Source: Deltaproteobacteria bacterium (GTDB lineage: Bacteria; Desulfobacterota; Syntrophia; Syntrophales; UBA5619). From it: a stretch of DNA of 38,115 bases. Positions 1-38,115 of the stretch are shown piece by piece (position 1 is the first letter of the stretch; each line of letters opens with the position of its first letter). Under the pieces are notes generated by a model. It searched no databases and was not told the origin of the DNA. It saw only the letters and a program-made list of their open reading frames with translations. The stretch spans positions 1 to 38,115 of the forward strand of contig JAJFUM010000473.1 of the NCBI GenBank assembly GCA_021372415.1, given 5' to 3'. A program made the translations under genes and the position numbers.

Positions 1-411
1 CATACGGGGTGGGTCTACGAATCGCCCTACACCCTGGGCGAGTTCATCGCCCTCGTGCGTTTCTTCAGGATCGACGGGACAGACGAACTTCTGAAGGAAG
101 CCGCCGCGGTCGGGCTCACGCCTTTTTTTCTTCTCTTCCATTATCTTTTGCAGGTCAAAACAGGCTGGCGGGACAATTCTTCCGTGCCGATCTCCGGAAG
201 GCTGCAGAGGGCCTTCCATCGTTACCTCAGTCGAGAAACTCTCTCTCCGGCCTGGCATGGCCTCCATGTCCGGCGCCTGATCTTGGGAGGGTTCGGAGGA
301 GGGCTCGGCGCACGGCTCCGACGTCTCCTGCAGATGATCGTCCTGGATAAGGGGACGGGTCGCGAGACTCTCCGAAGGGTCTGCCATGCCTTAAGGCGAA
401 TATCCCCTTGA
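1..411 (+). CDS. 3' end of an unidentified protein (partial)
   Basis: An open frame runs in from the left edge of the window and stops at TGA 409-411, giving at least 136 residues. The visible part starts HTGWVYESPYTLGEF. It has a hydrophobic stretch (LTPFFLLFHYLL) and a basic C-terminal half rich in Arg, Leu and Gly. I do not recognise a family. The frame is open from the edge and its stop overlaps the -35 box of the next promoter, which is why I take it as the tail of a real upstream gene and not a chance ORF. The true start is outside the window. Function unknown. Confidence 0.4.
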   Translation, partial: HTGWVYESPYTLGEFIALVRFFRIDGTDELLKEAAAVGLTPFFLLFHYLLQVKTGWRDNSSVPISGRLQRAFHRYLSRETLSPAWHGLHVRRLILGGFGGGLGARLRRLLQMIVLDKGTGRETLRRVCHALRRISP

Positions 412-437
412 CAGACCAGGTCCCCCTTCTTTATCCT
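408..437 (+). promoter_or_regulatory. sigma70-type promoter upstream of the membrane histidine kinase
   Basis: TTGACA at 408-413 and TATCCT at 432-437 with an 18-base spacer. The 14 bases CTTGACAGACCAGG (407-420) recur exactly at the promoter at 4748. The -35 box overlaps the stop codon of the upstream gene. Confidence 0.5.
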
Positions 438-526
438 TATCCTTAAATCAGATAGGGGGTCGGGTCCATCCCGCAGAGACCTCGCTCGGACTCGATCGAG
501 ACGTGATGACATGCCCTTGATCACGA

Positions 527-1873
527 TTGAGGCGGTCACCTTTGAAAGACGTCCCCTTCAAACCCGAGGTGAATAAGGCACAGGCAGTGAGGATGCGGCG
601 CTTCTGGATGGCGGCCGGGAGCGCCTTGATGGTACTGCTGCTGGCGGCGCTCTGCCGGTGGGAGGGGATCCTCGACCGTACCCCTTTTCTTTTGTCTGCC
701 GCGGCCACCCTCTTTCTCATCGCGTTCTTCTACACCCTTTTCCGTACGGGCTGGAACCTCCGCTTTGCGGACCCCAGTCTGACGTTGCCGCAGATCATCA
801 CTTCCATCCTGGTCATCAGCCTCATGGTCTACTCGGCCCGCGAACTGCGTGCCGTCTTCCTGCTCTTCTACCTGGTTTCCTTCCTATTCGGGACCTTCCA
901 TCTCCACAGCCGGCAGATCTTCGGCATTGCCTTTTTCATCGTGGCCTGCCACGCCGCGGTCATCGCCCTCTTGCAGGCCTTCCATTCCTCCTTGATCGAT
1001 CTGCGCCTCGAGGTGTTGCAATGGGTCGTGACGGCCGCGGTCGTCTCCTGGTTCGCCGGGATGGGGGCCTACATTTCCAGCCTGCGACGCAACATGTGGA
1101 GTCGGAATGAGGAACTGCGCCAGGCGAAGGAGGCCGCGGAGGAGGCGAATCGGGCCAAAAGCGTCTTTCTGGCCAACATGAGCCATGAGATCCGTACCCC
1201 CATGAACGCGATCATCGGGATGACCGACTTGGCCCTGGATACGCGGCTGGATGCGGAGCAGACCGAATATCTTTGCACCGTAAAGACGGCGGCGGGGGGA
1301 TTGCTCAGGGTCATCAACGATGTCCTCGATTTCTCCAGGATTGAGTCCGGGAAACTGAACCTGGAGGCCATCGATTTCTCTCTGAAGGATGCGGTGTCCG
1401 CGGTGGTCGCGCCGCTGGAGAAGCAGGCCCGCGACAAGGGGCTGTCTCTTCTGTCGCACATCGATCCCGATGTGCCTGACGTCCTCCGGGGGGACCCGGG
1501 ACGTTTGAAGCAGGTGCTGCTGAATCTGGTCGGGAATGCCGTGAAATTTACCGAACACGGCAAGGTGGCGGTCCAGGTCTCTCTGGAGGGAAAAACGGAG
1601 GATAGGGTCGGGCTGTGCTTTGCGGTCCAGGATACGGGAATCGGAATCTCCGCCGACAAACAGGAACTCATCTTCGAATTCTTCACCCAGGTCGACCCGT
1701 CCGCCACCCGCAAATACGGTGGCACGGGGCTCGGGCTGGCCATCTCGCAACGGATCGTCCAGATGATGCAAGGCCGTATATGGGTGGAGAGCCAGTTGGG
1801 GGTCGGGAGCCGCTTTTTCTTTACCGCCTATTTTGTCTCTCCTGAAGAGGGGGACGCCAAAAAGGTTCCTTGA
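527..1873 (+). CDS. Membrane sensor histidine kinase
   Basis: A multi-pass N-terminal region (about six hydrophobic segments between residues 29 and 182) leads through a short helical linker ([18 protein letters not shown]) into a HisKA domain with the H-box [14 protein letters not shown] (phospho-acceptor His220). A HATPase_c domain follows with the N-box [16 protein letters not shown] and [10 protein letters not shown]. The motif [11 protein letters not shown] in the membrane part resembles the multi-pass input domain found on some bacterial GGDEF proteins. There is no receiver domain, so it must phosphorylate a separate partner; the nearby REC-GGDEF protein is one candidate. The input signal is unknown. 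The start is uncertain: position 527 is TTG, another in-frame TTG at 542 has GAGG upstream, and ATG 593 is also possible. The hydrophobic segments begin after all of these. Confidence 0.85.
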
Positions 1874-1898
1874 CAGTATGGATTCCTTTGTTTATCCT
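1870..1898 (+). promoter_or_regulatory. sigma70-type promoter for the periplasmic-binding hybrid kinase
   Basis: TTGACA at 1870-1875, a 17-base spacer and TATCCT at 1893-1898. The -35 box overlaps the stop codon of the preceding kinase, so the next gene can be expressed independently. Confidence 0.55.
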
Positions 1899-1948
1899 GA
1901 TGTTATAAGGTTTCAAGGAGTACCGACTTCGGGTCGATTTCCGGCAGG

Positions 1949-4468
1949 ATGCTCCAGAGCGAAGGCGACGGCAGGCTATGCTGGACGACGTTGTGCGGAT
2001 GGCCTTTCGCGCTTATCGTTTCGGTCGCCATTATGGACATGCGTTCCGCCCTCATGGGATTGCTCAAGATCGGCCTGCCGATCCTCCTGGCGGTACTGCC
2101 CCTGGGGGCAAAGGCCGCCGAAACCATCCCTGAGGTCTTCATCATCCATTCCTACCATTCCGGCTTGAGTTGGACCGATTCCATCATGAACGGGATCCGG
2201 GACGGGTTTGCCCAGGGACGGATCCCTGTCCAGATGGGTGCCGAGTATCTCGACGCCCGCAGATCCGTGGACGCCCAGCATGCGCGTCGGATCCGGGAGT
2301 TGGTGATCTCGAAGTTCAAGCGGGACACCCCGGATCTTCTGATCGTTTCGGACAATGCCGCCTTCGATTTCGTCCTGGAGCAGCGCGAACGGTCCTTCGC
2401 CGGCGTTCCCATCGTTTTTTGCGGCGTCAACAATTTCGATCCGGCCGTCCTCTCCAGGCATCGGGGAATCACCGGTGTGGTCGAGGATGTCTCGGTTCTC
2501 GACACGGTGGATCTGGCCCGCCGTCTTCACCCCGAAACCGACAGAATCATTGTCATCGGCCGAACCCGCGTGGCGGCGGACAAGGCCAATCGGGACAGTT
2601 TCGCCGCGGCCCTGACCAGGCGTCCCGATATCCCGGTCACCTTCTGGGACGACCTGCCCGTTTCCGAATTGCAAACGAGGCTGGAAGGCCTGGGGAGGGG
2701 AACAATCGTCTTCCTCAACGGCCTGATCACCGACGAGACGGGGCGGGAGCTCATGTACGGCGAGTCGACCCAGTGGGTCAGTCGCCACAGTCCCGTTCCC
2801 ATCTATTCCCTCTGGGACGTCTATCTGGGATACGGGATCGTGGGGGGCAAACTGGTCAGCGGGTATCGGCAGGGCCGGATGGCTGCGAGACTGGCGCTGC
2901 GGATCCTGGGCGGTCAGATCGCCGACGGGATGCCCGTCGTCACTGCCCTGGAGGCCAACCAGTATATGTTCGACCACCGTCAGCTCAAACGGTTCGATAT
3001 CCCGGCCTCGAAACTCCCCAGGAGGGCCGTGATCATCAACCGGCCCGACTCCCTATTCGAGAGATACAAGGGGTACGTCTGGACCACATTGCTGGTGGTC
3101 TCCCTTCTGAGCGTCATGGTCCTGTTCTTTGGCCTGACCATCATCCGCAGGCGGAAGGTTGAGGAGGCGCTGAGGCAGGCCAACATCGTGGTGGAAAACA
3201 GTCCGGCGGTCCTCTTCCGCTGGGGGACCGGGAAAGGCTGGCCGGTTTCTTTCGTGTCGAGCAACGTGAAGCAGTTCGGCTACACACCGGAGGAGCTCCT
3301 CTCCGGTGAGGTCCTCTTCGCCTCGATGGTCCATCCCGAGGACCTGGATCGGGTCGCTTCGGAGGTCCGGGATTACACTGATCGGGGAATCAGCACATTC
3401 CGGCAGGAATACCGGATCGTCGCCAAAGGAGGAGACGTCCTGTGGGTCGATGACTGCACCCTGGTGCTTCGTGACCGGGAGGGGCGTGTAACCGGTTATC
3501 AGGGGATTCTCATCGACGTTTCCGAACGCAAACGGGCACAGGAGGAACAGTCCGCCCTCAGGGAACAGCTCATCCACTCGCAGAAGATGGAAACCGTCGG
3601 TCTTCTGGCCGGCGGGGTCGCCCATGATTTCAACAACCTGCTGACCCCGATCCTCGGGTATATCGACCTGCTGGCGATCGGCTTGCCCGAGGGACATTCG
3701 AATCTCCGGAAACTCAAGCATATCAGACAGTCTGCAGAAAAGGCCCGGGATCTGACCCAACGGCTGCTCGCCTTCAGCCGCAAGCAGGTGCTCGATTTGA
3801 AGGCCGTGCGACTGGACGATATCGTCCGTCAATTTGAAGGGGTCCTGCGCCGCACCATCCGGGAGGATATCCGGATCACCGTCCGGATCAAGCCGTCAGT
3901 GAGTCCGATATGGGCCGACCGCGGGCAGATCGAGCAGACCCTGCTGAACCTGTCAATCAATGCCCAAGAGGCCATGCCCGAGGGCGGCTCCCTGGCCATT
4001 GAGGTGGGCGATATCGAGCTGGACGAGATCTACGCCTCCCATCATGTGGAGATCACGCCCGGCCGGTATGTGTTGCTCTCCGTTAGCGACACCGGGCGGG
4101 GGATGGATGAGAAGACCCTGGAGCATATCTTCGATCCCTTTTTCACCACCAAGGAACTGGGCAAGGGGATGGGGCTGGGGCTCTCGACGGTATACGGTAT
4201 CGTCAAGCAGCATGGGGGGACCATTTCCGTCTATTCCGAAGCGGGCCGGGGAAGCATCTTCAAGATCTTTTTCCCGAGGGTGGTGGAGGGGAAGTCGCCG
4301 TACCTAGAGCCGTCTGCCGTAAAGGCCGAAGTTCCGCGCGGCGAGGAGGTGGTCCTCCTGGTCGAGGACGATGAAACGGTCCGCAGGACCGCGGCCGACA
4401 TGCTGACGGGGGCATCGGCTACCGGGTCCTCGCGGCAGAGGACGTCGACCACGGCGTCAGGACGGTGA
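1949..4468 (+). CDS. Hybrid histidine kinase with periplasmic ABC-binding-protein-like sensor, frameshifted in its receiver domain
   Basis: Domain order: signal peptide or anchor; a periplasmic domain of the ABC_sub_bind type (IIHSYHSGLSWTDSI onward, about 300 residues); a transmembrane helix (WTTLLVVSLLSVMVLFFGLTI); a PAS domain (FGYTPEELLSG to GYQGILIDVSERK); HisKA with GGVAHDFNNLLTP (His559 counted from 1949); HATPase_c with DTGRGMDE and GKGMGLGLSTVYG; and the start of a receiver (VVLLVEDDETVRRTAADML). The frame then leaves the receiver at a run of five G (4408-4412) and ends in 20-odd unrelated residues. The missing part is encoded in another frame at 4465-4710. The best signal peptide begins at ATG 2033 or 2039 (MDMRSALMGLLKIGL, cleavage near AKAA), so the true start may be 2033. 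The protein probably senses a periplasmic small molecule; the ligand is unknown. Confidence 0.85.
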   Translation: MLQSEGDGRLCWTTLCGWPFALIVSVAIMDMRSALMGLLKIGLPILLAVLPLGAKAAETIPEVFIIHSYHSGLSWTDSIMNGIRDGFAQGRIPVQMGAEYLDARRSVDAQHARRIRELVISKFKRDTPDLLIVSDNAAFDFVLEQRERSFAGVPIVFCGVNNFDPAVLSRHRGITGVVEDVSVLDTVDLARRLHPETDRIIVIGRTRVAADKANRDSFAAALTRRPDIPVTFWDDLPVSELQTRLEGLGRGTIVFLNGLITDETGRELMYGESTQWVSRHSPVPIYSLWDVYLGYGIVGGKLVSGYRQGRMAARLALRILGGQIADGMPVVTALEANQYMFDHRQLKRFDIPASKLPRRAVIINRPDSLFERYKGYVWTTLLVVSLLSVMVLFFGLTIIRRRKVEEALRQANIVVENSPAVLFRWGTGKGWPVSFVSSNVKQFGYTPEELLSGEVLFASMVHPEDLDRVASEVRDYTDRGISTFRQEYRIVAKGGDVLWVDDCTLVLRDREGRVTGYQGILIDVSERKRAQEEQSALREQLIHSQKMETVGLLAGGVAHDFNNLLTPILGYIDLLAIGLPEGHSNLRKLKHIRQSAEKARDLTQRLLAFSRKQVLDLKAVRLDDIVRQFEGVLRRTIREDIRITVRIKPSVSPIWADRGQIEQTLLNLSINAQEAMPEGGSLAIEVGDIELDEIYASHHVEITPGRYVLLSVSDTGRGMDEKTLEHIFDPFFTTKELGKGMGLGLSTVYGIVKQHGGTISVYSEAGRGSIFKIFFPRVVEGKSPYLEPSAVKAEVPRGEEVVLLVEDDETVRRTAADMLTGASATGSSRQRTSTTASGR
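4406..4414 (+). other. Frameshift site splitting the receiver domain
   Basis: The zero-frame reading is ACG GGG GCA. Moving back one base at the G run (4408-4412) gives ACG GGG GGC ATC GGC TAC, which restores receiver-like sequence (GIGYRVLAAEDVDHGV) joining the frame of 4465-4710. Two extra G would equally explain it. A sequencing or assembly error, a real mutation, or -1 slippage all fit; the sequence alone does not decide. Confidence 0.75.
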
Positions 4469-4710
4469 AGGAACACCCGGGTCCTGTACACCTGCTCCTG
4501 ACTGACGTCATCATGCCCCACCTGAGCGGCATGGAACTGTACGAGTTGATCAAGCCCCAGCGTCCAGAGATCAAGGTCCTGTTCATGTCGGGGTATACGG
4601 GCAATGTCATCGCCCACCACGGAATCCTGGAGGAGGGGGTCAACTTCATCCGGAAGCCCTTTTCGCTCCAGGCCCTCTCCCAGAAGGTCCGGCAGATCCT
4701 CGATTCCTGA
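4465..4710 (+). CDS. Second half of the receiver domain of the frameshifted hybrid kinase
   Basis: This frame encodes the rest of a response-regulator receiver: HLLLTDVIMPHLSGMELYE holds the phospho-acceptor Asp of the usual D-x-x-M-P motif, VLFMSGYTGN supplies the switch Ser/Thr region, and FIRKPFSLQAL the conserved Lys-Pro. In-frame receiver sequence extends upstream to the G run near 4412, before the nominal ATG at 4465, so this is almost certainly not an independent gene. If the frameshift is a sequence error, 1949-4710 (or 2033-4710) is one intact hybrid kinase of about 920 residues. If it is real, the kinase lacks the Asp and cannot use its own receiver. Confidence 0.8.
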   Translation: MKEHPGPVHLLLTDVIMPHLSGMELYELIKPQRPEIKVLFMSGYTGNVIAHHGILEEGVNFIRKPFSLQALSQKVRQILDS

Positions 4711-4747
4711 CCGGGCGGGAAAGGGCGGGACAGTCTGAAAAATCTTC

Positions 4748-4776
4748 TTGACAGACCAGGGGGCTCTTCGTATTCT
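4748..4776 (+). promoter_or_regulatory. sigma70-type promoter of the REC-GGDEF gene
   Basis: TTGACA at 4748-4753, a 17-base spacer and TATTCT at 4771-4776, giving a leader of about 100 bases. The first 14 bases (CTTGACAGACCAGG) are identical to those at the promoter at 408. Confidence 0.65.
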
Positions 4777-4846
4777 CGCCTTCGCGAAAGTCCGTTCCTG
4801 TGTCCGTGGACCCGGGGGAGGGGCTTTCCCTAGTGCGGAAGGATTG

Positions 4847-4887
4847 AAAGGAGAGGGCCGCGGGGAAATCCGCGGCCTAAGAGGATG
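4847..4887 (+). promoter_or_regulatory. Hairpin-bridged Shine-Dalgarno of the REC-GGDEF gene
   Basis: A perfect AAAGGAG (4847-4853) lies 31 bases from the ATG at 4885, too far for normal use. Between them is a perfect 8-bp hairpin, GGCCGCGG (4856-4863) with CCGCGGCC (4870-4877). Removing the hairpin leaves 9 bases between the Shine-Dalgarno and ATG. A weaker AAGAGG at 4879-4884 touches the start codon and is badly spaced. Confidence 0.5.
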
Positions 4888-5802
4888 AAGGTCTTAATCG
4901 CAGAAGACGATCCCATCAACAGCAGGCTCCTGAAGACGCTGCTGTTCAAGTGGGGTTACGACATCGTCACCGTCTCCGATGGTCTGGAGGCCTGGAAGAT
5001 CGTCCAGCAGGAAAACGGGCCGCAGATGGCCATCATGGACTGGGGGATGCCGGGGCTGGACGGGTTGGAGGTGTGCCGCCGCCTGCGGGAGTTCGAAAGG
5101 AGCGGGGATCGGTACACCTACGTCATCATGCTGACCGGCCGGAGCGACAAGGAGGATCTGGTCACCGGCATCGATGCGGGGGCGGACGAGTACATCACCA
5201 AACCCTTCGACACAAAGGAGTTGCAGGCCCGCCTCCATACAGGCAAGCGGATCATCGAGCTGCATGGGGCCCTGCGGGCCGCGAACAAGAAGCTCCTGTT
5301 CATGTCGCGTCTGGACTCCCTGACCGGCGCCCTGAGCCGCAATGCCATTCTAGACGACCTGGACCTGGCCTTTTACCGATCCACCCGGGAGAAGAAACCC
5401 CTCTGCGTGGTCCTCGTCGATGTCGACCACCTCAAGCAGATCAACGAGCGCTATGGCCGCCAGGCCGGCGATTATGTCCTCCAGGATTGCGTCCGCACGA
5501 TCAGCGGCTGTCTGCGCCGCACCGATTCCTTCGGCCGTCTGGGGAGCGACCGGTTCCTGGTGATCCTGCCGGGGGTCGACAACAGAACCGGGATGATCGT
5601 CTGCGAGCGGATCCGGAACGCAGTCCGGGGAAAGGCGTTCCAGTGCGGCGATCAGATCCTCCCCGTGACGGTGAGTCAAAGCCTGGCCCTCTGGGACGGC
5701 AAGATCAACATCGAAACCCTGATCACGCTCGTCGAGAACACCCATCTGGCGACCAAGCCCCACGGCACCAATCGGCTGGAGAAGGTCTGTCCGGACCCGT
5801 GA
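4885..5802 (+). CDS. Response regulator, receiver plus degenerate GGDEF domain
   Basis: The N-terminal receiver (residues 1-120) has EDD at 7-9, phospho-acceptor Asp52 in MDWGMPGLDG, the switch residue in VIMLTGRSDKED and Lys106 in YITKPF. A GGDEF domain follows from about residue 140 (LDSLTGALSRNA). It keeps the first metal-site region (VLVDVDHLKQIN), but the signature is GSDRF (220-224) where active diguanylate cyclases have GG(D/E)EF. The Glu-to-Arg change should impair metal and GTP handling, so c-di-GMP synthesis is doubtful. It may be an allosteric output or a protein-interaction domain. The start is fixed by the receiver motif MKVLIAEDDP. It has its own promoter and an unusual hairpin-bridged ribosome-binding site. 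The upstream kinases are plausible partners. Confidence 0.9.
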   Translation: MKVLIAEDDPINSRLLKTLLFKWGYDIVTVSDGLEAWKIVQQENGPQMAIMDWGMPGLDGLEVCRRLREFERSGDRYTYVIMLTGRSDKEDLVTGIDAGADEYITKPFDTKELQARLHTGKRIIELHGALRAANKKLLFMSRLDSLTGALSRNAILDDLDLAFYRSTREKKPLCVVLVDVDHLKQINERYGRQAGDYVLQDCVRTISGCLRRTDSFGRLGSDRFLVILPGVDNRTGMIVCERIRNAVRGKAFQCGDQILPVTVSQSLALWDGKINIETLITLVENTHLATKPHGTNRLEKVCPDP

Positions 5803-5894
5803 CGCCGTTTGACCTCCCGGGGCCCCGCCTCGATTCGGCGTGGTCGATGCTGACCCCGTGGCGGGGATGGGGGGGAGGATGAGCCGGAGCCGAG

Positions 5895-7094
5895 ATGGCC
5901 GCTGAAGGGCCCTTCAAGGGTAAAAAACGGTTCCCGCGGATGATGCGGCTGCTGGGGCGGTTGGGATCCTCGCCGCTGCCGCCCGAGTATGGGGACTGCC
6001 GGGTCCTGCTCTTCCCTCGGGGACGGGGCTTCTTCCGAGCCCTGCACGCGGCGATCCGCCGGGCGCGGGGCTCCATCCTGGTGGAATACTACCTGATCCG
6101 GGACGACCGTACCGGCCGGGCCCTGGCCGAAGCGTTGGCCTTGGCCGTCCGGCGCGGCGTGCGCGTCTGGCTTATCTATGATGCCATCGGTTCACTGGAA
6201 ACCCCGTCGGCCTTCTTCGAGGACATGGCCCGACAGGGAATCGAGGTGACCCCCTTCAACGTCCCCTCCGTCCGGCGCGGTTTGCACTGGTTCGATCGAC
6301 GCGACCATCGCAAGATGGTCGTGATCGACGGGGCCATGGCCTTTCTGGGGGGCTGCAACATCGGGGACGAGTATTCGGGCCTCCTGCAGGGGACAGGGCG
6401 CTTCCGCGACTTCGGTTTCAGCATCTCCGGGGATGCGGTGGGGGATCTTGTGCGCAGCTTCTGCCAGACCTGGCGGATGGAGCGGGGCGGACCCCCCTCA
6501 GTCCCCGCCGGTATGGCCCCGGACCCCTTTCTCGCCAGGCGCGGTCGGGCCGGGGTCGTCATCGTCAGCGGCGGTCCCCAGCAGCGGGGTTCCTACATCC
6601 GCAGTGCCTTTCTGTTCCACATTGCCGCCGCATCGGAGGAGATCCTCATCGCAACCCCTTATTTCGTCCCCGGTCTGCGCCTGGTCCGCTCACTCATGCG
6701 GGCCGCACGCCGTGGGGTCAAGGTCCGGCTCCTGCTCCCGGCCCGGAGTGACGTGCCGCTGGTCCAGTTTCTGGGACGCAGCTATTACACGCCGTTGCTT
6801 AAGAGGGGGATCGAGATCTGGGAGTTGACGGGAGAGATCCTCCATGCCAAGGTGATGCTGGTCGACGGCATCCGGACGATCCTCGGCTCGGCAAACCTCG
6901 ATCAGCGCAGCTTTCACCGCAATTTCGAGATCAACGGCATCGTAATGGACGCCCGATTCGGCGTCCAGGTCAGACGGATGCTCTCGAAGGACCTTCGGGC
7001 GGCCCGCCAAGTCACCCTGGATGCCCACGAAGGGCGCGGATGGGTGAGCCGTGTCCTGGAGCGGGTGATTGGCCTCTTTGGCCGTTTCCTCTGA
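5895..7094 (+). CDS. Cardiolipin synthase / phospholipase D family enzyme
   Basis: It has two HKD motifs, the hallmark of the phospholipase D superfamily: HRKMVVIDGAMAFLGGCNIGDEY near residue 137 and HAKVMLVDGIRTILGSANLDQRSF near residue 316. The first part (residues 33-100) has the family's LFPRGRGFFRALHAAIRRA and ILVEYYLIRDDRTG. At 399 residues with no N-terminal membrane helices it resembles ClsB/YbhO-type cardiolipin synthases more than ClsA. The expected role is forming cardiolipin from phosphatidylglycerol or phosphatidylethanolamine at the inner membrane. GGAG about 6 bases before ATG 5895 supports the start. No terminator separates it clearly from the upstream regulator. Substrate preference cannot be read from sequence. 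Confidence 0.85.
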   Translation: MAAEGPFKGKKRFPRMMRLLGRLGSSPLPPEYGDCRVLLFPRGRGFFRALHAAIRRARGSILVEYYLIRDDRTGRALAEALALAVRRGVRVWLIYDAIGSLETPSAFFEDMARQGIEVTPFNVPSVRRGLHWFDRRDHRKMVVIDGAMAFLGGCNIGDEYSGLLQGTGRFRDFGFSISGDAVGDLVRSFCQTWRMERGGPPSVPAGMAPDPFLARRGRAGVVIVSGGPQQRGSYIRSAFLFHIAAASEEILIATPYFVPGLRLVRSLMRAARRGVKVRLLLPARSDVPLVQFLGRSYYTPLLKRGIEIWELTGEILHAKVMLVDGIRTILGSANLDQRSFHRNFEINGIVMDARFGVQVRRMLSKDLRAARQVTLDAHEGRGWVSRVLERVIGLFGRFL

Positions 7095-7141
7095 GGGGTG
7101 CCCCAGTCCCCAAATGATTCACCACCGACCGGCCTCTTCGG

Positions 7142-7170
7142 TTGACACGATCGCCCACTTCCCCTATACT
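7142..7170 (+). promoter_or_regulatory. sigma70-type promoter of the GlcD/GlcF operon
   Basis: TTGACA at 7142-7147, a 17-base spacer and TATACT at 7165-7170. Predicted transcription starts near 7177, about 65 bases before the preferred ATG at 7242. Confidence 0.75.
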
Positions 7171-7241
7171 GCCCCCCTTGCATGATGACCAGGCGGCTGA
7201 CGTTGTTCGCGCCGGAACGATATCCGCCGGAGGAGATTGGG

Positions 7242-8630
7242 ATGATTACCGACAAGATCAAGCATCAAATCCGTTCCATCGTGGGGCCGGAGAACGCCCT
7301 GGATTCCGACCTGGACCGTTTCGGCTATTCCTACGATTCGTCCTACGTCCCCCTGCGGCCCGAAAACAGACCGGACCTGGTCGTCCGACCGCTGACTGCC
7401 CGGGAGGTTTCCTCGGTGATGGCACTGGCCTCGGAGCATGAGATTCCCGTCACACCGCGTGGGGCGGCGAGCGGGCGGACCGGCGGCAGCATCCCCCTAA
7501 GGGGAGGGATCTCCCTCTGTCTGGACCGGATGACCCGGATCGTCGAGCTCGACGAGGGCAACATGATGGTCACGGCCGAAGCGGGGGTCCGTACGATCGA
7601 CCTGTACAACCATTGCGCCGCCAAGGGGCTCTTCTTTCCGCCCGATCCGGCGAGTTGGAAGTTCTCGACGATCGGCGGCAACGTGGCCGAGAACGCCGGC
7701 GGCATGCGGGCCGTCAAGTACGGGGTGACGTCCAACTACGTCATGGGCCTTGAGGTGGTCCTTGCGGACGGGACGATCCTGAAGACCGGCGGCAAGGCGC
7801 TCAAGAACGTCACCGGCTACGATCTCAAGAGCCTCTTCACGGGGTCGGAGGGGACGCTCGGCATCATCACACAGGCTCTGCTCCGGCTTATCCCGATGCC
7901 GAAGAAGCGCGGAACCCTCCAGGTGATGTTCGGGTCCCTCGAGGAGGGCTGCGCGACGGTTCACCGGATGCTGCAGGCGGCGATCGTCCCGGCGGCCGCC
8001 GAGATCATGGACCGCTTCTCCCTGGAGGCCGTGGCAAAATACCGTGGGACGTCCCTCGATCCCACGGCGCAGGCCTGCCTGATCATGGAGATTGACGGGG
8101 AGAGCGACGAGGCCCTGGCCTCGCAGGCCAGGCAGATCCAGGCCGTGGCCGAGGGGTGCGGGGCACTCGCCTTCCGGGTGGCCCAATCACAGCAGGAGTC
8201 GGACGAACTTTGGGCCGCACGGCGCGGCCTGAGCTCGGCGGTGGCGTCCCTGGCGCCCACCCGGCTGGGCGAGGACATCTCGGTCCCGCGCGACGCCTTC
8301 CCTGAGGTGGTGCGCCGCATCCGGGTCATCTCCGAGAAATACGGCCTTCCCATCGCCGTGTACGGCCATGCCGGCGACGGCAACATCCACCCGTCGATCC
8401 TCTGCGACCTGGGCAACCCGGAGCAGGAGAAGCGGATCCACGGGGCCGTCGACGAGATCTTTGCGGCCGCCCTGGCCGTCGGAGGGACCCTCTCCGGCGA
8501 GCACGGTATCGGCATCACCAAACAGCCTTACATCACCCAGGCTCTGGGCGATGCCGGCATCAAGACCCTCATCGCCGTGAAGAAGGCCCTCGATCCGAAG
8601 GGAATCCTGAATCCCGGCAAGATCTGGTGA
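7242..8630 (+). CDS. glcD: FAD-linked oxidase, GlcD / D-lactate dehydrogenase type
   Basis: A 462-residue flavoprotein of the vanillyl-alcohol-oxidase/PCMH fold. The FAD-binding part carries PRGAASGRTGGSIP, PDPASWKFSTIGGNVAEN and GVTSNYVMGLEVVLADG. The C-terminal part has the metal-site motif YGHAGDGNIHPS and GGTLSGEHGIGITK, ending LDPKGILNPGKIW as in this family. It should oxidise a 2-hydroxy acid (glycolate, D-lactate or similar) and pass electrons to the Fe-S subunit encoded next. I use ATG 7242 (MITDKIKHQ) because GGAGGA lies 8 bases upstream; an in-frame ATG at 7182 would sit almost on the predicted transcription start. The downstream GlcF-type gene begins 23 bases later, so they form an operon. 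The exact substrate is unresolved. Confidence 0.88.
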   Translation: MITDKIKHQIRSIVGPENALDSDLDRFGYSYDSSYVPLRPENRPDLVVRPLTAREVSSVMALASEHEIPVTPRGAASGRTGGSIPLRGGISLCLDRMTRIVELDEGNMMVTAEAGVRTIDLYNHCAAKGLFFPPDPASWKFSTIGGNVAENAGGMRAVKYGVTSNYVMGLEVVLADGTILKTGGKALKNVTGYDLKSLFTGSEGTLGIITQALLRLIPMPKKRGTLQVMFGSLEEGCATVHRMLQAAIVPAAAEIMDRFSLEAVAKYRGTSLDPTAQACLIMEIDGESDEALASQARQIQAVAEGCGALAFRVAQSQQESDELWAARRGLSSAVASLAPTRLGEDISVPRDAFPEVVRRIRVISEKYGLPIAVYGHAGDGNIHPSILCDLGNPEQEKRIHGAVDEIFAAALAVGGTLSGEHGIGITKQPYITQALGDAGIKTLIAVKKALDPKGILNPGKIW

Positions 8631-8653
8631 GGGTCCTGAAGGAAGTCTGAACC

Positions 8654-9880
8654 ATGTATGAGAAACTGAACGAACCCCTGCTTCGGAGCGCGAGAAAGGC
8701 CGTGGCTCCCTGCGACCGCTGCGGCTCCTGCCTGACGGTCTGTCCCCTCTTCGGGGCGAAGGACGTGGAGGCCTCGAGCGCCCGGGGAAAGAACGCGATT
8801 ACCCGGGGCCTGGCCGATGGCGTCATCGAACCCGGACCGGATGTTCTCAAGGCCGTCAACTTCTGTCTTCTCTGCCGGGCCTGCGTCGACAACTGCCCGA
8901 GCAAGGTCCAGACCGACGAGGCCATGGTGGACGTGCGCCAGTACCTCTGGGAGAAGACCGGAGGGATGAACGCCAAGTACCGCGCCGTGGGCGGCTTCCT
9001 GAAGAACAACACTGTGGTGAAGCTGGCGGCCCGGTCGCTCGCCCTCTGTCGAAAGCTCGGCCTCAACAGGGTCTTCCCCTACGGCATGGCGCCGGACGAG
9101 TACACCCGGGCCCATTTCCTGGCTGCCTTCGCCGGGCCGGCGGCCCTTGGCCAGCCGGCCCCCCGGACCGACATCGACGTGAGGGCCTCAAGCCGGGTGG
9201 CCTACTTTCACGGATGCGGGATGCGGATGATGTTCCCTGAGGCCGCCTCCGAGACGCTCGAAATCCTGAAGGGCACGACCCGGCCGGCCCTCAGGGACAA
9301 CCTCTGCTGCGGCCTTCCCCATCTGGCCCACGGCCTCCGCGGCGATTTCCTCGCCCTCGCCAGAAAAAACATTGCCCTCTACGACGACGCCGACATCGTG
9401 GTGAGCGACTGCGCCAGCTGCGGCGGGACCCTCAAACATATGGCGGCCTGGTTCGCCGACGATCCCCTGTGGCGGGACCGGGCAACGGCCTTCAGCCGCA
9501 AGGTCATGGACCTGACGGAATACCTCGTGAAGGTCGGCTACCGGCCGCGCCTCAAGGTGGATGCCCTGCTCACCTACCACGACCCCTGCCATCTGGTGCG
9601 GGGGCAGGGGATCCGGTCCGAGCCGCGCGATCTCCTCAGGGCCACCGGGCGGTTCGTCGAGATGCGGGACCCCGACACCTGCTGCGGGGGGGCTGGGTCC
9701 TTCCACATGGACTATCCCGCTGTTGCAGCCAAGATCCTCGGGAAGAAGCGCCGAAACATCGAGGAGAGCGGCGCCCAGGTCGTGGTGACCGGCTGCCCCG
9801 GCTGCCTGATCCAACTGAACAAGGCCGCCAAGGCCGGCAAGGGCCGCTTCAAGGCCATGCACATCAGCCAGGTCATTTGA
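8654..9880 (+). CDS. glcF: GlcF-type iron-sulfur subunit of 2-hydroxyacid oxidase
   Basis: Two ferredoxin-type 4Fe-4S motifs lie near the N-terminus: C20-x2-C23-x2-C26-x3-C30-P and C71-x2-C74-x2-C77-x3-C81-P. Two cysteine-rich CCG domains follow: one with FHGCG, CCGLPHLAHG and DCASCGGTLKH, the second with TYHDPCHLVRGQG, CCGGAGSFHMD and TGCPGCLIQL. This is the architecture of GlcF and related lactate or glycolate oxidase subunits, which accept electrons from the flavoprotein and hand them to the quinone pool or a heterodisulfide-reductase-like acceptor. GAAGGAAG precedes the ATG by about 8 bases. It lies 23 bases after the flavoprotein gene. The membrane partner, if any, is not in this window. 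Confidence 0.88.
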   Translation: MYEKLNEPLLRSARKAVAPCDRCGSCLTVCPLFGAKDVEASSARGKNAITRGLADGVIEPGPDVLKAVNFCLLCRACVDNCPSKVQTDEAMVDVRQYLWEKTGGMNAKYRAVGGFLKNNTVVKLAARSLALCRKLGLNRVFPYGMAPDEYTRAHFLAAFAGPAALGQPAPRTDIDVRASSRVAYFHGCGMRMMFPEAASETLEILKGTTRPALRDNLCCGLPHLAHGLRGDFLALARKNIALYDDADIVVSDCASCGGTLKHMAAWFADDPLWRDRATAFSRKVMDLTEYLVKVGYRPRLKVDALLTYHDPCHLVRGQGIRSEPRDLLRATGRFVEMRDPDTCCGGAGSFHMDYPAVAAKILGKKRRNIEESGAQVVVTGCPGCLIQLNKAAKAGKGRFKAMHISQVI

Positions 9881-9959
9881 CGCCACGTCGCTCCGTCGCG
9901 CCGGGGTCCACAAGGGCGAGGCCAGACACGGCGGGGCCGATCCTACCGGAAGATTTCGA

Positions 9960-9988
9960 TTGACAAAAGGGCCCTTCGGCGTTACCTC
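9960..9988 (+). promoter_or_regulatory. Probable sigma70 promoter of the aldolase-PFK-uxaC cluster
   Basis: TTGACA at 9960-9965 is perfect. The -10 is weaker: TTACCT at 9982-9987 with a 16-base spacer, or TACCTC at 9983 with 17. It starts a cluster of three same-strand genes with short gaps. Confidence 0.45.
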
Positions 9989-10039
9989 TTTAGAGTATTC
10001 CCTGATATATCAACTCTTTAAGCGGTCAGGAGGTGCGAT

Positions 10040-11074
10040 ATGGCTGGTTATGAGGTCGGCGGTTATCGTTTCGATCTGAACCGATTCTTTCCCAGGGGCC
10101 TCTTCGACTCAGTGAGCGAGGTCCGAGTGGCCGATCCCGGTATCATCCTGGCGGAGGCCAAGTCCAGGAAGAGGAGAAGGAAACTCACCAAGGACGGGAA
10201 ACTCGTGATCCTGGCTGCCGATCATCCGGGCCGGATGATCACCAAATCCGAGGACGATCCGATTGCCATGGGGGACCGGCATGAGTACCTTGGCCGGGTC
10301 CTGAGGGTCGTGACCGACCCGGCGGTAGACGGGATCATGGCGACCACGGACATCATCGAGGATCTCTTTATCGTCAATCACCTGGTCAAGAAAGGCGGCG
10401 GCCCCTCGTTCCTGGACGAGAAGGTCATGATGGGCTCCATGAACCGGGGCGGGCTCTCCGGCGCCCTCTTCGAGATGGACGACACCTTCACCTGCTTTTC
10501 CGTGGAGAGCATCCGGCTCCTGAACCTGGATGCCGCCAAGATGATGTTCCGGCTGGACGTGACCAGCCGTGAGGCCGGCAGGACCATGCTGGCCTGCGCC
10601 CAGGCGATCAACGAGCTCAACCGTCACGAGATTCCCATTTTTCTGGAACCCCTTTATGTCCTCTCCGAGGGCTACAAGATGCAGAAGACCGTCTTCGAAA
10701 TGGTCAAGATCATCGGCGTGGCCTCGGCCATGGGGGATTCCACCCGAAACCTCTGGCTCAAGATTCCCTATGGCGAGAACTACGGCCGGATCGTAAAGGC
10801 GACGACGCTCCCCCTCCTGATGCTGGGCGGGGAATCGAAGGGGGATCCCACGGGGGCGATCGGCGAATTCGTCGAGGGGATGAGGGCCGGGGCGAATGTC
10901 CGGGGGGCCCTGGTGGGAAGGAATGTCCTCTTCCCGGGGAAAGACGATCCGCTGGCGGCGGCTCTGGCTGTGGACAAGGTGATCCACTCGGGCTATACCA
11001 AGGAACGGGCCGTGGAATTCCTGATGGCCAGCCGGGACCTGAACCTCGATACCCTGACCCGCTACATCCGGTGA
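10040..11074 (+). CDS. Cgl0159-like (beta/alpha)8 aldolase-family protein
   Basis: The sequence matches the pattern I recall for the Cgl0159-like family of (beta/alpha)8 proteins related to class I aldolases: KLVILAADHPGRMI, DPIAMGDRHEYLGRVL, VDGIMATTDIIEDLF, KVMMGSMNRGGLSGALFEMDD, IFLEPLY, LWLKIPYG, LPLLMLGGE and GALVGRNVLFP. Lys in LWLKIPYG lies where class I aldolases often carry the Schiff-base Lys, but I cannot prove it is catalytic. My recollection is that the Corynebacterium namesake lies in an inositol-catabolism cluster. Here it precedes a phosphofructokinase and glucuronate isomerase, which fits cleavage of a phosphorylated sugar or sugar acid; that is inference. AGGAGGT sits about 6 bases before ATG 10040. 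It is 344 residues, with an N-terminal extension of about 40 residues before the core. Confidence 0.7.
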   Translation: MAGYEVGGYRFDLNRFFPRGLFDSVSEVRVADPGIILAEAKSRKRRRKLTKDGKLVILAADHPGRMITKSEDDPIAMGDRHEYLGRVLRVVTDPAVDGIMATTDIIEDLFIVNHLVKKGGGPSFLDEKVMMGSMNRGGLSGALFEMDDTFTCFSVESIRLLNLDAAKMMFRLDVTSREAGRTMLACAQAINELNRHEIPIFLEPLYVLSEGYKMQKTVFEMVKIIGVASAMGDSTRNLWLKIPYGENYGRIVKATTLPLLMLGGESKGDPTGAIGEFVEGMRAGANVRGALVGRNVLFPGKDDPLAAALAVDKVIHSGYTKERAVEFLMASRDLNLDTLTRYIR

Positions 11075-11137
11075 CGAGGCGCCGAGGAGGCGGCCACGCC
11101 TTATAGGTCAGGAAACTCCTGTCCCGATGGGGGGAAA

Positions 11138-12364
11138 ATGAAGGGGAACTGTATCGTTGCACAGAGCGGCGGTCCGACGGCGGTCATCAACGCGAGCGCC
11201 TGCGGCGTCATCCAGGAGGCGATGCGCCATCCCGCAATCGAGGGAATCTACGGGGCCCACAACGGGATCCTGGGGATCCTGAACGAGCGGATCTTCGACA
11301 TCCGAAAGGAAGATCCCGCTATCGTCGAGGGCCTCAGGACGACGCCTTCGGCGGCCTTGGGCTCCTGCCGGTACAAGGTCAAGAGCGAGGCCGATTACGG
11401 GAAGATCCTGACCGTCTTCAAGAAGTACAACATCCGCTATTTCTTCTATATCGGGGGAAACGATTCCCAGGACACGGCCGACAAGGTCAACCGGCTTGCC
11501 CTGAAGGAAGGCTACGGGATCCGGGTCATCGGCGTTCCCAAGACCATCGACAACGATCTGGCCTATACGGACCACTGTCCCGGCTACGGGAGCGTCGTCA
11601 AGTACCTGGCCACCATGACCTTGGAGGCGGGCAGGGACACCGAGGCCCTCTACACGGCCGACACGGTCAACGTCATCGAGGCGATGGGCCGCAACGCCGG
11701 CTGGATCGCCGCCGGGACGGCCCTGGCCAAGCGGGACGAGTTCGACGCTCCGCACATCATCCTCCTGCCCGAGGTCCCGTTCGACCCGGAGGCTTTCAAG
11801 GCGCGCCTCCGCCATTTTCTTTCGAAAATCGGCTATGCTGTCGTGGTCGTCTCGGAGGGGACCCGGCGGGCCGACGGGTCCTACATCTCCGAACAGAAGG
11901 GCGAGTTTGCCAAGGACTCCTTCGGCCACACCCAGTTGGGCGGTGCGGCGAACTTCATCAAGGACCTGATCGAACGGGAGGTCAAGGTCAAGTCACGCTT
12001 CGCCATCCCCTCGACGATGCAGCGCAACGGAATCCACCTTGCCTCCCTCACCGATTCCCGGGAGGCCTACGGGGTGGGGAAGAGGGCCGTCGAATGCGCC
12101 GCCGACGGCGTCTCAGGGAAAATGGTGGCCCTCAAGAGACTGTCCGATTCCCCTTATCGCTGCGACTACGATCTGGTGGACCTTTCCCTGGTGGCCAACG
12201 GGGAGAAGGCCTTTCCCCGGGAATGGATCAGCCCGGACGGCTTCTTTGTCACGGAGGCATTTCTCCGGTATGCCCGGCCCCTGATCCAGGGGGAGGTGGC
12301 GCCCGTCATCGAGGACGGCATCCCCCGCTTTTCCAGGTTCAAGAGGTATTTTGTCACTGTCTGA
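11138..12364 (+). CDS. 6-phosphofructokinase family, pyrophosphate-type signature
   Basis: PfkA-family protein with the N-terminal phosphate-binding loop QSGGPTAVINAS, YIGGNDSQDTADK (106-118) and the catalytic loop PKTIDND (134-140, base Asp138). ATP-dependent enzymes usually have GGDGS and PGTIDND. The acidic residue in GGND and Lys135 are the signatures of PPi-dependent phosphofructokinases, so the likely reaction is fructose-6-phosphate plus PPi to fructose-1,6-bisphosphate plus phosphate, reversible in vivo. Other family motifs are EAMGRNAGWIAAGTAL and the substrate segment LGGAANF. At 408 residues it has the length of the longer PPi-type bacterial group. It lies 63 bases after the aldolase-like gene, and its end overlaps the longest open frame of the next gene. 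Confidence 0.88.
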   Translation: MKGNCIVAQSGGPTAVINASACGVIQEAMRHPAIEGIYGAHNGILGILNERIFDIRKEDPAIVEGLRTTPSAALGSCRYKVKSEADYGKILTVFKKYNIRYFFYIGGNDSQDTADKVNRLALKEGYGIRVIGVPKTIDNDLAYTDHCPGYGSVVKYLATMTLEAGRDTEALYTADTVNVIEAMGRNAGWIAAGTALAKRDEFDAPHIILLPEVPFDPEAFKARLRHFLSKIGYAVVVVSEGTRRADGSYISEQKGEFAKDSFGHTQLGGAANFIKDLIEREVKVKSRFAIPSTMQRNGIHLASLTDSREAYGVGKRAVECAADGVSGKMVALKRLSDSPYRCDYDLVDLSLVANGEKAFPREWISPDGFFVTEAFLRYARPLIQGEVAPVIEDGIPRFSRFKRYFVTV

Positions 12365-12398
12365 CGCTCGGGACGAGCCAATGGGAGAGGAGGGACCA

Positions 12399-13814
12399 AT
12401 GACTGCAATGATCCATGACGACTTTCTGCTCCGCAACGAAACAGCCAGGAGGCTCTACCACGGATACGCCGAGGGAATGGGGATTTTCGATTACCACTGC
12501 CACATCCCGCCGAGGGATATCGCCGAGGACCGAAGGTTCGACAACCTGACACAGATCTGGCTCGCCGGGGACCATTACAAGTGGCGGGCCATGCGGGCCA
12601 ACGGGGTGAATGAGCGGTTCATCACCGGCAATGCCTCGGACTGGGAGAAATTCCTGTCCTGGGCCGAGACTCTGCCCGGGACCGTGCGGAATCCCTTATA
12701 CCAGTGGAGTTATCTGGAATTGGACCGCTATTTCGGTGTCCGCGACACCCTCCTGAACGAAGCAACTGCAAAAACGGTCTACGAGCGGTGCAGCGAGATG
12801 CTCCGGACCGAGGCCTTCGCCGTCCGGAATCTCATCCGGAGGATGAACGTCAAGGTCCTCTGCACGACCGACGATCCGGCGGACGATCTGCAATACCACC
12901 GGAAGCTCCGGGAGGATGGCTTCGAGGTGAAGGTCCTGCCTGCCTTCCGGCCTGACCGGGCCATGGCGGTGGAGTCGGCCGAGTCCTTCAATACCTGGGT
13001 CCTCCGGCTGGAGAAGGCTGCGGACGTCGAGATCTGGAATTACCATACCTACCTGGAGGCCCTGAAAAAACGCCACGATTTCTTCCACGAGGCGGGCTGC
13101 CGGATCTCGGACCACGGCTTGGAGACGGCCTATGTGGAGGATTACACGGACGGGGAAGTGGGGGGCATCTTCGAGAAGATCCGGAGCGGCACAGACCTCG
13201 ATGAGGGAGAGATCCGCAAGTTCAAATCGGCCCTGATGTTCGAACTGGCGGCCATGGATGCCGAGAAGGGGTGGGCCCACCAACTCCATTTCGGGGCCCT
13301 GAGGAACGTCAATACCCGGATGGCCGCCAAACTGGGACCCGATACGGGGTACGATTCGATGGGCGATTGTGCCATCGCGGCCCCGCTGGCCAAGTTTCTG
13401 AACCGTCTGGATGCCGCGGACCGCCTCCCCAAGGTGATCCTCTTCAATGTCAACCCCAAAGACAACGAGGTCCTCGCCACGATGGCCGGCAATTTCCAGG
13501 ACGGCAACATGGTAGCCAAGATGCAGTTCGGCCCGGCCTGGTGGTTCCTGGATCAGAAGAAGGGGATGACGGCGCAGCTCGACGCCCTGTCGAACGTGGG
13601 TTTGCTCAGCCGCTTCGTCGGGATGGTCACCGATTCGAGGAGTTTCCTCTCCTATCCGCGGCACGAATACTTCCGGAGGCTTCTGTGCAACCTCCTGGGG
13701 ACCGACGTGGAGGGAGGGGAGATCTTCGAGGAGATCGATACCCTGGGCCGGATGGTCCAGGACATCTGCTTCCACAACGCCGTCCGGTATTTCGGCATCG
13801 ACTCCCCCAAGTGA
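12399..13814 (+). CDS. uxaC: Glucuronate (uronate) isomerase
   Basis: A 471-residue protein of the uronate isomerase family (amidohydrolase fold). It begins IHDDFLLRNETARRLYHGYAE and has the metal-binding FDYHCHIPPRDIAED, LAGDHYKWRAMRANGV, VLCTTDDPADDL, QLHFGALRNVNTRM and LGPDTGYDSMGD. The family interconverts D-glucuronate with D-fructuronate and D-galacturonate with D-tagaturonate. I choose ATG 12399 because GAGAGGAGGG lies just upstream; the frame is open to 12351 but that would overlap the phosphofructokinase end. It is the last gene of the cluster. No uxaB, uxuA, kdgK or kdgA follows, so the uronate pathway is not complete here; the isomerase may act on another sugar acid or depend on genes elsewhere. 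Confidence 0.92.
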   Translation: MTAMIHDDFLLRNETARRLYHGYAEGMGIFDYHCHIPPRDIAEDRRFDNLTQIWLAGDHYKWRAMRANGVNERFITGNASDWEKFLSWAETLPGTVRNPLYQWSYLELDRYFGVRDTLLNEATAKTVYERCSEMLRTEAFAVRNLIRRMNVKVLCTTDDPADDLQYHRKLREDGFEVKVLPAFRPDRAMAVESAESFNTWVLRLEKAADVEIWNYHTYLEALKKRHDFFHEAGCRISDHGLETAYVEDYTDGEVGGIFEKIRSGTDLDEGEIRKFKSALMFELAAMDAEKGWAHQLHFGALRNVNTRMAAKLGPDTGYDSMGDCAIAAPLAKFLNRLDAADRLPKVILFNVNPKDNEVLATMAGNFQDGNMVAKMQFGPAWWFLDQKKGMTAQLDALSNVGLLSRFVGMVTDSRSFLSYPRHEYFRRLLCNLLGTDVEGGEIFEEIDTLGRMVQDICFHNAVRYFGIDSPK

Positions 13815-13893
13815 AAGGGGCGTATGAAAATCGTAGCCCTTCCACGTGTGGGACATTTTTGGACCCTGCATTTCCCCGCTCCGCTAACTGAAT

Positions 13894-13939
13894 AGTAAAA
13901 AGGAAGGGGCGGGTTCCGGTCTAAAAGGGATCCCGCCCC
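13894..13939 (-). terminator. Probable intrinsic terminator of the degP-like gene
   Basis: Read on the minus strand, stem GGGGCGGG with CCCGCCCC (13932-13939 with 13906-13913), extended by TCC/GGA after one mismatch, is followed by TTCCTTTTTACT. On the plus strand there is no T-run. Confidence 0.5.
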
Positions 13940-13987
13940 CTCACCGGCGGGGGTGCCGTTAGGCTCCGGCTTGGGGGGCGGGATCCC
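13927..13987. repeat. 14-bp perfect inverted repeat competing with the terminator hairpin
   Basis: GGGATCCCGCCCCC (13927-13940) is perfectly complementary to 13974-13987. It shares 13932-13939 with the neighbouring terminator stem, so the two structures exclude each other. It lies between convergent uxaC and the protease gene. Confidence 0.6.
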
Positions 13988-14013
13988 GGGGTTGGATAAT
14001 TGAGAGGCTGCTT

Positions 14014-14058
14014 CATCCGGGCCAGGCGGGCGGTCATTTGGCCGGCCTGGCCCGGATG
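14014..14058. repeat. 14-bp perfect hairpin just after the degP-like gene
   Basis: CATCCGGGCCAGGC (14014-14027) pairs perfectly with GCCTGGCCCGGATG (14045-14058) around a 17-base loop, starting 6 bases beyond the minus-strand stop codon at 14065. No T-run follows on either strand, so it is more likely to stabilise a transcript end or pause polymerase than to be a standard terminator. Confidence 0.65.
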
Positions 14059-14064
14059 TGTGTG

Positions 14065-15519
14065 TTATCGGGGTGTTACCGCGACAAAGAGGCTCCCGGT
14101 CCCCCTCTGGATGAGCAGCAGGATGCTCTCCTGCCCCTTGGTCTGTTCAAGCTTCCGCATGAACTCCTCCACATTCTTGACCGGTTTGCGGTTGACCTCC
14201 CGGATCACGTCTCCGGCCTGGAGCATGGCCTCGGCCGCGGCGCTCCCCGGCTCGACCTGGGTCACGACGACCCCGGCCGCCCCCTTGATGCCCAGTTCCC
14301 GGGCGATCTGGGGCGTGAGGTCCTGGACCCCGATCCCCAGGGTCTTGTGGGCCGGTGCGGCCTTGGCCGTTTCAACGGCCTTCTCCTCCATCTCTGCCAC
14401 CCTCACCTGACGGTCGAGTGTCTTGCCGTCCCTAAGGAGCGTCACTGTGACGGCCTTGCCCACCGGTGTCGCGGCGACGATCCGGGGCAGTTCCTTCGAG
14501 TCGGCGACCGGCTTGCCGTCGAACGCCACGATCAGGTCTCCCGCTTCGATCCCAGCCTTTTCGGCCGGCCCGCCGGGATTGACGGAGGCGACCAGGGCTC
14601 CCTTCTTCTCCTTCAGACCAAAGGCCTTGGCCAGCTCCGGCGTCACGTCTTGGATGGCAACGCCCAGCAGACCCCGGGTCACGTGGCCGTGTTTCTGGAG
14701 CTGAGGGGCGATCTCCTTGGCCATGTTGATAGGAATTGCGAAGCCAATGCCCTGGCCGGAGGCGATGATCGCCGTGTTGATGCCGACCACCTGCCCCTGC
14801 AGATTGATCAGGGGCCCGCCGCTGTTGCCGGGATTGATCGAGGCATCGGTCTGGATAAAGTTGTCGTAGGGTCCCGAGCCGATGACCCGGCCCTTGGCGC
14901 TGACGATCCCTGCGGTCACCGTCTGTTCCAGTCCGAAGGGGCTGCCCACGGCCACCACCCAGCTGCCCACCTTAAGGGCGTCCGAATCGCCCAGGGTGAG
15001 GGGATGAAGAGCCGAGGATGCCTCGACCTTGATAAGGGCCAGGTCGGTCTTGGGGTCGCGACCGACGATCCGCCCGGCCAACTCGTCGCCCCCGGCGAGC
15101 TTCACCTTTATCTGATCGGCCCCCTCGACGACGTGGTTGTTGGTCAGGATGTACCCCTCGCGGTTTATGATGAAACCGGAGCCGACGCCCTCCTGGCGCC
15201 TCTCGGGCGGATTCATACCGAAGGGTCCGAAGAAATCCTCGAAGGGGTTCCGGCCACCAAAGGGGTTCCCCTGGAAGCCTCGGAAATCGGCGCCCTGGAC
15301 CTTCTTGACGACCTGGATGTTTACGACGCCGGGACGGACCTGCTCGGCTAGGTCGCTGAAGGTGGCCGGGACCATCTGTGTCTGGGGTGCCGTCGGAACG
15401 ATTGCCTGCGCGGCCTTTGCATCCGACGAGGCGGTGGCCGACAAGCCGTACCCGATGCCCAGGACGGTGACGATCAGCAGCACCGCCAAAACGATCTTTA
15501 TGGTTCGATTGGTATTCAT
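14065..15519 (-). CDS. degQ: Periplasmic DegP/DegQ (HtrA) serine protease with two PDZ domains
   Basis: The 484-residue protein has an N-terminal membrane/signal segment (IKIVLAVLLIVTVLGIGYGL), then a trypsin-like domain with the catalytic triad visible: His129 in ILTNNHVV, Asp159 in KTDLALIKV and Ser233 in NPGNSGGPL. The loop GNPFGGRNPFEDFFGPFG is typical of DegP/DegQ. Two PDZ domains follow (LGVAIQDVTPELAKAFGL and LGIGVQDLTPQIARELGI). It degrades or refolds damaged periplasmic proteins. A strong AAGGAGG precedes ATG 15519. Upstream an inverted repeat overlaps a -10-like TATACT, suggesting regulation. The gene is transcribed alone: terminators lie on both sides. The choice between DegP and DegQ is uncertain. 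Confidence 0.93.
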   Translation of the reverse strand: MNTNRTIKIVLAVLLIVTVLGIGYGLSATASSDAKAAQAIVPTAPQTQMVPATFSDLAEQVRPGVVNIQVVKKVQGADFRGFQGNPFGGRNPFEDFFGPFGMNPPERRQEGVGSGFIINREGYILTNNHVVEGADQIKVKLAGGDELAGRIVGRDPKTDLALIKVEASSALHPLTLGDSDALKVGSWVVAVGSPFGLEQTVTAGIVSAKGRVIGSGPYDNFIQTDASINPGNSGGPLINLQGQVVGINTAIIASGQGIGFAIPINMAKEIAPQLQKHGHVTRGLLGVAIQDVTPELAKAFGLKEKKGALVASVNPGGPAEKAGIEAGDLIVAFDGKPVADSKELPRIVAATPVGKAVTVTLLRDGKTLDRQVRVAEMEEKAVETAKAAPAHKTLGIGVQDLTPQIARELGIKGAAGVVVTQVEPGSAAAEAMLQAGDVIREVNRKPVKNVEEFMRKLEQTKGQESILLLIQRGTGSLFVAVTPR

Positions 15520-15565
15520 GATCGATCCTCCTTGTGGAAATTAAGGGCCGGTTTCTTCGGCCTTT

Positions 15566-15588
15566 GGTTCCAGTATAGGGATGGAACC
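15566..15588 (-). promoter_or_regulatory. Inverted repeat over a -10-like box upstream of degQ
   Basis: GGTTCCA (15566-15572) and TGGAACC (15582-15588) form a perfect 7-bp inverted repeat with a 9-base centre. The centre carries minus-strand TATACT (15572-15577), about 50 bases before the degQ ATG. No clear -35 is visible, so it may need an activator or be a repressor site. Confidence 0.35.
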
Positions 15589-15644
15589 TGACGGGAGGAT
15601 GACCGGAAGATTACCTTTTGGTCATGTAGCCTCGGTGATCCATG

Positions 15645-15687
15645 AAAAAGGCCGCCCGTGCCGCTCTGGGACGGCGTTGGGGCGGCC
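15645..15687 (-). terminator. Intrinsic terminator after the 66-residue ORF
   Basis: On the minus strand, stem GGCCGCCC/GGGCGGCC (15680-15687 with 15650-15657), with an inner GCCG/CGGC, is followed at once by five T (15645-15649). It lies between the small ORF and degQ and separates the two transcripts. Confidence 0.65.
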
Positions 15688-15713
15688 CGAAAAGGGCGAC
15701 TCTCGGGGATGCT

Positions 15714-15914
15714 TTAGAACATCCCCTCTTCCCGGATCCCGTAGCGCTCTTCCATCGAACGGGTTGCCTCTCCGTCGAAGAGCGGCTCCGTATGGGAGGG
15801 ACGGAAACAGGCAGGAGCAGATCCGCAGCGCTGGTCCAAGGTTCCGCCGTCGCTAATAAGGGCTGGGTTAAATGTATCGATTGTTCCACGTTTCATCGGG
15901 GTTCTCGTTCCCAT
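15714..15914 (-). CDS. Small hypothetical protein, 66 residues
   Basis: I do not recognise this protein. Support for it being real comes from its surroundings: a perfect AAAGGAGG seven bases before the ATG at 15914, a sigma54-like promoter about 70 bases upstream, and an intrinsic terminator just after the stop. The product is hydrophilic, begins MGTRTPMKRGTIDTF, has two Cys close together (RCGSAPAC) and ends EERYGIREEGMF. It has no signal peptide or membrane segment. Overlapping plus-strand frames lack such signals. Function unknown. Confidence 0.5.
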   Translation of the reverse strand: MGTRTPMKRGTIDTFNPALISDGGTLDQRCGSAPACFRPSHTEPLFDGEATRSMEERYGIREEGMF

Positions 15915-15982
15915 CGTCCTGCCTCCTTTCCTGTTTTGGGTTTCCGGATCGGACCCGGAATAGGTCCTCTCGTTTTATTCAC

Positions 15983-15997
15983 GCAATAATCCTGCCA
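15983..15997 (-). promoter_or_regulatory. sigma54-like promoter (-24/-12) for the small ORF
   Basis: On the minus strand TGGCAGGATTATTGC fits the sigma54 consensus TGGCACG-N4-TTGC, with GG and GC at the required spacing and one mismatch inside. Predicted transcription starts near 15971, leaving a leader of about 56 bases before ATG 15914. Confidence 0.5.
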
Positions 15998-16140
15998 AGA
16001 AAGGGCTAAAATTTAACTATTTGTATATAATAGGAAATTGTTGAAATTCCGGGTTTGAAGATCTTCTCAAATGGAACGATACCGTGCCGGAGGGGTGGAA
16101 AAGGGACAAATTTGTATAGGGAAGGGATCGTCCAGGGGCT

Positions 16141-16602
16141 TCAATCGGACAGACAGACATCCACGACAAAGGTCATCCCTTCGACCTCGAAGGGGATGAT
16201 GATGCTGGGGCCGCCCAGAACATGGGTGACCTTATGATTCTTGCCCGAGACGACGGTGGGGATCGCCGCCTCGATCGTGTAACCTTCCGCCTGCAGCATC
16301 CGGCGGGCATCGCCGGAGATCATGTTGGTGATCTCCCCGACTGCGTCCTCAATCTCCTTGTTGATCCCCTTGTGCACCTCTCCCAGCATGCTGGAGACGA
16401 TCCGGATGATACACTTCTCGCTGAAGCTCAGGGCAAGCGATCCGGTGGCCGAACCGGTCATCCCGACGACGCCTGAGACGTCTCCCACGGCAATATTGTT
16501 CGTTTTTTCGTAGGGACGGCTCGCCTTCGGCTCGACGAGGGCCATGGTCTTCAGGACATGGACGGTGGCATGCAGGAATGCATTGATGAATTTGGTGTTC
16601 AA
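16141..16602 (-). CDS. CheX-type chemotaxis phosphatase domain protein
   Basis: A 153-residue protein of the CheC/CheX/FliY family. It shows the phosphatase signature E-x2-N at Glu90 and Asn93 in DAVGEITNMISGDAR, with the following Pro at residue 115 (EAAIPTVVSG), and the CheX-like ending PFEVEGMTFVVDVCL. CheX dephosphorylates CheY-P; stand-alone copies can act on other receivers. No other chemotaxis gene is in the window, so its receiver partner is unknown, although several receivers are encoded nearby. The start is TTG at 16602 (reads MNTKFINAF), with GAGG about 10 bases upstream, which may lower its translation. Confidence 0.8.
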   Translation of the reverse strand: MNTKFINAFLHATVHVLKTMALVEPKASRPYEKTNNIAVGDVSGVVGMTGSATGSLALSFSEKCIIRIVSSMLGEVHKGINKEIEDAVGEITNMISGDARRMLQAEGYTIEAAIPTVVSGKNHKVTHVLGGPSIIIPFEVEGMTFVVDVCLSD

Positions 16603-16656
16603 CTTCAGGTTACCTCACGCCACACGGCATCCGCTCGCCCATCCCAAGAATCCACT

Positions 16657-16688
16657 GCAAAAAGACGGTTACATATAACACTTTTTGC
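16657..16688. repeat. Stem-loop upstream of the CheX-like gene
   Basis: GCAAAAAG (16657-16664) pairs with CTTTTTGC (16681-16688), and GTTA/TAAC pair inside the loop. It lies between the RlpA terminator and the CheX-like start. Its role is unclear. Confidence 0.35.
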
Positions 16689-16717
16689 ACGCCAGGTTAA
16701 GTAAAAAAACCCGGAAC

Positions 16718-16748
16718 GAAGAAAGGCCGGTCCATTCGGACCGGCCTT
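16718..16748 (-). terminator. Terminator after the rlpA-like gene
   Basis: A perfect 11-bp stem (16723-16733 with 16738-16748, loop ATTC) lies 60 bases after the rlpA-like stop. Minus-strand sequence after it is TTTCTTCG, and a seven-T run occurs about 15 bases further on. Confidence 0.65.
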
Positions 16749-16808
16749 CCCTCTATTCGCCCAATTTTATTTTGGAACAGTTGCTTTGGTACAGTTACTC
16801 CAGATGGA

Positions 16809-17261
16809 TCAGATGTTGTCCTCTTCGATGGTCACCACCTCGACGGGGATGACCCCCCTTTTGATGAAGCCAAGTCTTTCCGCCGCCTCCCGGGAAACAT
16901 CGATTAGGGGGAAACTTCTGGGGCGACAGCGGTCATTGATCCGGACCTCCACCTCTCTCTGATTGGTCAGGTTCACGACCCTGACCCGAGTCCCCAAGGG
17001 GAGAGTCGGGTGGGCGGCCGTCATCTTGTTCGGCCGGTAACGTTCCCCTGATGAGGTCCTTCTCCCATTGTACTTGTTGGCGTAGTAGGTGGCCACACCT
17101 ATCACGCCCCTTCCACTTTTCGGGGCTGCAATCTTTTTGCTGCCCCACTCCTCCGGTTTCGCTGTAAGTTCTTCAGCCTGTAGGGGAAGTGTGTGGATAA
17201 GGAGGAACAGAAAGACGGTCAGAACCAGGGCCGTCCTGCCCCCCAGGTCCAAGGATGCCAT
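16809..17261 (-). CDS. rlpA: RlpA-like double-psi beta-barrel protein
   Basis: A 150-residue secreted protein. The signal segment LVLTVFLFLLIHTLPLQA is followed by a linker and a double-psi beta-barrel domain: GVATYYANKYNGRRTSSGERY, MTAAHPTLPLGTRVRVVNL and VEVRINDRCRPRSFPLIDVS, ending near AAERLGF. The conserved His (AAHPTLP) and Asp (INDR) of RlpA lytic transglycosylases are present, so cutting of naked peptidoglycan glycans is possible. The usual NDRGPF is NDRCRP here, and there is no SPOR domain and no lipobox Cys. The start at 17261 is supported by AAGGAGGT and by a promoter whose -35 covers the more distant ATG at 17318. Confidence 0.85.
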   Translation of the reverse strand: MASLDLGGRTALVLTVFLFLLIHTLPLQAEELTAKPEEWGSKKIAAPKSGRGVIGVATYYANKYNGRRTSSGERYRPNKMTAAHPTLPLGTRVRVVNLTNQREVEVRINDRCRPRSFPLIDVSREAAERLGFIKRGVIPVEVVTIEEDNI

Positions 17262-17288
17262 ACGCACCTCCTTGTTGGGCGAGGTTCC

Positions 17289-17318
17289 CTTATAGGACGG
17301 ACAGGTGCCCCCCGTCAA
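17289..17318 (-). promoter_or_regulatory. sigma70-type promoter of the rlpA-like gene
   Basis: On the minus strand TTGACG (17313-17318) and TATAAG (17289-17294) with an 18-base spacer. Transcription should begin near 17282, about 20 bases before ATG 17261. Confidence 0.55.
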
Positions 17319-17423
17319 GCAAAATGGTCGTCTCTTGGGGGAAAATAATGTTATAGTTGTTTGATATTAAATGGTTACATGCATTTTGTGGCCGTAAAAA
17401 CGGAAAAACTTGATCCAAGCCGC

Positions 17424-18875
17424 TCAGGGGGGACTGGACCGGAGAACGGGGCGGGCAGGGTTCGACGGGGCTGTTCGTGGGAGGGTGACGGTGAAGGTGC
17501 TGCCCTCACCGGGGCGGCTGTCCACCGCGACCTCCCCGCCGTGGGACCGGGCGATGGCCCTGGCAAGGCTGAGGCCCAGGCCGGTCCCGGCCGTGGAGCG
17601 GCTCCGGTCACCCCGGTAGAAGCGCTCGAAGATCCGGGGAAGCTCTCCGGCTTTGATCCCGATCCCCGAATCCTTCACCCCGATGAGCCGGTTTCCATCC
17701 GCCCCTTCGGCCAGCGAGATCTCAATCTTTCCGCCCGGGTCGGTGTATTTGATCGCATTGTCGATGAGGTTTGCGATCATCCGCTGGATCATCCGGGTGT
17801 CTCCCGCGAGGTCGCACCATCCGGGGACACTGCAGGTCAGGATCAGCCCCTTGTCCTCGGCCGCCGACCCGAAGAGCTCGCAGGCCTCCTTCAGGAGGGC
17901 CGCCAGGTCGATCGGTTCCCGGACAGGCCTCTCGACGCCCGCCTCGGCGCGGGATATCATGAGCATCGTGTTGATCATCTCCAGAAGCCGATCGCACTCC
18001 TCGACGGTGCCGGCCGCCAGGGCCTCGTACTCGGCCAGGGTCTTTCCGGTTGTCAGGGTCACCTCGGCATTCCCCCGGATCCGGGTGAGGGGGCTCTTGA
18101 GGTCGTGGGCGATATTGTCGCCCATCTCCTTGATTTCGTTGACCAGGGCCTGGATCCGATCGAGCATCCGATTGAAGGTCATGGCCAGTTGGTCGATCTC
18201 GTCACCCCGTCCCCGGACAGGCACCCTCCGCTCCAGCGTCCCGCCGGAGATGCCCTGGGCCGTCCGCCGGATCGCCTCCACGCCCGAGACGGCCCGGCGG
18301 GCCATGAACCAGCCGACGCCGGCCGCCAGGCCGATCAGGAGAGCCATGGTGATCACGAAGGTCCGCCGGAAGGCGTCGGTGATCCGGGCGTAGTTTTCTG
18401 TGGACTGGCCGACCTGGAGGATGATCCCTGGACCGATCAGGGCGTAGAGGATCCGGATTTCCTCCCGGCGGGCCTTGAGGTCCACGGTTTCGAAGACGGG
18501 TTTTCCTTCGGCCAGGAGCTTGTCCAGGGCCGCCCGGTGGACAGCGATCTCCTTCCAGTAGGACATGCTTGAGGAGGAGAATGCCTGTCCAGTGGGGTAG
18601 AGGAGGCGGAAGAAGACCTTCTTCTCTCCGGCTGCCTGGGCCTCGAGGACGGCCAGTTCCTCGACGACCTGGATCCCCCTTTCGGCCAGGAGCGTCGAGA
18701 ACTGGCCCGCATGGCCCAGAAGTTCCTGGTCGGTCCGCTCCCGGATCACCGAGACGATCAGGAGATAGAAGAGCAGGAAGGCCGCCAAGGTACAGAACGT
18801 AAAGATCCCCGTATACCAGAGGGTCAGGCGGAGGGAGAGGCTATTCCAGGGACGTCTGGGTTGCTCTGAGGACAT
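17424..18875 (-). CDS. HAMP-containing sensor histidine kinase (heavy-metal-sensor type)
   Basis: Order of parts: transmembrane helix (TLWYTGIFTFCTLAAFLLFYLL, about 18-40); periplasmic loop of about 130 residues; second helix (ITMALLIGLAAGVGWFM, 175-191); HAMP (RRAVSGVEAIRRTAQGISGG to FNRMLDRI); HisKA with DNIAHDLKSPLTRIRG (His257); HATPase_c with NLIDNAIKYT, DSGIGIKAGELPRIFERFYRGD and GTGLGLSLARAI. The topology and DNIAHDL H-box resemble CusS/CopS-like metal sensors, but the loop shows no obvious metal-binding cluster, so the signal is not assigned. Its 5' end overlaps the response-regulator gene by 35 bases, so they are cotranscribed and probably translationally coupled. Confidence 0.92.
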   Translation of the reverse strand: MSSEQPRRPWNSLSLRLTLWYTGIFTFCTLAAFLLFYLLIVSVIRERTDQELLGHAGQFSTLLAERGIQVVEELAVLEAQAAGEKKVFFRLLYPTGQAFSSSSMSYWKEIAVHRAALDKLLAEGKPVFETVDLKARREEIRILYALIGPGIILQVGQSTENYARITDAFRRTFVITMALLIGLAAGVGWFMARRAVSGVEAIRRTAQGISGGTLERRVPVRGRGDEIDQLAMTFNRMLDRIQALVNEIKEMGDNIAHDLKSPLTRIRGNAEVTLTTGKTLAEYEALAAGTVEECDRLLEMINTMLMISRAEAGVERPVREPIDLAALLKEACELFGSAAEDKGLILTCSVPGWCDLAGDTRMIQRMIANLIDNAIKYTDPGGKIEISLAEGADGNRLIGVKDSGIGIKAGELPRIFERFYRGDRSRSTAGTGLGLSLARAIARSHGGEVAVDSRPGEGSTFTVTLPRTAPSNPARPVLRSSPP

Positions 18876-19530
18876 ACCCCACCCCCCGTACTGTTTGGAT
18901 CAGTTTGGTGTCGAATCCCCGGTCGATCTTGTCCCGAAGCCGGCTGATCCTGGCCTCGACTACGTTGGTCTGGGGATCGAAGTGGTAGTCCCAGACGTGT
19001 TCCATGATCATTGTCTTGGAGACGATCCGGCCGGCGTTGCGCATCAGGTATTCCAGCAGGGAAAATTCACGGGGCTGCAGGTCGATCCGCCGGTCCCCCC
19101 GGAGGACCTCCCGGGTAAGGAGATTGACGGTGAGGTCCCCGACGACCAGCCGAGTCGGGTCGGAGATCCCGCCGGCCCGGCGGATCAAAGCCTGCAGGCG
19201 GGCCAGGAGTTCGGAGAAAGCGAAGGGTTTGGGGAGGTAGTCGTCTCCCCCCCGCTCCAGTCCCCGGACCCGGTCCTCTACCGTTCCCTTGGCGCTCAGG
19301 ATCAGGATAGGGGTGTTCACCTTCCGGGCACGCAGCCGCTCGATGAGGGCAAGGCCGTCGAGCCTGGGCAGCATGATGTCGATGACGGCCGCATCGTAGG
19401 GCTCCGTCAGGGCCATCTGGAGGCCCTCCTCGCCGTCTGCGGCGTGGTCCGCGGCATAGCCCGCGGCCCTGAGCCCCTTCAGGACGAAGGAGGCGATCTT
19501 GGCGTCGTCCTCAACCAGCAGAATCCGCAT
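18841..19530 (-). CDS. OmpR-family response regulator
   Basis: A 229-residue protein beginning MRILLVEDDAK. The receiver has Asp51 in VIDIMLPRLDG, the switch region LILSAKGTVEDRV and Lys in YLPKPFAF. The C-terminal winged-helix domain is typical of OmpR/PhoB proteins (LQPREFSLLEYLMRNAGRIVSK, HVWDYHFDPQTNVVEARISRLR, VRGVGYVL). It should bind direct repeats in DNA when phosphorylated by the overlapping kinase. I use ATG 19530 because GGAGGG lies 5 bases upstream and the receiver begins there; an in-frame ATG 87 bases earlier would add an unrelated tail. The divergent secreted-protein gene at 19870 shares its upstream region and is a plausible target. Confidence 0.93.
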   Translation of the reverse strand: MRILLVEDDAKIASFVLKGLRAAGYAADHAADGEEGLQMALTEPYDAAVIDIMLPRLDGLALIERLRARKVNTPILILSAKGTVEDRVRGLERGGDDYLPKPFAFSELLARLQALIRRAGGISDPTRLVVGDLTVNLLTREVLRGDRRIDLQPREFSLLEYLMRNAGRIVSKTMIMEHVWDYHFDPQTNVVEARISRLRDKIDRGFDTKLIQTVRGVGYVLRATQTSLE

Positions 19531-19657
19531 CACAACCCTCCGAAGCCTTTTTGGCGGGACCGCCACCGCGTCCCTGGGATCACGATTCAGGAAGGGGATC
19601 TTCGCACCAGCCCTCAATACTGAAGAGAGGGGCTGCTCCGTTCAAGTTCTGTAGCTC

Positions 19658-19760
19658 CCGATCAGGATCGGTTTGCTTATTACGGGCCGGAAAAGGATAT
19701 GCGGCATTTCCGTCTGTTTCAAGTCTTTTCTCTTTCCACGAACTGCCAACTTCGTTGGCA
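19658..19760. promoter_or_regulatory. Two inverted repeats in the divergent intergenic region
   Basis: CCGATC-AG-GATCGG (19658-19671) and TGCCAAC-TTC-GTTGGCA (19744-19760) lie between the OmpR-type regulator (leftward) and the secreted-protein gene (rightward). They could be operators; the second could also be an RNA hairpin. No strong sigma70 promoter was found in this 339-base gap. Confidence 0.35.
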
Positions 19761-19784
19761 GCGCCAGCCGGCTTCAGAGGGAAG

Positions 19785-19835
19785 AAAAGAGAGGAAGATG
19801 ATGAAAAGAAGAATATCCGGAACCCTCTCTTTTTT
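19785..19835 (+). promoter_or_regulatory. Terminator-like structure in the leader of the secreted-protein gene
   Basis: AAAAGAGAGG (19785-19794) can pair with CCTCTCTTTT (19824-19833) around a 29-base loop, with two further T. It lies just before the gene at 19870. The AT-poor loop is long, so attenuation is only a possibility. Confidence 0.25.
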
Positions 19836-19869
19836 GATCCCTCGGACCATACCCTTAAGGAGAGATTTC

Positions 19870-20274
19870 ATGAAGACAACCCGTTTCGCGTTCCTTCTCG
19901 TTCTGCCCGCTCTCTTCATCCTGTCATCTGCAGGTGCGGCCCTGGCCGACGAGCACTCCTACCAGGTCACGAATACTGCGGATTACCCATACGGGTGCGA
20001 CGTCAAAATGGTATTCAGCAACGGGGACGAGGCTGAGTTCAAAGAAATCACAAAGGATCAGTCTGTCACAAAGAAATCCAAAAAGTGCCTAGAGGACCTG
20101 AGCGGCTGCTGCACGACCTATAAGTGGGAGGGTTCCGGTTATCCTCCTTATGGTGTGGCAGCCGGGTGTTACGCTATTGACGCTCTGTACGATCAGCACA
20201 TTTGCAGTGACGCCACCTTTGAAATCCGGCCAAGGCAACCCGCCGGGTTTTCTGTTTTCGTGAGGGTCAAATAA
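19870..20274 (+). CDS. Small secreted cysteine-rich protein of unknown function
   Basis: A 134-residue product with a textbook Sec signal peptide (KTTRFAFLLVLPALFILSSAGAALA, cleavage before DEHSYQ). The mature part of about 108 residues has six Cys (GCDV, KKC, GCC, GCY, HIC), an even number consistent with disulfides in the periplasm or outside the cell. I do not recognise a family. AAGGAG lies 7 bases before ATG 19870. An in-frame ATG at 19798/19801 with GAGAGG upstream would add a tail before the signal peptide and is less likely. It stands alone on this strand, divergent from a two-component system whose sensor faces the same compartment. Confidence 0.75.
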   Translation: MKTTRFAFLLVLPALFILSSAGAALADEHSYQVTNTADYPYGCDVKMVFSNGDEAEFKEITKDQSVTKKSKKCLEDLSGCCTTYKWEGSGYPPYGVAAGCYAIDALYDQHICSDATFEIRPRQPAGFSVFVRVK

Positions 20275-20460
20275 CGGCGGCCGCCCGTCGTAAAAGGGGG
20301 CCATCAACCGACCCCCTGATTCCCGTATGCGGTCGTCGCGATGCTGTCTCGCCTCCTGCAGCCAGATAGGCGTCGCTTCCGCAGTCCCTTGGGATGTTTG
20401 CAGGACTGCACTCCCCCCTGTTGTTATCTCTGCAGACCTGCGTGTTCAGAAACGCGGTCA

Positions 20461-21792
20461 TCAAAGACCAGGGCTGTCTTCTCCATAGGGACGGCAGTGG
20501 GTTTCCCTCGTCATGAGGAGCGCGCCGAAGGCGGCGAGGATCCAGAGGAACAGAAAGATGAAGGCGACCTGGTAGGCCTGTCCGTCGTAGACCCGCACGC
20601 CCCCGGCCAGGACGCCAGTCCAGTAACGGTCCAGGATCCAGCCGATGACGGGCTGCTGCGTGAGCGGGCCGATCATGACCCCCATGTTGGCGGCTCCGGC
20701 TACGGTCCCGGCGAGACGGGCCGGGACGGACTCCTTGGCGAAGAGGAAGGTCAGGCACATGGCGCCGGACCCCAGTCCGCTCAGGAGGGCCAGCGGGACC
20801 AGGAGGGCCAGGGGAGCTCCCGGCGCGACGGCCAGGACCGCGAAGCCGACGAGGCACAGGAGGCCGCCCAGGAGGTAGGGGGCCTTTCTCTTGACCCATC
20901 GGTCGGAGAGGTGGCCGAAGAGGATCCCCCCCAGGGAAAAGGCGATCATCATCCCGCTGGTGATGAGTGAGGCGGCCTGGGTGCCCAGCCGGTGCACCTG
21001 GACGAAGAAGGGGACCCCCCAGAGGCCGGTGAAGGTGAGAAAGACCCCGCAGAGACCCGAAGGGATAAAGACCAGAAGGGCCACGTTGGGGTAGCGCCAG
21101 ATCTCCAGGAGCCCCTTGAGAACAGCGGCCAGGGATTGGGGCTCGGGGGAGGGCGCTGTAGCGGCGTGGCTGATGTAGCCCCGTTCTGAGGGGTCGTCCC
21201 GCATGAAGGCCCGGATGGCCGCCGCCAGGGCCAGGATCAGGACACCCGAAGCCGCGATCACCCAGCGCCAGCCGAACCCGTCGGCCAGGGCCCGGAGTGG
21301 AAGACCCGCCAGGACCGCCCCCATTGTCCCGACGGCCAGCGAGATTCCTGTCACGATCCCCAGGCGGCGGGCGTCGAACCAGTGGGAAGAGAGTTTCAGC
21401 ATGGAGACCCAGGCCACGGCCACGCTCCCTCCCACCAGACCCCGCCCAAAGGCGGCGGCCGCGACGCTCTGGGCCCCGGCGAAGAGGAGCGCCCCGATCC
21501 CTCCAACAAGGGATCCGATCCAGAAGATCCGTCGGGGGCCGAAGCGGTCCACGAGCATTCCCGTGGGAATCTGCATCCCTGCGTAGAAATAGAAGTAGAA
21601 GGCCGACAGGTTCCCCAGGGCCGCCGCGGTAAGGGAGAACTCCCGCATCAGTTCCTGCGTGAGGACGGCGGGCGTCACCCGCTGGAAGAATCCGAAGAGG
21701 TAGAAGGCGACCGCCATCCCCCACATGGCCAGGGAGAGGCGCAGGGGAGGCGGGGATGCCGACGTTTGGGGGATCATACTCGAGGCGATCAA
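20461..21792 (-). CDS. MFS transporter
   Basis: A 443-residue, 12-helix major facilitator protein. Helices begin at LSLAMWGMAVAFYLFGFF; the loop between helices 2 and 3 carries GMLVDRFGPRRIFWIG, the family's motif A, repeated in the second half as GHLSDRWVKRKAPYLLG. The central loop (RDDPSERGYISHAATAPSPEPQ) is short. The substrate cannot be told from sequence; GYISHAA and the FFQRVTPAV start resemble anion/organic-acid MFS carriers. Its ATG overlaps the stop of the cyclase gene by four bases (ATGA), which implies translational coupling. ATG at 21777 is an alternative start. It is the last gene of a receiver-cyclase-transporter operon. Confidence 0.9.
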   Translation of the reverse strand: MIASSMIPQTSASPPPLRLSLAMWGMAVAFYLFGFFQRVTPAVLTQELMREFSLTAAALGNLSAFYFYFYAGMQIPTGMLVDRFGPRRIFWIGSLVGGIGALLFAGAQSVAAAAFGRGLVGGSVAVAWVSMLKLSSHWFDARRLGIVTGISLAVGTMGAVLAGLPLRALADGFGWRWVIAASGVLILALAAAIRAFMRDDPSERGYISHAATAPSPEPQSLAAVLKGLLEIWRYPNVALLVFIPSGLCGVFLTFTGLWGVPFFVQVHRLGTQAASLITSGMMIAFSLGGILFGHLSDRWVKRKAPYLLGGLLCLVGFAVLAVAPGAPLALLVPLALLSGLGSGAMCLTFLFAKESVPARLAGTVAGAANMGVMIGPLTQQPVIGWILDRYWTGVLAGGVRVYDGQAYQVAFIFLFLWILAAFGALLMTRETHCRPYGEDSPGL

Positions 21793-22868
21793 TCCGGGTT
21801 GACCTCGCCGACGAGGATGTATGCAGTCATCTCACCCATGCCCCGGACAGCGATCCGGCCGCGCTCTTCGAAGGTGAACTCGTCCTTGATGAGCCGATAG
21901 GTCGCTTCCGAAACCTGAATCTTTCCATGGACGCCCTGCGATTCCATGCGGCTGGCGATGTTCACCGTCGCTCCCCAGAGGTCGTAGGATAATTTCTGCG
22001 AACCGATCACGCCGGCCACGACGGGACCGGAATGGATGCCGATGCGCAACTCCAGCGGCGCCTGTCCGACGAGGGAATATTGGCCAATTTCCGTCTGGAG
22101 TCTCAATGCCAGTTTCGCGATGATGCGGGCATGATTTTCGTTGGGCAGGGGCAGGCCGCACACCAGCATGACGCCATCGCCGATGGTCTTGATCTTTTCG
22201 ACCCCGAACAGGACCGCCAGTTCGTCAAATTTGGAAACGATGGGGTTAAGACGTTGAACCAGTTCCTGTGCCGTGATCTGGTTCGACAGATCGGTGAAGT
22301 TGACGATATCGGTGAACATGACGGTGACGGCATCGTGCGTGTTTGCGATGACATGCTCGCCTGCCTTGAGGCGGCCGGCGATGGACTCCGGCATGATGTT
22401 CAAAAGCAGGTTGTCGGATTTCTGCCGTTCCCGCTCGATATCCCGCATCAAGGCCTGTTCCTGGTCGCGCAGGTGTTTCCGTTCCAGGCTGGCCTCGATG
22501 CGTGCCTTGAGCAGGGTATGGTTGAAGGGCTTGGGCAGGTAATCCTCCGCGCCGATCTGGATACAGCGTACGACACTGTCCATCTCATCGACGGCGGAAA
22601 TGACGATCACCGGAATGTCGTGAAAGCGGCTGTCCGACTTGATGGCCGACAGGACCGAATACCCGTCCATCTCGGGCATCAGGATATCCAGCAGGACCAG
22701 GTCGAAAGGCTTCTCGGCCAGCTTCCCCATGGCCTCCTGGCCGTTTTTCGCCTGATCGGCTCGCAATCCCAGGGCCTTCAGGCGCGCCGACAGAAGGGCA
22801 CGGAGGTCCGCCTCGTCATCCACGATCAGGATACGGCTGTCCGGATCAATCACGTCGTTTCCTCTCAC
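21789..22868 (-). CDS. Response regulator with class III adenylate/guanylate cyclase output
   Basis: A receiver (residues 12-125) with Asp61 in LLDILMPEMDG and Lys in YLPKPFNH is joined by a coiled helix (RKHLRDQEQALMRDIERERQKSDNLL) to a class III nucleotide cyclase domain. Its catalytic set looks complete: metal Asp187 (MFTDIVNFT) and Asp231 (KTIGDG), base-recognition Lys227 and Asp296 (SYDLWG), and transition-state Asn303 and Arg307 (NIASR). Lys/Asp at the recognition positions favours ATP, hence cAMP. Phosphorylation of the receiver probably controls activity. The linker NIMPESIAGRLK is typical of cyclases of this subgroup. It follows a lone receiver gene by 89 bases and is coupled to an MFS transporter gene. 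The divergent hybrid kinase is the obvious phosphodonor. Confidence 0.92.
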   Translation of the reverse strand: MRGNDVIDPDSRILIVDDEADLRALLSARLKALGLRADQAKNGQEAMGKLAEKPFDLVLLDILMPEMDGYSVLSAIKSDSRFHDIPVIVISAVDEMDSVVRCIQIGAEDYLPKPFNHTLLKARIEASLERKHLRDQEQALMRDIERERQKSDNLLLNIMPESIAGRLKAGEHVIANTHDAVTVMFTDIVNFTDLSNQITAQELVQRLNPIVSKFDELAVLFGVEKIKTIGDGVMLVCGLPLPNENHARIIAKLALRLQTEIGQYSLVGQAPLELRIGIHSGPVVAGVIGSQKLSYDLWGATVNIASRMESQGVHGKIQVSEATYRLIKDEFTFEERGRIAVRGMGEMTAYILVGEVNPD

Positions 22869-22957
22869 CTACAGAAGCGTTTGAGGATATGGCCTTCATG
22901 CCCTTACCCCCGCCTGGGGGGCGGTCATCACCGATGAGGGACAGGCCGGCTTCACTG

Positions 22958-23317
22958 TCAGAGAAGTCTCTTGATCGTCTCGCTGAGCACGTTGTAATCG
23001 ACGGGTTTCTGCAAATAGGCCTCAACGCCTTCCGCCTGGATTTTCTGTTGCAGCTCCGGGTCCCGCATGCCGGTCAGGATCACGATGGGGGTTTGCGAGC
23101 CCTGCGGCGTCAAGCGGATGCTTTTCAGGGTGTGGTACCCTCCTCCGGCGGGAAGCATGATGTCCAGGATGATCAGATCGGGCTTTTCCCTGTGGGCGGA
23201 CTGGATGCCGGTATAGGCGTCAACGGCCACCACCACTTTATACCCTTCTTGGGAGAGTTTGAAGCGCAGGAGTTTCAGGATATCGGGGTCATCATCGACG
23301 ATCAGGATCTTGCTCAT
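22958..23317 (-). CDS. Single-domain response regulator receiver
   Basis: A 119-residue stand-alone receiver (CheY/Spo0F-like). Acidic pocket DDD at 8-10, phospho-acceptor Asp52 in ILDIMLPAGGG, switch Thr in IVILTGMRDPE and Lys in YLQKPVDYN. With no output domain it should act by protein contact, as a phosphorelay intermediate or a phosphate sink. It has its own sigma70 promoter, divergent from the hybrid kinase promoter, and is first in an operon with the cyclase and transporter. No Hpt domain is encoded in the window, so a phosphotransfer partner may lie elsewhere. Confidence 0.9.
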   Translation of the reverse strand: MSKILIVDDDPDILKLLRFKLSQEGYKVVVAVDAYTGIQSAHREKPDLIILDIMLPAGGGYHTLKSIRLTPQGSQTPIVILTGMRDPELQQKIQAEGVEAYLQKPVDYNVLSETIKRLL

Positions 23318-23409
23318 TTCGGATGCGCCTTTTGTTTTCCTTGTCTGGTTTCGTGCCTCGCCGTCAATCCATGGATATTATTGAAGAGGGTGCCCTTGAT
23401 TCCGGGAGG

Positions 23410-23438
23410 AGTATACGAAGAAGGCCGTGCTAAGTCAA
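23410..23438 (-). promoter_or_regulatory. sigma70-type promoter of the receiver-cyclase-transporter operon
   Basis: On the minus strand TTGACT (23433-23438) and TATACT (23410-23415) with a 17-base spacer, about 95 bases upstream of the receiver ATG. Confidence 0.65.
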
Positions 23439-23506
23439 TGAAACATTTGCACTGTCGCTTTCCTGATTCCGGCTTGCATGAGCCGGTGACGGCGGTCAGA
23501 ATGCAA

Positions 23507-23535
23507 TTGACACCTCCGGCCGTTCTTCATATACT
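23507..23535 (+). promoter_or_regulatory. sigma70-type promoter of the MASE1-CHASE hybrid kinase
   Basis: TTGACA at 23507-23512, a 17-base spacer and TATACT at 23530-23535. It is divergent from the promoter at 23410-23438; their -35 boxes are about 70 bases apart. Confidence 0.75.
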
Positions 23536-23695
23536 GATCTTGAACTCCAATAATCAAGGAATTTCCGATAGGTACTGGTGAGCATGTTTGACAGGGGCGG
23601 ATTCCCTTTCAGGGTAAGGCATCTTTCCCAGCAGGTCGCCCGGTCCTTGCCTCGGCCATGAGAGGATCAGACGACAGGCGATCGAACGGAAAGGG

Positions 23696-26600
23696 ATGGG
23701 GCAGGAGGGACAGCGGGTTTTGGACGAAAGAACGCGGGGCAGCGTGAGACCTAGGGGGAATGGGAGATCGACCACGAGCGTGGTGGTTTGGATCGCCCTG
23801 GCCTATGTCCTCCTGGGCGCGGCGGGCCTGACCCTGGCCACGGCGTCGGGTTACGCCAGCCCTGTGTTTCCGGCTGCGGGCATGGCGCTGGCCGCCATGC
23901 TCTGGTTTGAGCGCCGGGCGGTTCCAGGCATCTGGATGGGCGCGGTCCTGGTGAATCTGATTCCCGCCTGGCTGACCGGCACTCTGGGCCTGACCTCCAC
24001 GGTCCTGGCGCTTCTGATCGCCACCGGCGCCACGGCACAGGCATGGGCCGGTCGCTGGCTGGTGAGCCGGTGGCTGGGGCCGGCTTGGCAGGATCTGGAG
24101 TACGAGCGGGACACGTTTCTGTTCCTGCTTCTGGGAGGGGTGATGGCCTGCGCCCTCTCGCCCACGATCGGTGTGACGGGCCTCTTTGTCGCTGGCATCG
24201 TCCCGAAAACCGAATTCCTCTTCACCTGGTGGAACTGGTATGTGGGGGATACGCTCGGCGTCCTCGTCTTTGCACCGCTGACCCTGTGCCTGCTGAACGA
24301 GCCGGAAGGCCCGTGGCGCGAGCGGCGCAAGGGCATCATCGTCCCCATGCTGTTCATCCTGTGCCTTGCGGCTATGGCTTTTTACGGTGCTGCCCGTTGG
24401 GAAAGACAGGTGCAGGAGAACCAGCTTCAGAGCGATGCCGAGTCCATTGCCAAGCGTATCGACGACCGCCTGATCACCCATCGCGAAGTTCTGGCTTCAC
24501 TGAGCCACTTCATCGAAGCCATTCCCGATTTCAACTTCAGCCAGTTTGAACACTTCACCCGCGTCACCCTGGAGGACAACCACGACATCTTCGCCCTGGG
24601 TTACAACGACCTGATTACCGATGCGCAGAGGCCGCAGTTCGAGCGGGCGATGAGCAGATTATCACCGCTGGGTCCTTATCAGATCACCGAGCGCGACAGG
24701 CAGGGACGCCTGGTCCGCGCCGCCGCGAGGCCTGAATATGTGGCGGTACGCTACATCGTGCCCCTGGCCGGCAATAAACCGGCCATGGGATACGACATCA
24801 ACTCCGAACCGATCCGCCGCAAGGCCATCGAACGGGCCAGGGCCTCGAATGACATGGCCGTTACTTTACCCATCCAACTGGTGCAGGAGGAGAGGAAGCG
24901 GGTCGGCATTCTGGAACTCATGCCCGTCCAGGGCGTGACGAAAACGGGTGCCAAGGACAAGACGGCCCGCCTGCTTGGGTTTGCCGTCGCGGTCGTCAAG
25001 GTCGATGAGATGATCGACATCGCAACCTCGGGCCACGTGCCGGCCGGGCTGATGTTTCAGTTGACCGACTCCCTGGCACCCGGCCAGGGGTTGCTCTACC
25101 GCTCCCATTCCGGGGGCGACGGCCATGCCATGCCGCCGGGCCGGCCCGCCGACTGGAAGACCGGTCTGCGCACGGGAGACCGAGACCATGAATGGGAACT
25201 GTCGGTCTACACCACCGAGGGCTATCGGCGGCAACACCGGTCGTGGATCGCCTGGATCGTGGGTGTCGCGGGACTCATGTTCGCCACGCTGCTCCAGATC
25301 CTGATCCTCGGCATGACCGGCCAGACCGCCTTGATCCTGCGCAAGAACGAGGAGATCCAGGGCATGGCCAGGATGCTCGAAGCGAATGTGGCTGAGCGGA
25401 CGGTGGAACTGTCGGAGACGAACCGAAAATTGACCGGGGAAATCGAAGAGCGCCGCCTCGCGGAGGAGGCCTTGAAAAAGAGCGAGGAGCAAGTGCGCCT
25501 TCTGCTCAACTCCACGGCCGAGGCGATCTACGGCCTTGATTTGGAGGGCAATTGCACTTTTGCCAATCCCTCCTGCCTAAGGATGCTGGGATATGAAAAA
25601 CCGGAGGATCTCCTCGGCAGGAACATGCACCAATTGATCCACCATTCCCGCCCGGACGGGACGCCCCTGCCGATCGAGGAATGCAACATCAACAGGGTGT
25701 TCCACGACCGCATGGGGGTACACCGTGACGATGAAGTCTACTGGCGGGCCGACGGCGTTGCCATCCATGTGGAATACTGGTCCTATCCGCAGATCCGGGA
25801 CGACCGGGTGACCGGCGTGGTGGTCGCGTTCATCGACATCACCAAACGCAGGCAGGCGGAGCAGGCGTTGGCAACGGAAAAAGGGAGGCTTTCCAACATC
25901 CTCGAGGGCACCAACGCGGGCACCTGGGAGTGGAATGTCCAGACCGGCGAAACCATCTTCAACGAGCGCTGGGCTGAGATCATCGGCTACACGCTTGCAG
26001 AGCTCATGCCTGTCACCATCGATACCTGGCTGAAGTTGGCGCATCCCGATGATCTGAAACTGTCCAGCGCCCTGTTGGAGAGGCACTTCAGAAAAGAATT
26101 GCCCTATTATGAGTGCGAAGCCCGGATCCGTCATAAGGACGGAAGTTGGGTCTGGGTGCTCGATAGAGGAAAGGTGTCGACGTGGACCGATGATGGAAAA
26201 CCCCTTGTCGTATCCGGAACGCGTCAGGACATTACCAAGCGCAAGCAGATGGAAGAGGATCTGCGCGCGGGCGAGGCCAGATATCGGGAGGCGAAGGATC
26301 TGGCGGAAGCGGCGGCAAAGGCAAAGAGCGAGTTTCTGGCGAGCATGAGCCATGAGATCCGGACGCCCATGAACGCCATCATCGGCATGGCCGATCTGCT
26401 GCTTGACAGCCCCTTGACGGAAGAGCAGGCCAGATACGTCTATGCGTTCCGTAATGCGGGGGAAAACCTGCTGCACATCATCAACGACATCCTCGATTTT
26501 TCCAAAATCGAGGCCGGGCAGGTGACCTTGGAATCGATCCCCTTTTCCCTGCAGAAATTGCTCGATGGTATTGCGGAGATCATGAACCTGAAAGCCACCG

Positions 26601-27520
26601 AAAAAGGGATCGGCCTTTCTTATGAGGTGGCCCCGGGAATTGGCGACGAGTGGGTCGGAGACCCGGGCAGGCTCAACCAGATCCTCTTCAACCTCGTCGG
26701 TAACGCCATCAAATTTACCACTGCCGGGACCGTTCGGATCACGGTCGGGATGGTGGAGGGGATTTCCGAGCCCGGACCGGGGCAGGGCCACTGCCTCCTT
26801 TTCGCCGTCAAGGATACCGGGATCGGCATCCCCCGTGATGCCATCCAGGCGATCTTTGAGAAATTCACCCAGGCGGACTCTTCCATGTCCCGCAGGTTCG
26901 GGGGCACCGGCCTCGGTTTGGCGATATGCCGGCAACTGGTGTCGATCATGGGAGGGAACCTCTGGGTCGAAAGTACGGAGGGGGTGGGCAGCACGTTCTC
27001 CTTTACGGTTTGCCTGAAAAAGGGAGAACGGGACGTGGCCGCTGCGAGAAGGGAAGAAGCGCAGACCTTGTCCGATGTGGGGACGGGCGGGGACGAACGT
27101 CCCCTGAAGATCCTGCTTGTCGAAGACCGTCAGGACAACCGTCTTCTCATTCAATCGTATCTCAAGAAGCTTCCCCATGCCATGGACATGGCAGGCAACG
27201 GCCAGGAGGCCGTGGACATGATTCGTGCGGGCGGGCGGTACGATCTCATCCTGATGGATATCCAGATGCCCGTGATGGATGGGTACACGGCGACAAGGCA
27301 CATTCGGGAGTGGGAGGTGGATCACCACCAGCCGCCTGCGATCATCGTCGCCCTGACCGCCCATGCCCTTCACGAGGACCGAGAGAAGAGCATTGCGGCA
27401 GGATGCGATGGCCATCTGACCAAACCGATCAAAAAAGCGGAGTTCCTCTCGGCCCTGCAAGACGTCAGCCGCAGGATCCATGCGGCTGAAACCGGGGCGC
27501 GGGATCAGGACGGTTCGTAA
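23696..27520 (+). CDS. Hybrid histidine kinase: MASE1-CHASE-PAS-PAS-HisKA-HATPase-REC
   Basis: A 1274-residue sensor. A MASE1 membrane domain (about 27-235; [35 protein letters not shown]) is followed by a CHASE sensory domain (about 240-430; [39 protein letters not shown]), a further membrane helix ([22 protein letters not shown]), a coiled linker, two PAS domains ([17 protein letters not shown] and [17 protein letters not shown]), HisKA ([14 protein letters not shown], His886), HATPase_c ([25 protein letters not shown]) and a C-terminal receiver (Asp1188 in [11 protein letters not shown]). CHASE domains bind small ligands outside the membrane; the ligand is unknown. There is no Hpt domain. 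The start is not certain: ATG 23696 has only AAAGGG directly before it. The NCS2 permease gene follows by about 50 bases. Confidence 0.92.
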
Positions 27521-27573
27521 CCTTTCTTCAAACCTCCGGACCGGTTCCGGACGACGCCAGGACGGATTTGCTG

Positions 27574-28851
27574 ATGCAATTCAAATACGGTATCGACGAG
27601 CGGCCTCCCCTGAAGGAGACCCTGCTGTATGGCCTCCAGTGGTTCGCCGCGGCGATCCCAATCCTCATCATCCTCGGCAAGATCACCGGCGGCTTCCATT
27701 TCACCGATCCGGGTGATCAACTGCTCTATCTTCAGAAACTGATCTTCGTCATGGGACTGGCTTCGGCGGCCCAGCTCCTCTGGGGCCACGGGATGCCGCT
27801 GATCGTCGGTCCCTCGACGGTCCTGATCATCGGCATCCTTGCCTCCTCCGGACAATCCAACGACACGATCCACACCGCCATCGTGGGTGGCGGGCTCCTC
27901 CTGGCCGTGATCAGCGTGACCGGACTGCTCCGCCATCTGAAACGGATCTTCACCCCTTGCGTGGTTGCAGTCGTCCTCCTGTTGGTTGCCTTCACCCTGA
28001 CGCCGACGATCCTGAAGCTGATCTTCTCCGGCCCGGGCAATACCGTGCCCCTGACCCGCATGATCTTTGCCTTTGCCCTGGTCCTGGTCATGTTCGGCCT
28101 GCACCGGGTCCTCACCGGAATCGGGAAATCGACCCTGATCGCCGGGGCGGTATTGGCCGGAAGCATCCTGTGGTTTTGGGTGGACCCGCAGGGCCTGAAG
28201 GCGTCGGGGGCCTCATCCGGCGCCCCTCTGGCGGGGATGTTCAGGAACCTGACCGCGTCTATCCGGATCGATACAGGGGTCCTGATATCGTTCCTGTTCT
28301 GTTACATCGCCTTGCTGGTCAATGACCTCGGCTCCATTGAATCCATGAACGCCCTCACGAAATCGGAAAATGGGGAGAGGCGCGTCAAACGGGGAGTCCT
28401 GGTCACGGGACTGTCGAATGTGGCGTCGGGTCTGCTCGGGGTGATCGGACCGGTGAATTTTTCCCTCAGCCCCGGGATCATCGTTGCCACCGGTTGCGCT
28501 GCACGGAGCGCCATGTTTCCGGCGGCGGCGCTGCTGATAGCCCTCTCCTTCTCGCCCAAAGCAATCGGTGTCATCAGCAACATCCCATCGGTCGTGGTCG
28601 GCAGCATGCTGATCTACATCCTGTCGCTCCAGATCTCGGCCGGATTGATCATGGCCTTTGAGGGCGGCCGGTTTACCCTCGCCGATGGGCTGGTCATCAG
28701 CCTGCCGCTGCTGATGTCCCTGATCGTCACCTATCTGCCCACCCCGGTCCTGGCGACCTTCCCAACCGCCCTGAGGCCCATCTTCGGCAACGGGTTCATC
28801 GTCGGGGTCGCCGCCGCGCTCCTCATGGAGCACGGCCTCTACCGTCGGTGA
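27574..28851 (+). CDS. NCS2-family nucleobase permease (uracil/xanthine type)
   Basis: A 425-residue polytopic membrane protein of the NCS2 (UraA/UapA) family. It begins KYGIDERPPLKETLLYGLQWFAAAIPILIILG and shows the alternating short conserved segments of the family (QLLWGHGMPLIVGPS, LVNDLGSIESMNA, GVIGPVNFSLSPGIIVATGCAARSAM). Members carry uracil, xanthine or uric acid with protons or sodium. Some NCS2 signature residues look altered (the segment usually written NxGxxxxT reads IGPVNFSLSPG), so the substrate is not assigned. ATG 27574 is preferred over the TTG at 27568. It probably shares a transcript with the hybrid kinase, suggesting that the sensor responds to a related compound; that is inference. 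Confidence 0.82.
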   Translation: MQFKYGIDERPPLKETLLYGLQWFAAAIPILIILGKITGGFHFTDPGDQLLYLQKLIFVMGLASAAQLLWGHGMPLIVGPSTVLIIGILASSGQSNDTIHTAIVGGGLLLAVISVTGLLRHLKRIFTPCVVAVVLLLVAFTLTPTILKLIFSGPGNTVPLTRMIFAFALVLVMFGLHRVLTGIGKSTLIAGAVLAGSILWFWVDPQGLKASGASSGAPLAGMFRNLTASIRIDTGVLISFLFCYIALLVNDLGSIESMNALTKSENGERRVKRGVLVTGLSNVASGLLGVIGPVNFSLSPGIIVATGCAARSAMFPAAALLIALSFSPKAIGVISNIPSVVVGSMLIYILSLQISAGLIMAFEGGRFTLADGLVISLPLLMSLIVTYLPTPVLATFPTALRPIFGNGFIVGVAAALLMEHGLYRR

Positions 28852-28952
28852 TCCTCTCATTCCCGGGTGAAGAAACGGCGAAGCGTGGGACAGGCAGGCA
28901 GAGACAGCCTAGGGACGATCGAGCTTTCTTCGGACGGCCAGGCCGAACGGTT

Positions 28953-29213
28953 TTATGATGCAGGGTTTGCGGACATAGGGTCCTGCGCCGCGTCCCCATG
29001 GGTCACCGGAAAGAAAAGGGGGCATTGCGTCCCCCGGCCGTTGTCCGAAACGGTCAGGACCGCACAGTCTCCTTCCTTGGTAATCTCGTAACCCTGGAGG
29101 AGCTTGTCGAGAGGGCGGTTTTCCGTGTGGATCGTCACAACGCCTGCGTCGGCGATGGCCTCAATCGCGTTGATCACGAGGTTCAGAGGAAAGGATCGAA
29201 AGAAGTGGGTGCC
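28953..29213 (-). pseudogene. Relic of a histidine-kinase HATPase domain
   Basis: Minus-strand sequence encodes FFRSFPLNLVINAIEAIADAG, then TIHTENRPLDKLLQGYEI and CAVLTVSDNGRG. This is the N-box to G1-box part of a HATPase_c domain as seen in kinases with a HDFNN-type H-box. Upstream, the HisKA part is absent; downstream of DNGRG similarity ends and the frame runs out at 28953. The similarity begins directly after the stop codon of the IHF-type gene and in the same frame. No Shine-Dalgarno or plausible start exists for it. I read it as a fragment left by deletion of a kinase gene. The 100 bases between 28852 and 28952 hold no gene. Confidence 0.65.
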
Positions 29214-29501
29214 TCAATCGCCGGAATTGACGGCCTCCTTCAGGACATTCGAGCCGTGGAAGGTCAGCACACTGCGGGCGTCGATGGTCATCCTCTCTCC
29301 GGTCTGGGGGTTGCGGCCGAGCCTGGCCCGCTTGCTCTTCACGGTCCATTTCCCGAATCCCGAGATCAGGACCGGTTTCCCGCTGGCCAACTCGCTCTTC
29401 ATGATTTCGAAGAGGCTCTCCACTGCGGCCATGCTCTCCTTTTTGGTCATACCGACTTCGTCGCAAATCTTTTCAACCAGACTCATCTTTGTCAGTGCCA
29501 T
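29214..29501 (-). CDS. ihfA: Integration host factor / HU family DNA-binding protein
   Basis: A 95-residue basic protein with the complete IHF/HU fold: helical dimerisation part (SLVEKICDEVGMTKKESMAAVESLFEIMKSEL), GKPVLISGFGKWTV, the DNA-intercalating arm RLGRNPQTGERMTI and SVLTFHGSNVLKEAV. The sequence is closer to IHF alpha than to HU. It bends DNA and assists recombination, and promotes sigma54-dependent transcription; a sigma54-like site occurs at 15983. AAAGGAG lies 8 bases before ATG 29501, and a sigma70 promoter is at 29572-29600. Alpha versus beta subunit is not certain. Confidence 0.9.
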   Translation of the reverse strand: MALTKMSLVEKICDEVGMTKKESMAAVESLFEIMKSELASGKPVLISGFGKWTVKSKRARLGRNPQTGERMTIDARSVLTFHGSNVLKEAVNSGD

Positions 29502-29571
29502 GGATCTTCTCCTTTGAGATCGGTGATAGAGCGTGGAATGGATGGGGACCAAACGCTAAAACCTGGGAACG

Positions 29572-29600
29572 AATATTCATCTTCGGCGAGGATGTGTCAA
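29572..29600 (-). promoter_or_regulatory. sigma70-type promoter of the ihfA-like gene
   Basis: On the minus strand TTGACA (29595-29600), a 17-base spacer and AATATT (29572-29577), about 70 bases before the start codon. Confidence 0.5.
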
Positions 29601-29682
29601 GGGCAAGTGAGGTCGAACTGTGAATCACGTCACATCCGCCCTATGAACATCCTCACAGAGACGTCCTGAACTCCGTCGCGGT

Positions 29683-30249
29683 TCACCCAGCCACCAGCTT
29701 CCGTCCCAGTTCGAAGGCCTCCTCCATGAGCTCTGCATTGGACCGGATCTGGCCGGCCTCCATGGCACTGCCGTAGACCATCCCGACGATCGGGGATTCC
29801 GTGTAGCCGTAAGCGTCCTGGAAGGTCCGCAGGGCGTTATCACAGCCTGAGACAAAGGGATTCCGATCGCCATAGGCCATGGCGACAGCAATTCTTTTTC
29901 CCTGGAAGGGGTTCGGCTGGTGGGCCAGAAGGGCGAAGCAGCGGTCCATGAAGATCTTTGTCTGTGCGGACACGGTGAACCAGTAAACCGGGCTGGCGAT
30001 CACCCATGCGTCGGCCTCGATGAGCTTGGGGTAGACGGCCTGCATGTCGTCCTGGATCGAGCAGCCCGTGCTGCCCTTCTTCTGGCAGCTCATGCAGGCC
30101 CTGCAGGGGGCGATCTTCATCCCGTGCAGGTACAGGGTTTCGACCTTCGCCTTTTCCGCCTTGGCCCCCTTGGCGATCTGTTCCGCCAGGGCGGCGCTGT
30201 TCCCCTTCTTTCTCGGGCTCCCCAGGAGCACCAGAACCTTCTTGGCCAT
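29683..30249 (-). CDS. Iron-sulfur flavoprotein / NAD(P)H-dependent FMN reductase family
   Basis: A 188-residue flavodoxin-fold protein. The N-terminus VLVLLGSPRKKGNSAALAE is the FMN phosphate-binding loop of the NADPH-dependent FMN reductase family. A compact cysteine motif follows, Cys49-x2-Cys52-x2-Cys55-x7-Cys63, as in archaeal and anaerobic bacterial iron-sulfur flavoproteins (Isf), where it binds a 4Fe-4S cluster. ASPVYWFTVSAQTKIFMDR is the conserved flavin-side segment. Isf-type proteins carry electrons and help with oxidative stress in anaerobes. GAGGAGGT lies 6 bases before ATG 30249. It lies upstream of the IHF gene and downstream of a small membrane protein gene, all on one strand. 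Confidence 0.88.
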   Translation of the reverse strand: MAKKVLVLLGSPRKKGNSAALAEQIAKGAKAEKAKVETLYLHGMKIAPCRACMSCQKKGSTGCSIQDDMQAVYPKLIEADAWVIASPVYWFTVSAQTKIFMDRCFALLAHQPNPFQGKRIAVAMAYGDRNPFVSGCDNALRTFQDAYGYTESPIVGMVYGSAMEAGQIRSNAELMEEAFELGRKLVAG

Positions 30250-30306
30250 CGTTCCACCTCCTCAATGGAATCATTTGATCCGGCCTTCATGGCCCTTTCA
30301 GTTCGA

Positions 30307-30528
30307 TTATATTTCCCCGCTCTTTCTCGCGGCTTTCCTGATCTTCTTTTTGTTCTTTCCCTTTTGGGCGCGCCGGGCCGCGACGGCCAACTCTTTTCTC
30401 ATCTGCTCTGCCGCGATCTGGCCCCCATCGGCCTTCCTCCGGCGGGCCTTCATCCACTGCCCCATGAGGTAGCCGATCACGGCGGCGACCAATAAGATAA
30501 TCCAGGCGATGGGGTTATCGGGTATCAA
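30307..30528 (-). CDS. Small membrane protein with highly basic tail
   Basis: A 73-residue product: one N-terminal hydrophobic helix (NPIAWIILLVAAVIGYLMGQWM) and a strongly basic helical tail (KARRRKADGG to KGKNKKKIRKAARKSGEI). I do not recognise a named family. The start is TTG 30528, with GAGGAGG 6-7 bases upstream; the longer frame to 30564 has no ribosome-binding site. The tail could contact nucleic acid or acidic lipid at the inner membrane face, but that is inference. It is 57 bases upstream of the iron-sulfur flavoprotein gene and may share its transcript. Confidence 0.6.
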   Translation of the reverse strand: MIPDNPIAWIILLVAAVIGYLMGQWMKARRRKADGGQIAAEQMRKELAVAARRAQKGKNKKKIRKAARKSGEI

Positions 30529-30650
30529 TGGGTTCCTCCTCGAATGGTGTTCCGTCGGATGCACATCTTTGATTTCGTTTCATGACATCAGTAGTCCACA
30601 CGGGTGTTCGTCAGTCGACTGCGGCCCGCGCCGTGCCGTTCCTCTGGTTG

Positions 30651-31325
30651 CTATCGGACGAAGTTCGCATACACCGGTTCCCGCGCCCAAGTGCGAATGG
30701 CATTCCAGTCGCGGAAATCTCCTTCCGGCGTTCCTTTAGACTTCAGGATCGTTTTGTTGAGAAAAGAAAGGTTGTTGTAATCCAACGCTCCGGCGAATGT
30801 TCCGATACCGACAGGTCTTATTTCCGGAATGGCCTTAAGGATGGGGTCCATGTAGGACAATGCTTCGGCCCGTTTCTTTTCCGTTGGCTGGGACAGGGTC
30901 ATACATACGAGGAAATAAGCGACGGGCACCTGGCTCAAGATGTCCCGATTCTTCTTCACGAAATCTGTCGCCTCAGACATCCACTTGCCCATATAGATCG
31001 CGCTGCCTATGACCACCCCCTGGTATGAACCAACATTCATGGCATTCTTGATCAAGACCACATCGGCGGCCACGCCTTGGCTGCACAGTTCCTTTCCAAT
31101 AGCATCAGCGACTCCCCCGGTGGAGCCGTACTTGCTGGCGTAGGTAACCAATACTCTCTTTTCCATTTCGCTTCCACATCTTCCTTCGGGGAATTTGGTG
31201 TCCGTGGCGTGGCTGATCCCTGTGCCCAACGTACCCCCGAGCGACATTGCGGTAATTAGACCAGCGGACAGAGCCAGGAAATCCCGGCGGTTAATGCTCA
31301 AGTGGGCGCTATCGTCGAATCCCAT
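30651..31325 (-). CDS. Tat-exported flavodoxin-domain protein (HemG-like)
   Basis: A 224-residue protein. The N-terminus carries a twin-arginine signal, INRRDFLALSAGLITAMSLGG, with a possible cleavage near GISHA. The mature part is a flavodoxin of the protoporphyrinogen-oxidase HemG type: VLVTYASKYGSTGGVADAIG (FMN phosphate loop), VVIGSAIYMGKW and PVAYFLVCMTLSQP. HemG itself is cytoplasmic and membrane-associated, so export of a folded FMN protein by the Tat system is unusual and suggests a periplasmic redox role. AAAGGAG lies 6 bases before ATG 31325. The frame is open further upstream to 31430 but without a ribosome-binding site. Its real substrate is unknown. Confidence 0.8.
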   Translation of the reverse strand: MGFDDSAHLSINRRDFLALSAGLITAMSLGGTLGTGISHATDTKFPEGRCGSEMEKRVLVTYASKYGSTGGVADAIGKELCSQGVAADVVLIKNAMNVGSYQGVVIGSAIYMGKWMSEATDFVKKNRDILSQVPVAYFLVCMTLSQPTEKKRAEALSYMDPILKAIPEIRPVGIGTFAGALDYNNLSFLNKTILKSKGTPEGDFRDWNAIRTWAREPVYANFVR

Positions 31326-31430
31326 TTCCTCTCCTTTCGTTCCGTACTCCCCAGATTCATTCCACAGAAAGCGAGACAAAGACTTGACGCCACCCATGGC
31401 ACGTCTCCGAATGATGGCTCTTTCCAACAA

Positions 31431-31682
31431 TTAATCTAATAACCCATTTTTTTCGATATGTTGGACGTTAATCCGATTGGATGTCCATTCTTTAAATGCT
31501 TCATAAAACAAATAACAATATATGGGATATCGGTCAATGCCCGTTCGTATGATCTGGTCATAAAGGGCAAAAGCGAACTTCGTAACATATGGGAAATGTG
31601 CCCGATCATGCCTTACCCATGGTGAGCCGATAAGGGGTTGCTGAGAGAAAAACGATGCTGCAGAAACGGAATTTGTCTTCAT
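31431..31682 (-). CDS. AT-rich ORF of unknown function, 83 residues
   Basis: The stretch is much richer in A and T than its surroundings. The predicted product is rich in aromatic residues (FPYVTKFAFALYDQII, YPIYCYLFYEAFKEWT) and looks protein-like, but I do not recognise it. No Shine-Dalgarno precedes ATG 31682. It could be the tail of a decayed or transferred gene, or chance. The rest of the gap 31326-31945 holds a plus-strand terminator-like hairpin at 31729-31755 and nothing else I can support. Confidence 0.3.
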   Translation of the reverse strand: MKTNSVSAASFFSQQPLIGSPWVRHDRAHFPYVTKFAFALYDQIIRTGIDRYPIYCYLFYEAFKEWTSNRINVQHIEKNGLLD

Positions 31683-31728
31683 AGATCATATTTTGTATGT
31701 CATGTCAAAACGATTATCAGAATATCCC

Positions 31729-31755
31729 ACCTCTATCACGAGAGGTCTGTTTTTT
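31729..31755 (+). terminator. Plus-strand intrinsic terminator without an obvious upstream gene
   Basis: ACCTCT (31729-31734) pairs with AGAGGT (31741-31746), loop ATCACG, followed by CTG and six T (31750-31755). The neighbouring genes to the left are all on the other strand. Confidence 0.4.
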
Positions 31756-31945
31756 GATTGCATTGTCCCGAGTTCCCCGGTAGAACCAGTCGCAGTGCCG
31801 GGAGGGTAACCCAGGTGCCTGATTAGGAAGCGATGCGTCGGAAAGGACAGGGGGCGTTGTCCGAGTTATTCTGGTTGATGCGGGGGACGAAAGGCCGCGG
31901 GCTTCCGGGAAGAGCGATAGAGCGGAAGAGGGGAGGGCCCGAGTC

Positions 31946-33253
31946 GTGAGGGATTCCCTGGCCCCTGCCCGTGTTTCGACCCTGGCCTCGGGGTACCTCC
32001 TGGGGTGGATGGGCCTTCTCTTCTTTTGCGCCGTCCTGGTCCTGGCCGTCTGGTACGGCCGGGAGGGGCTCGCCGTCCTGGCTAGCCTGATGCTGGCCGC
32101 CGCCCTCTTCTCGCGGGGCTGGAGCCGGCTCTCCCTCACGGGCGTCCGCGCTCGTCTCCTGCTCTCCGAGTGGCGCGGCTTTCCTGGTGACCGAATCCAG
32201 GGACGCCTCCGCCTGGTCAACCGCAAGCCCCTGCCGCTCCCCTGGATCGAGCTGGAACAGGCCCTCCCCGAGGGGCTGCTTCCCTCGGCCGTGGGCGAGT
32301 CCGGCGGGCAAGGGGCCTTCCGCTTCGCTGCCTCGATGCGCTGGTACCAAGCCGTCCAGTGGCGGATCGGCCTTGTCTGCGTCCGTCGCGGCTATTACCC
32401 CCTTCCCCCGATGAGCGTCACCTCCGGGGACCCCTTCGGCTTCTACACACGCTCTGCAGTCCTCCCGCCCGAGGCGCCGGTCTTGGTCTACCCCCGATTG
32501 ATTCCACTCGGCCGCATCGGCATCCCCTCTTTCTTCCCCGCCGGAGACGAGCGATCCGAGAGCCGGCTCTTCCCCGACCCGACCCGGACCATCGGGGTAA
32601 GGGACTACCGGCCTGGCGACCCGCTCCGGGCGATCCACTGGAAGGCCAGCGCCCGTCAGCGGCGCCTTCAGGTGAAGGTCTTCGAGGCGGCGACGACGCG
32701 GCGGATCGCCCTCTTCATTGCTGCCGAGACCTTCAACAGAAAGGCCGCCGATCCGGACAACGATTTCGAGTTCGCCCTGAGCGTCGCGGCTTCCCTGGCT
32801 CACGACGCTGCCGGCCAAGGGGCCTCCGTGGGCTTCTACGCGAACGCGCGGCTCGCTGACACGGGCCAGCCGGCCTCGCTCCCGCCGGGCGGTGGGAGGG
32901 AACGTCCGGCCGCAGTCCTGGAGCTCCTGGCGAAGGTCACCGAGGCCACGAGCGGCCCCTTCGTCTCCTTCCTGAGGGGAGAGCGCCGTGGTCTCGGGGC
33001 AGGGACGACGCTCGTGGTCATCCTCTCCCGGATTCCGCCGGACCTCCTGCCGGTTCTGGCGGACTTGAAGCGGTCCGGCCATCCCCTGGTCCTGGTCCGG
33101 GTCGGCGAGGGAGACGCGACGCCGCTTCCTCCGGAGATCCCCTGTCATCGGATCGGACGGACCGAGGAGAGGATGACGGCGAATGGGGCTGAAAGACTGA
33201 ACGGATGCGGGCCCGCGGGTGGCCCGTCAGCGGATGGAGCGGGAGGACGATGA
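31946..33253 (+). CDS. DUF58 domain protein
   Basis: A 435-residue protein. Two N-terminal membrane helices (about 12-55; LLFFCAVLVLAVWY and LAVLASLMLAAALF) are followed by a beta-rich region and the DUF58 signature GVRDYRPGDPLRAIHWKASARQ near residues 215-236, then a von-Willebrand-A-like region (RRIALFIAAETF, FALSVAASLAHDAA). DUF58 proteins are partners of MoxR AAA+ ATPases and are thought to help assemble or activate protein complexes at the membrane. The start is GTG 31946 with GGGGAGGG upstream. The next gene overlaps its stop by four bases (ATGA), and MoxR follows, so the three form one functional unit. Confidence 0.88.
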   Translation: MRDSLAPARVSTLASGYLLGWMGLLFFCAVLVLAVWYGREGLAVLASLMLAAALFSRGWSRLSLTGVRARLLLSEWRGFPGDRIQGRLRLVNRKPLPLPWIELEQALPEGLLPSAVGESGGQGAFRFAASMRWYQAVQWRIGLVCVRRGYYPLPPMSVTSGDPFGFYTRSAVLPPEAPVLVYPRLIPLGRIGIPSFFPAGDERSESRLFPDPTRTIGVRDYRPGDPLRAIHWKASARQRRLQVKVFEAATTRRIALFIAAETFNRKAADPDNDFEFALSVAASLAHDAAGQGASVGFYANARLADTGQPASLPPGGGRERPAAVLELLAKVTEATSGPFVSFLRGERRGLGAGTTLVVILSRIPPDLLPVLADLKRSGHPLVLVRVGEGDATPLPPEIPCHRIGRTEERMTANGAERLNGCGPAGGPSADGAGGR

Positions 33254-34611
33254 GTGCTCTGGTCAAGTCAGGGATCCACCTGGCAGCCCTAGAAGCTTGT
33301 TGGCTCTACATTCTCCTCGACATCATCGGGGCTGCGACGGGGGTGACCCTCGACCCCCGGTTTGCCCTCGCGGCCTTCTTTGCCCCCGCCTTCGCCTATC
33401 ACCTCTGGGTCTCCCGGCGGGGCAGGCCGCTCCTCGGAGAGGCCGGGGGGCTCCTCCTTTTCGCGGCGGTCGTGGGCCTTTGGCTCGTCCTGGCGCCCCT
33501 CCCACGAGGGGTCATCGGTGGCAGGGTCCTCGTGGCACTCCAGGGGGGTGTCCTCTGGTTCCTCGGCCGCCGGGCAGGCCGGCTCCGGCCGAACTTCGCG
33601 GCCTTTCTGGGCGAGTTCCAGTTCGGCCTCGCGATCCTCCTGGCCATATACGCCTTGAGCGGTCATTTCGTCCCCGGGTTGGGGGCCCTCGTCCTCCCGG
33701 CGGTCCTCTTTTTCCTCCTGGGCTTGGTGGGGCTCTTCCTCCTTCGGGACGCAGCCGGGGGGCAGCAGACGTCCACCGGGGCACGGCGGCGCGGTCGCTG
33801 GGGCCTCCTGATCGGGAGCCAGATCCTGGTTTCGGCCAGTGCCCTCTGGCTTCTGGCCGTGATCAAGCCGGAGCTCCTGGCCTGGGCACTGGCCGCGGCT
33901 GTGAAGGTCGGCAAATTCTTCGTGTGGCTCGGGGCCCGCTTCATCGAGTTTCTCGCCTGGCTCCTGCCGGCCCCAGGGGGCGGGCCGCTCAAGATGGCGT
34001 CGCGGCCCGCACTGCATCCGGGAGATCCTCGGGATCCCTACAGTTTCTTCCTGCTCTCCGAACAGACTCGCAGGATCGGGCAGTATATCGTTTCGGCGGG
34101 CTGGGCCTGCCTCATCCTCGTGGCCCTCTGGCGTGTTTCGATGGACATCCTCAAATGGTTCCGGAGGCGCCTCGGCTTTTCGGCAGGGACGGAAACGGAG
34201 TCCCTGGAGGGGGCCTTCCGGGAGGACCTGCGGCGGATCGTCGGGATGGTCCTGGCATGGCTGAAGGTGCTGTATCGCCGCTTCTTCGGAGGAAAACGGG
34301 AGAGGACCCTGGCCCCCGGCGCAGCCGGTGTCCGACAGGCCTATCGGCGGTTGATCGAGATCGGCGCGACGGGGGGATGTCCCCGAAGGCCAGCGAGGAC
34401 CCCTGACGAGCATCTGGAAACGCTGGTCTTCTGGCTTCCCGAGGCGCGGGGCGAGATGGCCTTCATCACCGAGCAATACGTTCAGGTGCGGTACGGGCCG
34501 GGACCCGTGGGGGAGAGGACGGCGGGGGAATTGGCGATGTGTCTCCGGCGGGTCCGCCGGCTCCTCCGGGAAAAGAGAGGCCGAAAGATCTTCCGCCGGT
34601 CCCGGGCGTGA
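33250..34611 (+). CDS. Multi-pass membrane protein with C-terminal DUF4129-like domain
   Basis: A 453-residue product. The N-terminal half is strongly hydrophobic with about six to eight membrane helices (AALEACWLYILLDII, PLLGEAGGLLLFAAVVGLWLVL, LPAVLFFLLGLVGLFLL). Another helix (GWACLILVALWRVSMDIL) precedes a cytoplasmic region whose end, VRQAYRRLIEIGATGG then TPDEHLETL and ITEQYVQVRYG, matches the DUF4129 pattern common in MoxR-DUF58 clusters. In many such clusters this domain ends a transglutaminase-like protein; I see no transglutaminase Cys-His-Asp core here. ATG 33250 overlaps the DUF58 stop and has GGGAGGA before it, so it is translationally coupled. Confidence 0.78.
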   Translation: MSALVKSGIHLAALEACWLYILLDIIGAATGVTLDPRFALAAFFAPAFAYHLWVSRRGRPLLGEAGGLLLFAAVVGLWLVLAPLPRGVIGGRVLVALQGGVLWFLGRRAGRLRPNFAAFLGEFQFGLAILLAIYALSGHFVPGLGALVLPAVLFFLLGLVGLFLLRDAAGGQQTSTGARRRGRWGLLIGSQILVSASALWLLAVIKPELLAWALAAAVKVGKFFVWLGARFIEFLAWLLPAPGGGPLKMASRPALHPGDPRDPYSFFLLSEQTRRIGQYIVSAGWACLILVALWRVSMDILKWFRRRLGFSAGTETESLEGAFREDLRRIVGMVLAWLKVLYRRFFGGKRERTLAPGAAGVRQAYRRLIEIGATGGCPRRPARTPDEHLETLVFWLPEARGEMAFITEQYVQVRYGPGPVGERTAGELAMCLRRVRRLLREKRGRKIFRRSRA

Positions 34612-34740
34612 CGGCTCCATGCCGTTCGCGGGGCGGGGTGCTTTCACGGGGTTGTCGTGAAGGGGTTGAAATGGGCGGGCTTGCATAATTCAGGAATCCC
34701 CTGTAGAGATGGTCACGGTTCGTTCGGGAGGGATTAAGGG

Positions 34741-35709
34741 ATGGAAGCGGTGAAGGTGGTGGAGACGGAGTTGGAGAAGGTTCGGACGGCGGCGGAGCGC
34801 TTCGCGACGAACGTGGGCAAGGTCCTTGTGGGCAAGGATCAGACAGTTCGGCTGATTTTCGTGGCCCTTCTCTGCGAGGGGCACGTCCTGGTCGAGGACG
34901 TGCCCGGCGTCGGCAAGACCCTCCTGGCCAGGAGCTCCGCCCGGTCGCTGGGGAGCAGTTTCCGAAGGATCCAGTGCACCCCGGACCTCCTTCCCTCGGA
35001 CATCATGGGCCTGCAGTATTTCAACCCCAAGACCTCGGAATTCGAATTCAGGCCCGGGCCGATCGTGGCGAATATCGTGGTGATCGACGAGATCAACCGG
35101 GCGATGCCGCGGACCCAGTCGGCCCTCCTGGAGTGCATGCAGGAACGGCAGATCACCGTCGATCTGGCGACGCTGCCCCTGCCCAGGCCTTTTCTGATCC
35201 TGGCCACGCAGAACCCCATCGAACAGGAAGGGACCTTCCCCCTGCCCGAGGCCCAACTCGACCGGTTTCTCCTCCAGGCCGGCCTCGGCTATCCCGCAGC
35301 GGACGAGGAGGGGGCGATCCTGGCGCGCTTCGGCGAGAGCAATCCCCTGGACACCCTCACGAGCGTCCTTTCGGGTGAGGAACTCCTGGCCCTTCAGGGG
35401 ATCTGCAGGCAGGTCTTCGTGGAGCCCTCTGTGGCGGGTTATCTGGTCGGACTCGTCCGGGCGACGCGGGATCACGCCGACGTCCGCCTGGGCGCGAGCC
35501 CGCGCGCCTCGCTGGGGCTCCATCAGGCGGCCCAGGCCCTGGCGGCCATCCAGGGCCGCAACTTCGTGATCCCCGACGATATCAAGGCCCTGGCCGTTCC
35601 CGTCCTGTCCCATCGGCTCATCCTGAAGCCGGAGGCCCGCCTCAGGGGTTGCACCGCGGCGACCGTCATTGAAGGGCTCCTTGAAACCCTTCCTGTCCCG
35701 GCCGACTGA
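34741..35709 (+). CDS. MoxR-family AAA+ ATPase
   Basis: A 322-residue AAA+ protein. Walker A is VPGVGKT (54-60), Walker B VVIDE (113-117) followed by INRAMPRTQSALLECMQE, then sensor 1 in ILATQNPIEQEGTFPLPEAQLDRF and the MoxR-specific lid region (RASLGLHQAAQALAAIQGR and VIPDDIKALAVPVLSHRL). MoxR ATPases act as chaperones that remodel or insert cofactors into partner complexes together with DUF58/VWA proteins. GGAGG lies just before ATG 34741. It comes last in the cluster, 129 bases after the membrane protein; in most genomes moxR comes first. The client protein is not identifiable here. Confidence 0.93.
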   Translation: MEAVKVVETELEKVRTAAERFATNVGKVLVGKDQTVRLIFVALLCEGHVLVEDVPGVGKTLLARSSARSLGSSFRRIQCTPDLLPSDIMGLQYFNPKTSEFEFRPGPIVANIVVIDEINRAMPRTQSALLECMQERQITVDLATLPLPRPFLILATQNPIEQEGTFPLPEAQLDRFLLQAGLGYPAADEEGAILARFGESNPLDTLTSVLSGEELLALQGICRQVFVEPSVAGYLVGLVRATRDHADVRLGASPRASLGLHQAAQALAAIQGRNFVIPDDIKALAVPVLSHRLILKPEARLRGCTAATVIEGLLETLPVPAD

Positions 35710-35826
35710 AGACCGCTCCGGGCACACCATGCCTCCTGCGCCGCCAACGCCCCCTGGGTAATGCCTCTGCATGGCGGTTTGGACCAGAAGCCCAGGTCCA
35801 GACCCAAAGTGAGATATGACCGTCCC

Positions 35827-35855
35827 TTGACAGCCGGGGGGCGGGGTGCTATCGG
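35827..35855 (+). promoter_or_regulatory. Possible sigma70 promoter of the DJ-1/PfpI gene
   Basis: TTGACA at 35827-35832, a 17-base spacer and TATCGG at 35850-35855; the -10 is imperfect. It lies in the 369-base gap after moxR and gives a leader of about 215 bases. Confidence 0.45.
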
Positions 35856-35969
35856 TAGGGGCATCCGGTTCCTCTTCCCTCTGCGACTTGGCCTCCTCTT
35901 CCGCTGAACGCGTCTTGTGTCTGCCGTCTCGACTTGGTCCCGCTTCGTTCTTTCAGTTTCGTATGCAAC

Positions 35970-36015
35970 GGGGCGATGCGCCCCTGAATCCAAAGGGGGA
36001 TCCCCGATCTCGGGG
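35970..36015 (+). promoter_or_regulatory. Hairpins in the leader of the DJ-1/PfpI gene
   Basis: GGGGCG-ATG-CGCCCC (35970-35984) and CCCCG-ATCT-CGGGG (36002-36015 region) are perfect short hairpins. GGGGATCCCC (35996-36005) overlaps the second and competes with it. A strong Shine-Dalgarno follows at 36066. Confidence 0.35.
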
Positions 36016-36078
36016 TCCGCAGGCCCGGGGACGGCCCGTCACCCGGACGTAACGGTTTCCATGCGAAAGGAGGCGACT

Positions 36079-36660
36079 ATGGCGGCCAGGAGAATTTTGA
36101 TGCTGGTGGGGGACTATGTGGAGGACTACGAGGTGATGGTGCCGTTCCAGGCCCTGCAGATGGTCGGGCATGTGGTCCACGCCGTCTGTCCCGGGAAGAA
36201 GGCGGGGGAAACGGTGCGGACAGCGGTCCACGACTTTGAGGGAGATCAGACCTACAGTGAAAAACGGGGCCATAATTTCACGCTGAACGCGACCTTCGAC
36301 GAGATCAAGGCCGATTACTACGACGCCCTGGTCATCCCCGGCGGCCGGGCGCCGGAGTACATCCGCCTCAACGAGAAGGTCCTGGAGATCGTGCGCCTCT
36401 TCTCCGAGGCGAAGAAGCCCATCGCTGCCATCTGCCACGGCGCGCAAGTTCTGGCGGCGGCAGGGGTGCTGGGGGGGCGGGGTTGCACCGCCTATCCCGC
36501 CGTGGGTCCGGACGTGAAAACCGCCGGCGGCCGGTTCGTCGAGGTGCCCGTCGACCAGGTCTACGTGGAAGGCAATCTTGTGACGGCCCCTGCCTGGCCG
36601 GCCCATCCGGCGTGGCTGGCGGCCTTCCTGAAGGTCCTGGGGACCCGGATCGAGCCTTAG
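36079..36660 (+). CDS. DJ-1/PfpI family protein
   Basis: A 193-residue protein of the DJ-1/PfpI superfamily. It begins [19 protein letters not shown], with the conserved acidic residue Glu15, and has the nucleophile elbow [16 protein letters not shown] with Cys119 and His120. [14 protein letters not shown] is the usual preceding strand and loop. Family members include proteases, glyoxalase III and deglycase-like enzymes; the sequence does not decide between these. AAAGGAGG lies 5 bases before ATG 36079; the frame is open far upstream but without other start signals. It has its own probable promoter, a structured leader and a strong terminator, so it is a single-gene unit. Confidence 0.9.
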
Positions 36661-36701
36661 GGAATGGGTCGAACGCGGCTGACCAGTTAACGAGTTGTTC
36701 T

Positions 36702-36770
36702 GCGGGGTCTTCTCTTTGTGAGGGCCGGGTGGAAACCTTGCCCGGTCCTCGGGACGGCCCCGCTTTTTTT
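36702..36770 (+). terminator. Intrinsic terminator of the DJ-1/PfpI gene
   Basis: GCGGGG (36702-36707) pairs with CCCCGC (36758-36763), followed by seven T (36764-36770). An inner hairpin CCGGG/CCCGG (36725-36729 with 36741-36745) makes it a branched structure. Confidence 0.7.
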
Positions 36771-36801
36771 GTATGAAATTCGCTACAGGGACCGAAAGAG
36801 G

Positions 36802-36935
36802 AATGAATCTTGAATATATTTCAATGGCGGGCACCCGCCATGAATCCGGTTTGGGCATTCATTTTGGCGTGCAATGGGGCGGGTTTCATGGTATGAAAGA
36901 CGGCAATCGCCGCGATTCAAGGCGCCGCGGCTTTT
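36802..36935 (+). promoter_or_regulatory. Structured leader with terminator-like end before the DnaJ-like gene
   Basis: AATGAAT (36802-36808) pairs with ATTCATT (36857-36863). Inside are TTGAA/TTCAA (36810-36824) and TGGCGGG/CCCGCCA (36825-36840). An alternative helix joins CCATGAA (36838-36844) to TTCATGG (36885-36891). At the end GCCGCG/CGCGGC (36909-36914 with 36926-36931) precedes four T, and competes with CGGC-AATC-GCCG (36901-36912). No known riboswitch motif was recognised and no clear promoter was found. Confidence 0.35.
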
Positions 36936-36975
36936 GGCCGACATCCAAGGTATGGAGGATGGGCGATAGGAGCTG

Positions 36976-37731
36976 ATGGAAACGGAAGTCTGCGCATCTG
37001 ATCTCTACAAGGCCTGTCATGTCCTCTTCGGATCGGAGATCGACGTCTCCGCCGATTTTCTCCGTTATTTGCAGATGCCGGGACTCAAGGCCGTCTACCG
37101 GCAGAAGGCCCTGGAGACCCATCCGGACCGGGCCATCGCCCTGGAACGCTCCACCGGCGATCTGGAGGAGCAGTTCAAGGCCGTCAACGCTGCCTACCAG
37201 GAGCTTTCCCAGTACCTTGAGAACCCCCTCCGGTTCAAACTGATCGAGGATGCGCCACCGAAGCCCCGTCCCCGTCCCAGGGCCCAAACCCAGACGAAAC
37301 GAAAAGGCACGCACCCCCAGGAGTTCCGGGGGCCCCTCTTCAAAGGGTCCGTGCCGAAGCGGGAGCTCCTCTTTGGGCAATACATCTATTATTACGGCCA
37401 TATCTCCTATCGACAATTGATTGACGCCATCGTCTGGCAGAAGATCCAGCGGCCCCTGGTGGGCACTCTCGCCATGCGCTGGGGGTGGCTGACCGAGGCA
37501 GAGGTCCGGGAGGTCCTGAAGGATCGCCACCGGGGTGAGAAATTCGGCGAAACGGCCCTGCGCCGGGGGGATCTCATGCCCGACGAGGTGCGGGTCCTTC
37601 TCAGAAGGCAACGGCTGCTGCAGCCCAAGATCGGCAAATATTTCGTGGAAAAAAAGATCCTGTCGGCAATTCTTGTCGAAAGGATGGCCGAAGAATTGCG
37701 CCGCCACAACCGGAAGTACCGGTCCCGGTAG
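36976..37731 (+). CDS. J-domain protein with four tandem C-terminal repeats
   Basis: A 251-residue protein. Residues 30-82 form a J domain: LKAVYRQKALETHPDRA carries the essential HPD (49-51), and EQFKAVNAAYQELSQYL the third helix. A basic Pro-rich linker follows (PPKPRPRPRAQTQTKRK). Residues 132-248 consist of four tandem repeats, each starting with a hydrophobic residue and Gly (FG 133, VG 162, FG 190, IG 219; spacing 28-29), with a pattern like the N-terminal domains of type II secretion/MshE ATPases. It should stimulate a DnaK ATPase at a specific site or client. AGGAG sits 3 bases before ATG 36976. No dnaK or grpE is nearby. Confidence 0.82.
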   Translation: METEVCASDLYKACHVLFGSEIDVSADFLRYLQMPGLKAVYRQKALETHPDRAIALERSTGDLEEQFKAVNAAYQELSQYLENPLRFKLIEDAPPKPRPRPRAQTQTKRKGTHPQEFRGPLFKGSVPKRELLFGQYIYYYGHISYRQLIDAIVWQKIQRPLVGTLAMRWGWLTEAEVREVLKDRHRGEKFGETALRRGDLMPDEVRVLLRRQRLLQPKIGKYFVEKKILSAILVERMAEELRRHNRKYRSR

Positions 37732-37868
37732 TGCTCCGAGGGACCGCCCCGCCGTTGTTCCCAGGCCCCTGATCCGGATGTCGCCGGAGGTGCCTTCCGA
37801 GTGATCCTCCAGGCCTTTCAAGTTTGTTTCCGTCCCCTGTATCACTTCTGCATCATGGTGGCCGCCAG

Positions 37869-37924
37869 CCGCTTCGGAGGCCGGGGCCTCTCCGGAGCGG
37901 TCCTCTTCGACCAAGTCGTTTTTT
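37869..37924 (+). terminator. Probable terminator downstream of the DnaJ-like gene
   Basis: A 12-bp stem with two G-T pairs (37869-37880 with 37889-37900) is followed by a short hairpin CGAC-CAA-GTCG (37908-37918) and six T (37919-37924). It is about 140 bases after the stop codon. Confidence 0.45.
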
Positions 37925-37950
37925 GAAAAATACTTATGAAAAGTGGTCAT

Positions 37951-37979
37951 TTGACATGGGAGGCCCTGGTGCGTATAGT
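37951..37979 (+). promoter_or_regulatory. Strong sigma70-type promoter with no ORF downstream
   Basis: TTGACA at 37951-37956, a 17-base spacer and TATAGT at 37974-37979: five of six -10 bases and all -35 bases match consensus. Transcription should begin near 37985, running toward a convergent gene. Confidence 0.7.
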
Positions 37980-37984
37980 GCCGG

Positions 37985-38070
37985 GCATCCCACCGGACAG
38001 GGCGGCGGCGCATTGTGCGCCGCACAGAGGCCGGGAGGGGCCCGGCCGGATGCGCCCCGGCTGGCGAAGG
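37985..38070 (+). ncRNA. Candidate small structured RNA
   Basis: The predicted transcript starts at the 5' strand of a closing helix: GCATCC (37985-37990) pairs with GGATGC (38048-38053). Inside are GCGGCGCA-TTG-TGCGCCGC (38005-38023, 8 bp) and GGCCGGG/CCCGGCC (38029-38035 with 38041-38047, 7 bp). Helix 3 abuts the closing helix directly. No ORF fits. The 3' end is unknown because no T-run is visible before the convergent gene. I recognise no known RNA family. Confidence 0.4.
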
Positions 38071-38075
38071 GGTCG

Positions 38076-38115
38076 TCAGGTCATCCCGATGATCTTGTAA
38101 ATAACAGGGTTGGGC
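38076..38115 (-). CDS. C-terminal end of a protein entering from the right edge (partial)
   Basis: On the minus strand the last 13 bases-triplets of the window read PNPVIYKIIGMT followed by TGA (38076-38078). The stretch looks like a normal hydrophobic protein end but is too short to name. It converges on the promoter and candidate RNA at 37951-38070, whose transcript could run antisense into it. Confidence 0.35.
   Translation of the reverse strand, partial: PNPVIYKIIGMT

Follow-up and report, generated by a model that had tools for sequence, protein, structure and literature searches.

The window analysed here, that is, the whole stretch of DNA considered, is one complete contig of 38,115 bases from an assembly of 477 contigs. 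The features under study (Table 1) sit at the contig end, where only 130 nt are left after the predicted transcription start. An extension by overlap was sought, and the last 28 bases were absent from all other contigs of the bin with up to three mismatches allowed. A search for tRNA and tmRNA genes found none. The 16S rRNA gene is missing from the bin, although this was rated 97% complete.

Table 1. Features at the end of the contig, in order of position
Feature	Position	Strand	Basis
DnaJ-domain protein, 251 aa (upstream gene)	36976..37731	+	Pfam PF00226, E 6e-07
A+T-rich stretch, candidate UP element	37913..37950	+	74% A+T
Sigma70-type promoter TTGACA-N17-TATAGT	37951..37979	+	Sequence; genome-wide class, 41 sites vs 0 in reversed control
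Closing helix, 5' strand, GCATCC	37985..37990	+	Folding; conditional on start base
Hairpin 1, 8 bp, loop TTG (3 nt)	38005..38023	+	Folding
Hairpin 2, 7 bp, loop AGGGG (5 nt)	38029..38047	+	Folding
Closing helix, 3' strand, GGATGC	38048..38053	+	Folding; conditional on start base
16-codon ORF, ATG start	38050..38100	+	Sequence, frame translation; possibly chance

The promoter and its class in the genome

A preliminary description of this DNA had proposed a near-consensus promoter, among the best in the window, and both statements hold. The -35 hexamer TTGACA (37951-37956) and the -10 hexamer TATAGT (37974-37979) match the consensus at 11 of 12 positions, and their 17-nt spacer falls within the 16-18 nt range; only the promoters at 7142 and 23507 score equally high within the window. 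Pairs of TTGACA and TATAGT with at most two mismatches occur eight times in it, compared to 0.26 expected from shuffled sequence. The 38 bases preceding the -35 hexamer reach an A+T content equalled in just 100 of the 38,078 windows compared, and this stretch is a candidate UP element, presumably with the corresponding function. Transcription generally starts around 6-8 bases past the -10 hexamer, with a preference for purines, so both G37985 and A37987 are plausible starts. The evidence supports a genuine promoter of the sigma70 type with strongly folding sequence after it.

Across the genome, the pattern TTGACA-N17-TATANT was found at 41 sites and its reversed control at none, which indicates a promoter class in use. 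Out of these 41 sites, the 30 retrieved as loci (hereafter sister promoters) were examined for coding-like gene starts on the same strand by a rule based on GC by codon position, a length of at least 80 aa and the first start per frame, which is rough and misses some genes. By this rule, a gene start lies no more than 250 nt away at 18 of the 30, and no more than 130 nt away at 17 of those 18; one of the others lies within a coding frame and 11 have no gene start, in such a way that 13 of the 30 lack a start within 130 nt. The corresponding figures were 4/30 in the opposite direction and 113/600 at random positions. This genome makes use of the class, which is directed at genes.

Near-consensus TTGACA promoters also occur at 408, 1870, 4748, 7142 and 23507, all on the plus strand, and the sigma70 class of this genome is strikingly canonical. 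Each of these five, the other plus-strand promoters of like quality in the window, is followed by an ORF, 5 to 154 nt away, and after that at 4748 a perfect 8-bp GC hairpin (4856-4877) lies just ahead of the ribosome site of its gene. At one sister promoter, L116 (1500-1640; G000:C371:3706), a hairpin begins near +1; looser gene rules place an ORF at +67, while the stricter rule counts no gene there. Its leader fold (z -2.9) is the strongest among the sister promoters read, and parts of its spacer seem by eye to be repeated in inverted form around 50 nt downstream. Two further sister promoters on separate contigs, L093 and L115 (G000:C70 and C346), are identical across promoter and start region, which makes a repeated element likely there.

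When the sister promoters were read for the A+T content just upstream and for the leader fold (L104 being read as its neighbour in both comparisons), the former was 68% at most, below the value at 37913-37950, and only L116 had a more extreme fold than the promoter at 37951 (z -2.4).

Folding of the sequence after the promoter

The two perfect hairpins of 8 and 7 bp given in the preliminary description were recovered at 38005-38023 and 38029-38047, with pairing probabilities of at least 0.94 in all fragments tried, except for the top A-T pair of hairpin 1 (around 0.64). Of 2000 local dinucleotide shuffles, 4 contained a pair of hairpins with 7 bp or more and none the full three-way geometry, which was also absent from the rest of the window; the rule for these counts was set after the feature was known. 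The 71-nt core (37985-38055) folds with a z of -3.2 to -3.6 against shuffles, and longer stretches fold less strikingly (-1.1 for 37980-38075 and -1.8 for 37986-38115). Elsewhere in the window, at 16723-16748, a perfect 11-bp hairpin of terminator-like form, AAGGCCGGTCCATTCGGACCGGCCTT, separates two minus-strand ORFs.

A helix closing around both hairpins at the predicted start had also been described, and this stands in part: the 6-bp complement exists, but its pairing is not robust and hinges on the exact start base. In RNAs reaching at least 38061, the helix forms with a probability of 0.58-0.90 when the RNA begins at G37985, its own first base and a possible transcription start, with 0.10-0.51 from 37984, and with 0.00-0.01 from 37986 or 37987. 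Such behaviour might be imagined as an RNA switch gated by the start site, in which the start nucleotide would set the fold of the leader and the expression of a gene beyond the contig; a start at G37985 would give the three-way junction, a start one base later would refold the RNA with loss of the junction, and the 16-codon ORF at 38050 would possibly act as intermediary. We hold this switch to be very improbable.

Concerning what follows the promoter, the 16-codon ORF is preceded by a Shine-Dalgarno-like run, GGGAGGGG, at 38033-38040, some of which falls within the hairpin 2 loop, and one plus-strand frame stays open up to the contig end. Little weight attaches to the earlier statement that no gene follows: the contig breaks off at 38115, 130 nt past the predicted start, and 13/30 sister promoters likewise have no gene start within that distance. 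The same description suggested an RNA antisense to a convergent gene at 38076. The minus strand does show 12 open codons, PNPVIYKIIGMT, and then a stop, but frames at least as long precede 554 of the 830 minus-strand stops in the window, and the convergent gene, together with the antisense role built on it, comes down to a chance-level frame. The convergent tail, sought with up to three mismatches, was absent from 153 other genomes in the order, which is a weak test since C-termini diverge, and no T-run follows the hairpins on either strand. An antisense RNA, or a bidirectional terminator serving such a convergent gene, is therefore considered very unlikely.

Search for related sequences

The DNA of 37930-38115 had no match in 99 other genomes. 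A covariance model built on this one sequence, and thus of limited reach, yielded nothing credible in 154 further genomes from the order, in 394 other genomes sampled from the phylum (a set that overlaps the former), or in the 30 sister-promoter loci. Its one hit in the order, at chance level in G015 (23.6 bits, E 0.83), lies inside a 247-aa ORF and was rejected. Applied to eight viral and six other loci, the model gave three matches of 16.6-23.6 bits, of which the best is this G015 hit; two lesser matches from a separate scan, of 17.4 and 19.1 bits, were also taken as chance. Rfam gave no match at the gathering threshold, and up to an E of 10 it gave only chance-level matches over 37730-38115. 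Among these weak alignments to the hairpins are LAGLIDADG-2 (RF03094; 15.9 bits against a gathering score of 94.9, E 1.1) and, on the minus strand, nhaA-II (RF03038; 18.3 bits against 70.4, E 1.9), both at chance level. As neither DNA comparison, nor the covariance model, nor Rfam yielded homologues, the covarying base pairs that the preliminary description proposed to look for in related genomes did not emerge.

No second copy of the element was found in the genome; plasmid and phage DNA gave short pieces only (26-35 bases, E 0.1-0.7), and short motif scans of viral contigs and relatives gave scattered matches only. A literature search combining three-way junction, small RNA and Syntrophus returned nothing, which says little.

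Conservation of the element next to conserved flanking genes was followed on the upstream side only. Relatives of the DnaJ-domain protein were detected in 8 of 40 other genomes, and in the six of those eight loci that were read a different gene comes next in each, and the element is absent from all. In two of the six a promoter was seen by eye in the same place, followed by the next gene: TTGACC-17-TATCAT in G002 and TTGACA-17-TATATT in G033. In G002 a 71-aa ORF and then a 276-aa ORF come after the DnaJ-domain homologue; the protein of the latter ORF has no match in the genome of the window, an uninformative result.

A proposed hairpin-bearing leader and its alternatives

The simplest account, to which we give somewhat better than even chances, takes the feature as a 5' leader with hairpins, on a transcript that continues rightwards off the contig. 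The strong sigma70 promoter, probably aided by the A+T-rich stretch upstream, would start an RNA at around 37985-37987, whose first 70 nt would form two GC-rich hairpins of high stability, perhaps joined by the closing helix in a three-way junction. The RNA would then run beyond 38115 into a gene outside the assembly, and the hairpins may shield its 5' end from RNase attack or space the ribosome site. With just 130 nt of contig past the start, a downstream gene is possible, and the leader reading is supported by the sister promoters, which point at genes, by the precedents of hairpins at 4748 and near +1 at L116 in the same genome, and by the promoters in the same place in G002 and G033. In addition, no terminator-like site was called on the plus strand of 37980-38115. 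Against it, 17 of the 18 gene starts detected at sister promoters lie within 130 nt, which would make a longer leader unusual, and of these promoters only L116 shows a more extreme fold. Structured 5' leaders of bacterial mRNAs, such as the stem-loop of E. coli ompA that reportedly protects its mRNA, resemble the element in having a hairpin at the beginning of the transcript or close to it, directly after a strong promoter. Unlike the ompA leader, the element has a three-way arrangement and a much higher GC content, and is known from a contig without its putative gene.

The strong promoter and the compact fold beginning at the predicted start would also suit a stand-alone, lineage-specific small RNA of around 70-130 nt with its own promoter, and the plus strand past the start holds no long closed ORF. 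For the new small RNA of the preliminary description, however, neither a terminator or 3' end on the 130 nt of contig past the start, nor covariation, nor a homologue in the genomes and families searched was found, and the closing of its helix depends on a single start base; we regard it as rather unlikely. The hairpins are most likely a structured untranslated leader and not a separate regulatory RNA. A different origin, as a GC-rich intergenic palindrome (a protein site, a recombination scar or a processing hairpin) that follows the promoter by accident, would agree with the minus strand of the core, which folds equally well (z -3.45), and with the excess of perfect hairpins over the whole window (35 compared to 20.1 +/- 4.3 in shuffles). 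Against it, the genome has no second copy and the element lies directly at the predicted start; we hold this origin to be distinctly unlikely.

Ribosomal RNA operons are frequent assembly break points, and a bin without a 16S gene, with a contig that breaks off shortly past a strong promoter, could suggest the start of one. Seven 16S-bearing loci were available, and the leaders readable in four (L037, L038, L040 and L042), from relatives of which one is of the same genus, bear no similarity to the final 384 bases of the window and have a different coding sequence upstream. The rRNA-operon leader was rejected as very improbable. Retron-like and transposon-end readings were considered and set aside; a retron RNA would seem to need more than the 57 nt enclosed, and neither a reverse transcriptase nor a transposase was noticed alongside.

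A hairpin-bearing leader would be an ordinary feature, and its main use would be as a caution against reading "no gene follows" at the end of a contig. If the element were a lineage-specific small RNA or a fold gated by the start site, it would represent a small new regulatory element, in a lineage known here from draft assemblies only.
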